DNA from: Acholoe squamosa
Taxonomy: Eukaryota > Annelida > Polychaeta > Phyllodocida > Polynoidae
Assembly: GCA_949317995.1 (NCBI GenBank)
Contig: OX439040.1
Coordinates: 74,993,972-75,057,971, forward strand
Direction of reading: 5' to 3'
DNA: 64,000 nucleotides
The position numbers and the translations under genes were made by a program. The notes under the pieces are model-generated. The model was not told the DNA's origin. It made no database searches and was given only the letters and a program-made list of their open reading frames with translations. Position 1 is the first letter of the stretch. Each line of letters begins with the position of its first letter. Of the stretch, positions 1-64,000 are shown in pieces.

Positions 1-650
1 AAGGGCACAGTTCACCAGGGAGACCCACTAGAGTTTGTCTGGAGGCTGTTGCATAAAAGCTAAAGAGAGCACTAAGTAGGTACCCTCTCACGTTAAAAAG
101 GCACGCTCTGCCTCACTGTTCAACTTGTACTCACCACATTGGACTGAAAAGTCACCTGCCTTGTTTAAGAATAGTGTACATGTATTGCACAAACAGGTAC
201 CTTACTGTGTGACTCTTTTAAGAGCTCTTGTTTTGAGTAGCTATCATCTTCCTTGAAAGATACTTGTACCTGACTGACATGAGCACTTATGTGCAACACG
301 AAAGAAAAGTCAGGACTGAAAAGCAAGTGAATGCTGCAGGCGAGACACTTCTTATGCAAAACCAACTTTTCCCACATGTGCAAAACCCTCCTGGTGTCTG
401 TTTCTCACTGAATTAGTACAGTATCCAGGACTGTTGGAAATATCTACATAGAGTAAAGCCTAAAGCCAGTACACTGAAATCGTACCATGATCTATTCACA
501 GAATGTCTTCATGGTTAGTGACTACTAGTGTACATATTTGTAATAATTCATTATCTGTATGAATAGAAGGACTTGGACCACTTATTCTCAGATGTATATA
601 TACTATCTAAGGAGGCCACTCCATATTTCTAAGCCTTTATATCATGATAA
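1..650. other. No gene seen; unique-looking sequence
   Basis: Moderately AT-rich sequence with stops in all frames at short intervals. I see no splice-bounded exon, no RNA gene and no member of the repeat families described elsewhere in the window. Confidence 0.5.
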
Positions 651-890
651 CCCTTCATGGGTTGGTATTACATTAATGCATCACGCCCATTGTCGATATG
701 ATGCATGAATGCAGCCCTGGCGAGTAACTCAACAGGGCTACATTCATGCATCATACCGACCCTGCAGGGTTGAAACAGTCCCAGAGGGTCGGCATGATGT
801 ACCAATGAAGTGCTGGTGAGCAGATTCACCAGTACTTCCTTGGTGCATCATGATGACTAGTGGGCATGATGCACTCCTGCATTAGCCCTT
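651..890. mobile_element. Nested-palindrome element (NPE), near full-length copy
   Basis: This copy shows the whole family plan. It opens with a CCCTTcatggg end and words of type TGCATCA(T)GCCCATTG. Palindrome A follows (GCAGCCCTGGCGAG, then a return arm ending in CATTCATGCATCAT), then a central segment ACCCTGCAGGGT plus CCCAGAGGGTC. Palindrome B comes next (ATGAAGTGCTGGTGAG, return arm with TACTTCCTTGG), and then the outer words GGGCATGATGCACTCC and TGCATTAGCCC. There is no coding capacity, so it must be non-autonomous. It is best described as a MITE-like element built of three palindromes inside an inverted-repeat frame. The transposase superfamily is unknown. Confidence 0.8.
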
Positions 891-1080
891 CTGTACACAA
901 AGTAGCCCATATCACCATGTTAGTTAATGATGTTGTACCAGGTCAGCAGATCTACCATCATGTCACTCTGTATGATAAAGTGTGCTAACCCTCTGAGTTC
1001 TGAAATGGGCGTTAGGGAGAGGTCATTTCCTAGCAATGGGGTTGAGATGTTGTAATTCTGTTCGTATGTGTAGAAAACTT

Positions 1081-1245
1081 TCCTCCCCCCCCCCCATAGG
1101 GGTCTGAAATCTTTCCGCCCTCCCTGTTGTTCTATAGTTTTGGCCGGCTTATTGACTACAAAGGGGCAAAAGATTTTCTGCCCCCCACCTCCAACATGGA
1201 TCTGAGATTTTTTGTCCCCCCCCCCCCATCCGTTGTTAAAAAATG
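1081..1245. repeat. C-run repeat related to the F3 family
   Basis: It holds two runs of at least 12 C and ends with TTGTTAAAAAATGACG. That resembles the right end (TGTTGTTAAAAAATCAC) of the palindromic element at 1691-1963, so it is probably a diverged partial copy. Confidence 0.5.
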
Positions 1246-1261
1246 ACGAATCCCGTATTCA

Positions 1262-1385
1262 GGGATGGAAGTCTTCAGCGTTTCCCCTTTGATTTTGAAG
1301 GTCGAAAGTCCTATACAATACTATAAAACCTATCTACGGGTTCCAATTGACCATTTCAGGGATCTGCCTGCTCAGACACTTTCAA
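1262..1385 (+). repeat. F2 dispersed repeat copy
   Basis: It begins GGATGGAAGTCTTCA and has AAAGTCCTATACAATAC in the middle. It ends CATTTCAGGGATCTG followed by CTCAGACACTTTCA. The same ordered words recur at about 5403, 24205, 52515 and 57409, which defines a short non-coding interspersed repeat. Confidence 0.65.
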
Positions 1386-1690
1386 CCCCCCCCCCCACAT
1401 TTGAAGCACTACTATTATGTCCATCTTCTCAATTGTTGTAGGAATGTAGCCATCATGGGCTCCCCCATCAGGGCCCAATCCCGGGGACTCAATTCTTGCA
1501 TTATGCTCATCTTTGACTTTTTAAAGGGTGAAAGCACTATATGCCCTGTAAAGGGTTAACACATTATCTGTGTAAGTTACATAGGCTGTATAGAACGTAC
1601 AGATAGAGCTCAGGGCAATGTACGAGTGGTGGTATTTATGACAGAATAAGGCCACTGGAGTGGAGCTAACACCAATCATAGACTCTTAGG

Positions 1691-1963
1691 GAGTGATCAT
1701 TTTTTAACAACAGGGATGGGGGCTGGTGGGTTTGAGGGGGGTCAGAATTTTTTCAATTCCTTGACCAGAGGGGGTCAGAATTCTTTCGCCCCCTTGACTA
1801 AGGGGGGTAAAAATAATTTCACCTGTTTTCAGTGAAAAAGCCCGCACGTTAGTATAGGTTAAAAGGGCGCTTTTCGCCTCCCGAGGGGGGGCCAACATTT
1901 CTTTTGTGTGTCCGCATGCAAACCCACCAGCCCCCCACCCTCCCTGTTGTTAAAAAATCACTC
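1691..1963. mobile_element. Palindromic G-rich MITE (F3 family)
   Basis: The termini are long inverted repeats: GAGTGATCATTTTTTAACAA on the left mirrors TGTTGTTAAAAAATCACTC on the right, and GGGGGCTGGTGGGTTTG mirrors AAACCCACCAGCCCCC. The core repeats GGGGTCAGAATT twice. CTTAG lies just outside each end and may be a target duplication. There is no open frame of useful size. Relatives occur at 1081-1245 and 24890-25215. Confidence 0.75.
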
Positions 1964-2555
1964 ACTTAGTAACCACGGAACATGTACTGTCCAATTTTGT
2001 CCTCAGTATGCAGTGTATATGAAAAGTTCTTCACCTTGCAGGCCATTTCGTCCAGTAGATTTCATCATTCCGCAGACCCCAATTGATTTTTGCAGGACCG
2101 GATACCTTAAGATTATAATTGTCAGGAAAGAGATAATGAAAAACAAGAATTAACTCATATTTGAATCATTTAACTTAACAGATAGTAGTGTCTATTGTTT
2201 ATACTTAAAAACCATATAAATGGTCCTGTCGGCAGGCCGTTAAAACCAAAATGCAGCCCGAAGTTCCAGAGAATACAGTTAGACATTTGGTCCTGTAGTC
2301 TGGTAATTACCACGGGCCCGGCAGCGATTTTGCTGGCAAAACCCGCTGCAAGCTTTCGAATTTCTGTTTATATAAATAAATATTGTACATCTTACACATT
2401 CTCCTAGCCATCCCCAGTTTGCCCTGAATGAGATCCTCTTTGTTATATTTTATGAGGAAATATGTTCAGTGTCAGGGGAAAAATTCTGTAGGACTTATGT
2501 AACTACATTATGTATTTACAAAGGAATATACTTGAAAGAACTCTATTTCACTTCT
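1964..2555. other. No gene seen
   Basis: AT-rich sequence with only short spurious frames, none bounded by convincing splice sites. Confidence 0.4.
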
Positions 2556-2559
2556 TCAT

Positions 2560-2765
2560 GGTTACCACGCATCATGGAAAGTCATGGAAAGTCACTGAAT
2601 TTCTGAAAATTTCTTCTTGTGTCATGGCAAGTCATGGAAAATGGGAAAACTCAATATTGTTTGGATGTCAACCCTAATAATGTCCAAATATAGTTTAAAA
2701 AAATATCATAGAAAATTTAGATTTTTGTCATGGAAAGTCAAGGAATTTGAGTCTGGGGATTTTGT
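2560..2765 (+). repeat. F5 'gtcatggaaagtcatgg' repeat
   Basis: GTCATGGAAAGTCA-type words recur near 2570, 2625 and 2730 around an AT-rich middle. Related 'gtcagggaaa' words occur at 6640-7030, 57955-58060 and 58395-58460. It is a degenerate dispersed repeat, not coding. Confidence 0.5.
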
Positions 2766-2936
2766 GGTCTGTTATGATCCCACTGTGAGTGAGTTAGCAG
2801 ACTAGGCCAAGGCAAGTAGGGGGCGTATGATGTAGGAGGGGTGGGGGAGGCATTCAGTAGTCGGCAAACTACTCACTATGAGGTCTGGGAACTCTGTGTG
2901 GTGTGAGGAGCATGTGTGTGAGCTGGTGCCTGTGTT

Positions 2937-3066
2937 CTTAACACTCTGAGGGTCATGCCATGCTGCTGGACTCGTGATCCTTGATCAGTTTCAAGGATCA
3001 CAGTTGATGCACTGTACTGAAGCATCATGCTGACAATTTGGGAATGTGTCAACCCTCGAGTCAGCA
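2937..3066. mobile_element. Degenerate NPE fragment
   Basis: It contains TTAACACTCTGAGGGTCATG, GAAGCATCATGCTGAC and GGAATGTGTCAACCCTC. These correspond to the B-arm end and central segment of the NPE, with much decay. Confidence 0.45.
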
Positions 3067-3253
3067 TATTGTATAAAAGTATGTATGCTAGCCCTGCCTA
3101 CTACATGACATTGTATAGTTACTGTGTTACTGAGATACAAGCACTATGCCCCGGCCACTTAGCATTTACAAGTTTACCTTTACTGAGAGTAAGGGTGCAT
3201 CTTATACGTGAGGAAAAAAATGTATAGAATAGCACTGAAGTTTCATTGTCAAG

Positions 3254-3400
3254 CAGTGGCGCATCCAGGGTTTTGAAAAGGAGGTGGTGCGCCCCTTCAT
3301 TTGCCCTTACTTCTGGCTAAATTTTAGACTTTGATGAGCCAAATAAACTCCAAAGTGCATGAATAGGGAGGGGGCACGCCCCCATCTAAAGCCGCCACTG
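3254..3400. mobile_element. Short MITE with CAGTGGCG terminal inverted repeats
   Basis: It starts CAGTGGCGCATCCAGGG and ends GCCGCCACTG, an inverted terminal repeat of about 8-10 bp. Inside are further mirrored words (GTGCGCCCC and GGGGCACGCCCCC). It is 147 bp and non-coding. CAGTGGCG-type ends are common among non-autonomous cut-and-paste DNA transposons, but the superfamily cannot be fixed here. Confidence 0.65.
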
Positions 3401-4340
3401 CCATGATCAAGATTCCCCTCAACTCTTATACACAGGGTGCGCCTTACGGTATATTCAAAGAACCACGGTACAGTCAAGTACCATGCAACGCTAAAAGGAC
3501 GAGACGTGTGTGTGTTGGGGGGGGGGGGGTGAGGAGGTTATTATGTGGATTTGTTGCCGCTGGTTACCATGGTAATAGTGATAAGGACGGCACTGGGTTA
3601 GTCTGTGGCACCTGCACTCAGACTCCTGCTGAACTTGTGAGTACTGGCCGAACAGCTGAAGACTGCCTGCATAGCAAAAGACTCCCGGCATGCCAACCTT
3701 GCTGGTGCAAGGCAATCCGCTGTAATAGCCAGAGAGGATGCTATATTTCATGAAATAGAAATATTATATCTTTATGTACTGAAAATAGATCTTGAATAAG
3801 GGTCTGTCGTCTAAGTAGAACCCCATAAAAGTTTCTACCCAACTTAAAACTTGATACTTCTATTGCCCATTGTTCTACATCATGTAGACACCTTCAAATC
3901 ATGCCTCCTCATTGGTCAATTTAAACTATCATATTCTACAAAGGAAGTTATGCATTTCAAAATCTTGTCACAAAGATTCCTAAGGAGAGAGAAGTAAACT
4001 GACATTTTCTTTTAAATATGGCGGGGTGTGGGACTTCAAAAATTACAGAAAAGGGGGCTGTATTTTCACCATTGTTATAAATATCTACTATCCCTAGGGA
4101 CTGCTTTACAAGTTGTAAGCTATTCTACATGTACACAATAGGGATAGCTGACCTGGATCTGGTAGAAAACAGTAATCTCAAATCTGTAAGAGCAGCCTGG
4201 ATTAAAGGCACCAATATATACATACAGACCCTTTATACATAGAGGATTAAATGCCTCTCCTTAGGCATTACTCAATGGGGATTAGTGTAGGAGGGGGGAT
4301 GAGGGTAGCCAGAAACCCTCACTAAGGAGGTCATGGCATT
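3401..4340. other. No gene supported; G-run and short frames
   Basis: A 116-codon frame at 3403-3753 crosses a G-run and a degenerate F4-like word (TTATACACAGGGTGCGCC). It has no recognisable domain and no convincing splice context, so I do not call it a gene. The rest is AT-rich intronic or intergenic type sequence. Confidence 0.4.
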
Positions 4341-4580
4341 GAGCCCTTTGAATGTCGCATAGTGCATTAATGCATCATGCCCATTGGTCGGCATGATGTA
4401 TAAATGCAGCCCTGGTGAGTAACTCGCCAGGGCTACATTCATGCATCATGCCAATCCTATGGGATTGATATATGACTGATGGGGCACCATAATGCTCCAA
4501 TGCAGTGCTGACAAGCATGATGCTCAAATGAAGTGCTAGCTAGTAGACTCTGTAGCAGAGTATTGGCACATCGTGATGTT
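4341..4580. mobile_element. NPE copy
   Basis: It opens CCCTTTGAATGTCGCATAG and TGCATTAATGCATCATGCCC. Palindrome A (GCAGCCCTGGTGAG with return CTCGCCAGGGCTACATTC) is clear. The central segment is rearranged, and the B region has two half-arms (AATGCAGTGCTGAC and AATGAAGTGCTAG). Confidence 0.7.
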
Positions 4581-4691
4581 CAATTTGAGAATGAGTGAGT
4601 AGATATTTAACTCATGCCATCGCGGCAGGGAATATCATATTCAGTGGAAAAAATATATGCAGAAATCAACTGGTTTGTGTTTTTTCCCCAT

Positions 4692-4855
4692 CTTGACAAG
4701 TAACTCGCCATAGGGCTACATTCATGCATCATGCAAACCCTGCAGGGCTGATGCACTCCTGGCAGTTTGACATGATGCAAATGATGTGCTGGTAGGCAGA
4801 CTCGCCTGCACTTCATTGGTGTATCATGCCGACCAAGGACCATGAACTTGGAGGG
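4692..4855. mobile_element. NPE partial copy
   Basis: It begins inside palindrome A (AAGTAACTCGCCATAGGGCT), runs through CATGCATCATGCAAACC and the central ACCCTGCAGGGCTGATG, and then palindrome B. It ends with GACCAAGGACCATGAAC and TTGGAGGG, which is the beta-type end. Confidence 0.7.
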
Positions 4856-5402
4856 TCTTGCCAAAAGATAATGAAGAAAAACCTCTGAACATTTTTTTCA
4901 GAGTGTAACGTGCAGGGCGTAACTCATTTTCACAGTATTAACAAATGACTAGAGCAAATACATAGAAGAAACACTCTTTGAGTTCTAGTAGTAAGAAATG
5001 TGCATCTTCCATATAAATGAGTAAATGAGATTTTATTAAGCAATACCAAAATGTGCATGTTTCGTATTTTGGTTCTTTTTGGCAAGAACCTCCAGGAGGC
5101 ATCATGTGCTACTTGAAGGGTAGACGTGTGGTGGCCTACTTAGGGTGTTTACACTGGAGGAACCTCCTCCAAGACCTGAGGGTGCTTTAGTTTACGGATC
5201 CCCACCCATGGACCATGGAGGAGGCTTGCCCTTGGTACATTGTAACATGGAAATACTAGGGTTTGACTTTCCTAAAAACGTATTCAGTGCTTTATATGAT
5301 CTCTACGTACCTACTCCAAAACCTTGCGTATAAGGTGAACCAGGGCGAATCGACATATCACACAAAATTACAAAAGGCATTCACGGGATTGATTTTGTCA
5401 AC
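4856..5402. other. No gene seen
   Basis: Only short frames. A degenerate F4 word (CTTGCGTATAAGGTGAACC) lies near 5320. Confidence 0.4.
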
Positions 5403-5545
5403 AGAGATGGAAGTCTTCAAGGATGTCCCTAATTTCAAGGATTTTCAAGTTTCAAAGCCCTATATTTTCATATATACAAAATCAATGTCTAAATGGGTTC
5501 TTATGGAGCATTTCAGGGAATTGGCCTTGGTGACATTCAAACCTG
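5403..5545 (+). repeat. F2 dispersed repeat copy
   Basis: GATGGAAGTCTTCAAGGATG, AAGGATTTTCAAGTTTCAAA and CATTTCAGGGAATTGG occur in the order that defines this family. The overlapping short frame is incidental. Confidence 0.65.
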
Positions 5546-5757
5546 TTTTGAGCAGTTTGATGTTATTGTGATATGACACTGCCCTAATATGAGATTAGGG
5601 AATTCAATAGGTTGCAGTTAGGTCTAGTTTTGCATATACGCCACACCCTTTGCTGGAGAAGGTATCATAGTATGAAATGCAGTTTTGAATTCCAATCCTA
5701 GCTGAAAGCTATATCTACATACAATGAGTCTTGAGAATCTGTGCTTGATACTCCCTC

Positions 5758-6245
5758 TGTAGACTTGTATTCAGCCTTCAGTGAAAAGTTATTATATGGT
5801 ATATAATAATTATATGGTATATAATAATGTGTAGACTTGTACTAAACCTTCGGTGCAAGGTTAATGATATGGTATATATGTAGACTTGTACTAAGCCTTC
5901 AGTGCAAGGTTAATGATATGGTATATATGTAGACTTGTACTAAGCCTTCAGTGCAAGGTTAATGATATGGTATATATGTAGACTTGTACTAAGCCTTCAG
6001 TGCAAGGTTAATGATATGGTATATATGTAGACTTGTACTAAGCCTTCAGTGCAAGGTTAATGATATGGTATATATGTAGACTTGTACTAAGCCTTCAGTG
6101 CAAGGTTAATGATATGGTATATATGTAGACTTGTACTAAGCCTTCAGTGCAAGGTTAATGATATGGTATATATGTAAGGTTGCACTAAGCCTTCAGTGCA
6201 AGGTATTGTATGGTATATGATATGTGTAGACTTGTACCAAGCCTT
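5758..6245 (+). repeat. 49-bp minisatellite, about 8-9 units
   Basis: Units of 49 bp starting GTAGACTTGTACTAAGCCTT and containing TCAGTGCAAGG and ATGATATGGTATATAT. Central units are almost identical and edge units diverged. It ends about 60 bp upstream of candidate exon 1. A link to promoter function is only positional. Confidence 0.9.
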
Positions 6246-6305
6246 CAATGCAGAGTAATTTGTGTAGCCTTTTACTTACCTACCTTTTTGTACTGTTCTC
6301 TTCAG

Positions 6306-6365
6306 GTACGACGGGCTGGTGTGGAGGGATGATGTCTGCTTCCTGAATTGTGTGTGATGACAACG
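6306..6365 (+). CDS. Candidate exon 1 with start codon (unknown gene)
   Basis: A strong acceptor (TTTGTACTGTTCTCTTCAG) precedes the exon and a donor (ACG/GTAAGAAAG) follows. The last nine exon bases read ATG ACA ACG, giving Met-Thr-Thr in phase 0. The ATG has G at -3. A tiny upstream frame (ATGATGTCTGCTTCCTGA, 6329-6346) lies in the same exon. If real, it is mostly 5' untranslated and is joined over a 6.2 kb intron to 12588. Support rests on splice signals and phase only. I do not recognise the protein. A chance exon is possible. Confidence 0.4.
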
Positions 6366-6440
6366 GTAAGAAAGATTCTTCTATTAGATAAGGGAGGAAC
6401 CTCCTCTTGGAATCTCTCTCATAGTTATTGTTAGACATCG

Positions 6441-6562
6441 CCCTTTATCTCATTAGGGGCTGGTGATGCATTAATGTATCATTGCCCATTGGTTCTCATG
6501 ATGCAGGAATGTAGTATTCTCGCCAGCACTTCTTTGGCGCATCATGATAACCAATGGAGATG
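6441..6562. mobile_element. NPE, internally deleted copy
   Basis: It opens CCCTTTATCTCATTAGGGGC, then GATGCATTAATGTATCATTG and CCCATTGGTTCTCATGATGC. It jumps to CTCGCCAGCACTTC and GGCGCATCATGATAACC. Palindrome A and the centre are missing. Confidence 0.65.
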
Positions 6563-6629
6563 AAAGAGGTAATATTAATTAAGGGCCTATTAATGCTAAT
6601 ATTGCATGATTCACTAACATATCACTTAA

Positions 6630-7030
6630 TTCCCTCTGACAGGTAAGTCAGGGAAGATGAATTAGCCAGGGAAAATCAGAGAAAGTCAGGATTCTCATTA
6701 AATTTTGTCACGAGTCAGGCAGGTAGGGAGCATCTGCCAAAATGTACCATGTGTGTTTATAATTAAGGCAAATCTCTACAGCGGGATTCAAGAAATAATT
6801 CCAAGTACAGTGACTTTTTCTGAAAGTTGATATTTTTAATTCTGATCGAAAGTTTACAGTGGCATTTGGGATTTCTGTTCTACCTAGGACTTTAATAATT
6901 GATTTCAGTTAAAATGTTGGTTAGTCATATTCCTGGGTCATGTCCTTTGGTCAGCGAATTCGGTCCCATCTTCTTTTGGTCAGGAAGAGTTAGGACAAGT
7001 CAGACAATTCTGATCAGAGATTCTTGTGGC
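6630..7030 (+). repeat. F5-like 'gtcagggaa' repeat region
   Basis: Scattered words such as CAGGTAAGTCAGGGAAGATG, AGAAAGTCAGGATTC and GACAAGTCAGACAATTCTG indicate a degenerate member of the F5 family within the first intron of the candidate gene. Confidence 0.35.
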
Positions 7031-7199
7031 AGTTACTGCAGTTAACCATGCCTGGGGGTGTTTCAGCATTTAGAACTAAAAAATAAAATACAAAAAAGGC
7101 AGGTTCACAGACTCTTTGTGAGTACCAGACTCCTTAACCTGGATGTAGGAGAGTAGGAGCAGCATCTTCCCAGACTCACACCCTGCCCCCATGCAGCAC

Positions 7200-7440
7200 A
7201 AGAAACTGGTGATTTATGTCGCCTTTCTACTCACAGGGCCCCAGACGGGTAGAATCGACAGGGGGACAAGGCCACCTTGTCCCCCTGGGGTTGACAGTCA
7301 AAGGGCAATGCTGCTTCTTAAATGTGACAAGGAGGCAAGGTCGCTTCCTAAATTGAACAAGCGGACAAATTCAGTTTTAAATTCAACAAGGGAACAAGAG
7401 CATTTGTTTAAAGTCTACAAGGGACATTGGACCCCCTGTC
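7200..7440 (+). repeat. Degenerate ~35-bp tandem repeat with a hairpin
   Basis: A perfect 11-bp stem (GGGGGACAAGG / CCTTGTCCCCC, 7261-7285) is followed by about four loosely related units of type AAATTCAACAAGGGAACAAG. The frame across it (7191-7478) shows no domain and is probably incidental. Confidence 0.45.
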
Positions 7441-7505
7441 TAGGACCCCTTCTGAAGCAGGCGGCAGCTCTGTGCTAGCACACACATTAGCTAAGCATAT
7501 TTAAA

Positions 7506-7735
7506 CCATTAAGGGCCGCTGATGCAATAATGCATCATGCCCATTGGTCGTCATGATGCATGAATGTAGCCCTGGCTAGTAACTCGCCAAGACCGCATTC
7601 AAGCATTATGCTAAGCCTGCAGGGGCGATTTCCTTATCAGCGCTGGCGAGCCGTCTCACTAGCACTTAATTGAGGCATCATTCCGACCAATGGGCATGAT
7701 GCATCCCTGCATCAGCGTTCCTCAAAGCATTAAGG
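7506..7735. mobile_element. NPE copy, full span
   Basis: It opens CATTAAGGGCCGCTGATGC and CATCATGCCCATTGGTCG. Palindrome A is mutated (GTAGCCCTGGCTAG / CTCGCCAAGACCGCATTC). The B left arm is partly lost. It ends CCGACCAATGGGCATGATGC, ATCAGCGTTCCTC. A second partial NPE end of beta type (AAGGACCGTGTGGTGATTTG through ATGCAGTGCCAGCGAG) abuts it at 7731-7815. Confidence 0.75.
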
Positions 7736-7815
7736 ACCGTGTGGTGATTTGGTGCACTTTGTCCTATTTGTTTGCATGATGAAACAATGCAGTGCCAGCG
7801 AGTAGGTCAATGGTA

Positions 7816-8480
7816 AAGGTTCATGAGAATTGGTCTGAGTGAGGGTTATGTTGTTATAGAGAGATTTGTTTTGATTTACATTTATTTGCACAAAATAATG
7901 ATTAGTTATCTTATCACTTAGGATGCTGGAACTGACAATGAAATACGGGATAGGGTTATCGCACGGGGGTGCAATACGGGCTTCCTTGGTTACGCCTGTA
8001 GCTCATAGGTTTAGAAGGGATAATAGCTACAAAAATAGCCCAAAGGAAAGGCCCCAGTATAATGTCATTGTCAGACGTAGGAAAAGGAATTATCTAAAAT
8101 GAAATTCTAGGTTTCCATTTGATTGATGACTTAGTGCTTCACTCTAGAATAGCCTAGAAATCACTAACTTGTACAAATCCCTCCAAAAAGGATAGAAAAT
8201 GCTATGATTCCCAGTTTTAATCATGGCAATAGCTACATCTTATTAAATCTTCAAAGTGATAGTCCCACTTTTTATCATCTTTATATGGAACTTTTTACCT
8301 TAATGGAATACCAAAAGGTCCAATTCATATCCTAACCACACACACTCAGAATGTGGAACTATTCCTGATTGGTCGGCTATTTTACCACGTGACCTCTATC
8401 TGAATTCCTCGGCTGGTCCCCGGCTTGTGTATCAACCCAAGCTTTATAACCCTAGCTTTCGAGAGGCCATATTGACCTAA
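7816..8480. other. No gene seen
   Basis: AT-rich intron-like sequence without supported features. Confidence 0.4.
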
Positions 8481-8734
8481 CCCTTTAAGGGCCGCTGATG
8501 CAGGAGTGCATCATACCCATTGGTCGGTATGATGCACCAATGAACTGCTGGCGAGACTGCTCACCAGCACTTCATTGGAGCATCATGCTGACCCTCTGGG
8601 AGTCTATCAATCCTATCAATCCTGTAGGGTCACCATGATGCATAGATACAGCCCTGGCGAGTTACGCACCAGGGCTGTATCCATGCATGCATCCTGGTTG
8701 GCATGATTCAATAATGCATCATTGGCCCTTAAAG
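8481..8734. mobile_element. NPE copy with compensated palindrome A
   Basis: It runs from CCCTTTAAGGGCCGCTGATG to GGCCCTTAAAGAG, so both outer inverted ends are present. The order of palindromes is B then A, the reverse of the copy at 651. Arm A reads ATACAGCCCTGG and its return arm CCAGGGCTGTAT: both differ from the family (TGCAGCCC / GGGCTGCA) but still match each other. Confidence 0.85.
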
Positions 8735-9100
8735 AGCTAGGCTTGGTATACAGGAAATAAAAGTTCAGGCCCTCCCCCCTCCAGGACCAACTGCAGCCAA
8801 CCTGCCTGGGCTGGAGCCTATGGTGGGGTGCCCCACTTGACATGATAAATATTTACCCTTAGATTAAGCGATTATCTGGGGCAGATTATCCGGTGGGGTC
8901 GTTGGGGGTAGGGATCATATATACCGGTGTGCCCGTGGAGAGTGGTTGAGGGGGCGGAGGCCGGGCATGGCAGTGGTGATGGACTGAATCTGAAGGGTGA
9001 AGTGGGTTGTCTTTGCATTGTCAGGTAATTTTTTCTTTGTATTCTGTCAGATATATCTTTTTTCCCCTCTCCCTCTCTCCTGTCTTTCACGTGCTCGGTA
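8735..9100. other. No gene seen
   Basis: Mixed sequence leading into a CT-rich tract. No supported feature. Confidence 0.35.
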
Positions 9101-9110
9101 TCTGTCCACC

Positions 9111-9164
<54 letters not shown>

Positions 9165-9480
9165 CTCTCTCTCTGTTCTCTGCGTGTTTCTGTCTCTCAG
9201 ACTCTCTGTCTCTGTCCATCCCTTTCTTTCTCCCTCTCTCACTCTTTCTGTCTCCTTCTCTCACTCTCTCCCTCTCCTATATGTACCCCTGACACACACA
9301 CTATACATCTCTCTCTCCCTCTTTCTCTCTCTCGTTCTCTCTCCCTCTGTCGCTGCTTACTCCCTCTTTTCGCCCCCCACCCATCCAATCTTCCTTCCTG
9401 TCTGTATCTCAATATCTCTGTCTCTCTGTCCCTGTTTCTCTCTCTCCCCCCCCCACCCTTCTCTCTCTCACACACACCCA
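9101..9480 (+). repeat. CT-rich microsatellite tract
   Basis: A long pure (CT)n run near 9115-9155 is followed by about 320 bp of CT-rich, C-rich and short CA-rich sequence. The serine/leucine-rich frames over it are translation artefacts of the repeat. Confidence 0.9.
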
Positions 9481-11285
9481 CCCCTACCTACCAGTACATT
9501 CTATGGGTGTATGCATGCACAACCACAAGGTATTCTCACGCTATTCAGGATCGATGTATTGCCTTAAGCTTGCTATCATTATATCTCTATAGACTTATAG
9601 CCACATTACCCACTATACAGGCCTAGATTAGGCTGTGGGTGTTTAAAGCTAACAGTTTACCTACAGATAAGTACAGGTAAAAATAGCCTGTTACAGTATA
9701 ACTCAAATAGCCTCTAGGCAATAATGTATGTAGTACTTCAATATGGAGGTAGCATTGCTAGATCTCATACAACTCTGTAACATTGTGTTTATGTGCCAGG
9801 GTTTGACAAAGCACCTGTTTTGTATAGGGACAGGGGGTAAACCATCCATCTAAACCTATAGCTCACATAGCCATTATCAGCTGGGGGCCGCCATTAGACC
9901 CCGACGGCACTATGACTAACACCTTCAGCCCCCGACTCCACAGTATATGCCAGGGATGCCTCCCATTGGTCAATAATACAATAGCCATGTGCCGTATAGG
10001 CGCGGGTGCGGTTATTCGAGATGATGCATAATGATTATGAATTATTGCTCTACCTATTTGGCAGTATATAAATGAGGTATGAATATAACTGCACTGGGAA
10101 TAGCAATATAAAAAGTACAGGAACATGGTGTTTTGAAACATTATCAGAGATTACCACTCACTGGCTGACGAAACAAAAGGAACAGAAAACTTATGAAGAG
10201 AACGCAAACCTTATGAACATTTTTTCCAACATTTTTTCACATGGCACCTTTTCACTAGGAAAATACCGTGTTAAGAAATCTTCAATTTAAAACCAGGAAT
10301 TCCTTGTTAACTTGTAAAATAGACATCTCTGGATCTTGCAGCTCTCAATGTGTTTAATTAACACTTTTATAATTGTAACCTTTTAATTTAGTTTAGTCAT
10401 CAAAGGTTATACATCATATGATATTTACACATCTGGTTTTGCTAACCTGTACACTTAAGCCTGAGGAATGTGATTTTGTGAAAGGCAAAATAACTTTTAA
10501 AGAACCTCATTGCATTGGAAAGAAATCTTTATGATTTATATAATAATTTATGAAGGCAATGCCCTGTGGCCATGAATGTATAGTATACTAATATAGAACA
10601 CACTGTTCCCAGTCCTGCTGGTCATATATAACTGTATATAATGTGGATCTGTCTGGTCCCTTGCTGACCTGGCCGTCATGAAGGTCCTAACCTATAACGT
10701 CCCCTGCCTGCGGACATGCTGATCTCTATATAGAGTTCTAATGGGTCATACTGTGGAGGCCACCATTTTGTCCCTGCAATATTGTCCCCCGAAGGGAACC
10801 TAAGTGGCCATTTCAGAGATTTTTGTGCTCCCACCTCTGTCTATATAAGTTCCCCTTTTCCTTGATACTTTTTCAGGTTTTTAGATATGGTAGTCTGTGA
10901 GTCCCCTTTATAGACACCATGCAGAGGCCTTAGCCTTAGGTACATCCACTGTATATGTAGCAGGACATACCCCTATAGCCTGTATATTGAGGAATGCGGG
11001 TAGGTCAGCAGGCATTGTGTATCCAGGTAGACAGGTATGCTCACAGCTCAGCCATTCACCGACAGGTTAAAGTATACCCACAGGCTATAGAAGGTAGACT
11101 CACCATGCTTCGACCCATGTACTTCCATGTAAGAGGACATTTCTTCACAGATACAGGGGACGAGTTCAGGCTATATCGGACATCCCAGAAAAATTGTCTG
11201 TGAAGGCATTATGGCGGTATGGTATCTCTCTAAATGCCTTTTAAGCCCTCGACCAAATGGCCAAAAAAATAAGACCAAATGGTGC
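9481..11285. other. No gene seen (1.8 kb)
   Basis: Unremarkable intron-like sequence. The short frames at 10072-10290 and 10994-11203 have no domain content and no splice support. Confidence 0.4.
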
Positions 11286-11289
11286 CCCC

Positions 11290-11395
11290 AGAATTACGGA
11301 CTTTGGTTGTCTTGATGTACCAATGCAGTGCTGTTGAGTCCCTCTCAGATGTGTATCGATTCTGTTGTGTCGGAGTGTGGCATCAATGCAGGTCC
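11290..11395. mobile_element. Degenerate NPE fragment
   Basis: TTGTCTTGATGTACCAATGC, AGTGCTGTTGAGTC and a later CATCAATGCAG match the left arm of palindrome B and its flank. The rest is lost. Confidence 0.45.
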
Positions 11396-12039
11396 AGCGT
11401 CTCTAGACTCTCAAATCAGAGGAAATGCCAGGGAAAGACAGATTAGCTCTGTAGGGTCTTGCCAAGAGAACCAAAAAATTAAACATGCCTGCCTTTGTAT
11501 TGCCAAGTACATGTATTCTCGTCAACTGTACCTGCTGAAACATGCACGGTAGTCCCAACTCAAAACGTGTACATTTCATCTGAAGTACATGTATCTATTT
11601 GAATATACTCTACTGAGAGATTATTTGGCAATAGATTGAAGAAAAGTTAGACCATGCACCTTGCTCTTAGTTCTCTCTGAAAAACATGACAGAGGTTCTT
11701 CCTCGTTATCTTTTGGCAAGACCCTCCTGAAATCTGCATCTTATGATGTTAGTATCTGCCTGAATAAACTACCCAAGGGCAGGAACTGTATCTAGATATG
11801 GGGTAGGAGATTGAAGCTATATCACTCTTAGAGCCCATTGATTGGCAGTAGGCTCAAAGCAGACAGGGGACTAGTCGCAGGCAGTACAAACCCTATCGGC
11901 TCAAAGCAGACAGGGGCCTACACTTACTCTTTTCTACCCTTCTCTCCACAACCTCTGCATGGAGACTGACCTCAGTTGGCACGCGTGAGTATACCGTATC
12001 GTTGTGAATGACTCCCATGCCCTCACCACTTTAAGAAGA
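11396..12039. other. No gene seen
   Basis: A short direct repeat (GGCTCAAAGCAGACAGGGG near 11850 and 11900) is the only pattern noticed. Confidence 0.35.
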
Positions 12040-12040
12040 C

Positions 12041-12150
12041 ACCCACTCAACAAAGAAACGTTATTTAACGTCAAAAATGTTTTGCCATGATAAGGAGCCA
12101 TAAGGAAACGTTCTGAAACGTTTTGCAACGTTTTTTGTTGACTGGGCAGG
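12041..12150. mobile_element. Small palindromic MITE rich in AACGTT
   Basis: The left end CCCACTCAACAAAGAAACGTT-like sequence mirrors the right end AACGTTTTTTGTTGACTGGG. Between them are TAACGT, AAACGTT, AAACGTT and AACGTT words. It is about 110 bp and non-coding. Mirrored AACGTT-bearing ends mark a distinct inverted-repeat element. Confidence 0.6.
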
Positions 12151-12587
12151 CACTTATTTGAGCACCTATTCGACCTCTGTCGGCCACTTTTAGGTATAGT
12201 TTGTAACGTTGAATTGGTAGACAGAGGCCCGATGGACTTCTCCACCACCTATCTTCGAGCTCGCGCCTCATTCGATGTCCTACTTGGGAATGCACCCAAT
12301 CCACCACTTACACCAAGGGTTCATCATTAATGGAGCTGTGGTCCTGGGCTGTGGTTGAGGGAGCAGCTTAATAACTTCCGCTGAGGAGGTTCAATGGTTG
12401 GTTGATAATTAACAGGAATGATGATAGGGTGAGGATAACAATTAGGCGCAGGTGAATGTGGCATGTCATAGGGATAACCTTTAAGGATTACTTTCATTAC
12501 TCTCATATATGAGTCAAAATAGGCATTGTATTTAGAAAGGAGAAAGTAAATTGATTTTAGCTCCTAATTTTTCCCACTCTTAACCAG

Positions 12588-12658
12588 GTCTATGCTACTG
12601 GTACTAGTAACCTTGGTAAAAAGGAAAAGAAAAAGCACAAAAAGAGAGAAACACCCAG
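12588..12658 (+). CDS. Candidate exon 2, lysine-rich (unknown gene)
   Basis: 71 bp between an acceptor (TTTTTCCCACTCTTAACCAG) and a donor (CCCAG/GTAATAA). Read in phase 0 after the ATG of 6357 it gives VYATGTSNLG followed by the basic run KKEKKKHKKR and ETP, ending in phase 2. A second frame is also open, but it closes when joined to 15837, whereas this frame continues open there. The basic cluster could be a nuclear localisation signal. That is an inference from composition. Confidence 0.45.
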
Positions 12659-12948
12659 GTAATAATTTATGATTTCAATTACCAGTGATTCAAATTCTTT
12701 GTGGCTCGCACCCCAGAGAAAAACAATCTTTGTAACGCAGGCTATTCAAATTAAGGAATTAGTATAAGCAGGGATTTTTATTGCTCTTATTTGGGATATT
12801 GACCGCAATAAGGGCAAAAAGCTCGTATGAACCTCTGCCATACTACCAGTACATTGGATGGTGTCCAGGTAGGGCTACAGTTGGTTTGATATACCTGGTA
12901 TAAGCACACCTTGTAATAAACTGGTATTTAACCTTCTAAATCTAGTAC

Positions 12949-13150
12949 TGTAAACCCCTGTGTATAAGCTGCAATCACATATAAGCCACACCCTCAGTTG
13001 GTGGCTTTACTATAAGCCACACTAGGGGATCTTACTTTAGTCTATACATGTAAAAACCCGCGTATATGCCGCATTTTGTTGAGGATGACTCTATAAGCCG
13101 CAGTAGGCAGTAGGCCTCTGAAATGGCCTATAAGCCACAGCTTATCTTCA
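12949..13150. repeat. F4 'tataagccgc' repeat
   Basis: GTGTATAAGCTGC, TATAAGCCACACCC, CTATAAGCCACAC, CGTATATGCCGC, CTATAAGCCGCAG and CTATAAGCCACAGC recur in about 200 bp, together with CCTCTGAAATGGCC. The family also occurs at about 26696, 37360 and 60957. It is a dispersed, partly inverted short repeat. Confidence 0.65.
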
Positions 13151-14457
13151 CTATCAGAGCATTTAGATTAATTATAAGTCATTCCAAGCACAAGCACCAG
13201 AGTTTATAAGCTTTCCATGAAAAAATGAGACATGGCTAAATCAAGTAAATGTCAATGTTCGTGCCGGGAAACCTGTTGCTGCATTTCCCCTCTCACCTCA
13301 GCCCTCCATGTTTACAAACACCCCTGATAGATGCGCTACCACAGATAGTATACTACCATCCTCTCACCTTTGAACCTGTATGCATTTTGTTTTTAGGGAA
13401 CGTTCAACAATTATGTTACTGTCAGGAGCAGCGTGACTTGGCTGGGGGAGGGGGCCACAGCAGATTAATCAAATTGGCAAGTTACTCGCCTGGGCTACTC
13501 TCAGGGATACATTCATGCCAATTGGCAATGTTACAATATATAGATATAATAAAGTGTACATGCCAGAGTTTTATTCGTGTGGATGTGAGCAGGACAAGTG
13601 ACTGTGACCTGTTTAGCTCGATGTGTTTCCTCAAGTGTTCATGTCAGGCCGTGGGTCAGGAATGCCAACAATGCTGTGTGTACTCCATACCCATGGAGGG
13701 ATGCATGGGAGCCAGAGTGAAAGAGGATTGTTTCATGTTACAATGTAACTGACCTTGTTTTAAGTTACTGGACCCAACCTGGTAAAACAGGTTCTTAGAA
13801 GTCTGTATTTCATGCGAAAACAATAGGCCATTTTCAATTTAGGTGACGTTTCAGCTCAGTAAGAGGTGAAAAATGTGCAAGTAATTGCTGTGGTTCACAA
13901 GTTGATTCCTAAGTGTGAGGGGAATTTGACCTGGCCCAAATGATCTCATTTATTAAAAGATTATATCTGCTTAGCCTGGATTTTCAGAGCCCCTGTTGAG
14001 TGAAACATTGTTTTCCTTTGGCCTGAAGAGGAATGTATGATAATCTACATGTTAATCACTGAGGCCCACCCCCCTAGACACACAAAGCATTACATGCAGT
14101 AGGGATTCTATCTGAGAAGGACTGAGAACCATGCGAGAGGATAATGTGATTATGCTTTTGTACTATCAGAATAAGGATCTCTGTGTGATAGATATCATTC
14201 ATAATATTGTACAGTGACCCCCCCCCCCCATTTTATCACCAAGGGTTATACCATGAAGATTAGAAGAGACTCAAAATGGTTACTTGCACTTAAAGATAAC
14301 CCAGGAACATCTCCCCTACTTCTGCAGTAAACCATATTTTTGTCAGGAATTTCTTTATTGATTATATCAGGTTATTTCAAGCTGAATCTCAGGATTCCCT
14401 AGGTTTAGGGGTCAGGTATTGGTGAGTCTGAAACACATCAGAACATAATTATTTCAA
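13151..14457. other. No gene supported; 167-codon frame and NPE scrap
   Basis: The frame at 13249-13752 is the longest non-repetitive one in this part. It crosses an NPE scrap (GCAAGTTACTCGCCTGGGCT, 13480-13521) and shows no domain, so I regard it as chance. A C-run lies near 14218. Confidence 0.4.
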
Positions 14458-14661
14458 CCCTTTTAAATCTAATGCATCATGCCAATTGGTCGTCATGATG
14501 CATGAATGTAGCCCTGGTGAGTAACTCCCCAAGGCTACATTTGTGCAACATGTTGATGCTCTGGGGTTGATGCTCCAATGAGTCTGCTCACCAGCACTTC
14601 ATTAGTGGATCATGCCGACCAATGGACATGATGCACTCCTGCATTAGCGGCATCTAAAGGG
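14458..14661. mobile_element. NPE copy ending at TTAA
   Basis: It starts CCCTTTTAAATCTAATGC and ends GCATTAGCGGCATCTAAAGGG, with TTAA immediately outside (14662-14665). Palindrome A carries a matched pair of changes (GTAGCC in the left arm, GGCTAC in the right). The left arm of palindrome B is deleted; the right arm TCACCAGCACTTCATT remains. Confidence 0.8.
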
Positions 14662-14665
14662 TTAA

Positions 14666-15836
14666 TCTACATTGTTTGACCCTTTACCACTCAGATTGTG
14701 GCTTAGAGTCTGGATTTGTCTTAGTAGTGTACACTGTAAAAAACGGCATCGAAATCGCGATGGAATCCTTGTCCCAAAGTTGCCAGAGATCCATTGTTCT
14801 TTTCACGGAGATTCCTTGTACAAAGTTTTTGTACCAGCATACTGCCCCCTGGGACTTCTTGTAAAAAGTACAATAGTTCGCTTCAACACAATTACAGTCA
14901 TTCACTCCTCAGTTTTATGAGGATCCCTGGTAGATTCAACAGTTAATTTTCTACAGTGTACCACCACACTGGCAGTAAAAACTGTCATAACCTCAGTCCC
15001 AGATAAGCGGAACCAGATATATATCTGATAAGGGTGATTTCCTGTACTCACCTGTCAGGCCTGTCTGATAAGGCCAAATAAAAAAAGGTTTGTATCCAGT
15101 CACCCGACCGACCCTAGCATAATAGGGCCAAAAATATTTGATTTAGGATTTTGAAGACTTTTGTCTCATTTTAAAGAAATTTTAAATTAGTTTTTGAGGA
15201 TTTTTTTTACATTTGTTTTTCATCCAATTCCTGTATCCTTTTCATGTTTTTCCTCTCCTTCATAGTTGTCATTTTTCCGTCATTATTTTACAATGAAATC
15301 AAAGAATTTGATACATCCATTGATATGTGCCTTATATTCCTATATAAATATAAATAAGAATTTTACTGGAAACACACCTTTATTATTTTTTTTGGCCTAA
15401 TGAACATTGATATAATGCATTTTAATGTCTAAGCCATATAAATACACAAAATGATTTGGTATCTATACGTGCATATCATCATGCAGCAATATTGTGAGGA
15501 TAAACTTCAATTACTTAAAATCTTGGGGAAAAGGGAAAGAGAGAAAACACTATATCAAATACATGCAATGACTTTCTTATACCATAACTATGACCAACGT
15601 TGTGGCCAAAAGGACTACGTTTGAAACTTCCTTTCCTATAAAGAGCTTTTTCTTTTCATCAGTTATACTATACGATACTTATAATGATCTTATTTTCTTG
15701 AGAGAAAAAAAAAGGGAAAGATTCTCTATGTGGAAATAATTGATAACGAGAAGATCTCTGACTATTCATCCATTTCATTGTTCAACTATTTCCTTAGATT
15801 AATATGGGGTCTTTATATATTTTGTCTTTTCCTCAG
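14666..15836. other. No gene supported; intron-like AT-rich sequence
   Basis: It includes the phrase GTATCCAGTCACCCGACCGA near 15093, which may belong to another dispersed repeat, and a long AT-rich stretch. It would be intron 2 of the candidate gene. Confidence 0.4.
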
Positions 15837-15907
15837 ATGGAGGTGGAAGAAGACACAGAAGATCTACCAGCCCGACATGATGTGGTTACTGGTTAAAGAA
15901 GAGAAAG
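15837..15907 (+). CDS. Candidate exon 3 (unknown gene)
   Basis: 71 bp between a strong acceptor (TTTTGTCTTTTCCTCAG) and a strong donor (AAAG/GTAAGAAT). Joined to the two bases left from 12658 it reads R, WRWKKTQKIYQPDMMW and LLVKEEK with no stop, ending in phase 1. The join is in frame from the ATG at 6357 through all three exons. A second frame opens with ATG at the acceptor but stops within 20 codons. I do not recognise the peptide family. Confidence 0.5.
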
Positions 15908-16815
15908 GTAAGAATCAATTTATATGTCTCAACATCGCCCATTAAAAACCATAAATTTTAGTAAACAAATGAAACAGAACAAAAAAAAATGCAAGTAATG
16001 AATGACGACTTTTGACCATGATAAACCATGGACAACTGCAACTATCAATGAGCTCATTTATAAGCTACCACAGAACCTCGTCTGTAAGGTGTGGCTGGGG
16101 GTATCCGCTTATGTGTCTTAAAAAATTCGCCAAAAGAAATGAAGCAACCCAACATGTTTATTCTCCAGGGCAAAAAGAAAAAATGATTTTAATAGGTCTG
16201 CTATGAATTGAGGATGTGCCTCATATGCCAAAAGCACCTTATACGTCAGGTATTATGGTATATTTGATGTCATTGCAATGTCACTCATGGTTATCGATAG
16301 ATTGATAAAATAATGATAAATGACTGGTCTGATATTGATTTGACCTTGCTCTACTATAGAGGGCCAGTGTGAGAAAATGTCAATGATAGAGAGTATAAAT
16401 ATCGATACCTTCTATGATACATGTGCTACAATACGTATACTTAAGACCTGCATATCACAATTGTATAAGGCGGCTCAACCATGCCAAGTAAAACAGAGTT
16501 GATCCCAGGAATGAGTGGTCAGCTCTGAAGGGAAAAAGAAACAACTTTATGTTGTGCTATTTTCGGTCTATTTCTGAGTTATTTTAATGTCTATGAATTG
16601 AAATTGATCTTCATAAGTCGCAAATTGATTCTAGGATATTTTCGAGGCTTCAAAAGGGAAAGATTTAATTCTTGATTTTTTTTTTTAAAGAAAAGAGACA
16701 TGATCCACCGACTGTAGATCTTGATCTATCTTAAAAGTATGTTACCAAGACACAGTTTTGGTCGAACAAGAAAAATGTCTTTCACACATTGCTGCATATG
16801 GGAAGACTTATCTTG

Positions 16816-16816
<1 letters not shown>
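15908..16816. other. No gene seen; intron-like
   Basis: AT-rich sequence. A weak F4-like word (CCTCGTCTGTAAGGTGTGG) lies near 16077. Confidence 0.35.
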
Positions 16817-16859
<43 letters not shown>

Positions 16860-16862
16860 AGA
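16817..16862 (+). repeat. (GA)n microsatellite
   Basis: A run of alternating GA about 36 bp long, then GGGAGGGAGAGAG. Confidence 0.95.
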
Positions 16863-17029
16863 GAGTACTACTGCGTGGAAAATATGAAAGTAGATGCAGG
16901 GGGGCGAGTCGTTGCAGATTGTATACATTGTATTTGTATGTACTACAATATCCTGAATTTAAAACACCATCAGTCAATTCAAAGAATGTAAGACGCTTCC
17001 CCGGACCAGAAGGCAGTATCTACTTCTCC

Positions 17030-18185
17030 TATCAGTGGCTACTGAGAATATGCTGATCAACAACTGCATATTGCAGTAGGTACTGCTGAAATACTTCCGA
17101 AACAGCTGACTCTACACTGCATTTTCAGTCTAGACTCAGTAGTGTACTGACTCTCAACTGAATGTTAATAGATTCCAGAAATTATACACTCTGTGCAGCA
17201 GCATAGATGCAGTAGTCTACTGACCATCTACTGGTATGACTCTGTCCATTCACGGAATATTTACCTGATGCTTCTAAGACAGTCCATAGTGTGAATGTCA
17301 GTATTGTTGTGAACAGCAATCAAAAGATTCAGTAATGTAATAATGAAACTATCCAGTGTTTGTGGAGACAAGCATACTTCACCCCTTTGCATATGAATAT
17401 CTTATTCAGTGCCAGTAATGGATACACATGGATGTTGGGGTGTATGAAAGTGAGGAATTACTCACTGACTTTATATAGGGTACAAATATACTGAATCATC
17501 AAGAATTTTTTTGGTCCCCATCATGACATATTTTTTTTACATAGTATCCATGTATCATTGATAATTACAAAGAGCTTGTCTCATCACCTTAACATCAGTA
17601 AACCGAAAGGCATTATACTATAGCAGCACTCTATAGATATGTCTACTCTTACCCTTTCGCTATGGTAAGAGTTACCCAATACTACTGAATCAATACTGCC
17701 CTAGCCCCTCCTACATGATTTGCATGCACTACTAGGAAGTAGTAACCGCTCCACATAGCTGATGGGGCGGTGGCTCAGGGGGCTAATGCGGCTGCTTCTT
17801 TTATGCTTCTACCTGCCCCCAGCAGTAGTTTTCAGTATGATCTACTGCTCAACTACTGCTATAGCAGCAGCCATGCAGTAGTGCTGATTGAACACTGCCC
17901 CAACCCTATATATGGTCATGCAGCATTAAATAAGTAGATACTGTTCAAATGCTGCCATCTAATTTACATAATTGGGACAACTGATTCAATACTGCTTGCA
18001 TGCTGTTAATACTACCTTTCTACTACTGTACCACTGCTGCAAGTTTTGTGGTGCTGAGCAGTAGAATGACAGTAGATGCTGATACAATACTGTTTCTGAT
18101 GCTGCTTTCACACTGAATCACTACTGTCACACCACACTGTTTCCCAGCTGCTTTAGTGCTGCATTTCTATTGCATTTTGGTCCGG
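17030..18185. repeat. Block saturated with ACTGC / GCAGT / CTACTG words
   Basis: From 17030 to about 17340 and again from 17825 to 18185, words such as ACTGCATATTGCAGTAGG, CTACTGCTCAACTACTGC, GCAGTAGTGCTG and CACTACTG recur every 10-25 bp on both strands. They are not in register and do not form a clean tandem unit. The middle part (17340-17760) is less biased. There is no coding potential. It may be a decayed complex satellite or the inside of a long transposon. Confidence 0.55.
17762..17800 (+). repeat. tRNA-derived SINE-like head (A-box only)
   Basis: GGGGCGGTGGCTCAGGGGGC followed by TAATGCGGCTGC matches the start of tRNA-derived SINEs, with an A-box-like TGGCTCAGGGGG. No B-box is seen in the next 70 bp, so it is a fragment and not a tRNA gene. 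A piece with a B-box-like word occurs at 44245. Confidence 0.4.
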
Positions 18186-18710
18186 GATATATTCCTCCTT
18201 TAACCTCTTCAGCACTTCTAGCCTAAACTAATTGTACCTTGCCGATATATTCATAGGGTAGATTGGCTTTGAGGCGTCCACCTATATAAACCATCAGATA
18301 TCCGCCCCATTTATTGTGCATAACAAATAAGTTTGGGGCTGAAAACAGGCATCTGATTGATTTAGCATTGAAGTTTAAATTGCAAAGTTATTCAGTATTG
18401 ATATTATAGCGAATAAAGTAGGGTGGACATCTCAAGGTATGTATGTGGACGTCTCTTGGTTAATCTACCCAATGTCTATATTTACACACAGAGACTTGCA
18501 TACATCCTAATACATCTTCAATGCGTTAAAGGAATGTGGAAGCTGACCCCGCTCCAACATCCGTGTTACTAGGTCACAGTAAAATGCCTTTTTTGTGAGC
18601 GTTTACCCAAGTGCTATGTTGGCTGTGAACGTGGCGAACATGAACATGTATGCACCACCATGGGTAGTCCTTTGAGATAGCCTTCTGGTTATCTGTTCTG
18701 ATTACTTATT
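18186..18710. other. No gene seen
   Basis: Unique-looking sequence with no supported feature. Confidence 0.35.
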
Positions 18711-18840
18711 ATGATGCCTAAAGGTTCGTGGTCATTGGTCGTCATTATGCACCAATGCAGTGCTGGCGAGTCTGCTTGTCAGCACTGCATTGGGGCATCA
18801 TACCGAACCTTTAGATGTTTATCCCTTAAAAGTCTGATAT
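18711..18840. mobile_element. NPE copy, beta-type end, palindrome B in GCAG/CTGC form
   Basis: ATGATGCCTAAAGGTTCGTG and CATTGGTCGTCATTATGC lead into palindrome B: CCAATGCAGTGCTGGCGAG with return GTCAGCACTGCATTGG. Both arms carry the GCAG/CTGC version. Decayed central words follow. Confidence 0.7.
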
Positions 18841-18973
18841 CAATGCATCCTGCTGAGCCTATGTGGTTAATACACTCTCAGTGCCCGTGAAGTGAAAAAA
18901 ATCTTACACAGACCAATTTAGCCGGTGTTGAAGCCCACAACACAGGACATTTTTTCCATACACCAGCCAATGT

Positions 18974-19158
18974 TACTGTAAACATTGATATTTTTTCGCA
19001 GCAAAATTTTTGCGCACCTGGCATAGAAAGACTTTTTCGCGAAATCATATTTTCGCGCACCCACAGGGTGAGTGGTTCAGTGAGCTTTTGGTGTGATATT
19101 TTCACGCACATCTTATTTTCGTGCACATAGGTGCGTAAAAATATGTGCGTTTACAGTA
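18974..19158. mobile_element. Palindromic MITE with TACTGTAAAC ends
   Basis: The left end TACTGTAAACATTGATATTT mirrors the right end ATATGTGCGTTTACAGTA. The inside is rich in mirrored TTTTCGCGCAC and GTGCGTAAAAA words. It is about 185 bp and non-coding. Confidence 0.7.
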
Positions 19159-19397
19159 TAAAGATTTGTAGTATGTATGGTTAGAACTGAGCACTCTAAA
19201 AAACACCTTTGCAGTTGATTAATTGAATAGAATCAGGCAATCAAATCTTTAAGAGTTTAACGAGTACAGGTTTTATGTTGTTGAATAAGGGAAAATTCAA
19301 AATCTGCCAAAATGACCTGTGTGGAAATGGCCTACACCAGACATTTTTGACTCACGCCCAAAATGTCCGGTGTGGCAGGTGTACTTCGCGGACACTG

Positions 19398-19597
19398 CCC
19401 TCTCAGAGGATGAGCATGATGCACTAATGAGGTGCTGGTGAGCAGTACTTCATTGGTGCATCATGCTGGTGTGTATAGGTCTGCACAGGGGGTGAATGCA
19501 GCCCTGGTGAGTAGACTCGCGAGTGTTAAATTCCATCATCGAGATGACCAATTGGCACAATACATGAAAGCACTCTTTGGCCCTTAAAGGGTACAGG
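19398..19597. mobile_element. NPE copy
   Basis: Palindrome B remains (ATGAGGTGCTGGTGAG / CAGTACTTCATTGG), then a degenerate palindrome A (GCAGCCCTGGTGAG) and a right end TGGCCCTTAAAGGG. Confidence 0.65.
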
Positions 19598-20297
19598 AAT
19601 ACCTGAGTTTGGTATATGGTATAGGGGGGGAAGTGGGGAGGGGGCATGTTATCCTATATCAAATACAACCATGAGAAGCCTTAGAATAGGAAGGACAGGA
19701 TTGGGAAGGAACTGGGGTTCGCTTTTATTCATCGCAAATGGAAATTGAATCATATGGAACTAAAAAACATAATCCTTTTTAGCATTCTGCTTTGAAGGTT
19801 CTATCCTAGTTTGGTGGTGATGCAGACTATTAGCTTCCCCATTAAAACTACTGCTGCAAATGACCAGGGGAGATAATATAAAAGCAACCTCTGTCCAATA
19901 GAAAAGCTATGTTCAGTAATGTTGGATAGGAGAAGAGGAATAACACACCTTGATTAAGATGGACTATCACTGGGATAGGTACATGTATCAGAAAATGCTC
20001 TTATATTGAATAACTGCATGTGATATATTGGATGATTATCAGAAAATGATCTAATATCTAACTGATTGTGGGGTTAGAGGGTATCAAGATATTTAGAAAC
20101 ATTATCATATCTAACTCAGTCTGATATAAAATATCTACATAATTATGGGAATGCATCAGAAAACGTTGTTTTGAATAGGGCATATACCCAACCTAATATG
20201 ATGTACATGTGGGGGGGGGGGGGTGTATCAGATAGTACAGCCCTTGTGTTTGTGATATAGGACTTGCAATGAATGGTACAAGTCGAATGTAAATGTA
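19598..20297. other. No gene seen; one G-run
   Basis: AT-rich with a G-run near 20211. GATAATTATC-type words recur loosely. No feature supported. Confidence 0.35.
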
Positions 20298-20510
20298 GCT
20301 GATGCAGGAGTCATTGGTCGTGCACCAATGAAGTGAAGTGCTGGTGAGACTGCTCGTCAGCAGTTCAGTGGAGCATCATGCCGACCCTCCAAGACTGTAT
20401 CAATCCCGTAGGGTCGGCACGATGTAGTAATGTAGCCCTGGCGAGTTACTCCCTAGGTCTGCATTCATGCATCATGGTGACCAATGTACATGAAGCATCA
20501 AAACAATAGC
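20298..20510. mobile_element. NPE copy
   Basis: Left end TAGCTGATGCAGGAGTCATT; palindrome B has a duplicated GAAGT in its left arm. The central CCGACCCTCC is followed by palindrome A and GACCAATGTACATG. It keeps the B-before-A order also seen at 8481. Confidence 0.7.
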
Positions 20511-20778
20511 TGCTCTGTATATCAGATAATACAGCGCCTGTATAGTGATATAGGATCAGTACAAGTTGAGTGTACATGTATGTACAGTATATAGCACAGG
20601 ACCTATATTGGGGAGGAGGAGAAGAGAGAGAAGGAAATAGTTGTGGATCCAGGACACAACTGAGTGCTGTTACAATACCACACTGTCAGTAATAAATGTG
20701 AAATAAGGGAGTGAGTGCACATGGTGTGACGCAGCATATTGTCGCTGCGACAAATATGATATGTAAGATAGTGATACT
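20511..20778. other. No gene seen
   Basis: Short spacer between an NPE and a minisatellite. Confidence 0.3.
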
Positions 20779-21244
20779 GCTTAATTACAATAGGGCTATA
20801 TCATTCTGATTACTTAATTACAATAGGGCTATATCATTCTGATTACTTAATTACAATAGGGCTACATCATTCTGATTACTTAATTACAATAGGGCTATAT
20901 CATTCTGATTACTTAATTACAATAGGGCTATATCATTCTGATTACCTAATTACAATAGGGCTATATCATTCTGATTACTTAATTACAATAGGGCTATATC
21001 ATTCTGATTACCTAATTACAATAGGGCTATATCATTCTGATTACTTAATTACAATAGGGCTATATCATTCTGATTACCTAATTACAATAGGGCTATACCA
21101 TTCTGATTACTTAATTACAATAGGGCTATACCATTCTGATTACTTAATTACAATAGGGCTATACCATTCTGATTACTTAATTACAATAGGGCTATACCAT
21201 TCTGATTACCTAATTACAATAGGGCTATATCATTCTGATTACTT
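20779..21244 (+). repeat. 33-bp minisatellite, about 14 units
   Basis: Units of 33 bp starting TTAATTACAATAGGGCTATA and ending TCATTCTGATTAC. A T/C variant (TACTTAATT versus TACCTAATT) alternates over the middle units, and an ATATC to ATACC change marks later units. That suggests duplication of two-unit blocks. Confidence 0.95.
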
Positions 21245-21997
21245 TAATGGATTGAGTATGAGTCAATACTGTTGTTGGTCAAAGAGTAAAAAGGAACCAA
21301 ACAAGATCTCAGGAGCAATTTCCTTCTCAAAATTTGCTAAAGTATTTTTTCAAATGACACTCGAGAGAATTGGCTAAATTATTTTGTCAAATGCCACTTG
21401 AAAGGCACTCTTTAACTGTTTAAGGAAAATTGAATACATATATAACAGATCACCTTTGTAAGAGGAATGAGCATTTCTAGTTATCCTAGCTCGGATTATA
21501 GCAGGGACCTCATAAGGGTAACAATAAGTATTCCCTACTTCGCCAGGACACTACAGAATGATTGAATGAGACACTACAGAATGATTGAATGAAAAAGAAA
21601 TGAATCTCCTAGATAGATCTATTCACCAGATAAGTGCTTCTTTTCTCACATTTTATTCAGATATATGGACTACATAAGCAATTAATCACAGCATTCATGA
21701 TACATGCAAATTGCAATGTCAATTAACATAGCAGAGTCTAAGCATTATTTTCATTAACACATAGGAAAGGGGATATCGACCTGTCAGGATGCACTTGCCC
21801 CATTCTTGGACAGAGGACGTTTTTATTTACCTCTTATGTCATAGACACTAAATGGGGCTTCATATCACCCTCTAATTATGCCCCTAAATGCATTTAAATT
21901 GGGAGAAACTAGGACAGCTGCTCTAGTTTTATTCATCTTCTTTTCTTTTTCAAATATTTTATCTACATAGCCTATATACTTATTCCATTTGTATAGT
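21245..21997. other. No gene seen
   Basis: Contains a short direct repeat (GACACTACAGAATGATTGAA, twice near 21547 and 21570). Otherwise unremarkable. Confidence 0.35.
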
Positions 21998-23560
21998 CAT
22001 GATGTCTGAATGTAGACCTCATGAGTCTACTCACCAAGACTTCTCTACCCACCAAGACTTTCTACTCACCAAGACTTTTCTACTCACCAAGACTTCTCTA
22101 CCCACCAAGACTTCTCTACTCACCAAAACTTCTCTACTCACCAAGACTTCTCTACTCACCAAGACTTTCTACTCACCAAGACTTCTCTAATCACCAAGAC
22201 TTTCTACTCACCAAGACTTCTCTACTCACCAAGACTTCTCTACCCACCAAGACTTTCTACTCACCAAGACTTCTCTACTCACCAAGACTTCTCTACTCAC
22301 CAAGACTTTCTACTCACCAAGACTTTTCTACTCACCAAGACTTCTCTACCCACCAAGACTTCTCTACTCACCAAGACTTCTCTACTCACCAAGACTTTTC
22401 TACTCACCAAGACCTCTCTACTCACCAAGACTTCTCTACCCACCAAGACTTCTCTACTCACCAAGACTTCTCTACTCACCAAGACTTTTCTACCCACCAA
22501 GACTTCTCTACTCACCAAGACTTCTCTACTCACCAAGACTTCTCTACCACCAAGACTTCTCTACTCACCAAGACTTCTCTACTCACCAAGACTTCTCTAC
22601 CCACCAAGACTTCTTTACTCACCAAGACTTCTCTACTCACCAAGACCTCTCTACTCACCAAGACTTCTCTACCCACCAAGACTTCTCTACTCACCAAGAC
22701 TTCTCTACTCACCAAGACTTCTCTACTCACCAAGACTTCTCTACTCACCAAGACTTCTCTACCACCAAGACTTCTCTACTCACCAAGACTTCTCTACTCA
22801 CCAAGACTTCTCTACCCACCAAGACTTCTCTACTCACCAAGACTTCTCTACTCACCAAGACTTCTCTACCCACCAAGACTTCTCTACTCACCAAGACTTC
22901 TCTACTCACCAAGACTTTTCTACCCACCAAGACTTCTCTACTCACCAAGACTTCTCTACTCACCAAGACTTCTCTACCACCAAGACTTCTCTACTCACCA
23001 AGACTTCTCTACTCACCAAGACTTCTCTACTCACCAAGACTTCTCTACTCACCAAGACTTCTCTACTCACCAAGACTTCTCTACTCACCAAGACTTCTCT
23101 ACTCACCAAGACTTCTCTACTCACCAAGACTTCTCTACTCACCAAGACCTCTCTACCCACCAAGACTTCTCTACTCACCAAGACTTCTCTACTCACCAAG
23201 ACCTCTCTACTCACCAAGACTTCTCTACTCACCAAGACTTCTCTACCTACCAAGACTTCTCTACTCACCAAGACTTCTCTACTCACCAAGACTTCTCTAC
23301 CCACCAAGACTTCTCTACTCACCAAGACTTCTCTACCCACCAAGACTTCTCTACCTACCAAGACTTCTCTACTCACCAAGACCTCTCTACTCACCAAGAC
23401 TTCTCTACTCACCAAGACTTCTCTACTCACCAAGACTGCATTCATGCATCATACCAATTGTACAGGATTGATACTCTCCTGAAGGGTGGGCATGATGCAT
23501 GAATGCAGCCCTGGTGGGTAGGCTATAAAGCTCTGCCAAGGTTGCATTCACTCACCATTA
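21998..23560. mobile_element. NPE whose palindrome A has expanded into a minisatellite
   Basis: The left flank CATGATGTCTGAATGTAGAC, then CTCATGAGTCTACTCACCAA, is the left arm and turn of palindrome A. The right flank ACTGCATTCATGCATCATAC is its return arm, followed by the NPE centre (GGATTGATACTCTCCTGAAG) and a second palindrome A. Everything between is the 18-bp tandem array, so the array grew inside the hairpin turn of one NPE. Confidence 0.75.
22024..23436 (+). repeat. 18-bp minisatellite, about 78 units, with higher-order structure
   Basis: The unit is CTCACCAAGACTTCTCTA, with 17-bp and C/T variants (CTACCCACC, CTACCACC). The rare 17-bp variant CTACCAC occurs at 22544, 22759 and 22974, exactly 215 bp apart. 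This shows a 12-unit higher-order repeat. The 493-codon + frame and the shorter - frames across it are artefacts of the repeat and are not genes. Confidence 0.95.
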
Positions 23561-24204
23561 CAACCTTCATCACACCAACTAATATAGGTATAATTCATTA
23601 TAACAGCCCACGACACATAAATGACCAACTGCCTGTTATTAGCCACGGAGAATGATCCAAAGTCACATTTTATCCGTGAAACAGTGCTCGACGCATGCCA
23701 AAAGTGTCACTATTTCATAAAGCGACATAATTTCATGTGACACTGAGGGGAAGGGGGCAAGCTGGTAAATGATGTGAAATTAGGGAGTATGTCCGGCCCT
23801 AATCATCACCCATCATCCCTTCACATTACTCTGTTATAGGAAATAGGACGCCGCCATATTGAAAATAGGTCGTCATATTACTGCGCCCATGTGAGAAAAG
23901 TAGTACTACTACTAGACTGGTGGACTAGTCCTTATTTGAGGCCTATAAATAATTGTTGAGGCATGAAGCAGTAGAGATAGTCAACATAACTGGTTTTCAT
24001 GGATGAATTTCTTCTGGGTTTTCCTCGATTTCAGGGTTTCTTTTTGTTGTTTAGAGCTGGCTACAGAGAACATGTGTTCAGGGGCCTTCATTTAAGAATT
24101 TTGGGCTTGTTAACTTAACTTAATCCCTGGGTTTTGATCTGTGAAAATTATGGGTTGATACTGAATATATCAATATTGTTTCCCAGCTTGATTTATGGGT
24201 TTTC
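23561..24204. other. No gene seen
   Basis: Unique-looking sequence; GTGTCAC words near 23700-23745 form a weak inverted pair. No supported feature. Confidence 0.35.
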
Positions 24205-24345
24205 GAGGTTTATCAGGGATGTAATTCTTCCATAATAATGATTTAAATACAAGGATTTTCAATTTCCAAAAAGCTATATTCCTATACAAAACCCTTACAG
24301 GGCATTTCAGTGATGTTTGTGCTCAAACACATTTGAACATCCCTG
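24205..24345 (+). repeat. F2 dispersed repeat copy
   Basis: TCAGGGATGTAATTCTTCC, CAAGGATTTTCAATTTCC, GCTATATTCCTATACAAAAC and GGCATTTCAGTGATG follow the F2 order. The ends are diverged. Confidence 0.6.
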
Positions 24346-24589
24346 CTCAACCTGCTCTTGAAAATTAAAGGTACAAAACTGCTACCAGTAGGCCTATTTA
24401 CCAAGATCATCCCACGTTATATACTGGTATTAAGGCTGTGTATATATGTGGTCTATATGTGGAGGGTGGTGGATGAAGGTGGAGCTGGGGACGTGGTAGG
24501 AACTAAAAGTGGGACACGACACTCTGTAGGGGAATTAGCCTTAACCATTCACGGTGCGCTTAGGGCCTTAATGTAAATGTCAATTTTTA
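24346..24589. other. No gene seen
   Basis: A short frame from 24358 has no domain support. Confidence 0.3.
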
Positions 24590-24790
24590 TCCTATGATGA
24601 CCATGAATGTCTACTCACAAGGGCTGTATTTAATTGTGAGCAGGCAAGCAGAAAGGGACATCCAATCGAGGCCGCATGGATGATCCTTTTTGCTTGTCTG
24701 CTCACAGATATATTCACCCATCATGCCGACTCTACAGTCTTGATAATCTCCCGAAGGGTCGTCATATATATGTAGCTGGTCCTTAGAGGG
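24590..24790. mobile_element. NPE copy, heavily diverged, ending at TTAA
   Basis: ATGAATGTCTACTCAC and CATCATGCCGACTCTAC are recognisable, then TCCCGAAGGGTCGTC and the right end CCTTAGAGGG with TTAA directly outside (24791-24794). Confidence 0.6.
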
Positions 24791-24889
24791 TTAACTTAAC
24801 AATTGGCGCCCTGAATAATGTGACTACGAACTCGACCCCTTTTATACCCCATATAGTGACAGGGGTGAGACTATGTGAAAGGGTTTGGG

Positions 24890-25215
24890 GTCATGGCGGG
24901 GGGGGGGGTGGAAGGTGGGAGGGAGGGGGGGTGAGATCCAAAAGGGGTTCAGTTTCCCGGAGGTATGTGAACGTATGTAGATGAAAGGAAAGGGTCATTA
25001 TTTGAGAACGTCGTGGGGGGTAGGCTTGGGCCAGGGGAAAAGTGGTTTTCTCACGGGTTGTGTGATAGGAGGGGGGAAAAGTCACCCTAATTTCAATGAA
25101 AAAGTGTGCGTGTGTTACTTTCCACATGTGTATTGTTCAAAATAGGAGAAATCTCACGAAGATGGGGGCTGGGATCTTCTGGTTTATTCATAAAAACCAA
25201 CCCCCTTGACCAATC
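24890..25215. repeat. F3-related G-rich repeat
   Basis: G-runs are followed by GTCACCCTAATTTCAATGAA and AAAGTGTGCGTGTG, then GATGGGGGCTGGGATC. These parallel the inside of the palindromic element at 1691-1963, so this is a diverged relative. Confidence 0.5.
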
Positions 25216-25348
25216 CCCAATCCAGGGACTGGGAGTGGAACAAGGGGATGAGTACAGGACCTGAATGGGGTAAAATAAGCGTATTAATGCTCTGACATAA
25301 GGCAATAAAATAATAATTTAATGCATTGTTCTTCTTTGGCTTTGGTGC

Positions 25349-25505
25349 CAGGGGCGTATCCGCCCGGGGTGTTGACTATGGGGGGGGACACAGCCGGGAA
25401 AATAATTGGTCAAGTCAGAGTTCCGTAGCACATAACAAGACCCATTTTCAGGGGGGAGATGGGATGTCGAGAGGTGCCCCCAGGTAAATCTCTGGATTCG
25501 CCCTA
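25349..25505. mobile_element. Short MITE-like element, GGGGCGTATCC ends
   Basis: The left end CAGGGGCGTATCCGCCC mirrors the right end CTCTGGATTCGCCCT. Between them is G-rich sequence. It resembles the 3254-3400 type but is not closely similar. Non-coding. Confidence 0.5.
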
Positions 25506-25507
25506 GA

Positions 25508-25620
25508 TGTCATGCTTCCCTTGTGGATAACTCACCAGGTCTGGTTTGGTGCATCATGCTGACCATCCAGGGTTGACATGTATTTTTGTCCAACATGATT
25601 TATATATGTAGCACTGGGGC
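25508..25620. mobile_element. Degenerate NPE fragment
   Basis: GTGGATAACTCACCAGGTCT, TTGGTGCATCATGCTGACC, CATCCAGGGTTGACATG and GTAGCACTGGGGC are decayed arms and centre. Confidence 0.5.
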
Positions 25621-26084
25621 AAAGACTACTACTCCCGAGAGCACAATAATACATTTTGGATCACTAATCCTGTCCAAACCCTATTATTTGGAGACTGGGT
25701 GATGAGTGGAGCCGTGTAAGGACATTTATACATGCTGTATACCTCGCCCCCTTTCATGGTTTGGGGCACTGCATATGTAGTACAGACTGACTCATGTACA
25801 TATCCTGTGCTGTACAACGTCCGTAAGGCGATCCACCCCCCCCCCCCCACCCACCCAACCATTTCTCATTACTAGGGATTTATACACGGGGTTTGCACTG
25901 CTCTATGTGGATCTGTGTGTATGTGTGTGTGGGGGGGGGGTAGAGAGGATTGGGTGAGAGTGGTCGTCGAAAGGAATGATCATTTTGACAGGACAGGGAG
26001 GGGTTGGTGGAGTCATTACCCGGATGAAATGTAGCCCCCCTCCCCCCACCTTCTCAAGCCCCCGCCGCCCCCCCCTCCCCATAC
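25621..26084. other. No gene seen; C- and G-runs
   Basis: Poly-C near 25841 and poly-G near 25930 flank a G-rich segment. The frames here are not supported. Confidence 0.35.
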
Positions 26085-26091
26085 ACACACC

Positions 26092-26123
<32 letters not shown>

Positions 26124-26125
26124 CT
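26085..26125 (+). repeat. (CA)n microsatellite
   Basis: Imperfect CA dinucleotide run with interruptions. Confidence 0.9.
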
Positions 26126-26252
26126 CAAGATCAGATCAGGATAAAGTCCCAAACCCTCAGCTATTGGTTTGGTTCACAGGTTAAGACTGATAAATAGAAT
26201 ACAATCCATAATGCCCCCCCTCCCCCCGCCCCCTTGCGGGGCTTCCCTATAC

Positions 26253-26430
26253 AGCCCACTTAAAAGGGTCTATGATTATCTCCTCTTTCCTATCCCTTAG
26301 GATATCGGTCTTGCACCAACTGGTATGTTCGGACACTGACACATTCCTCTGTGAAATTGTGTAATGTAGTTCTCGCCATGAATATGACCTTAGCTGTCGA
26401 AATGGCGTTAAACATCTACTATTACTCACC
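26253..26430 (+). repeat. F6 dispersed repeat, copy 1
   Basis: GCCCACTTAAAAGGGTCTAT, CTCCTCTTTCCTATCCC, ACTGACACATTCCTCTGTG, AATGTAGTTCTCGCCATG and GCTGTCGAAATGGCGTT recur in the same order at 58787-58958 with high similarity, and in part at 54373-54432. A non-coding interspersed repeat of unknown class. Confidence 0.75.
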
Positions 26431-26695
26431 CCCCCCCCCCCACCCGGTCGTCCCATTGTTACAAATGATCATTCCGTTACTATACTGGTACATAGCAGGC
26501 ACACAGTGGGTGCAGGGGGCGTGACCACTGACGGTGTGACAGGGGAGGGGCAGAGTGTATGGTGGTGGTCCATACCACCAGTACATTGTATATACCAGTC
26601 AGTGGGACACTGACCATTACTGGAGCAACATAGGGCTACCTACATGTAGAGTGCAGAGGAGATATAGGACTTTTCCTGCTAGATGACCCTGTGTG
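26431..26695. other. No gene seen; C-run
   Basis: A C-run near 26430, then sequence with no recognised feature. Confidence 0.3.
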
Positions 26696-26772
26696 GAAGC
26701 CTCAACCACGTATAAGCCACACTATGAGTTTGTGTGTAGGCTATAAGCCGCACCTGGGACTTGATAATTGAC
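26696..26772. repeat. F4 'tataagccgc' repeat fragment
   Basis: ACGTATAAGCCACACTATG and GGCTATAAGCCGCACC, with a further GCGGCTTACACG near 26990. Confidence 0.5.
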
Positions 26773-26865
26773 ACTTGAGCAATGGTATACATTACAGACA
26801 GTACAGTGTCAAAACCCCGCCTACAACTTACAAGGTCAGAGCAGCTGTATCCTGAGTTCAGAACT

Positions 26866-26980
26866 CGCCAGGGTTACATTCATACATCATGCCATTCATA
26901 AATGATGCTCCAGCACTTCATTGGTGCATCATGACGACCAATGGGCATGATGCATTCCTGCATTAACGGCCCTGAAGGGG
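26866..26980. mobile_element. Truncated NPE ending at TTAA
   Basis: It starts inside palindrome A (ACTCGCCAGGGTTACATTC) and continues to the B return arm (CAGCACTTCATTGGTGC). It ends GCATTAACGGCCCTGAAGGGG, with TTAA directly outside (26981-26984). Confidence 0.7.
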
Positions 26981-26984
26981 TTAA

Positions 26985-27254
26985 GCTGCGGCTTACACGA
27001 GAGGGTTTATACAGCACAGCCACAGGAGGGATGGAGGAGAACTAGGACCAGGAAGGTTGGCAGATAACCCACACCATGAATGATACAATGTATGTACCAC
27101 TATATATAGACACTCACTGGCTGTGCGATCCAGGTCTAGCCACTAACAGGAGGCCTTTTCACAAGGGCCTACGATCGCACAGGACCCCTACGAATGGTAG
27201 CCAATGCATGTTTAGTCTGGGACTGTGGTACATTGTTTAAGTCTAGTTGCTTTA
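26985..27254. other. No gene seen
   Basis: No supported feature. Confidence 0.3.
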
Positions 27255-27418
27255 GCAGGGATATCCAGTGGGTCCCCACATTTTGAATTCTCTGGTTGAG
27301 GTAAAGCCAACTGATCAGATATACCACAAGGGGTACCCTGCCCCTGGGTAACACCCACTTCCAGGGACATTTGAAGCTGAACTCTATCTTACAAGCTCTA
27401 ATCAGTACATGTCGCGCT
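27255..27418 (+). repeat. F7 dispersed repeat, copy 1
   Basis: CATTTTGAATTCTCTGGTTG, GGGTAACACCCACTTCCAGG and AATCAGTACATGTCGC recur in order at 34015-34165. A partial relative lies near 58225. Non-coding; class unknown. Confidence 0.65.
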
Positions 27419-27732
27419 TCAGTCACGCTTGTAGCCTATAGATTGTTGCGAAATGGCCTGCAGGGTCAAGTACAAGCCTCCAGCTTTAGTCTATAGCGGT
27501 CACTCATGATCTGTGACTTGGAGGTCAACTACCTATACAACCAGACATACAGACAGACACACAGGTATGCAGTATACACCTGTAGGCTGTTCAGTATAGC
27601 TGTTCAGTTGGACAGGTAAGCCTGGTTATTCTTTTGCTGGGTGATTTAGTGAGTATTGGCTGCTTGAGGCCATTTAAGCAGGTAAGGTTATATTCGTGAT
27701 GAGAAAACTACATTGTACATCAATTAGTTAGG
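27419..27732. other. No gene seen
   Basis: Donor-like CAG/GTAAG words occur (27608, 27678) but without a convincing matching acceptor or frame. Confidence 0.3.
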
Positions 27733-27733
27733 G

Positions 27734-27809
<76 letters not shown>
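27733..27809 (+). repeat. (TA)n microsatellite
   Basis: A nearly pure TA dinucleotide run of about 70 bp. Confidence 0.95.
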
Positions 27810-27813
<4 letters not shown>

Positions 27814-27880
27814 CCAGGCGTACAGAGCGGACAGGAAAGATGAGATTGTGTAAGACCTGTTCTCACTTTCATGAGACGGA

Positions 27881-28112
27881 TGCCCTAGTAATGCATGATG
27901 CCCATTGGTAGAAATGATGCATAAATGCAGCCCTGGCGAGTAAGTCGCCAAGGCCACATTCATGCATCATGCCGACCTTTTGGGGAATGATACATCCAAA
28001 GGGTTGGCATGATGCACCGATGAAGTGCTGGCGAGCACACTCGCTAGCACTTCATTGATGCATCATGCCGACCAATGGGCATGATGCACTCCTGCCTCAG
28101 CGACCCATAAAA
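27881..28112. mobile_element. NPE copy, full span
   Basis: It opens TGCCCTAGTAATGCATGATG. Palindrome A (GCAGCCCTGGCGAG / GTCGCCAAGGCCACATTC), the centre, palindrome B (GATGAAGTGCTGGCGAG / CTCGCTAGCACTTCATTG) and the right end GCACTCCTGCCTCAGCGACC are all present. This is A-before-B order. Confidence 0.8.
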
Positions 28113-28309
28113 GCTTTTAAGAGGGTTTAGGAATTTTGGGAGGACAGGGATGTCTTTGCTCCTGGGGTACATACAGTACATGTACCCAGACAGGGGTGAA
28201 AGGGGGCGTGGCAGGGAGGGGTAGAAAGGGGTGTGGCAGAGAACTTAGCCACCTACATCACAACCAACCCATCACCTCTACTAGTAACCTTACTGGTAGG
28301 GTGCAATTA
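28113..28309. other. No gene seen
   Basis: No supported feature. Confidence 0.3.
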
Positions 28310-28445
28310 GCCTGGGGTTTACCATTTCCCCATTAAACATGTGGTTATAAGAATGGTTTCATATGGACAAGATTGTTATATCCTTGGTTTTACCATTTCC
28401 CCTTTAAAAATGTGGTTATAAGAATGGATTCATATGGACAAGATT
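28310..28445 (+). repeat. Tandem duplication, about 66-bp unit
   Basis: GGTTTACCATTTCCCCATTA, TGTGGTTATAAGAATGG and CATATGGACAAGATT occur twice in a row. A third, diverged unit lies at 28700-28770. Confidence 0.75.
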
Positions 28446-30036
28446 CAACTTCTCCAGCGACCTAGTTTGGTGGGCAAACTAAGCCTTCTCCCCTAGGTTA
28501 CCATTTTGACCAAAAATCGACGTATTCATACACCGCCGGTGTTGGACCCACTTTGACCCCAATACTGGGTGCTTGTGGGAACCAGCATTTTCTGGTATCC
28601 ATCTGCCAGCTTGACTCACCAGCAACAAGCTAAGAAAAATAGTACCTCCCAGCATGCCTGTTTACCAGTGACATAACCGTGAGACTACGAGATGGGGCCA
28701 GTGTGGGACAAGATTGTTATATATCCTGGGTTTTACCTTTTCCCTCTTTAAAATTGTGGTTATAAGAATGGTTGCACACATAAAAGATGGTTACGTCCGA
28801 GCAGTAGAGAACCATACCATCGACAGATACTATGTACAAAGTGTATATACTTTTGAGGAGGGCCTCAGCCATAGCTACTCAGTCTATAGCAACTTAGTTA
28901 CATCCTACGAGCTATGGTTCATACCCCGAGGGAAGACACTAGTTAACATTTTAGGCCTTTGGACAACTGGACCGTTAGTCTAGATCTAGTATAAAACAAT
29001 GTATCTTCAAATGTTCTACTCGCCAAATGACAAATATTAATGTACAGCTGAAAGTACTGGCCATTGACCACCTATTTAAAAGTGACATTTCACTACATCG
29101 TGTACATACATATGTTCAAGCTAACTGGTGTACTTTAAACATAGTTAAAAATGTGAATGGGGGCTATCCACAGGTTGTTCCACTTCCCCTATCTAGGTCA
29201 GATCAATGCATCTAAATATACTCATGTGGGTAAGGCCAGAGGTGGGTGGGTGAGTGGTGGTGAGAGAGAGTGGATGTGTGTGAGTGGGTGGGTGGATCAA
29301 AGTTGAGGTACAGGGGCAGGGTGACTAATCACTTACATATGTACACCACATAGTATATTGTATATTGTACTGCCATATATTCCTTTCACTTCAACAAAAT
29401 ATGATAAAAAAAAATAGTCATTTAGCCGATTTTGTGGGTGAGTGGGTGGTTAGAGCAGACATGAGGAACAGATGGGGGATGGGAGAGGGGGGGGGGGTTG
29501 ACTAATCCCTCTTCCATGCAGTATACCACATAGTTAGTACATTTTTGTATATCCAAATTAGGAAATATGGTATGTATGGTACACCTGTGTGCATTATATC
29601 TGTGTGATTTGAAAATAATAATTTCAGGGTCAGACAGCCACATAAAGTACAGGCAGATTTAAATACAAACTGCCTTAAAATACTCAAATTATCATTACTA
29701 GAGCAGTACCATTCCCAAACTGCTTCCTGACCTGTCTAGCCATTTGGGACTTACAGATTAGTACCGCATTGTTCATGTAATGTACATGTATGAATATCTT
29801 CATGAGGTTCATAGTGCAAGAGTATTATCGTATGTATAGTTATACAGCGTGTACTGTATAAGGTTCAGCATGTCATTACAATAGGCTGTACACATGTGAG
29901 CAATCAGACAGACAGAAAGGGCTACCCATGCACATTCCTATGGCCAATCCCTTCTGCTTGGATCCACATATGGCATGCATGTCTAGGACCCATGACCAGC
30001 AGCCCCCCCCCCCCCTCCTCCATGTCCCTATTGTAT
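28446..30036. other. No gene supported (1.6 kb)
   Basis: It contains the diverged third copy of the 66-bp unit at 28700-28770 and an 89-codon frame (28714-28983) that starts in it, with no domain. A G-run lies near 29488. A related pair of GGGTGAGTGGGTGG words lies at 29280 and 29440. Confidence 0.35.
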
Positions 30037-30040
30037 TTAT

Positions 30041-30229
30041 GTGTGTGACTTTTCTGGCCGGCTGACCTTGGTTATCATTAGCTCCGTGATCATCTGCTGG
30101 TGGGTATATATGGGCCTAAAGGATCGACTGGAGCGCCCTGATCAAGGGAACAGTGGGGATAAGGGAACTAATGGCATCCTGTTTGATCAAACGAGCCTAA
30201 CATCTAACTTAACAGAGGCTTTGGCATAG
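30041..30229 (+). other. 62-codon frame with a hydrophobic segment; doubtful
   Basis: The frame encodes a short hydrophobic stretch (LTLVIISSVIICWW) followed by a polar tail rich in Asp, Asn and Gly. There is no upstream splice acceptor or known domain, and the length is near what chance gives. I list it only because the membrane-segment-then-charged-residue pattern is protein-like. Confidence 0.12.
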
Positions 30230-30246
30230 GGGGCTTCTGTAATTGC

Positions 30247-30998
30247 ATTAATAAAATTATGTCTTAACGCTGAATAGTGCAGTGATGCATCATACACAAT
30301 TATGTCTTAATGCTGAATAGTGCAGTGATGCATCATACACAATTATGTCTTAATGCTGAATAGTGCAGTGATGTATCATACACAATTATGTCTTAATGCT
30401 GAATAGTGCAGTGATGCATCATACACAATTATGTCTTAATGCTGAATAGTGCAGTGATGTATCATACACAATTATGTCTTAATGCTGAATAGTGCAGTGA
30501 TGTATCATACACAATTATGTCTTAATGCTGAATAGTGCAGTGATGCATTATACACAATTATGTCTTAATGCTGAATAGTGCAGTGATGCACCATACACAA
30601 TAATGTCTTAATGCTGAATAGTGCAGTGGTGCACCATACACAATTATGTCTTAATGCTGAATAGTGCAGTGGTGCACCATACACAATTATGTCTTAATGC
30701 TGAATAGTGCAGTGATGCATCATACACAATTATGTCTTAACGCTGCATAGTGCAGTGATGCATTATACACAATTATGTCTTAATGCTGAATAGTGCAGTG
30801 ATGCGTCATACACAATTATGTCTTAATGCTGAATAGTGCAGTGATGCGTCATACACAATTATGTCTTAATGCTGAATAGTGCAGTGATGCACCATACACA
30901 ATTATGTCTTAATGCTGAATAGTGCAGTGATGCATCATACACAATTATGTCTTAATGCTAAATAGTGCAGTGATGCACCATACACAATTATGTCTTCA
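30247..30998 (+). repeat. 43-bp minisatellite, about 17 units, NPE-derived
   Basis: Units of 43 bp: TTATGTCTTAATGCTGAATA, then GTGCAGTGATGCATCATAC and ACAA, with scattered CATCAT/TATCAT/CACCAT variants. The CTGAATAGTG and TGATGCATCAT words match NPE left ends (for example at 44517), and NPE scraps follow directly (31001-31115). Confidence 0.95.
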
Positions 30999-31000
30999 TG

Positions 31001-31115
31001 TCAGATGCATAAATGCAGCCATATTGGATCAGATCCAGGGGGAGGGGGGTTATGATTGTGCACCAATGCAATGCTAGCAAGCACTGCATTATGACTACTA
31101 TAGAATATGAATCTA
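31001..31115. mobile_element. NPE remnant beside the 43-bp array
   Basis: CAGATGCATAAATGCAGCC, TGCACCAATGCAATGCTAGC and AAGCACTGCATTATGAC are parts of palindromes A and B. Confidence 0.6.
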
Positions 31116-31297
31116 GAGGATTATCAACATACTTTTGGGGCTGTGGACGCCCAAGCCCCAGTCTTGATATTAATGTCATTTTTCTTTTTCTTTTGCTGTA
31201 ACGCATTTAAATATTTCCTATTGTCAATTGAATAAAATTAAGATTATTTGCGAATTTTCAGAGGTCATTGCATGGTATCTGTGATGGGGGGGGGGGG
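31116..31297. other. No gene seen; G-run
   Basis: Unique-looking sequence ending in a G-run near 31286. Confidence 0.3.
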
Positions 31298-31356
31298 CAA
31301 AATGGCCACCATGTAACAAAATGGCTGCCATATGACAAAATGGCTGCCATGTGTGG
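31298..31356 (+). repeat. Three tandem ACAAAATGGC units
   Basis: CAAAATGGCCACCATGTAA, CAAAATGGCTGCCATATGA and CAAAATGGCTGCCATGTG stand in a row, about 20 bp each. Each carries an AAAATGGC word resembling a YY1 site. Function unproven. Confidence 0.7.
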
Positions 31357-31545
31357 AACAAACAGTGACGGTAGATAGCACAATGATCTATGAGAAACCT
31401 AGCCGTGCACGTCTGTCCCTAGGGACTGAAATCCACCCACCACCCCTCCCACTGCACACAGACCCCATTCCCACGGTTCACGAGGCGGGGGCGGTGTCAC
31501 AGGGTGGTGTGTGTGGGGGGGGGGGGGGTAGGGTTAGGGTTAATA
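31357..31545. other. No gene seen; G-run and two TTAGGG words
   Basis: A G-run near 31517 is followed by TAGGGTTAGGGTTA. Two telomere-type units are too few to indicate a telomeric tract. Confidence 0.3.
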
Positions 31546-31547
31546 AC

Positions 31548-31822
31548 CCTTTGAGGGACACCTGATGTACCCACAGGAGCAGGGTTCAGGATTTAATTTT
31601 CCCTCTCCCTCCCTGACCTGTAGACTAAACATGATGCATTGAGTCTGTCATTTCCACTAGGTTTGCTAAAAGCTTTCAGCTTCAGGAATGTTTCAACCTT
31701 GAGAAGTCGGCATGATGCTTGCATGCACCGGTGCGAGTTTCTCACCAGGGCTACATGCATGATTGCATCATGACTACAAGTGGTGATAACATATTTAGTG
31801 CACAATGCGGCCCCTAAGGACT
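31548..31822. mobile_element. NPE copy with unrelated internal sequence
   Basis: It opens CCCTTTGAGGGACACCTGATG. After about 100 bp of non-matching sequence come AAGTCGGCATGATGC, a degenerate palindrome A (TGCGAGTTTCTCACCAGGGC) and the right end GCGGCCCCTAAGG. Confidence 0.6.
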
Positions 31823-31856
31823 ACTGACGCTGTTGGGTGCTTGTGATGTAGAAGGG

Positions 31857-31957
31857 TTTGACAGTGTAATATTATACATGTACACCCAAATTGACAGTGT
31901 ATTAATATACATGTACACCCAAATTGACAGTGTATTATATACATGTACACCCAAATT
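31857..31957 (+). repeat. 33-bp tandem repeat, three units
   Basis: TTGACAGTGTATTAATATAC and ATGTACACCCAAA form three head-to-tail units. Confidence 0.9.
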
Positions 31958-32035
31958 CCCCACTAGACATTTAATGACCACTAGTGCATTGGTACCCGGA
32001 TTGGTACGCACATGCCCATAGGTACACCGTGCCAA

Positions 32036-32606
32036 CCGACCGGGAGTGTGTATGACCGGGAGTGTGTATGACCGGGAGTGTGTATGACCGGGAGTGTATA
32101 TGACCGGGAGTGTGTATGACCGGGAGTGTGTATGACCGGGAGTGTGTATGACCGGGAGTGTGTATAACCGGGAGTGTGTATGACCGGGAGTGTGTATGAC
32201 CGGGAGTGTGTATGACCGGGAGTGTGTATGACCGGGATTGTGTATGACCGGGAGTGTGTATGACCGGGAGTGTGTATGACCGGGATTGTGTGTATGACCG
32301 GGAGTGTGTATGACCGGGAGTGTGTATGACCGGGAGTGTGTATGACCGGGAGTGTGTATGACCAGGATTGTGTATGACCGGGAGTGTGTATGATCGGGAG
32401 TGTGTATGACCGGGATTGTGTGTATGACCGGGAGTGTGTATGACCGGGAGTGTGTATGACCGGGAGTGTGTATGACCGGGAGTGTGTATGACCGGGATTG
32501 TGTATGACCTGGAGTGTATATGACCGGGAGTGTGTATGACCGGGAGTGTGTATGACCGGGAGTGTATATGACCGGGAGTGTGTATGACCGGGAGTGTGTA
32601 TATGAC
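32036..32606 (+). repeat. 16-bp minisatellite, array 1, NPE-derived
   Basis: Unit TGACCGGGAGTGTGTA, about 36 copies, with G-to-T (GGGATTGTG), A (CCAGGA) and TGTGTG length variants. The unit resembles the NPE centre (GACC...GGGAGTGTATCAACC). The long - strand frames over it are repeat artefacts. Confidence 0.95.
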
Positions 32607-32855
32607 CAGGAATGTATAAAGCCTGTATGACCGATATGATGCATAAATATAGTCCATGAAAGCCCCATGTTGTCCCTAAAGTGTTAAAGTTTTGGGGTGG
32701 AGTGATGTAGAGAAAGTTGACAATCTATCCCACCCACACCCAACACCACTAGCCCTTTTACAGGCATGCCTAAAGGTCGGTATGATGCACCATTTCAGAC
32801 TCTTTAACTCTTTATTTATGCTTCATACCCGACCCTCCAGGACTGTACCAACCCT
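32607..32855 (+). repeat. Non-array half of a ~734-bp duplication, copy 1
   Basis: From CAGGAATGTATAAAGCCTGT through TGTACCAACCCTG this segment matches 33341-33590 almost exactly at an offset of 734 bp. I noticed one substitution (GTTAAAG versus GTTAACG, near 32687). It contains NPE words (GGTCGGTATGATGCACC, CCGACCCTCCAGGACTG). Confidence 0.9.
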
Positions 32856-33340
32856 GACCGGGAGTGTATATGACCGGGAGTGTGTATGACCGGGAGTGTG
32901 TATGACCGGGAGTGTGTATGACCGGGAGTGTGTATGACCGGGAGTGTGTATGACCGGGAGTGTGTATGACCGGGAGTGTGTATGACCGGGAGTGTGTATG
33001 ACCAGGAGTGTGTATGACCGGGATTGTGTATGACCGGGAGTGTGTATGACCGGGAGTGTGTATGACCGGGAGTGTGTATGACCGGGATTGTGTGTATGAC
33101 CGGGAGTGTGTATGACCGGGAGTGTGTATGACCGGGAGTGTGTATGACCGGGAGTGTGTATGACCGGGATTGTGTATGACCGGGAGTGTATATGACCGGG
33201 AGTGTGTATGACCGGGAGTGTGTATGACCAGGAGTGTGTATGACCGGGAGTGTGTATGACCGGGAGTGTATATGACCGGGAGTGTGTATGACCGGGAGTG
33301 TATGACCGGGAGTGTGTATGACCGGGAGTGTGTATATGAC
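32856..33340 (+). repeat. 16-bp minisatellite, array 2
   Basis: About 30 copies of the unit seen at 32036-32606, with the same variant types. It begins directly at the NPE centre (ACCAACCC/TGACCGGGAGTG), which shows where the array joins the element. Confidence 0.95.
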
Positions 33341-33590
33341 CAGGAATGTATAAAGCCTGTATGACCGATATGATGCATAAATATAGTCCATGAAAGCCCC
33401 ATGTTGTCCCTAAAGTGTTAACGTTTTGGGGTGGAGTGATGTAGAGAAAGTTGACAATCTATCCCACCCACACCCAACACCACTAGCCCTTTTACAGGCA
33501 TGCCTAAAGGTCGGTATGATGCACCATTTCAGACTCTTTAACTCTTTATTTATGCTTCATACCCGACCCTCCAGGACTGTACCAACCCTG
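33341..33590 (+). repeat. Non-array half of the ~734-bp duplication, copy 2
   Basis: Near-identical to 32607-32855. After ACCAACCCTG it continues into an intact NPE palindrome instead of another array, so this copy marks the original junction. Confidence 0.9.
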
Positions 33591-33692
33591 TAAGGTCGGT
33601 ATGATGCATGAATGCAGCCCTGGCGAGTTACTCGCCAGGGCTGCATTCATGTATCATGACGACCAATGAGCATTTATGACCTTCAAAGGGTA
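33497..33692. mobile_element. NPE copy with an almost perfect 28-bp palindrome A
   Basis: CATGCCTAAAGGTCGGTATG and a decayed B lead to the centre CCGACCCTCC and then palindrome A at 33601-33657. That is two 28-bp arms around a single T, with one mismatch. The right side has CATGACGACCAATGAGC. This is the cleanest cruciform-forming copy in the window. Confidence 0.85.
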
Positions 33693-33758
33693 ACTAACTA
33701 TAACAATGAATGGTATGACAGCATGGTATGTGTATAGGGTGATGGTTTCCTCCACTCG

Positions 33759-33775
33759 CCACTAGGTGGCAGCAG
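33759..33775 (+). promoter_or_regulatory. CTCF-like motif 1
   Basis: CCACTAGGTGGCAGCAG fits the well-known CTCF core (CCASYAGRKGGCRS). It is repeated 37 bp downstream within a tandem duplication (ATGTAGGACACACA follows both). Occupancy cannot be judged from sequence. Confidence 0.6.
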
Positions 33776-33795
33776 TATGTAGGACACACAACTCA

Positions 33796-33812
33796 CCACT
33801 AGGTGGCAGTAG
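33796..33812 (+). promoter_or_regulatory. CTCF-like motif 2
   Basis: CCACTAGGTGGCAGTAG, second unit of the 37-bp tandem pair, same orientation as the first. Confidence 0.6.
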
Positions 33813-34014
33813 TATGTAGGACACACATTCCTCCTGTGTGTATGGGGTCAGGAGGACCACGCCCCCATGGATCTATGTCTCACTCAGACTACTGTGAATG
33901 TGTGCCCCATGTATAGGCTGGTACAGCATTGAATAAATGTGTTCTGTAATACCGTACTACCTCACATAAATAAGGACCATAAAAGGTGCACCCAGCAAGG
34001 GCTTAGTATGGACG
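33813..34014. other. No gene seen
   Basis: No supported feature. Confidence 0.3.
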
Positions 34015-34165
34015 TCCTGTTGGTCCACCATTTTGAATTTTGCTGGTTGAGGTAGACCCTATTGATAAGACATGCCATGATGGGTACCTTGTCCCAGGGT
34101 AACACCCACTTCCAGGGACATACTGGTCCCATGTTATCAGTTCTTATCAGTGCATGTCGCCAGAA
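34015..34165 (+). repeat. F7 dispersed repeat, copy 2
   Basis: CATTTTGAATTTTGCTGGTT, GGGTAACACCCACTTCCAGG and TATCAGTGCATGTCGCC match the copy at 27255-27418 in order and spacing. Confidence 0.65.
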
Positions 34166-34224
34166 CCAGCACCAGACCCGCTTCCAGCCAATAAGGCATT
34201 CCCTGGGTTAAAGGAGAAGGTATA

Positions 34225-34345
34225 TGAGTGTAGTTAGGGGTAAAAAAAAACTCGCTTGTGCCCCCCCCCTGACCAAATCTTCTTGGCTGTGCCGCCCCCC
34301 CCCCCTAGACCACCCGTTCTGGATCCGGCCCTGAGTGCATGATCA
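34225..34345. repeat. C-run-bearing repeat, possible MITE remnant
   Basis: Two C-runs (near 34260 and 34290) are followed by TTCTGGATCCGGCCCTGAGT, which resembles the GGATCC-type end of the short elements at 3254 and 25349. Confidence 0.35.
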
Positions 34346-36060
34346 GGTGATGCTTATCCTCAGCCTAAACATATACGTGAAGTACTAGGTATTTAAATAT
34401 ATGGACCCTATATGGACCCTATAGCAGGCAAAACCCAAAGAGGGAGAATTGTGCCAGGGGCCTGACAGTAGCATATCTATAGTGGTGTCCACCTGTTGTT
34501 TTGTGACAAACAGACACACAGCCTAACTCAAAGGTCCGCTATAGTGTTCACCCCTCCAGGATAATGGTTCTAGCTTTGTGGCCCTTGCTCGTCAACTCTT
34601 CTATGGCTCGGACACTTGTTGTAAGAGGTAAAGCCTTCAAACTTTGGAGTATTGTAGACTTTGTTCAGTGAAATGAGTTCACAGTTTATGGTTAGAAGGC
34701 CAAGTTCCAAAATATCCAGGTCAAGTGTAGGGATAGAGTAAAGAATACCCTACTTGACTGTCACCTGAGACGAGTAACTCACAGGGACTATACACGCATG
34801 CACCACATTGAACTCAATAATTATGACTCTTGACATTTGCTGGGCAGTAGACCCTCCACTGAATTGGCATGATTAGGTTCATCTGACATCGGGACAACAA
34901 CATAAACCTTTAGGAATCGATCATACTGTCCCTTAGATAGTGAACAGATATAAGTTAGTTCAGGATGATACACATCGAAATAAAATACAGTGCAGATGGG
35001 CTTAGGAGCTAGGTTTTACAATAGGCCTATACACATATAACCAAAGAAAAGCAGAGAACCATGGCAAAAGTCCAATTGTGCTACTAACTGGGATTAGTAT
35101 TGGCCAAGGTCCAGGCCCAGTACAAAGGGAGGGCCGTGAGCGCTGTCAAAGTTTGGGTCAAGGTCGGGGGAGGACCTATTGTTAGCACCACTAGGTCAAC
35201 TCATGGAATTTGGGTCAAACTAAAAGAAGCACAAAATGGATAGTTAGAAAATATAGAATAGAGAGAGAAAAGGGATACCTCACTGTTGCGAATCCACTCT
35301 CACCTGTGTCTATGTGGTAGTGCATTCTACGGCATTTAGCTCTAGAGCTCAGATGAACTTCTAAACTGATTGAGTGCCAATTTTGCAAAGTGAGTCAAGC
35401 AGTGCCTCAAGCAGTGCCTTTTGGATTTCTACATGACTAGGAAACCAAGTAGAGCAGTGTTAATCTTATAGGGAAGTTGATCAACATGAGCTGTGGCCCC
35501 TCTCTCTATGATGCTACATGTACCATCTGTTGTTTAAAAACTGAAATAGTGCAATACATTTCCTGTGCATATTTCCTATTGTATTCCTGATGCTATGTAT
35601 CCTACGATACCAAAACAAAGTTGGGCATCCGACATGTCGAGGTCTAGTAAGGTGATTTGGCTTCCCAAGACTTGTAGAAAACCAAAAGGCATTGCAGGAT
35701 TTATGCAAATTGACACTCAAATACCTCTGGGCTGATAGGTCAATTTCAAAGTAAGGGACAAATCCCGGGGAGGATGGATTACGTTGTCTTCCTCATCTCA
35801 GCATTACATCTTAAGGGCTTTCCGAGACCTAACTTTCCTAGATGCAAAGGTATATTTAAGGAGTATTTCGGAAAGTTTTCTGCTCAGTCACTTTCACCCC
35901 TGTGGGTCAAAAACGCATGTGTTTTGCTCTCATAATTTCTGACCTATGAATAATACATTGCAAATTAAAGGTCGATATCGGGGAGAAACAAGGGATATTT
36001 CAGTAATACCCCGTGGTGAAACTACATGTAGTAATATCCTCATTCTGATGTGTGGTAAGT
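34346..36060. other. No gene seen (1.7 kb)
   Basis: It contains a very degenerate NPE scrap (CACCTGAGACGAGTAACTC, near 34763). The frame at 35514-35720 on the - strand has no domain. Nothing else supported. Confidence 0.35.
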
Positions 36061-36074
36061 GGCGCCACCTGGTG
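36061..36074 (-). promoter_or_regulatory. CTCF-like motif on the - strand
   Basis: GGCGCCACCTGGTG reads CACCAGGTGGCGCC on the - strand, a good CTCF core. It is opposite in orientation to most of the others in the window. Confidence 0.5.
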
Positions 36075-36590
36075 AGTTTTTGCTGATCTGTGGAGTGAAA
36101 CTCCCACCGTCCTGCCCCTGTGTGGCAGTTTAATGTACTAAACTGACTGAGACAGAGATGTTGTCAAAGGCAAATTGCTTTGTATTAGTGTGGTCCCCCA
36201 TGTGTCTCAGAGGATACGTGGTAGATCTAGACACAATTGTTGGATTAATGATGATACTGAAATTAATTATTAAAAGGCAATGCCTTAGAGTCCACTTACC
36301 AGCTATTGATTTTACCTATCGTAATTTTAAAAGCAATATACTAGCTAATTCCGTAATAGATTTTCCCTTTTTTTCCAGATTTCCCACATTTCTCAGAAAT
36401 TTTCCTGCATAAACAGTTTGATCGTATGAGCCCCCTTTTTTTTATCAACAATTTTTGTTTGTTCTCTATTCAATACCCATTTGATATAAGACTTTCAGGT
36501 AGAAAACATATATAAACTAAGTCACCTTAAAAAGAAAAGAAAGTATGTACATGTATTCCTTCCGAGCTATGCTATAGCGTTGCTTTCCCA
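36075..36590. other. No gene seen
   Basis: AT-rich; the frame at 36158-36412 has no domain or splice support. Confidence 0.3.
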
Positions 36591-36596
36591 TTTCGA

Positions 36597-36610
36597 CACT
36601 AGGTGGCGCC
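36597..36610 (+). promoter_or_regulatory. CTCF-like motif, partly palindromic
   Basis: CACTAGGTGGCGCC, continuing into ACC so that GGTGGCGCCACC is a palindrome. It stands after TTTCGA, as does the next motif. Confidence 0.55.
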
Positions 36611-36636
36611 ACCATGCCTCTCGCTGCCATTTTCGA

Positions 36637-36650
36637 CACTAGGGGGCACC
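36637..36650 (+). promoter_or_regulatory. CTCF-like motif, 40 bp after the previous one
   Basis: CACTAGGGGGCACC after CATTTTCGA. It forms a 40-bp spaced pair with 36597. Confidence 0.55.
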
Positions 36651-37054
36651 GCCTTTGGTGTAATGTCATTACTCGCCACACGGTAGCAGCACTGCGCCTG
36701 TTCTACCACTGAGCCTGACGGACTCCAACACTGGAGCACGTCCTCAGAGTCAGACGGTGGTTTATTCGTGGACATGTATCTATAAGGCACGTGTATTGAG
36801 TAAATTACTGTGCATGGTTGACTTCTTTTGCTTATACCAGGAAGTCGCAGACGTGATTCTAATTTTTACACACAATAATTTTAGAATCTGCACAAAGTCA
36901 GCAGTGTGAAAAACGTGGGGCAATGACCAACATAACGTTAGGAACTCAATGTCGTGTGTGGGCGTGGAGGATGGGTTGGAAAAAAATGATAAAACAAAGC
37001 TCACAATTTGCTGACAATAAATAAAGCCGACTCATTCCTATGTATATGATGACT
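36651..37054. other. No gene supported
   Basis: The - strand reads GGCTCAGTGGTAGAAC near 36710, a tRNA A-box-like word without a B-box or cloverleaf. Otherwise unremarkable. Confidence 0.3.
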
Positions 37055-37265
37055 TCGGCCCTCTAGTTCAGGTGCTCTTATAATGTATCAATATAGCCTA
37101 TGGTGTCTGCCTGACATTATGCATCGTGCTGACCCTGCAGGAATGTATCAATCCTACCATGTCGGCATGATGCATGAATGCAGTCCTGGCGAGTTACTAG
37201 CCAGGGCTGCATTCATGCATCATGACGACCAAGGGATACCATGGTTTTATGATCCTTAAAGTTTA
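37055..37265. mobile_element. NPE copy
   Basis: A decayed left part, then the centre GCTGACCCTGCAGGAATG. Palindrome A is nearly perfect (GCATGAATGCAGTCCTGGCG / TAGCCAGGGCTGCATTCATG). The right end is decayed (CCTTAAAGTTTAAAG). Confidence 0.75.
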
Positions 37266-37359
37266 AAGCATAAATCTAACCAGCCCACATGCCCTGAATA
37301 CATTCCCAGAAACGATTCCACCACCACTCCTCAACTTTCTACTCACCGTAAAACCACAC

Positions 37360-37450
37360 GTATAAGCCATGGATCATTTCAGAGGCCTACTGCATGAAGA
37401 GCTCTCATGGAATCTTCCTGCAGTCAGAGTGCGGCTTATAGAAGGGGGTG
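37360..37450. repeat. F4 'tataagccgc' repeat with mirrored ends
   Basis: ACACGTATAAGCCATGG on the left faces GTGCGGCTTATAGAAGG on the right, with TTTCAGAGGCCTACTGC between. An inverted copy of the F4 repeat. Confidence 0.55.
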
Positions 37451-37823
37451 GTGCTATACTATAGAACACTAGTAGTCCATTCATTTCACGGGGTTGCCTT
37501 ACCCTATTCAATGTAATTAGCCCATAGTGTGGTTAAAGTGCTAAAGTGTATGACCCATACTTAAAAATGTATTTGGCTCAAAACCTCAAGGTTTCTGGTC
37601 ATTTCTAGACTTAAATGTGATCTACAACTGTGGCTATCATTATTCAGGTATGTGCGCTCTTAACGTTGAATATGATATAAAGCTTTTATTTTAAGATAAG
37701 ACTAGAAAGTGCGTATATACGTGAGGTTTTATGACACACCTCATTGCTCATGCCAGGCACATGGCCGATTTAGTAGGAAGCATTTTCTTACAAATCACGG
37801 CGGCTTGGTGGTCGAGTTAGACC
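37451..37823. other. No gene supported
   Basis: Possible 5' region of the candidate at 37824; a TATAAAG word lies near 37676. No firm feature. Confidence 0.3.
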
Positions 37824-37875
37824 ATGGCGGTGACAAAACACGACCAATTTGTGAGGAAATTCAGGCAACCACATG
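37824..37875 (+). CDS. Candidate first coding exon (unknown gene), weak
   Basis: ATGGCGGTGACAAAACAC begins in a good start context (AGACCATGG) and reads MAVTKHDQFVRKFRQPH. It reaches a usable donor (CATG/GTACGT), ending in phase 1. Joining it straight to 42539 would hit a stop after 13 codons, so it does not pair with that exon directly. Without the donor the frame runs on about 25 codons to a stop. This could be chance. Confidence 0.2.
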
Positions 37876-38419
37876 GTACGTATAGGAGGGACGGGGGCCC
37901 GCACCTGTTGTGTCTATACATACAGGTATGGATAGGTATAGGAATGGCCTGACATGGGCTCATATATAGGACATGGAAGGCAGAAGCTGTTTCAAAAACA
38001 TAGGGGATTTTAGGATGTTCCAAAGACATAGGGAATTTTAGGTATAACTCATTTGATTTTAAATACACCGTGTGCATGTGTTCGTATACCTACTTAGATA
38101 CGTTAAACGTTTACACTGTTAGTGTTATTGCACTGGGGTGAGGCCCTTTAAGTAGTACTCCCAATAATGGGAAGGTCCTCATTAAGCTTACAGGTGCAAA
38201 ATAAAGGTGCCCCAACCGAGACCCTTGGTCCGCCGATTGAAAAGTAGGTTCCTATGCCTCTGTTGAAGTGGCAGATCCTAGTTTTTGAAAGGGTTGCAAT
38301 TGCGCGCTATGTGGAAAATCGCTTCCCATTTTTGCGATGAATTTCGCGATCAGATTTCCAATAAACTTGAGTGGAAGCCTATAATAACAGATGATACTCA
38401 CACCACAGTTACCTGCAAT
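37876..38419. other. No gene seen
   Basis: A short direct repeat (AAACATAGGGGATTTTAGG / AAGACATAGGGAATTTTAGG near 37995 and 38023). No other pattern. Confidence 0.3.
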
Positions 38420-38545
38420 GGAAAGTGTAGTCGCCAGTACTGCATTGATCAACCCCATGGGTTATTGTGATGTATGTATTCCCTGGCAAATTCAGACTCG
38501 GCAGAGGTACAGTCATGCATCATATCAACAGATGGGCACAATGAG
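38420..38545. mobile_element. Degenerate NPE fragment
   Basis: GTCGCCAGTACTGCATTGAT, GTGATGTATGTATTCCCTGG and ACAGTCATGCATCATATC are decayed B and A arms. Confidence 0.45.
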
Positions 38546-39205
38546 ATGAAATCCAAAAACCGATTCCATCCCACACACATTGCCTGAATCGTGGATCTTC
38601 TCCTTAAGGTAGTGTTCATTTAGTGTTGATTAATTACCTAAAGGAGGAAAGAGGCGGGGGTATAGAAAGCAAGGTGCAGCACACGTGTTAAGACACCCTC
38701 AATCTATGTTTACTAAATTAGTAGGGACAGCGTCGTAATGTGGCAGAGAAAGGCGATGCTTGCGTGTCAAGTCTTTCTATCCCAGAGGAAAAACTACAAG
38801 TAATTTGCCTATTTGAAATCCACCTTTTTATCAGTCATGAACGCTTTCTTGGATAACAATCATGTTTTGGAGATTTTGTTTTTGCTTGATATTTTTTTTT
38901 TCTTGGATTCTAAAGAACAATTGACATCCATGGCTTGGTTGGATGAAAAATGGGGCTTAGGGGGTTGATCAGAGTTTGAATTCCCATGTTTTCAATTTCA
39001 GCTTGAGTTAGAAACCACTGAGGCATATCAAACATCCAAAGATCAATGGAGTGGAGAGAAAAGAATTGAGGAATCTAGAGAAAAAAAGAGATATATAACC
39101 AAATGCCAGAAAACAGCCTTGGGGGTTAGAATATGATCTATAAAAACGCGCTTCAATGCGTTATCATCCTAATTTTCTCTGCCCTTTACTTGTAGTTGGT
39201 TAAAA
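38546..39205. other. No gene seen
   Basis: AT-rich, no supported feature. Confidence 0.35.
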
Positions 39206-39442
39206 CCCCTTTAGGACAGCTTTGATGCATTATACCCACTGTCTGTCATAATGCAAGCAGTGCATGTCAACCTGCTTTGGCTGCATTCATGCATCATACC
39301 AGTTGTATTAGGGGTTGATGCACCCCGGAAGGGTTGGCATGATGCGCCAATGAAGTGCTGGCGAGCAGACTCGCCAGCACTTCATGTGTGCATCATGCTG
39401 ACCAGGGAACATGAACCAATCGAGGCATCATGCCGCCCTAAA
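39206..39442. mobile_element. NPE copy with beta-type right end
   Basis: Left end CCCCTTTAGGACAGC, TTTGATGCATTATACCC. Palindrome A is decayed, the centre reads GGGGTTGATGCACCCCGGAA, and palindrome B is nearly perfect (CCAATGAAGTGCTGGCGAGC / GACTCGCCAGCACTTCATG). The right side reads GACCAGGGAACATGAACC and GAGGCATCATGCCGCC. Confidence 0.8.
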
Positions 39443-39766
39443 AGATATAACTGTCTTGGACTCGGTGGCAGGGCCAGGTATAGCCTTGTGGTATATGTCC
39501 CACTGCATGCCTCACTGCCCCCATTCTCTGAGGGCCCAACCACATGTGGGGGGGGGGGGGGGCCTTGCACGCCCCTGTGACGTCATTGTGACGTCACATT
39601 ACCTACGCCATGAGTTGTGCAGAGAATAATTGTCAAATTATGAAAGGAAGACTTGCTCAGAATGGGACAGGCCAGGGACTGGGCGATAATGGAATCAAGG
39701 ACCCAAACTGGTGGAACCACTGGCTTATGTGGAAGGATGGGTGGGCGGGGGAGGGTTAAACATTAA
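39443..39766. other. No gene seen; G-run; TTAA at the end
   Basis: A G-run near 39548 is followed by CGCCCCTGTGACGTCATTG, which holds a CRE-type TGACGTCA, and by a second TGACGTCA 11 bp on. No gene model attaches to it. Confidence 0.3.
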
Positions 39767-39999
39767 CCCTTTAAGGACCCAGGGTATAAGCTTGGCATGA
39801 TGCGCCAATGCATTATTAATGTTATTGACAACTGAGTAGTGTATTTATGTATCATGGCGGGCATTAAGGGGATGTATCAATCTTATATGGTTAGCATGAT
39901 GCATGAATGCAGCCTGGTGCCTGGTCCAGTGCTGCATTCATGCATCATGACTAAAAACTTGCATGATGCATAAATGCATGGTTTGCAAACCTTAAATGG
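39767..39999. mobile_element. NPE copy flanked by TTAA on both sides
   Basis: It begins CCCTTTAAGGACCCAGGG and ends CAAACCTTAAATGG, with TTAA immediately outside at 39763-39766 and 40000-40003. It holds a decayed B region and a palindrome A (GCATGATGCATGAATGCAGC / AGTGCTGCATTCATGCATC) with a short turn. It is the best evidence for the target-site type of the family. Confidence 0.8.
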
Positions 40000-40003
40000 T
40001 TAA

Positions 40004-41084
40004 CAATGTGAAGTGATTTGATTCAAAGGGCGGGAGGAGAATATTGAAGAAGTGCGTGCGTGTGAAGGATATAAAATAACCCTGCGCCTCAACGGAAAAT
40101 AAAATAAAATTTATGAAAGTTTTAAGAAGGAGAAAGGCTTTTAGAAGAGGGTGGGGACATGAGGGGTGGATTTTCCTTTATAGAAGCACATGAACTATGT
40201 GTTTAGATTGGCTCTATGTTCAGCTGAACGATTTTGGTGTTTCGTGCTTAACTGAACGATTCCAGAATGGTGTATCTTCAAATATTATGTACCTGTGTAA
40301 AGGTATTCAATGAGAAAATGCAGCATTTTTCAGCAATGTAAATTTTCAGAATTCAGTTAATTGTTCAGTCAAAAGCTTTTTAGGTTATATGTCTACACAT
40401 TTCTTAAATGTTTTCCATGTGTTGTTTATATATCATACATGCAATCCCCTCAGTTTTCTCAGCTTTCTCAGTTATTTTCTCGAAGATCCACCTGGGTCGA
40501 TCTCGTGATTCGCCCAGATCCAATGAGATCTCATCTTATCATTTGATGGTTTTGCATCATATATACTAGACTCTTTTGGGGAAAAATCTCCACACATCTG
40601 AGAGGAACTTTTTTCCATATCTGCCCGACCTTGGATGTGATTATTTCCCACTTCTCATCGCATTTAGATCCAACAGAAAACTTCAAACTATACATTCCCA
40701 GTCTGACTCTGTTTGGGCAATGTTGTACTAATAATCAATTTTACAGATCTTAGCAAGTATCTGTTAAAACGAACAGAAATGGCTAGGAGCTTCTTCAGTA
40801 TAAATATTATATCTGGTCTCCCTTCTTCACCTGTCTTTTCACACCTTTCCCTTTACACCTGATAGAAGCGCCCAGTAGTGATGTTGTCACTTGTAGATAG
40901 AAGTTTATACCATGTGGAGATGTCGCACCACTCTGCTAAAAGCCTATTTTAAGTGAAGTATGGCACATCCCCTGATGATTGGTGAGGTGCCAAGGAGAAT
41001 AGGTTAACCATATGTCCTGTAATGGGTCACCGTTTCTCCTAAGCTCCTCAAATATGTAGGCCTACTGTCATAGTGTATGTAATA
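40004..41084. other. No gene seen (1.1 kb)
   Basis: AT-rich with short spurious frames; no supported feature. Confidence 0.35.
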
Positions 41085-41116
41085 CATAGACGCATCATGT
41101 GCATGAACTTAGAGGG
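41085..41116. mobile_element. NPE right-end scrap ending at TTAA
   Basis: GACGCATCATGTGCATGAAC, then TTAGAGGG with TTAA at 41117-41120. Confidence 0.4.
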
Positions 41117-41120
41117 TTAA

Positions 41121-41629
41121 AAAGTGGCTGAATTTATTGTTGTGCAATATCCTAGATAGGGGGCTAAAACTGAGGATAGGGGTAATTTCCACATGTGGGC
41201 TCGTTCATAAACTCTAGCTGACAATGGGTGGCGATCATTTATAGAAGCTGAGTATTGGTATGTGTCAGATTCTACTAACTGCCATATGCCCATCTTAAAT
41301 CTTTTTTCCAACCCTATTTAGTTGAAGGGTCTTTGCAGTATATTTGGGATTCACCCCCAGGCATTTTAGGATAAAGAAAATTCCATATTCTGTATAAAGA
41401 TTTTCTATGTGAGAGGCGTCTTCCACGATTCATATAAGAGAGTAAGACCAATGAGTCTAAAATTGATATGATAACAATAGTTTGGATGGGGCGTCTTCAA
41501 AGACATTCCCTGGCCCGAGGGGGACCTAAGGACGTTTGGTTTTCGTTTGTACTGGCAGGAAGAGAAATGTAGCCCCTCTGGTGCCACAATTTAAAGAAAT
41601 GCATTAAAATATTAGGCCAATTTATTGCA
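41121..41629. other. No gene seen
   Basis: No supported feature. Confidence 0.3.
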
Positions 41630-41785
41630 TGGCTACAACTCTTGCTGCTGATACAGTTATACATTCATGCCTCGTTCTGGCCATTGAGGATTGATACTTT
41701 CCTGGGGGTCATGATGATTGCTAGTACACACAAGCACAGCATTGGTGCATGTACCCAGCATTATGTGGCCCTTTTGGGGTTAAGT
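41630..41785. mobile_element. Degenerate NPE fragment
   Basis: CATTCATGCCTCGTTCTGGCC, GGATTGATACTTTCCTGGGG, GCACAGCATTGGTGCATG and GGCCCTTTTGGGGTTAAG follow the order A return arm, centre, B return arm, right end. Confidence 0.5.
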
Positions 41786-42181
41786 CTGCAAGGTGTCTGG
41801 ACTGGTCATCGTGTGGCGACCTTAAGATGGATTGTTTATTATTGGGCATTAGGCCGTGCCCTATATGGATGTGTTATGGGGTCCTGAGAGTTACAGTAGT
41901 GGTAGTGGCCTGGGGAGGTTGATAAGGGTGCGATGCTCTTTGCTCCTGGAATATTCCTGCTAGATGTCTTATCCATAATCTCCCCATATCCCCTATGAGA
42001 TACATATATTATATACTCATTTTCTAATTAAACCCATGGGTGCCGGAAATGTGTCATTGTTGAAGAGTTTGGGTCATCACAACAATGACCTAAGGTGGTA
42101 AATTGTGGTGCTTTCACTTTTGCAGTGTAATGTAATATCTAGCAAAACAAGGAAGTGAACCAAAGGTATTACCACATATTG
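41786..42181. other. No gene seen
   Basis: No supported feature. Confidence 0.3.
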
Positions 42182-42418
42182 TCGCCTTAGTGCAAGAAGG
42201 TTGTAACTGCATTTCAGGTTTTGCAGGAGAGGCAAAAGAAGTGTTCCACTTACTAAAGCACAAAGTGGAAACAGCAGCACACTGGGGACTGCAAGCACAC
42301 ATAACATAGACAGAGCTTCAGTACCTTCATAGTAGCTTGATAACAGTTAATCATACATTTTAAAAGCAGAACTCATTTTTGCCAAAATGTCAGTTACAAT
42401 CTTCTTGCACTAAGGCGA
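42182..42418. mobile_element. 237-bp inverted-repeat MITE
   Basis: The left end TCGCCTTAGTGCAAGAAGG plus TTGTAACTG mirrors the right end CAGTTACAAT plus CTTCTTGCACTAAGGCGA over about 28 bp with one mismatch. The 180-bp inside has no coding potential. It ends 120 bp before the exon at 42539, within the putative intron. Superfamily not assigned. Confidence 0.8.
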
Positions 42419-42538
42419 GGATATACACATCCATATATCCTCTTTATAGAGAGCCATTCGAATGATACAAATGTACTAAGAATGTTAAACTATCCCATAC
42501 CTTCATTTTCAACTAAATCATTTCTTTTCTTCCAACAG

Positions 42539-42604
42539 AAACTCCTGAGACAAGCAGTGAACCACATGTCCTTGGCTAGACCTGCCCCCTACCGGAGTTT
42601 CCAG
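42539..42604 (+). CDS. Candidate internal exon, phase 0-0 (unknown gene)
   Basis: 66 bp with a strong acceptor (TTTCTTTTCTTCCAACAG) and a strong donor (TTCCAG/GTAAGAT). Only one frame is open, KLLRQAVNHMSLARPAPYRS then FQ. It is in phase 0 and symmetric, so it could be skipped without a frameshift. The exon at 15837 ends in phase 1 and would run into a stop here, so a missing exon is needed, or this belongs to another + strand gene. I do not recognise the peptide. Confidence 0.5.
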
Positions 42605-43359
42605 GTAAGATTTTGTAGTGTGCCACCTGAACACACATAATCATCTCCCAACTCCAACATAGACCCTGCCCAAGGACTCTGCAATGTCTTTAACTTTGGG
42701 ATTACCAAGGCTTTTTATTGGGGAATCTGTAAGGGTCTTGCAAACATCTCAGGGACCGGATAGACTTAATTGTTAGGTTGGAGGATATTATGAAGTATTT
42801 TGGTGTGTTTTTGGTAGGATGGAGTGTTATTCAACAAGGGATTTAGAGTAATCATTTACTGTTTGGTTTTATTTAAAGATGAAAGAATCAAATATAACAT
42901 GTCTCCTTGTCCAATGTTTCTCCATGACTTTCACTTATTTTTACTTTTAATTAAATCATATGATCAGACATAAGGGTTTCCGGACTTGTGTTTGTATTTG
43001 TAGTTCATTTGATTTGATGTTTCAATTGCTGTTTGCCTAATTTGAATTTTAATTTAACTTATAGCTGAGATAGATGGACTTTCATATAAGAAATAATCTT
43101 GAGAGTTGTAGTCATGAAATAGGACAAAGGTCTAATCAAATGATACTTTTAGTGTATAGCCTTTAAGGGCCTCAAGCTTTTCTTATTTCAATATGTCTGT
43201 TGATCGCCATCAAGGGAGCGTTCAGCAATTACCTCACCGCTTAGGGAGTGGGGGGGGGGGGTCTTTGGGTTCCTCTATATGTTCCATACAAAAACAGTGA
43301 CAAAGGGGGTGGGTCCTGAAAATGCCTAAATACCGGTGATGTAATTGTTGAACGTCCCC
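42605..43359. other. No gene seen; intron-like; G-run
   Basis: Follows the donor of the 42539 exon. A G-run lies near 43250, flanked by GAGCGTTCAGCAATTACCTC and TGTAATTGTTGAACGTCCCC. These are mirrored words (TTCAGCAATTAC / GTAATTGTTGAA), so 43217-43360 is probably a small inverted-repeat element. Confidence 0.4.
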
Positions 43360-43525
43360 CAAGAATTTAGTACAACCCTGGTGAGGCTACTTTACCAAGG
43401 CTGCATTTTCCAACACCAAGGCTGCATTTTCGTACACTTCACTGGTGCATCGATATTGCAGGGGCATTTTGATACATGGATGTTTCACCAGGCCTATATC
43501 CAGGTATCAGTTGACCAATGGGTAT
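43360..43525. mobile_element. Degenerate NPE fragment
   Basis: ACAACCCTGGTGAGGCTAC, ACCAAGGCTGCATTTTC (twice), TTCACTGGTGCATCG, GCAGGGGCATTTTGATAC and GTTGACCAATGGGTATAG are decayed NPE words in order. Confidence 0.5.
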
Positions 43526-44244
43526 AGTAGATTTTAAAGCACTATGTTGTTCTTTAAAGCTTGACTTAGATGATATGGAGTTTATCGTTGGGCAACAGTG
43601 AAGGACGGCACATGAGTACAAGTGGGTCCTCCATGTCGGCCACTGATCAGCTGCCATATATCAATCCATATATCAATCCCTGCTTGATTTACACACCATA
43701 TTGATATATGAGTCAAATATTAAACTTTATCATATCACTGTTGTCGAAATGTGAACCCAGTTATTGTACTTGTGATTATATATATGAACATGTGAATCAC
43801 ATTCTGCAATCTCATGTTAAGATAACGATGCATACCGGTATTTAGATCTGTTTTTGGTTTCTTATAATTTCAAAGAGACACTAACGTTTCATATGAAGAA
43901 AGTGTCATTATTTATTGTTTATTTACCTATATGATGATATATAAAATCACATTGGGAAATCCTATGTGGGCCTTTGTGGGAACCTTCTCCCTTTGTACTT
44001 CTATATTTCATAACAGGACATTTAAAAAATCTGTATTTAGGACCTGTTCGAAGAGACATTCAGTTCTGTTTCTCCCAAAAGAAATCATGAGTTTTATTGA
44101 GCATAGGGGTGCAAGCAGGGGAGAAAACGTAAGGTATTTATAGGGTTTCTTTAAGGTTGTGCAAGAGACATTTTAACATGAAGTACAGAAAACTATAATT
44201 CTGAACTGAACCAGAACCCCTGCCCTAACCTCCTATATATCATA
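43526..44244. other. No gene seen
   Basis: AT-rich; no supported feature. Confidence 0.35.
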
Positions 44245-44460
44245 AATGGATCCTCAATTTGGGGTGCCTGCCTGTTGCCCCAAACAGCAGGTTCAACCCC
44301 CACAAACAATACCTGGGCAGGTTCCTGAGTGTTAACAGTACCTTAACGGTCGTGGTTACCAATCATGGTAAGGGAATTGGCCTAAACGAAACAATTTGTC
44401 TGCCCTTTACTGCCACTCTGCAATTACCCTTGAAAAGCCCCTGAGGATGGTGCTGGTAGC
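44245..44460 (+). repeat. tRNA-derived SINE-like fragment (B-box)
   Basis: GGGGTGCCTGCCTGTTGCCC is followed by AGCAGGTTCAACCCCCAC, which contains a B-box-like GGTTCAACCCC. A non-tRNA body follows, up to CCCTGAGGATGGTGCTGG. The A-box half is missing here but a similar head occurs at 17762. This fits a decayed tRNA-derived SINE family. Confidence 0.4.
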
Positions 44461-44510
44461 AGTTATATGGAGGATTCAGGCCATGTCCCTATAGCCACTG
44501 GGTATTGCCT

Positions 44511-44757
44511 CAAGGTCTGAATAGTGTGTCAATGCATTATGCTCTTTGGTCTTCATGATGTATGAATGCAGCCCTGATAAATGAAACGCCTGGCTTGCAT
44601 TCATGCATCAAGACGACTCTCCAGTGTTCATACGCTCCCAAAGTATGGATCGAACAAGGCATGGCTGCAGCCCCGACCGTTTAGCGTGACTTGGGTTGCT
44701 TTAATGCATCATGATGGTAAATAAGTTATGATTTAAAAGAGTGCCCCTTAAAGAGTT
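44511..44757. mobile_element. NPE copy, diverged
   Basis: Left end CTGAATAGTGTGTCAATGC (the word also seen in the 43-bp minisatellite). Then palindrome A (GCAGCCCTGATAAATG / CCTGGCTTGCATTCATGC), GACTCTCCAGTGTTC, a decayed centre, TAATGCATCATGATGG and the right end CCCCTTAAAGAG. Confidence 0.7.
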
Positions 44758-45703
44758 AGTAACCACTGAGCATCCAAATAGCTGTGTACCTCAATGGAAA
44801 TGAAGGCAATTTGGAGATAACTGAAGTTAGGAAATTTTCCATAATTGAATCAGGGATGACTCAGGTTGGTGGTAAGAAGAATGGATATTAGGATCCTGAA
44901 GGGTGCATAGAACTGTGAATAACAGTGAAATAAACAGTAGTTTGATAGTGTGTCATTATATACTCTCTGTGATTCCTGGTGGTGAGTCAGTTTTGTAATT
45001 TTTTCATAGATTCACTTTCTCATGGTGTAACAGTTTATGCCTGACCACAGTTTGACATGTACCATGTAATCCACCTGTTGCTTATCCTTCTCTCCTTCAC
45101 CTCAAACTTTCTGTATCCGTCCAATGTCTGGCTACAAACATACATTCAGAGAACTATCTAACAATTCATTTTGTATCAAAATAAATGCATTCTTGTATAA
45201 AGTTGGCCTGAGGTTATTCCTTGCTATAGATATTTTGAAGTGGGTTTTCAACAAGCAGAGTGATAGAGAGTAATTTAAATCTGTGCTAAATTCAATTCAC
45301 TGCATTCTCTGAAAAAGCATTTGAAGTTGAAGCTCCATTGGTATTGACAGAAAAGAAAAGAAATCCGATATTATAGCATCAAATTTTCTTTAAATCAACA
45401 TGTGACATTCACATTAATCATCTGGCAAGGTACTCACGACGCCAAATGAATAAAAAGCTTAAACCCTTTTAGAATGTCAGAGCGTCAGAACCTGTGCATG
45501 ACCTCACCCAGTCACACTGATGCTGAAAACATGAACCTCGACTTTTCACTCAACAACAAATCAGCTCCCATTAACTTTAAAGAAAAAAAAGAGAGAGAAG
45601 TCTAACTTTTAAAATTTGAGCCACTTACAGCTCTGTGAGTATTCAACATGTTGCGTGGGTGGGGCCTGAGGATGGAATGATGGATGGATTGGTGGGGGTT
45701 TAA
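44758..45703. other. No gene seen
   Basis: AT-rich sequence with no supported feature. Confidence 0.35.
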
Positions 45704-45905
45704 CCCTTTAAATGAGATATAGTATATTTAAAACATTATTTCCATTTGATGCAGCGCTGGTGAGTAGACTTGTCAGTACTGCAGGCATGCATCATATACA
45801 GGGTTGATACAGTCCCAAAGGGTCAGTATGATACAGGAATGCAGCTCTGACAATGCTACTCCCCAGGTCTGCATTTATGCATCATGTCGACAAATTAGCA
45901 TATTA
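45704..45905. mobile_element. NPE copy starting after TTAA
   Basis: CCCTTTAAATGAGATATAG with TTAA just before (45700-45703). Palindrome B is decayed (GCAGCGCTGGTGAG / TTGTCAGTACTGCAGG). The centre is ACAGGGTTGATACAGTCCC, followed by palindrome A and ATGCATCATGTCGAC. Confidence 0.7.
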
Positions 45906-46051
45906 CTGCCCCACCCTCTACAGGGTAGAGGTTACATGCAGGGCAGGCCCCAGGTTGCCCCATTGCCTAACTCCCCACCTTGCAATCACCTGTATTTTGA
46001 CAAACAGGTGTGGCACCCAGCCCCACAGGTGTACAGTCACCTTTTAGTTAT
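45906..46051. other. Spacer between two NPE copies
   Basis: No supported feature. Confidence 0.3.
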
Positions 46052-46273
46052 CCCTTTAAATGCAGAATGTCGCCTCCAGGGTTGTTTCTCCATTGTTATG
46101 ATGCGCTAATGCAATTCTGGCGAGTCTGATCCCATGCATTGCATTGGATGAAAATGCTGACCCTTCGGGGCTGTATTGACCCCACAGGGTCAGCAAGATG
46201 CATGAATGCGGCCCTGGTGAGTAACTCGCCAGGGCCGCATCCATGCATCATGACAACCAAGACCCTTGCAGGG
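46052..46273. mobile_element. NPE copy with compensated palindrome A, ending at TTAA
   Basis: CCCTTTAAATGCAGAATGTC to GACCCTTGCAGGG, with TTAA outside on the right (46274-46277). Arm A reads ATGCGGCCCTGGTGAG and its partner CTCGCCAGGGCCGCAT. Both arms differ from the family (GCAGCCC / GGGCTGC) in a way that keeps them paired. Confidence 0.85.
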
Positions 46274-46444
46274 TTAAGAGAGTCACCTTTAGCCATTGGG
46301 AAGCTGCAGGTGTTTATGTAAGATTGTGTCATACCTGGGCCCTATCTTAATCTACCCCCACCCCCTGACCACTCAGCTAGAAAAACCAGAAGGCATGTTG
46401 TTCAAAGGCTACTCAAAAGGTGACATGGCTTTGCCATTACCTAG
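46274..46444. other. No gene seen
   Basis: No supported feature. Confidence 0.3.
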
Positions 46445-46676
46445 GCTTAAGGGCTGCATGATATGTTGAGGCATCATGTCATGATGCATGAATGCAGCCC
46501 TGGTGAGTAGACTCTGCAGTGCTGCATTCAGGCATCATGCCGACCCTTTGGGAATATTTATATTGCTTCTGGTACAGCGAAATGCAGCCATGGTGAGAAG
46601 ATATGTCAGCATTGCACTAGCACATCATGGCACCCAAAGGGCATGATGCATGAATGCATTATCAGCCTCCCTTAAA
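46445..46676. mobile_element. NPE copy
   Basis: GGCTTAAGGGCTGCATGATA, palindrome A (GCAGCCCTGGTGAG / CTGCAGTGCTGCATTC), GCCGACCCTTTGGG, a decayed B, GGGCATGATGCATGAATGC and the right end CCTCCCTTAAAGGG. Confidence 0.75.
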
Positions 46677-46836
46677 GGGTAAAAACATGTTGTACGTAAT
46701 AAGCACTTAAGGTTGGTGACCTTTGATTTGACGAAGTCAGCCATGGAGTGGTATTCCATAGCCTAGGACGCCCCTCTCCCTCTTGTCTTTCACTGGATTC
46801 ACTGCCAAATCAACTACAAATAGTAAACAATCCACA

Positions 46837-46850
46837 CACCAGGTGGTAGC
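46837..46850 (+). promoter_or_regulatory. Weak CTCF-like motif
   Basis: CACCAGGTGGTAGC lacks the final GCAG/GCGC match but keeps the AGGTGG core. Confidence 0.3.
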
Positions 46851-47382
46851 ACCACTGCTCACCACAGCAGACAATACACCAGAGACATGCTGCTCCTGGT
46901 GGAAGAATGGGTTCTTTGTTTTCTGCCACTGCTGCTGCTGCTACCCAAGCTGAGATTTCTTACAATTTAAACAAGCAGGGTCAATTTTCTCTGATAGAAT
47001 TAAGTCAATGTTTGTGGTTTCTTTTCATCATTTTTCGTTTCGCTGTTAACAATATGAATACATAAGGGTTAGAGTTTTTATCAATCTGGGTGATTCTAAT
47101 GGTTCAATAAATGCAAGTAAGCTAATTAAATATTTGGATTTTTCGGCATGTGTAAATTCACACAACATACAGTTTATTTTCGTGTTTTTTTTTGTTTTTT
47201 TTGTGTTTTTTTTTTGGGGGGGGGGGGATTTGAATCAGGATAAAATCATTGAATTATGATATCCATGTATCTGTCGATTGGCTGTGGGATTGTTTTGAGA
47301 TAGTGGAGGTAGATCACCACCCATGCCGCCATAGAAGAAGGGGCAGTAGTGGTAGCAGGTGGTGATGGGGGTGGAGGGTTAA
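46851..47382. other. No gene seen; T- and G-runs
   Basis: T-rich runs near 47187-47212 pass into a G-run near 47216. No supported gene. Confidence 0.35.
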
Positions 47383-47610
47383 CCCATTAAGAGCCACATG
47401 ATTCCTCCAGGCTCATGGTCCTTTGTCGTCATGATGCACCAATGCAGTGCTGAAAAGTGCTGCATTGGCGCATCACGTTGACCCATTGGGAGTTTAAATG
47501 CAGATCCTAAAGGGTCAGCATGATGCATGACTGTAGTCTTGGTGAGTTACTAACCAGAGGTGCATTCATATGTCATGACGACCAATGGGCATGATGCATC
47601 CATAAACATT
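47383..47610. mobile_element. NPE copy, beta-type left end and alpha-type right end
   Basis: TTAA (47379-47382) precedes CCCATTAAGAGCCACATG, GATTCCTCCAGGCTCATGG and CCTTTGTCGTCATGATGC. Palindrome B has the GCAG/CTGC form with a very short turn (CAATGCAGTGCTGAAAAG / TGCTGCATTGG). Palindrome A follows and the right words are GACCAATGGGCATGATGC. It is a chimera of the two end types. Confidence 0.75.
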
Positions 47611-47847
47611 GAGGTCCCTCAATTCCTCTGCGCATACAAGAATCATGTCAGGTGGGTGCCTCCACAGGTAGTAGTCGTAGGTAGTCTACCTACCCCCTCC
47701 TCACCTCCCCTATTATCCACGCCAATATGGGCAAAAGCCCACCTTTACGTAATGATTACCAGCATGCATGCAGCAGTGCCTCCTACGCACTCCTCTCACA
47801 ACTACCACCCCCTCCCATCCCTACACATAGACCTTTATCGACTGAAT
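47611..47847. other. No gene seen
   Basis: The frame at 47560-47856 begins inside the NPE and has no domain. Confidence 0.3.
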
Positions 47848-48088
47848 TTGGCTTAAATGCTGTATGTCCATTTGTCATCATGATGCAAGGATGCACTGCT
47901 CGTCTGTCTGCTCTCCAGGCCTGCATTCATGCATCATGCTGATCCTATGGGGCTGATACACTCCCAACGGATCAGCATGATGCACCAATGCAGTGCATAA
48001 GGTATACTCACCAGCACTGCATTGGCTCATCATGACGACCAAGGAACACACACCTGGAGGCATCATCTATGTCCTTAAAGGGCGATTA
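47848..48088. mobile_element. NPE copy, GCAG/CTGC palindrome B, beta-type right end
   Basis: Decayed A, centre ATGGGGCTGATACACTCCC, then B (CCAATGCAGTGCATAAGG / CACCAGCACTGCATTGG). After this come GACGACCAAGGAACACAC, CTGGAGGCATCATCTATG and TCCTTAAAGGGC. Confidence 0.8.
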
Positions 48089-49055
48089 CCTCACTATAAA
48101 CTTAAAGGGCCGGGGTCTGAGCATGGTTCCTTCCCCCTGATGTACATATGTGTGAGGGAGGTATGTCATTAATTGGGTATTATTAGAAGGCAAATAGCGA
48201 CCATTACGTGCAATTTTGTCAGGCAAAAAAGTAAACGTAATGAAATAAGTGGCAAACAAGGGAGGGCTGGCTTGTGTGCCTTGTTTACCTTAATACACGC
48301 CGGAACAAGGGAATTCCTAGATGGCACAGATTAGGTGTAAACTTGATTAGTTACTCCCGAAGCAGAGCCTTTGTTTAACTTTGATATTTGTGTAGTATTT
48401 TCTAAATATAGAAGCCAAGTGGATATTTGATTGATATCTCACACGAATGGTAGTAAATAGTACATGGCCTAGTATTTGAAAATCGTACTATAATGCTATA
48501 GACATCATCCGAGTTCTTTATCAATTATTAAAGTTCAATTTGATTTGGAATTAAGAAATTTAAATCAAATTCCTAAAACTCCTTAGGTAATCAGTACAGA
48601 TTTTGAATTTCATTGCTCACATGAAAAAAAATGAGAGTTTTGAGATGAAAAAAAAAAAGATATTAGACAGAAAGAAAATCTGTAAACAAATTTTTATGGC
48701 CAACCAGATTTAAATTCAATTGAAATTCAATTAATTCAAAGAGCGTTTGGATGATAATCTCATCTCTTCAAGGCAGCTCATTCAAATGGCATGATCTAAA
48801 TTTACTCCAACGATCTCAACCCATTCAGGAGTCCCCCACCACGAGTTTCAATTCCTGATTCAAGGCAGAGTGATACTACAATTCCTGAAGGCTGTGTAGA
48901 TAAAAAGTGGGCCTTTTCACAGATCAAGTTGAGTAGATGGCCCACTCTACAATACAGCGCAGTAGGGGTGTACTGGGCGGAGTAATACATATGAAACTTA
49001 TGTGGCTCACTTTGTCATTGCAGGAATGAGCCTTAAACGCTTTAACCCGCTTTAA
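48089..49055. other. No gene seen (about 1 kb)
   Basis: AT-rich intron-like sequence. Two TTAACCC words in a row lie at its end (49042, 49052). Confidence 0.35.
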
Positions 49056-49250
49056 CCCTCTAAATGCAAAATATCGCTGTTATGTCCTTTTGGTTGTTAT
49101 GGTTCATGAATGCAGTCCTGGAGAGTAACCCACCAAGGCTGCATTCATGCATCATGCTGACCTTACAGGACTGATACCTCACCAAAGGATCAGCATGAGG
49201 CAGAAATTCATGACATGCCAGGGCTGCATTCATGCATAATTAAATAAATA
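49056..49250. mobile_element. NPE copy starting after TTAA
   Basis: CCCTCTAAATGCAAAATATC after TTAA (49052-49055). Palindrome A (ATGCAGTCCTGGAGAG / CCACCAAGGCTGCATTC), centre and half of a second A (CATGACATGCCAGGGCTGC) follow. Confidence 0.65.
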
Positions 49251-49529
49251 GGGATGACACATTTAAGTGCCCTGCACCACTTAAAGGTCCTTAAAAGCCC
49301 CCCCCCCATGGAAAAGGGCCTTGGTGGGGCCCTATTGACCAGGTAATCTGTGCATAGAAAGGTGCAGGAGGGCATCATTGAGTGTCACACCATGGCACAC
49401 GGCCCCACCTGAATCTGTAATCAGTCTGCTGCACTTACCTGGCCGTCAGCACTCACCAGGGGGCCCGTTATAATGTCGTTTATTTAACTCTACTCAGATC
49501 TCTAAGCCCCTGTCAATGTTAAACTATTA
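49251..49529. other. No gene seen; C-run
   Basis: No supported feature. Confidence 0.3.
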
Positions 49530-49703
49530 AACCTAAAAGGGTTGCTGCTTATAAATGCTTGCTGGGGTGTTTCATGCATTATATGCTCCGCGAAGGTCGG
49601 CACAATGCTTCAATGAAGTGCTGGTGGGTCTGCTCGCCAGCACTTAATTGGTGCATCATGACGACCAATGGGTATGATGCACTCCTGCAATAGCATTAAC
49701 ACT
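49530..49703. mobile_element. NPE copy (B half, alpha-type right end)
   Basis: AAACCTAAAAGGGTTGCTGC, GAAGGTCGGCACAATGC, palindrome B (CAATGAAGTGCTGGTGGG / GCTCGCCAGCACTTAATTGG), GACCAATGGGTATGATGC, ACTCCTGCAATAGC. Confidence 0.7.
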
Positions 49704-49704
49704 G

Positions 49705-49928
49705 ATTAACGGCAAATAGTGCATTATGCCCGCTAGTTGTTATGGTGCATGAATGCAGCCATGGTGGGTAAGGCTGCTTATATGCATCATGCTGACCCTG
49801 CCGGATTGATACACTCCCAATCAGTCAGGATGAATTAACTATCAATGCATTACTGGTGGAGACTTGTCAGTGCTACATTGGTGCATCATGATGAACCTAG
49901 CGACATCATTTGGGCTTTGAAAGTGTTA
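49705..49928. mobile_element. Second NPE copy directly adjoining
   Basis: ACGGCAAATAGTGCATTATG, decayed palindrome A, the centre GACCCTGCCGGATTGATAC, decayed B (CAATGCATTACTGGTGG / TTGTCAGTGCTACATTGG), and a right end GCTTTGAAAGTGTTAA. Confidence 0.65.
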
Positions 49929-50543
49929 AAGTCTAGGATTTTTATGCTGGTGTATATAGCTGATAAAAGAGAGGGGAATGGGGGAAGGGGTGTCTGGTAT
50001 GATATCAATGAGTCTGAATCTGGATCTAAGGTGCCCACCATGGAGTTGAATATGGGTTAAGCTTAAAGCCATACCTTTGATAAATCAACCCTCCTCCCCA
50101 CCAAAAGGTGCAAACTCACCAACCGACTTCAAAGTTGTTTGGTATACACCCCATTAACTTTGAAGTAAATAGTAAAATAATAAAAGAAACCATGAAAATA
50201 TTTAAAATTGTTACATGTACTGGGGAAATAAATTAGACACGAGGCTGAATACCGATACATATACACTGAATTTATCACAAATAAGTGCACAAGAGGTGGA
50301 TGGCCTTTTGAGACTTGAGGACTTGAGACTCTTTCAAAGCATTTACATTTGGTTGAGGGAGTACATATTGTACATTGTATAAATGATGGATTGAGGTTAT
50401 CCATTCAAATAGTGCTTAAATGCATTAGTACCTCCTGCACTTGAACACCGACATCAATGTTGAAGCAGTGCATCAGGACACCAAATGGGCATGATGGATT
50501 AAAGGAAGGACCAAAAAGGGGGCGAATCCCCTAACTAGTAACA
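49929..50543. other. No gene seen; one NPE scrap
   Basis: GTGCTTAAATGCATTAGTAC and AAATGGGCATGATGG (50411-50505) are remnants. The frames here are unsupported. Confidence 0.35.
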
Positions 50544-50677
50544 AAAGGGCTGGTTCCTCAGCGTCTGTTGGGTCCATTTTTGCTTATCCGACTGATTTTT
50601 ATATAGGAACTGTATGGAAATAAGTCTTCGGATTAGCAAAAAATGGAATCGACCGACTCTGTGGAACCAGCCCTTTA
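50544..50677. mobile_element. Palindromic element with AAAGGGCTGGTTCC ends
   Basis: AAAGGGCTGGTTCC on the left is exactly mirrored by GGAACCAGCCCTTT on the right. Inside, TCCATTTTTGCTTATCCGAC mirrors GATTAGCAAAAAATGGAATC. It is a 134-bp near-palindrome, non-coding, and heads a cluster of three similar elements. Confidence 0.75.
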
Positions 50678-50678
50678 A

Positions 50679-50911
50679 ACGGGTTTATTCCACTGCCGTT
50701 GGTCAGCTGAATTTTCTCTAATCCGATTATTTTTGATAATGTAAAAGTATAGAAAGAATCAGTCAGATTCCAGCCAACCGATGGCAGTGGAATACCCGCT
50801 ATAAGCCATACCCACCATATTTTTACTAATCCGACCGATTTTTTTCTATACTTTTGTATAATTGGATCAGCAAAATCTCGGCCGACCGATAGCAGTGGAA
50901 TACCCGCTTTA
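50679..50911. mobile_element. Palindromic element pair with TATTCCACTGCC ends
   Basis: GGGTTTATTCCACTGCCG (50681) mirrors GATGGCAGTGGAATACCCGC (to 50799). A second partial copy, TACTAATCCGACCGATTTTT to GATAGCAGTGGAATACCCGC, follows at 50820-50911. Inner words (AATCCGA, TTTTTGAT, TATACTTTTG) are shared with the 50544 element, so all three are related. Confidence 0.7.
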
Positions 50912-51139
50912 GAAGTGCCACATTGATGTATAACAAGGAACCTATGGAATTAGTGACGGGATGTCTGGGGGTCAGCTTGATGCACTGATGCAGTGGCCAC
51001 TGATGCAGTGGTTTTACTGTTTTTTATGGCGACTCTGCACTGTTCTTTATGTCAAGGTGAATATCGATACCCCATTGACAATGCACTAAACCCCCGTATT
51101 GCATCCCTGCGTTAAATAACCAGCGCCAAATCCGCACGA
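50912..51139. other. No gene seen; NPE-like words
   Basis: GTCAGCTTGATGCACTGATG and a tandem CACTGATGCAGTGG (50985-51011) suggest an NPE scrap. Confidence 0.35.
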
Positions 51140-51204
51140 TGACGTCATAGGTCCACCGCGCATGCGCAGCCTTTTTGAAACGTAAACATTCAAAATGGCG
51201 GCGG
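51140..51204 (+). promoter_or_regulatory. CpG-type promoter: CRE, NRF1 and YY1 motifs in 65 bp
   Basis: Three textbook motifs sit together: a perfect CRE/ATF palindrome TGACGTCA (51140-51147), a perfect NRF1 site CGCGCATGCGCA (51157-51168) and a YY1-type AAAATGGCGGCGG (51192-51204). The segment is CpG-rich in a CpG-poor neighbourhood. YY1 sites in this orientation commonly lie just downstream of a start site, with their ATG used for translation, so a + strand gene may begin here. The frame from that ATG (51195) reads MAAVSIAHWG and meets a stop at a possible donor (GGGG/GTAGGT). Downstream exons were not found. Confidence 0.6.
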
Positions 51205-51301
51205 TCAGCATTGCGCATTGGGGGTAGGTGAATAATGGTTTAATTTCAATCTTATTGATGAAATATCGATTAATTATCAACCCAAACACCTTGACATAAA
51301 T

Positions 51302-51436
51302 GTAAAGATGAACTCTGACCAGTTTGAGCTCGCATGTCCTGCCCGCTCCGCACTCGGCCTACCGGCCTCGTGCGGAATGGGCAGGACACGCTCGTGAAGA
51401 AACGGTCAGCTCAAACTGGTCATCGTTCACCTTTAC
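51302..51436. mobile_element. 135-bp near-perfect palindrome beside the promoter
   Basis: GTAAAGATGAACTCTGACCA and GTTTGAGCT on the left mirror AGCTCAAACTGGTC and GTTCACCTTTAC on the right. Inside, GTCCTGCCCGCTCCGCAC mirrors GTGCGGAATGGGCAGGAC around a CGGCCTACCGGCC turn. It is CpG-rich, with no copy noticed elsewhere in the window. It is a MITE or a large hairpin; the arms of the two stems are offset by unpaired stretches. Confidence 0.7.
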
Positions 51437-51489
51437 CATTGTATTCCTTCTCCATAGCCAGAGCACTGATGTTTGAATGAATTATTGTC

Positions 51490-51590
51490 CAGGGCTGCAT
51501 TCCTTTCCCAAAATGCATTCTGGAGCATCATGATCGATGCATGACCATAGCCCCAGCCAGTGCTACATTCCTGTACAGGTTGCACTACAC
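51490..51590. mobile_element. Degenerate NPE fragment
   Basis: CCAGGGCTGCATTCC, GGAGCATCATGATCGATGC and ATAGCCCCAGCCAGTGC with CTACATTCC are decayed A arms. Confidence 0.5.
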
Positions 51591-51597
51591 TAATTGA

Positions 51598-51612
51598 CGC
51601 TAGGTGGCAGCA
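51598..51612 (+). promoter_or_regulatory. CTCF-like motif
   Basis: CGCTAGGTGGCAGCA fits the CTCF core. It lies 400 bp downstream of the promoter-like cluster. Confidence 0.5.
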
Positions 51613-52094
51613 AGTCACACAAGCTAGACCCGCACTGAAGGGTGTTGTACAAAGATTATTGGTCTAAAATCGACAGTGGAAATGTAAATGAGGCATCGAA
51701 TTAATCCTTATAATGTATACTAGCATGTTTGAGTGGTATCTAAGATGGAATTTGATGTTAGATGGGGTCTTTGAGGTGAAAAGGAATTATTGATTTACTG
51801 CAAAATATTCACTGCAAAAGTGCATGATTTGGGTATGTCTGCAGGAAATGGCCTGTAAAAAAATTAAGTCAGAAAGCAACCATGCAAACAGGTCTAATTT
51901 TTTAGGAAAAATGTGTGGGTATAAGAAAATCATAGTAGCTAAGCCCAACGAACAGCAAGGATATTTTATTTCGGCCCAAATCCTATATAGAAATATAGAG
52001 AGATAACAATTAGTGTAGTGCTGCCTACATGTATAATTACGTCCATTATTTAAACCAAATGCAGCCCTCAAAGCCTCACAGTTCTAGATGGTCT
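51613..52094. other. No gene seen
   Basis: AT-rich; no supported feature. Confidence 0.35.
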
Positions 52095-52194
52095 TCTCCC
52101 TGTGCTGTGTGTCATACGGCATGATGCATGAATGAATGCACTCATTAATGCATCATGATGCACTCCTGCATCGTGATGCATAACCCTTAACTGG
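52095..52194. mobile_element. Short NPE remnant ending at TTAA
   Basis: GGCATGATGCATGAATGAAT, CACTCATTAATGCATCATG, GATGCACTCCTGCATCGTG and the right end ACCCTTAACTGG, with TTAA at 52195-52198. Both palindromes are lost. Confidence 0.55.
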
Positions 52195-52384
52195 TTAAAG
52201 AGCTAGATGCTCCTCTCCATGACAGTCACCACACCCTAGTGTTGTGTCACACGTCCATCCCCCTGTGTTTACACCCGGCCCCAATTTTACATCTCCCAAA
52301 CCATTGTTGTCCGACACCCCCATGTAAACACAGCCAAAAAAAGCCCCAACCCAGCGACGATGCGCCAAGGCACCCTTTGGGGGC

Positions 52385-52785
52385 AGCATAATGACTCAAG
52401 GCCTATTGGTCTCCATGATGCATGAATGCAGCCCTGGTGTGTGACTCGCCATGGCTGCATGAATGCATCACGGCGACCCTACAGGGTTGATGACCGCAAA
52501 CGGTCTGCATGATGCATTATGCACAAAGATGGTCTGCTTCAGGATTTTCCCTGAATTTTTCAAGTTTCCAAGACCTATAAATTCCTTTGGAAAACCTATA
52601 TATTTGATACTGGGGTCTAATTCAACATTTCAGGGCATTATTTTGGTGACAGTGATGTTTCTCCCTCAATGCAGTGCTGGTGAGTAGATCCCCTCCCCCG
52701 ATACTGCATTGGAGCATCATGCTGACCAAAGGGGCATGAACCTTGAGGCACCATGAGGCCCCAGCCTAGCCTATAAAGGGCTAAC
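52385..52785. mobile_element. NPE interrupted by an F2 repeat
   Basis: Palindrome A (GCAGCCCTGGTGTGTG / ACTCGCCATGGCTGCATG), CACGGCGACCCTACAGGG and TCTGCATGATGCA run up to the insert. After it, CAATGCAGTGCTGGTGAG resumes palindrome B exactly where expected (return CGATACTGCATTGGAGC). The beta-type right words GACCAAAGGGGCATGAACC and TTGAGGCACCATG follow. Confidence 0.75.
52515..52668 (+). repeat. F2 repeat nested inside the NPE
   Basis: CAGGATTTTCCCTGAATTTT, TCAAGTTTCCAAGACCTATA, GGAAAACCTATATATTTG and CATTTCAGGGCATTATTTTG follow the F2 order. It splits the host between ATGATGCA and CAATGCAG, so it inserted after the NPE. Confidence 0.7.
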
Positions 52786-53322
52786 ACCCCAGCCAATGGG
52801 TCATAGGTGAGGGGCAGAAGCAGAGCCTACCATAGGGTCAACCTAAACAAACCTACCGCACGACAAAGCTTGCTGACAGCCCTCCCAGTCGGTGAGAGAT
52901 CCAGGAGGCTGGGACTTGCAGCTCTTATCATCGGCAAGTAGAGGATTAACCTTCCCTGCTGGTTTGGTACTGATAATCTGATAGTCTGAGCTGATCCACC
53001 TACTACTGCTCAGAGGTGGTCTTCTACTCTCACTGTGAGCTGCTCTTGGACAAGTTCAGCTGCTCCCCCATACGCCACACCGACCATAAGTTGCTTCTTC
53101 CTTAAATAGAGGTTCCCACCATTGGCTCACCAACAGTTGGTGCCTACTGAGCCCCCCCCCCACCTTTTAAAATGGCGAAAAACAGGGGAAAGTCCTAAGT
53201 GTCTATCTCTCTGTCTCATACCATTAGACACCCCCCCCCCCCAATCCAGAGCCGCTCCCCTCAGACTGAGCTACTCCCGCCACCATTTTACTTCTGAAAG
53301 TTACAAATAAAAAACTTGAAAC
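52786..53322. other. No gene seen; C-runs
   Basis: C-runs near 53153 and 53230. No supported gene. Confidence 0.35.
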
Positions 53323-53433
53323 GGCATGATGCATGGATGCAGTTCTTTAAAGCAGGCACCCCAGGGCTGCTGCATTCCTGTATCGTGACTACCATTGGGA
53401 ATGATGTATTAATACAGTATCAGCCTTAAAAGG
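53323..53433. mobile_element. NPE fragment
   Basis: GGCATGATGCATGGATGCAG, CCAGGGCTGCTGCATTCC, TGACTACCATTGGGAATG and CAGCCTTAAAAGGG. Confidence 0.6.
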
Positions 53434-53620
53434 GTTGTGGACCCTTGGGTTATCAGTGTGACTTGGAGGGTGTCTGACTTGTACTTTATTTGTGTGTACA
53501 TGTCTCCTTATCAGCCCTCTCTAAGACCTTGCTACTGATGCACTCTAAAACTGAAAGGTGTTTTTGGAGGTCCTTTCTGTTTACTGTAAGGTCAGTGTCA
53601 GTGGGGTATGGAGAATAACC
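53434..53620. other. No gene seen
   Basis: No supported feature. Confidence 0.3.
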
Positions 53621-53837
53621 CTTAAAGGGCTGCTAATGTTGGAGTGCATCATGCCCATTGGTTGGCATGATGCACCAATGAAGTGCACTTCATTAGTGCA
53701 TCATGCCGACTATTCCAGGTGTGTATCAAACCTGTAGGGTTGGAGTAGCTTGGACGGGTGACTTGCTGCACCCATGTGTCATGACGACAAATGGGCATGG
53801 GTCTTTGATGCACTATGCAACCCGCTAAGGGCTAGCC
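53621..53837. mobile_element. NPE copy with palindrome B reduced to a perfect core
   Basis: CCCTTAAAGGGCTGCTAATG and CATGCCCATTGGTTGGC lead in. Palindrome B has lost its turn: CAATGAAGTGCACTTCATTA is an almost uninterrupted palindrome. Decayed A (TGGACGGGTGACTTGC) and ACCCGCTAAGGGC follow. Confidence 0.75.
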
Positions 53838-53848
53838 TTTCTGCTTCA

Positions 53849-53862
53849 CACTAGAGGGCAGC
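53849..53862 (+). promoter_or_regulatory. CTCF-like motif
   Basis: CACTAGAGGGCAGC, a common variant of the CTCF core, stands just after the NPE at 53621-53837. Confidence 0.45.
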
Positions 53863-54372
53863 CCGACCGCTGATTGACATATGGACTTCAATCTAAAATC
53901 ATGTATCTCTATGCCTACATCCATTCAATGATTTCTCAAAACCCCCATATGATTGGAATACATGTAAAGATAAGGAACAAAATGAGGAAATGCTACTCTG
54001 AGACCTGGCAGAAGCTGTCTGGTGAGGTTGAAGGAAGCAATTGGAGTTGTCAATGACATTGCTGTGGTTGTTTTTAGTGAGGAGGGTGTGAGAGGGTAGT
54101 AGGGGAGTCAGAGGTGTACGGGATAAGTCTACTGTGAGGACAGACCTGAGAGGTCGTCTCCAAACACTGCTGAGTGACGACCAGTGACGAGTGACGACCC
54201 GCACATTTAGACTACATCTAGGCCTACCCATTCCACGTCCTCCATGCACGTAACTACAAATTTGCCCTTTCAGTACTAGAACCAATGGGTTAGAAAGTTA
54301 GGACATTTTTGCCATTAATGGTTTTCACTTGTATGCATATCAAAGCACGACATATTCATCTTTGAAAAATCT
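53863..54372. other. No gene seen
   Basis: The - strand frame 53899-54285 (128 codons) has no domain and no splice support. Confidence 0.35.
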
Positions 54373-54432
54373 GTCTAATGTAGTTTACTCGACATGAATA
54401 TGACTTATGCTGGCTTACCGACTTTAAACAAT
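54373..54432 (+). repeat. F6 repeat, diverged partial copy
   Basis: AATGTAGTTTACTCGACATG, AATATGACTTATGCTGGC and GACTTTAAACA parallel the middle of the 26253 and 58787 copies. Confidence 0.5.
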
Positions 54433-54449
54433 CATCAATTATTTATTGC

Positions 54450-54545
54450 TAAGATCGGCATGATGCACCAATGCAGTGCTACTGAGTGTTCTTGCAAACA
54501 CTGCTCATGCAATGACTACAGCATTGCATTGGTTTGGAAATGCCC
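54450..54545. mobile_element. NPE fragment
   Basis: GATCGGCATGATGCACCAAT, GCAGTGCTACTGAGTG and AGCATTGCATTGG are palindrome B arms. Confidence 0.55.
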
Positions 54546-54874
54546 TCTGGTTGACTCAAATAGCCATACTTTTCCAAGAAAGAAATAAGCAGTATTGAAT
54601 ACTATAGGAGTTACCCGGATTAGTTTCCATGGTGACCTGATGATGACGCTGGTGACCGGCGTCCTACAGACTAAACACGCTTGTTCCCGGCCTGTACACC
54701 ACGTGTTCATGGTTGGTGACGATCACCCTGGAGGCACCCTAGAGCAGCCAACAATGACAACCTCCAGGAGACAATATCCCTGCCCCGATCCCTTTGTTGT
54801 CGTCAACTCCCCTATTTTCGCTCACCCTCTGACCGATCCCTATGGGGCGTAAAGGGCGTGGTAGGGATTGTATT
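54546..54874. other. No gene seen
   Basis: Somewhat CpG-richer, no domain-bearing frame. Confidence 0.3.
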
Positions 54875-55109
54875 GCAGTCTGCCCATTGGTCGGTGTGAG
54901 GCTTAAATGCATGGAGCAGCTCTGATGAGTAACTCACCAGTGCTGTATTCATGCATCATGCTGACTAAACAGGATTGATACAATCCTGAAGGGTCGTCAT
55001 GATGCACCAATGCAGTGCTGGCGAGTAGAGTGCTGGTGAGTAGACTGCATTGGTGCACCATGACGACAAAGGAACACGGACCTAGAGGCATCTTTTGGTC
55101 CTTAAAGGG
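54875..55109. mobile_element. NPE copy, beta-type right end at TTAA
   Basis: CCCATTGGTCGGTGTGAGGC, palindrome A (GCAGCTCTGATGAG / ACTCACCAGTGCTGTATTC), centre, palindrome B with an internal duplication (AGTGCTGGCGAGTAG then AGTGCTGGTGAGTAG). Then come GACGACAAAGGAACACGG, CTAGAGGCATC and TCCTTAAAGGG. TTAA follows at 55110-55113. Confidence 0.8.
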
Positions 55110-55145
55110 TTAAAGTGAGGCATCATGTCGTCCTTAAAGGGTTAA
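55110..55145 (+). repeat. Tandem duplication of the NPE right tip, TTAA to TTAA
   Basis: TTAAAGTGAGGCATCATGTC and GTCCTTAAAGGG are followed by another TTAAAGTGAGG. A 32-bp unit bounded by TTAA at 55110 and 55142. Confidence 0.65.
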
Positions 55146-55218
55146 AGTGAGGGACAATAGGGACAGAGAGTGTTGACAAAGGAAGGTATGACCCCTCAGT
55201 ATGCACCACCTGTACATG

Positions 55219-55650
55219 TGGCACCCGGGGGGGACACTCACATTTATTCTGACACAGGTGTGTGGCTGGAGCTACAACAACCCTTACCCTTGTTAGGGGG
55301 ATTTTACCTCAAAAACTGTACCCTTCTTAGGGCACTTAAAAAAAAACAACAAAAAAAAACAATGTTTTTAAAGAAATAATTCACTCATAAACCATTAGAA
55401 TTCCCTAGATGTGAAAATATCTCCTGAAAACTAGGAAATTATGGTCAAAATGTGGGTATTTTTAGGGGATATTTCACACCCAAGTCAAAAGTAAACCCTT
55501 TTTAGGGGGATTTTGGTCAAAGTTGACCCTTGTTAGGGGGATTTTGGCCTAGAATTCGGACCCTTGTTAGGGGGATTTTGATGAAAAAGTGCCCTTGCCA
55601 GCCGCACACAAGTGTCAGCAAAATATATGAAGTGTCCCCCCCGGGATGTG
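55219..55650. mobile_element. 430-bp inverted-repeat element with CCCGGGGGGGACACT ends
   Basis: The left end CACCCGGGGGGGACACT with GACACAGGTGTGTGGCTGG is mirrored by CCAGCCGCACACAAGTGTCA and AGTGTCCCCCCCGGGATGTG. The body has four CCCTTGTTAGGGGGATTTT-type repeats around an A-rich centre. Non-coding; a MITE-like or foldback element. Confidence 0.75.
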
Positions 55651-56327
55651 GCATAGGGAGGCATCTGGAGGAACCTTGGGGGAAATCTTGTGAGGTGGCG
55701 TGGTTGGGACTGTATTGGGAATGTGTAATGAGACAGGGAGGCTCATTGCACCCACATTTTGGACAAAGCCTAATTGACAGACATTATTGTGAATAAAGTA
55801 ATTCATCAAATGAATATATTATAGATAGATACACACTTAGAATGAAATATTAATTCTAAAATAAAATAAACAAAAGAGATACATTTAATCTGCCTGTTGT
55901 AGAAGATGTTAATGAATAGTTCATTAGATATTAATATACAAAGGTCACAAAAATCAATTAACAAGCGGGATACTTTATGAAAAGCACAATAATGATAGAA
56001 GGATATATTATTCGAACACACCGTTAAACTTATAGAAACCATACTTTTATGCCTTTTTTAAAGATATTTCTATCAATAATGAGATTGTTCACAGTAACCA
56101 TGACAACCTATGTCACAAAAATGTATATTTTATAAATTATACCAATATCATTCTATGTACACCCTTTATGAAGAATTATTTATAAAAAAAAAAAAACACT
56201 GTAAAAAAAGTTCAGTTGACAATTTATTGCAAATAACAATGAATTTACCCAGAATGCATCTGAAACCATTGTGTAACCAATGACTCACGATGTACCTTTT
56301 ACCTGTATTTATGACATTTGATTAACC
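55651..56327. other. No gene seen; very AT-rich
   Basis: Low-GC stretch with no long frame. It ends at a Penelope-like motif, so part of it may be the body of a decayed retroelement. Confidence 0.35.
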
Positions 56328-56352
56328 CTGATGAAGGCACATGTGCCGAAAC
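56328..56352 (+). repeat. Penelope-like element 3' motif, hammerhead-type core
   Basis: CTGATGAAGGCACATGTGCC followed by GAAAC has the CUGAUGA and GAAA boxes either side of a GGCAC-AU-GUGCC stem. This is the arrangement of a hammerhead ribozyme core. Such motifs are known from Penelope-like retroelements. I could not pair stem I convincingly, so it may be inactive. The following TTGACTAAATACATTAAAAG fits a retroelement tail. Confidence 0.5.
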
Positions 56353-56744
56353 TGTTGGTTCAAATTGACTAAATACATTAAAAGCCCAAAGTTGGAATCT
56401 AGTTGTGTTGTTTAAATACATCTTCAACCTGAAAAGAATAGATATTAAGAAATGATATTTAGTGCCTTTCAATACATGTCTCAAAAGACGAGCTTCTGCA
56501 TTGCAAAGAAAAATCACCCACCCCTCCAAAACAAATGGCACCATATTGACAACAATGTCAATATGGTGACACCCCTGTCACATGTGTGTGACAGGGGTGT
56601 GGTTAGTTTGGCCTCTTGCCCTGGAGTACTCCTGGAAATACCACGTAGAAAGGCACTGAGTTTGGCACCTGGGGTGAGTCGGTAAACACAGCGGCTTGGC
56701 CGGGACTTTGTGTGTATAAACAAAATGTAGCCTGCCTCAAAGCC
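56353..56744. other. No gene seen
   Basis: It holds a small palindrome (CACCCCTGTCACATGTGTGT / GACAGGGGTGTGG near 56570-56601). No supported gene. Confidence 0.35.
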
Positions 56745-57082
56745 TTTGATACGTAGATGCAGCCCTGGCAATGAATATATCCGTTAGGGCTGCATTCATG
56801 TATCATGACGACCCTCTGGGGGTGATATAGGTACATGTAGTACTATACCAGGCATGATGCATGAATATAGCCTTGGCGAGTAACTCGCCAGTGCCGCATC
56901 ATGATGCACCAATGCAGTGCTTGTCCATCTACTCCACAGTACTGCATTGGTACATCATGCCGACCCTACAGGGAGTACATGTATATCAAACCCATATTGT
57001 CGTCTTTTTGCATAAATGCAACCCTGGTGAGCAGACTCGCCAGGGCTGCATTCATGCACCATGACGACCAATTGGCTTTAAA
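56745..57082. mobile_element. Compound NPE: three A palindromes and one B
   Basis: A (GCAGCCCTGGCAATG / TTAGGGCTGCATTCATG), the centre, a second short A (TAGCCTTGGCGAG / ACTCGCCAGTGCCGC), and B in GCAG/CTGC form (CCAATGCAGTGCTTG / AGTACTGCATTGG). Then come CCGACCCTACAGGGAGT and a third A (GCAACCCTGGTGAGC / GACTCGCCAGGGCTGC) with GACGACCAATTGGC. It shows duplication of modules within one element. Confidence 0.75.
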
Positions 57083-57265
57083 GGAGGGCGTTGGTAAACA
57101 CAGTGTTTTGGCCAGGCCGTGTGAGTACTCCTGTGTGTACATCCTGATTATGATGTTTTGTTATACATGTGGGGGTTGTTTTGTATCATGTCGTGTAGCA
57201 TGTAAGGGTCATCTAGAAACAGTCACCCCACACCCACACACATAAACACTCCTTATACAAGTTAA
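57083..57265. other. No gene seen
   Basis: No supported feature; TTAA precedes the next NPE. Confidence 0.3.
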
Positions 57266-57662
57266 CCTTTAAGGGGCATATGATGCCCTAAAGCATTGGC
57301 CATCATGATGCTCCAATGAACTGCTTGCCAGCACTGCAAGTCATGCTTGGGAGGACTATATTGATAAAATATCATCATCAAGACGACCCTTTGGAGCTGC
57401 CTGTATCACAGGGATGGAAGTGTTAGGGGATTTTTCCCTGACGTAAGGGATTTTCAAGTCACAAAGACCTATGTTAACATTCCTACACAAAACGTCTGTT
57501 CAAGGGGTTCTGATTGAGCTGATTTTTGCAGTGTGCTCAGACAATTTCATCTCTATGTTCATGTATGAATGTAGCCCTGGTGAGTCTACCCACCAGGGCT
57601 ACATGTATGCATCGTGATCGACCAATGGGCTTCATGCTTTTATGCAGTAAGCTAACCTTAAA
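57266..57662. mobile_element. NPE interrupted by an F2 repeat, palindrome A compensated
   Basis: TTAA (57262-57265) precedes CCTTTAAGGGGCATATG. B is decayed; AAGACGACCCTTTGGAGC is split by an F2 copy at 57409. After it come palindrome A (ATGTAGCCCTGGTGAGTC / ACCCACCAGGGCTACATG, both arms changed in step), GACCAATGGGCTTCATGC and ACCTTAAAG. Confidence 0.75.
57409..57548 (+). repeat. F2 repeat nested inside the NPE
   Basis: GGGATGGAAGTGTTAGGGG, AAGGGATTTTCAAGTCACAA, ACATTCCTACACAAAACG and GTGCTCAGACAATTTCATC. A second independent case of F2 inside an NPE. Confidence 0.7.
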
Positions 57663-57954
57663 GATCCAAACACTCCTTTTGTAGAAGAGGTATGCAGGAT
57701 GTCACAACAAAAAGGGGCAAGATTCCACATCCTGCTCTAAGCAGTGGTCTAAAACAATTATCACAAATCATTAAGACACACAGAAATCAATTGGTCCCAA
57801 TTCTAAGACTTAAGATTTTACCACTGAAACATTTGATAAAGCCTTCATGTGGAGATCTACTTTTGGAACTGGAAATGGAACATGTGCTTGAATGAAGCAC
57901 AGGAGAGCTCAGAGCTGCATCGGTGCATCATGAGCCTTGAGGACCAATGACAGG
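57663..57954. other. No gene supported
   Basis: The 67-codon frame at 57692-57895 has a fair composition but no splice or domain support. NPE-like words (TGCATCGGTGCATCATGAGC) lie near 57917. Confidence 0.3.
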
Positions 57955-58060
57955 GTTCCCACAGGTCAGGGAAAGTGAAGAAAATAAAGTGGTCAGGAAA
58001 ATGTTAGTGTGCGTCTTGGAAAGGCAGAGAAACCCTGCTAGAATATACTGTTAATGCTTT
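57955..58060 (+). repeat. F5-like repeat
   Basis: CAGGTCAGGGAAAGTGAAG and AGTGGTCAGGAAAATG; a further TAGTCAGGGAAAACG lies at 58398. Confidence 0.4.
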
Positions 58061-58713
58061 TAAATTTTGATAAGTCCCCATGGCGGCACCCAAAACATTT
58101 TTTCCCGAATATCCCCTTATTTCCAAAAAGTGAGGGTTTAGCGTATATTTGAGAATTTATTCCGAGGTAGCAGGTTGTCCCATGGGCGCCGCCATTGCTG
58201 GAGCTTGTTACCAGCGATTTCTACTGATAAGACCTATCAGATGGGTACCAGTTGCCCCCCGAAGGACCGCAGTAAATATATTGGAGTTCTCTCATTGGCT
58301 AATAATTAAACCTGCTAAGTCCGTATAGGAGCATATGGCATTTTTGCTTCAAACAAGGTTAAACGCTTGTTATGTATATGCATTGGTATCCAAATTTAGT
58401 CAGGGAAAACGATTAATTTTTCAGGGAATTTCGATCAAGACTTTCGTGAAAACCATGCAATGGCCATAAAAAAGGTTATCCCTCCCACGCCTAAACCTTT
58501 CCCAAAACCTTCTGGGTGGCATCCATGGGTGCTCGTGTGTACACCCGGATGAGTAGGAGTTTAGCCAAAACTGATTAAATTAAGCCACAATGTGCACGCC
58601 TCCTGCCCAAAAGGAAACAATTGCGGGTTTCCAGCTGCGTGTGTAGTCCTGACTGCCCCCACAATGGGAGAACTGACCCACACCAGTTTAATGGTCATAT
58701 TTGGGTTCTTTAA
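58061..58713. other. No gene seen; F7-like words
   Basis: TCTACTGATAAGACCTATCA and GATGGGTACCAGTTGCCCCC (58217-58262) resemble the F7 middle. CCATGGCGGCACC and GGGCGCCGCCATTG near 58080 and 58182 mirror each other. Confidence 0.35.
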
Positions 58714-58980
58714 CCTTTTAAGGACAGAATCATGCCGCCAGGGCCATGTGCCATAGTTGTGCTTAGTCTGCTCATCAGCGGGCCTCCCTAGCCCACTTAA
58801 AAGGGTCTATTTCTCCTCTTTCCTATCCCCTCAGGATGTGTGTGGTGCACATATGCGGGCACTGACACATTCCTCTGTGAAATTGTGTAATGTAGTTCTC
58901 ACCATGAATATGACCTTAGCTGTCGAAATGGCGTTTAACATCTATTACTCACTCACTGCTCATCAGCAATGCAAGTAGTA
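58714..58980. mobile_element. NPE remnant hosting an F6 repeat
   Basis: TTAA (58710-58713), CCTTTTAAGGACAGAATC, ATGCCGCCAGGGCCATGTG and AGTCTGCTCATCAGC are beta-type words. After the F6 insert, TGCTCATCAGCAATGCAAG continues, so TGCTCATCAGC is present on both sides. Confidence 0.6.
58787..58958 (+). repeat. F6 dispersed repeat, copy 2
   Basis: CCTAGCCCACTTAAAAGGGT to TCGAAATGGCGTTTAACATC, closely matching 26253-26430. Both copies lie next to ACTCAC words. Confidence 0.75.
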
Positions 58981-59068
58981 GATAGACAATGGGTTTAGCA
59001 GGTTATGTGAAGATAGACCCGGCGTTATACTATCTAACTTAAACTATGGTCCAAGTCTATCACACCTA

Positions 59069-59070
<2 letters not shown>

Positions 59071-59146
<76 letters not shown>
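59071..59146 (+). repeat. (TA)n microsatellite
   Basis: A pure TA dinucleotide run of about 75 bp. Confidence 0.95.
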
Positions 59147-59429
59147 GAAGGGTTTCTATACACCATAACACCATACACCAGGTTATGTGATATATTCAGG
59201 GTGAGATTCTTTTGTTCTGAGGTGTCACCATAGTTTAATAGCACATAGTGCAGACATCTCCGTGTATCAAACCATTAGGTTCGACAGGTTCTAAGTGTAA
59301 ATGGTGCACAAATGACACTGGAGCAAATAAATTAGTGGTATATCATGCTGAGGACTCCTCATGGCGGACCTCATGGCTAGCCCTTTTTGGAAAGCATGGT
59401 GTGAAAAAACAACAACATTATGCCCATTT
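59147..59429. other. No gene seen
   Basis: No supported feature. Confidence 0.3.
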
Positions 59430-59572
59430 ATCGGCCTGAGGCATGACTGCAATCCTGACCTGGCTGTACTTATGTTTCATATGTATTCTCTAGACTAGCC
59501 GCCCAGTACTGCGTTGGTGCATCATGATGACCAATGAACATGTACCTGAAGGCATCACGTGGTCCCTAAAGG
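59430..59572. mobile_element. NPE copy, beta-type right end
   Basis: CCTGAGGCATGACTGCAATC, CGCCCAGTACTGCGTTGG, TGCATCATGATGACCAATG, AACATGTACCTGAAGGCATC and GTGGTCCCTAAAGGG. Confidence 0.65.
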
Positions 59573-60280
59573 GTGTAACTGCCCTATAGTTTAGCAGGAA
59601 GTGGCTCTATGCCCAATGTATCAGAAGGACCCCATTCCCATGTAGGGTTCGAGGACGTAGGTGTGGGTCGCCAACTAACACCCAGGGTGTGAAATGTGCC
59701 CCCCTGGCCATGGAAGTCACGTGGGCAGGGGGTAGTGGCGATCTGAGCAGGCGCACTGAAGTGAGCGGGATCCCCGGGGAGGGCTCCGTCCGCGGTAACG
59801 GCGGAAGTGGGGTAAAAGTGTGTGGGAGGTATGGGGGTGGTCGATAAGGTTGATGATGCTGGGAATATTCCTTTTGAGTTGGCAGTACATATTAAATTCT
59901 TAATGCATTTCTATATGCTGGTCCTATATGCTGGCTTAAACCAGCTATATTTAAATGATGGTTGATTGATACAATGATATAACAAGATGGAGAACTCCTT
60001 CAAATCATCACGCCATACAGGGATAAGGTATGAGGGAAAATCATTACATATCCTAGACCGCCTAAGCCACAGAACAGGTACAAATCCAATCTAGAAGCAA
60101 CCAGTAAAGTCAAATGTATGGCATAATAGAATGTCAGATAGACCCATGCATTTCACAGCAAGTCCGTTATGACCTCTCCCGCTACCCCTACCTGTACGGT
60201 GCTGCTTGATTGACTCTCACACCTCAGTCAGCAGTCACCAGATCTACGTACCACGAGTACCTGACTGCTTAAAGCATTAA
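59573..60280. other. No gene supported; CpG-richer patch
   Basis: 59740-59830 is GC- and CpG-rich (GAGCGGGATCCCCGGGGAGG, CGTCCGCGGTAACGGCGG). No clear factor-site cluster or start codon frame was seen, so it is only a possible promoter. TTAA at 60277 precedes the next NPE. Confidence 0.3.
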
Positions 60281-60471
60281 CCCTTTAAGGGCAGCTGATG
60301 CATTGGTGCATCATGCCCATTGGTCGTCATGATGCACCAATGAAGTGCTGGCGAGACTGCTCCCAGCACTTCATTGGAGCATCATGCCGACCCTCCAGGA
60401 GTTATGTATCAACCCCATAGGGTCGGCATGATGCATTGATGCATTAATGCATCAGCAGCCTTTAAAAACAT
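60281..60471. mobile_element. NPE copy, compact, both outer ends present
   Basis: CCCTTTAAGGGCAGCTGATG after TTAA (60277-60280). Palindrome B is close to perfect (CCAATGAAGTGCTGGCGAG / CTCCCAGCACTTCATTGG), the centre is CCGACCCTCCAGGAG, and then GGGTCGGCATGATGC. The right end TGCATCAGCAGCCTTTAAA mirrors the left. Palindrome A is absent, so one palindrome seems enough for an element. Confidence 0.85.
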
Positions 60472-60719
60472 GAAGGACCACATGATGCCTCCAGGTCCAT
60501 GCTCCTTGATCATCATGTTGCACCAATGAAATGCTTGGAACTCTACTCACCAGTGCTGCATTGGTGCATCATAATGACCATGAAGGGAGTGTATCAACCC
60601 CGTAGGGTTGACATGATACATGAATGAAGCCCTGGCAAGTTAATCGCTAGGGCTGCATTCATGCATCATGCCGACCATTGGACATAATACTTAACCCCAC
60701 AATGCAGCAGTTATAGGGT
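60472..60719. mobile_element. NPE copy, beta-type left end
   Basis: AAGGACCACATGATGCCTCC, AGGTCCATGCTCCTTGATC, palindrome B with a decayed turn, GAAGGGAGTGTATCAACCCC, palindrome A (GAAGCCCTGGCAAG / TCGCTAGGGCTGCATTC), CCGACCATTGGACATAATAC. The centre word GGGAGTGTATCAACC is the likely ancestor of the 16-bp minisatellite unit at 32-33 kb. Confidence 0.8.
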
Positions 60720-60956
60720 TATTAAAGCTATGGAGCTAGCAATGTTTGACTTTCCAATTCCGGCAGGTTCAGATGACGGTGCTGTCCAATTGTCACCTGT
60801 CCTTGAGGTGTTTGTCTGCCTCTCACCTGTCTCCTGGCACCCTCCCCCCCCCACACACACACACAGGGTCAGCTCCAGGTGACGGCCGTACAGGTATACC
60901 GTTAGAATAAGTCACCCCTATCGACCATCATAGGCCATCTTTTCTCAGACATCATA
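60720..60956. other. No gene seen; short CA run
   Basis: A C-run and (CA)n near 60845-60866. No supported gene. Confidence 0.3.
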
Positions 60957-61025
60957 CCCCTATGTATAAGCCGCGGCTTATAGATAATTTCAGAGCTCTT
61001 GTCCTAGGTAACGCTCCACTATTAC
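60957..61025. repeat. F4 'tataagccgc' repeat fragment
   Basis: CCCCTATGTATAAGCCGCGG is followed by CTTATAGATAATTTCAGAGC. GCCGCGGC is palindromic. Confidence 0.5.
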
Positions 61026-61799
61026 CGTTGAGCTACACTTTTTCCCAAAGTGGAATCTGAATGTTGATGTTCTTGGATCCAATACTATAATTGCATGGAA
61101 TTAAGTGGCAGATTTTTACCCAAAATCCTAGATCCCCAAATAGAAATCGATAGGGCGCTATTGGAATTTTGGGGGCTATAATGGCGGAGGGGGGGGGGGA
61201 CTTGGGGACTGGGACCCACAGAGGTTCAAAGTGATGGTATTTGGTATTTATCTACGAGAGACAGCATGTTTCCTGACTGCTCTCCCCTGTCTCCTCAAAA
61301 TTACCTATGTTCTCAGAAGTTGATAAAGACATACTAATAACACTAAGAGACGTCACTAATGTCCTCCAGTACAGATCAAAGTCAGGCCGCCCATAGACAC
61401 ACAGAACATCCTCTTAGATATACAGAACAAGGCTTCATTAGAACCCTTCCTAGAACTTCCAGGGTATTGTCGGCTACACACAGGTGTCTATGTGACGCTG
61501 GGCCCCAGTGAACCCATTAGCATCCACTGAGGAATTGGGATGTTCACAAGAGCCGGTTTTTCTCCGGGTTTGATTTCTCAGGTTGGATGAGAGGGTAAAA
61601 TGTTGGTAACTTTTAATTCGGAGGTTTTCAAAGGATGTGTTTGGGGACCCTGGATAGGACAAGGGTGGATTTAATTTGTAAATGACCTTTTGATGAGGGC
61701 TTAAAAGGAAGGGTGGAATTTCACAGATACCCTTTTGTAATCATGATCTCACCAATTAAGGCAAAGGCAACACCCTTGCTTCATTGCGAGCCTATGTCT
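61026..61799. other. No gene seen; G-run
   Basis: A G-run near 61190. No supported feature. Confidence 0.35.
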
Positions 61800-61912
61800 C
61801 TGAAAATCGGCATGATGCACCAATGCAGTGATGGTGACTAAATAGACTCACCAGGAATTGGTGCATCATGTCAACAAAGAAACAGATCCCTGGGGCATCA
61901 TGCGGCCGTTCG
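61800..61912. mobile_element. NPE copy, B half with beta-type end
   Basis: AAATCGGCATGATGCACCAA, TGCAGTGATGGTGAC, AGACTCACCAGGAATTGG, GTGCATCATGTCAACAAAG and CCTGGGGCATCATGCGGCC. Confidence 0.65.
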
Positions 61913-62221
61913 TGTGCAGGAATTGGAGCTATTATTTAAAAAAAAAATGTATGTGACACCAGCTGCCGCTTGTATAGTAGATAAGAGCAGCTCATGATGG
62001 CGTTCGCACAGCGTTCACACAGCGTCCAGTCCATGTTGTTTCTTTCACTGCGCTGTACACTCACCGAGCTGCTCTGAACTGCTCATAATAATAATACACC
62101 ACTGCCTCAGGACACCAACACGTTGACCCCATAAAGGCGGCTCGTGGTTTTGATTATATTTAGTGTATTAGCGCAACTGAATGCTCGTTATTCGCCACGG
62201 TGCGTGGGTGTAGCCTTATTC
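61913..62221. other. No gene seen
   Basis: No supported feature. Confidence 0.3.
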
Positions 62222-62391
62222 AGTATTTCTCCAGTGCTACATTCATACATTATGACTGACCCTGTGGGCGTGTGTCAATCTCTAAGACTGGGATGATGCA
62301 CGAATGCAGTCCTAACTTGCCAGGTCTGCATTCATACATCATGTCAACCAATAGGCATGATTTATAGAAACACTGTGCCACCCTTTGAGGG
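62222..62391. mobile_element. NPE copy ending at TTAA
   Basis: Decayed A return arm, CTGACCCTGTGGGCGTGTG, a second A (GAATGCAGTCCTAAC / TTGCCAGGTCTGCATTC), CAACCAATAGGCATG and the right end CCCTTTGAGGG, with TTAA at 62392-62395. Confidence 0.7.
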
Positions 62392-62856
62392 TTAAAACAG
62401 AAGATGAAACTGAATCTGCAATAAATTGGTGTTATGCCTATTATCAGAGATTAAGTGTCGGCGGTATGAGTCTGTGATAGCAGCAAGTCTAGCCAGTGGG
62501 CGCCGGGCGGGGTAAAAGTGCTAAGGGCGATATGATGGTCGGCACTACTGAAGTATAGTGGTCAGTGAAAAGGGGGGGGGGGGTATTATGACAATCTACA
62601 TGGGGATATTTACGATAGGGGACGAGTTGTGAAAATACACACATTTTGAGGAGGACATACCTTGAGTCTGGGTTTTCAGGGTAGAATATTTGTTTACGTG
62701 AAAGTGCCCTATGGCTATGTTGGGATGTGGGGATGGGGTGCTCTAGATAGGGCAGTATATATATCGCCTATGCCGATATACATTATTACATTCGATATAG
62801 TATACCACCCTACAGTATGGAATCGCCATGACAGCACCTCCCCATCTTTCTTCCAG
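62392..62856. other. No gene seen; G-run
   Basis: A G-run near 62572. A long open frame from 62662 runs into the candidate exon below but has no domain. Confidence 0.35.
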
Positions 62857-62955
62857 GGTGTCGGCTTACTGAGCCTCTTTGATGTGCCAGGAGGGGACAC
62901 CCTCTCAATGAAAGTACCTATCTTCTACCTGGACGGCCGTTTGAGATTGACATTT
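62857..62955 (+). other. Exon-like segment after a good acceptor; weak
   Basis: CCCCATCTTTCTTCCAG is a good acceptor. The open frame then reads GVGLLSLFDVPGGDTLSMKV and PIFYLDGRLRLTFEPF with coding-like codons. No good donor is found before the frame enters the NPE at 62960, so if real it is a 3'-terminal exon or a chance frame. Confidence 0.2.
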
Positions 62956-62959
62956 GAAC

Positions 62960-63224
62960 CATTTAAGGGCCGTATAATGAATGCCCTTAGCCTTGGTCTT
63001 CATGATGCACCAATGCAGTGCTGGCTAGTGTGAGCTTCAGCACTAAATTGGAGCATCATGACATTGAACCCTTAAGGAGTGTAACATTTCTATGGCGCAG
63101 TGTTACATGCATTCTGGGTGAATACAGCCCTGGTCAGTCTACATACTCCCCAGGGATGCATCCAAACATCAAGATGGCCAAATATCATGTTATAACAAAC
63201 TATGCTTTTCTTAAAGGGTTTTAA
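62960..63224. mobile_element. NPE copy
   Basis: TTTAAGGGCCGTATAATG, AGCCTTGGTCTTCATGATGC, palindrome B (CCAATGCAGTGCTGGCTAG / TTCAGCACTAAATTGG), GAACCCTTAAGGAGTG, decayed A (ACAGCCCTGGTCAG / CCCCAGGGATGCATCC) and CTTAAAGGG. Confidence 0.7.
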
Positions 63225-63464
63225 CTTTAAGGTGGAATGCAGTCAAGAAGTGTCCAGTCACCTGTGCGCCCTTCTAGCCCCTTCCCCCTCACATACCGCC
63301 GACCCCTTCACCCTCCCTCTCCATGGCCAGGGGGGAAACACCCAAACCCCTCTCTCCTTCCTTATCCCCTCGTGCCGACATAATATACTATTGTCATCAA
63401 CACATGGGGAATGCTTCAACCCCACACTTCCTCAGTCCCCCTGAGAGGAGTGACTCGATTTAAA
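63225..63464. other. No gene seen; C-rich
   Basis: No supported feature. Confidence 0.3.
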
Positions 63465-63882
63465 TACTTTAAAGGAAGCATAGTGCTTTAGTAAGTAAAT
63501 TCCTTCGTCGTCATCATGCATGAGGCATTACAATTAAATTGTCAGAGCTGTATTGATTTCAGACATTTTTAAATGGTCTCAAAAATAAATGAATGGAAGA
63601 ACAAATAGATAGGTGAACATATGCAATTTGGAGGTTTTAGTCTGAACAGTTATGGTAAACATCCATGGATTCATTCAATACCCGACTTACATCGGTGATC
63701 CATATATCATGACGACCCTCTGTCCACTGTCCAGAGATGATATAGGTAGACCAGAAGGGTCGGCATGATGTAGTACTGGCGAGTAGACACGCCAGTACTG
63801 CGTTGGTGCATCATGAACCAGTGCACCCGAGAACAAGAGCCCTGGAACACTATGCTGTCATTCAAGGGCTTAAAGGTTACTC
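63465..63882. mobile_element. NPE remnants around non-matching sequence
   Basis: TTTAAAGGAAGCATAGTGC and CTTCGTCGTCATCATGC start it; about 160 bp do not match. Then CATGACGACCCTCTGTCC, AAGGGTCGGCATGATG, GTACTGGCGAGTAG / ACACGCCAGTACTGCGTTGG and TCAAGGGCTTAAAGG. Confidence 0.6.
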
Positions 63883-64000
63883 GATCTCGATATGAGACAT
63901 TCCATTGTAGTTAGTAGACGAGAAAACCCGCGGTGCGCGTGTGTACCCCGCCCTGACGTGATCGGCTACTTTACATGGACAAGGGGCTGGAATTTGGAAA
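63883..64000. other. CpG-rich window end, possible promoter edge
   Basis: AACCCGCGGTGCGCGTGTG and GCCCTGACGTGATCGG (a CRE half-site variant) are CpG-rich compared with surroundings. The window ends before anything can be confirmed. Confidence 0.25.

Follow-up and report, generated by a model that had tools for sequence, protein, structure and literature searches.

Tandem arrays made from parts of a nested-hairpin element in Acholoe squamosa, mostly at the spacings of its internal repeats

Does a short mobile element build minisatellites out of its own parts and, if so, by what step? The question is raised by a 64,000-nucleotide stretch of Acholoe squamosa DNA on contig OX439040.1 (the window), in which an earlier note had derived three large minisatellites, with units of 18, 43 and 16 bp, from different parts of one family of nested-hairpin elements (NPE) and had suggested slippage or repair at hairpins. 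The first duplication of a minisatellite is rarely observable, and one small element offers numerous parallel instances, other copies of it retaining the unduplicated state. Features below carry no strand assignment unless one is given.

The NPE is described by a 256-bp model that is nearly its own reverse complement. Its arms gave 92 matches at up to 8/28 mismatches; none of three Markov shuffles gave any. After merging, 56 NPE loci were found in the window, covering 16.0% of it, against 1.2% of a 200-kb random sample; the same profile was used for both and was built from window copies, so the comparison favours the window. The NPE is very common, hairpin-rich mobile DNA in this genome. Its ends read TTAA followed by CCCTTTAAGG. 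TTAA was present at the boundary of 24 of 55 NPE ends in the window (3.3% expected by chance) and conservation stopped there; judging from these ends, TTAA is probably the target-site duplication. The terminal inverted repeat starts with CC[C/T]T, the consensus TTAACCCTTTAAGG being found on both ends of the nearly symmetric model, and exact TTAACCC was seen at 10/55 ends. The element is short, rich in hairpins and without coding capacity; Pfam gave no match in six window ORFs, a set not chosen to target the NPE, and Rfam gave none within the window at gathering thresholds. These ends point to a putative non-autonomous piggyBac-type MITE. Across the genome, PF13843 (piggyBac transposase) matched 90 times, and two matches, candidates for an autonomous partner, were nearly full-length without stops (C3:84102671 and C8:52428409). 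The words CATGATGCAT and ATGCATCATG recur inside the NPE, which therefore has direct repeats at fixed spacings. The best offsets in the consensus were 96/97, 72/71 and 34 bp; among internal direct repeats spaced by less than 90 bp, the longest stand 34 and 71 bp apart.

The 18-bp minisatellite (22026-23437; TRF, 78.9 copies) repeats an NPE hairpin's turn together with one of its arms. To its left, a hairpin arm was located at 21985-22026 (nhmmer on the flank alone, 8.9 bits, model 50-82), with the arm match at 21999-22026 (7/28 mismatches). To its right, the same NPE continued through the other arm (23425-23452, 3/28 mismatches), the centre and a decayed second hairpin, giving a merged nhmmer match of 103 bits at 23422-23622, or 87 bits (model 97-247) from 23438 on. 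The unit matched the NPE consensus better than shuffles (p=0.004; p=0.010 in a rerun), its best match being the hairpin with a 2-nt turn (model 166-181), and 16/16 letters were those of an array-free NPE hairpin at another locus, L056. The proposal that this array arose from a palindrome turn whose arms still flank it was therefore upheld.

For the 43-bp minisatellite (30255-31000; TRF, 17.3 copies), the unit matches the left end of the NPE, approximately model 25-67, and exceeded shuffles against it (p=0.005). Elsewhere in the window its word CTGAATAGTG is found a single time, in a different NPE end (position 44517), and a genome search with the array retrieved a 42-bp NPE array, L005 (E=1.7e-10). 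Around the array, nhmmer found no NPE match in the left flank, the right flank held remnant NPE at 31004-31110 (weak nhmmer matches, 3 to 12 bits), and the unit did not exceed shuffles against this right flank (p=0.53). The claim that the array carries NPE left-end words thus stood for the unit, with no NPE on the left and remnants on the right.

TRF called a single 16-bp array of 80 copies at 32038-33335. Unit parsing together with TRF resolved it into two arrays, at about 32038-32607 (35 parsed units) and 32858-33341 (30 parsed units), with NPE sequence between them. The first is followed at 32607-32660 (+ strand) by an NPE right half, comprising the centre and the start of the next hairpin (model 122-174, 17.5 bits), and then at 32765-32857 by the left half of a second NPE (model 38-140, 36 bits), cut at its centre where the second array begins. 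The segment after the first array recurs after the second, at 33342-33591, with an offset of 734 bp and 248/250 identical bases; one of the two differences is the last base, and a genome search gave 99%. A recent 734-bp duplication made two arrays of one, and independent seeding of the two was rejected on the identity of these flanks. The second array is preceded by an NPE left half (model 38-140) and followed by an NPE right half (model 122-174), and an array-free NPE at 33499-33673 (148 bits) is the uninterrupted counterpart of the copy at 32765-32857. The unit itself did not exceed shuffles against the NPE consensus (p=0.40) or local NPE sequence (p=0.10 to 0.17) and contained no hairpin arm match; nhmmer found no NPE to the left of the first array, and the genome search found no paralog of the flank. 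The 16-bp array is tied to the NPE by its flanks alone. Of the idea that these arrays repeat the NPE centre word, what survived was the position of the second array at an NPE centre.

Chance association was considered, as chromosome ends are rich in both NPEs and minisatellites, which might simply meet there. Array edges were scored against the NPE with arrays masked first, separately for the window and the 200-kb sample. In the window, 2/6 large arrays edged on an NPE (1.2 expected, p=0.35), as did 4/27 of all arrays (5.3 expected, p=0.81), and in the sample 0/9 and 0/75, respectively; an excess of NPE flanks over chance was thus not borne out by the window alone. These results, and the density of NPEs in the window relative to the sample, are what coincidence would give, and it stands as an account of the 16-bp array. 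For window and sample combined, however, 4/15 large arrays were NPE-linked though NPE makes up 4.8% of the sequence (p=0.005; sample alone 1/9, p=0.10). Furthermore, 5 of 19 named units tested matched the NPE at p<=0.005, namely the 18-bp and 43-bp units, a 32-bp unit at 55085, and those of L005 and L006, the last two loci having been located by similarity. A 73-bp array consisting of a whole NPE hairpin (L025) lay in an unselected region of the sample, and its unit also exceeded shuffles, as did that of a 21-bp turn-centred array, L054 (p=0.001 against the consensus). The expectation that units would align to the NPE better than shuffled sequence accordingly held for the 18-bp and 43-bp arrays and failed for the 16-bp array. 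With NPE letters in these units, and arrays sitting collinearly within single NPEs, coincidence is very improbable as a general account, and for the 34- and 71-bp classes found across the genome and described below it is refuted.

Several other arrays were assessed by the same measure. The 40-bp unit of L002 was borderline (p=0.054). A 25-bp array adjoining an NPE half (L030, p=0.91), the 19-bp L055 (p=0.24) and the 10-bp arrays beside L006 and L007 (p=0.33) were rejected as NPE-derived by unit, and the window's 49-, 33-, 71-, 37- and 31-bp arrays had units with no NPE match.

Six pattern searches extended the analysis to the genome; their reversed-pattern controls gave 0 matches. Pattern counts refer to the whole, and places to the matches listed. 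Among those listed for contigs 1-3, exact matches defined 29 junction loci, 11 with a single junction match only. The 34-bp register was present in 22/29 (p=2e-27 against uniform registers of 30-60), and the remainder had registers of 48, 49 (two), 52, 55, 56 and 58. The 71-bp register was seen at at least four places among the matches listed for contigs 1-4, one being a run of nine, to which the 73-bp L025 array of the random sample can be added; 42-bp units were seen at six loci. Model-collinear NPE was found on both sides in 12 of 15 array loci fetched by pattern, which had been picked for regular runs, and the within-array match was 87-99%. Arrays lay closer to chromosome ends than array-free NPE copies. 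Thus, arrays lie inside single NPEs, and their registers coincide with direct-repeat spacings: units of 34 and 71 bp equal the spacings of 17- and 19-bp repeats. The 42-bp spacing has only 5 bp of direct repeat in the consensus, and spacings of 43, 18 and 16 bp have only 3-5 bp of homology, so homology explains these three units of the window poorly. Support for tandem-repeat seeding by the NPE family comes from the L025 array and the many genome arrays inside single NPEs; also supported is the view that the element repeatedly makes arrays of its own parts, mostly at internal-repeat spacings.

The proposed role of hairpins was supported only in part, because internal direct-repeat homology explains the commonest registers better. 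If a hairpin in the nascent strand stabilised the slipped state and so became the unit, the 42-bp unit, a full hairpin with short homology, should be commoner than the 34-bp unit, which has long homology but lacks a full hairpin; the counts went the other way. The 16-bp unit, with no arm match, also argues against it. The potential for folding is nevertheless considerable, one NPE copy reaching -72 kcal/mol (z=-10; 0/200 shuffles as stable). Turn-centred arrays occurred twice, in the 18-bp window array and L054, all of hairpin A is contained in the 71-bp unit, and the 42-bp unit combines an alternative hairpin with a direct repeat of 4-5 bp. Slippage at hairpins is possible for the turn-centred and 42-bp arrays, and somewhat unlikely as the general mechanism.

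A different history would be that an NPE subfamily gained a duplicated left end once and spread by transposition, each locus inheriting its array and changing only in copy number. The near identity of the commonest 34-bp unit at L041, L042, L044 and L045 fits such a spread, as do the intact-looking piggyBac transposases of this genome. Registers of 15, 34, 42, 48, 49, 55, 56, 58 and 71 were seen, however, and arrays occupy the left end, the turn and the centre, so several events are needed. Moreover, internal junctions at L044 and L045 carry the left-end T where the arm has G, and those at L049 carry the arm letter G, corresponding to crossovers on either side of one mismatch. Identity between NPE bodies, set beside the 87-99% match within arrays, was 66.5% for 14 array loci; 33 array-free copies gave 63.3% (p=0.11 by permutation; L038 and L039 not included, L040 dropped, L005 set by hand). 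Given the near symmetry of the element, orientation was assigned by whichever strand scored better. The difference in identity is borderline and to that extent fits such a spread; the 14 array-bearing NPEs neither clustered by body nor formed a detectable subfamily; an in-place origin is therefore likely rather than proven, and a single inherited duplication is unlikely. Most arrays probably arose independently. An old duplication, inherited and subject to concerted evolution, could give the same appearance.

We thus favour, with a probability of about 0.72 for the whole account, a piggyBac-type MITE in which duplication between direct repeats was followed by growth of the array in place. The first tandem duplication would occur between two internal direct repeats, via replication slippage or unequal exchange, and would fix the unit length at their spacing: 34 bp or 71 bp, more rarely 42 bp or another length. 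With a pair of units present, unequal exchange or slippage between them could expand the array in place to 4-35 copies, and the remaining NPE would keep its order around it. The 18-bp and 16-bp arrays, with little internal homology, may represent rarer microhomology or turn-centred events. Slippage or exchange is the probable molecular step. A wider role is doubtful: as a genome-wide minisatellite generator, the NPE would be prone to meiotic breakage or stalling near chromosome ends through the joint effect of its hairpins and internal repeats. Fixed-register arrays would then be born recurrently and turn over more quickly than the sequence around them, and additional left-end units might even supply transposase binding sites that aid movement.

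Since the NPE repeatedly makes arrays, mostly at internal-repeat unit lengths, many parallel instances of minisatellite birth are open to study. Several registers can be compared with internal homology, and there is a positional gradient along chromosomes; with these, the contributions of homology, hairpins and recombination rate become countable within one genome.

Minisatellites born in transposable elements are already known, as is each ingredient of the process described here. A Xenopus piggyBac-type MITE carrying tandem repeats was described by Hikosaka and Kawahara 2004, as cited in PMC2872659 and PMC6947457. Like the NPE, it is a TTAA MITE with part of its internal sequence tandemly amplified; relative to what these citations convey, the NPE family adds several registers and positions that coincide with internal direct repeats. 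The coral CMITE elements, as described in PMC2872659, are piggyBac/TTAA MITEs with a CC[C/T]T terminal motif, features the NPE shares, and with tandem arrays attributed to replication slippage. Those arrays consist of full-sized elements, whereas NPE arrays are made of parts inside one element. In Drosophila, the foldback transposon Tetris, according to the account in PMC4079207, has long TIRs with 220-bp repeats (TIR-220), and its internal tandem repeats seed satellite arrays. It resembles the NPE as an inverted-repeat-rich DNA transposon with internal repeats that seed arrays, but it is not a TTAA MITE; the likeness to foldback elements is one of architecture only, and the TTAA ends of the NPE argue for piggyBac. 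Human minisatellites derived from transposable elements, in the treatment of PMC3389668, were born from segments flanked by short direct repeats, with the Haber-Louis direct-repeat model cited, and NPE arrays likewise arise inside an element from such segments. Only 6% of the human cases were reported there to fit known mechanisms, with no obvious genome hotspots and modest within-element hotspots (AluS, LTR12); the NPE, unlike these, has one dominant register and junction loci at chromosome ends.

The NPE words in the window (G000:C6:74993972-75057971, in a genome of 1.48 Gb and 63 contigs) were found to form one dispersed family, with 92 arm-like matches in the window versus none in three shuffles. 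An iterated profile gave a 256-position model of this nested-hairpin element, which, being almost identical to its reverse complement, matched nearly everywhere on both strands. In order, the model has TTAA and CCCTTTAAGGGCC; after a small palindrome come hairpin A, the central hairpin and hairpin B, and it closes with a mirrored copy of its start. Folded as single-stranded DNA, the copy at 8478-8737 reached -72.1 kcal/mol, whereas shuffles averaged -37.2 (z=-10). TTAA was present at 24 of 55 NPE ends (chance 3.3%), conservation ended sharply there, and piggyBac transposase matches were present in the genome; on these grounds the NPE is read as a putative piggyBac-type MITE. Two of the piggyBac-type frames, at G000:C3:84102671 and G000:C8:52428409, were nearly full length without stops and are possible helpers. 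NPEs made up 16.0% of the window and 1.2% of a 200-kb random genome sample (L008-L027), and intact copies were concentrated in the outer parts of chromosomes.

TRF reported arrays where the earlier note had placed three minisatellites, each proposed to come from a different part of the NPE. The 18-bp array (22024-23436) was confirmed to split one NPE hairpin whose arms still flank it: one arm lay on either side, and the remaining element (model 97-247) followed to the right. The unit's match to the arm and turn of the hairpin gave p=0.004 (p=0.010 in a second run). An array-free NPE on contig 10 (L056) carried the identical 16 letters, so the unit is made up of these arm-and-turn letters and an additional GA. 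A separate, second turn-centred array was found on contig 15 (L054; 21 bp×24.6, NPE match p=0.001).

The proposed left-end origin of the 43-bp array (30247-30998) held for the unit (p=0.005) but only partly for its surroundings, where an NPE remnant lay to the right and no NPE to the left. Support came from elsewhere, as a genome search with this array retrieved L005, in which a 42-bp unit of the same NPE stretch, repeated 5.1 times, ran directly into an NPE. A pattern of the NPE left end existing only where two 42-bp units meet in tandem gave 147+169 matches genome-wide and none in the reversed control. Six of the loci read had 42-bp units (L005, L032, L037-L040); L031, fetched as a 42-bp junction match, had no array.

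For the 16-bp arrays, a and b (32038-32607 and 32858-33341), an origin at the NPE centre was borne out by the position of array b but not by the unit, whose similarity to the NPE was not significant. Array b lay between two halves of one NPE, with model 122-140 on both sides. Of the 250 bp that follow array a, 248 bases are identical in a second copy located 734 bp further on, behind array b, and the junction of this recent tandem duplication (32608-33591; breakpoints at NPE centres) coincided with the middle of the following NPE. One 16-bp array was therefore copied, probably when two neighbouring NPEs exchanged sequence at their centres. Since the parsed units (35 in a, 30 in b) differ in number and order while the flanks are nearly identical, array turnover appears to outpace that of the flanks, unless the unit differences stem from assembly error.

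The expectation that NPE flanks are enriched at arrays failed within the window, where edges of 2/6 large arrays lay on NPEs versus 1.2 expected (p=0.35), and of 4/27 arrays of all sizes versus 5.3. In the sample, the counts were 0/9 large and 0/75 of all arrays. Unit similarity at p≤0.01 was seen for 4/24 window arrays and 1/68 sample arrays. The latter (L025; 73 bp×9.6), which was not selected for NPE, comprised the whole of hairpin A and scored 110, whereas shuffles averaged 27. Pooling window and sample, where NPE is 4.8% of the sequence, linked 4/15 large arrays to NPE (p=0.005), or 3/15 by unit similarity alone (p=0.03), both figures being biased upwards because the reader who selected the window had already noticed its arrays. 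In the sample alone, 1/9 large arrays was NPE-linked (p=0.10).

That the family seeds tandem repeats was supported by L025 and by fetched arrays embedded in single NPEs. The best direct repeats in the NPE consensus were spaced at 96/97, 72/71 and 34 bp. Allowing up to two mismatches, the 34-bp junction pattern gave 1472+1522 matches genome-wide; the isolated hits among them may come from NPEs whose hairpin has been shortened. With open-gap patterns, in which the register (junction unit length) was free to vary, there were 390+356 matches for registers of 30-60 and 348+252 for 61-90, with no control matches. On contigs 1-3, where the 30-60 list is complete, 29 junction loci were found, 18 with two or more matches; the register was 34 in 22, the others being 48, 49 (two), 52, 55, 56 and 58. 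Register 71 occurred in at least four places among the 61-90 matches listed, one of them with nine in a row. The short registers seen most often are thus those that homology predicts. In ten loci chosen for regular runs of junction matches, TRF found period 34 in eight (4.1 to 20.9 copies), and collinear parts of one NPE flanked the array in all ten. L048 repeated the whole of hairpin A about 13 times. L047 (contig 6, 5.05 Mb) mixed 34- and 15-bp units in a higher-order pattern with one unit inverted. Counting L032 and L037, collinear NPE surrounded 12/15 pattern-fetched arrays; it was less complete at L038, L039 and L040.

Mean NPE-body identity was 66.5% in 14 array loci versus 63.3% in 33 array-free copies (permutation p=0.11); by this comparison, which is not a strong exclusion, array-bearing NPEs appear to form no clear subfamily. 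The several registers and positions require several events. The junction letters of L044 and L045 differ from those of L049 as would be expected had crossovers fallen on opposite sides of the single mismatch within the 34-bp repeat.

All 29 junction loci of contigs 1-3 lay less than 13 Mb from a chromosome end, the outer 15 Mb at both ends being 27% of the length. Array-free left-end words were within 15 Mb in 47/52 cases, at a median distance of 9.1 Mb versus 5.2 Mb for junction loci (p=1.6e-4), and junction loci were still nearer the ends in a comparison confined to the outer 20 Mb (p=6e-4). This position is consistent with array growth by exchange in high-recombination regions.

Further arrays were also noted. 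Two 15-bp arrays on contig 10 (×87 and ×44; L006 and L007, 0.77 and 0.86 Mb), which look like copies of each other, resembled model 29-43 and adjoined NPEs; the NPE match of the neighbouring 10-bp ACCCTACAGG arrays was not above shuffles. At 55085-55152, a 32-bp unit (×2.1) repeated the NPE end itself (p=0.001), which reflects either a small duplication or two elements lying directly side by side. The 49-bp (×8.6, 5830-6252) and 33-bp (×14.1, 20780-21244) arrays were unrelated to the NPE (p=0.48 and p=0.29). A 37-bp unit (×2, 33754-33827) contained CACTAGGTGGCAGCAG, which may resemble the CTCF motif.

Word searches of open-access papers met neither this family nor a single MITE whose own repeats set dominant registers, which is weak evidence of novelty. 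Minisatellites in general accumulate near telomeres (PMC6947457), and TE-born minisatellites from segments between short direct repeats are known (Haber and Louis, Jurka and Gentles, as described in PMC3389668 and PMC6947457). TTAA MITEs with tandem arrays are likewise known from corals (PMC2872659) and, as cited there, from Xenopus.
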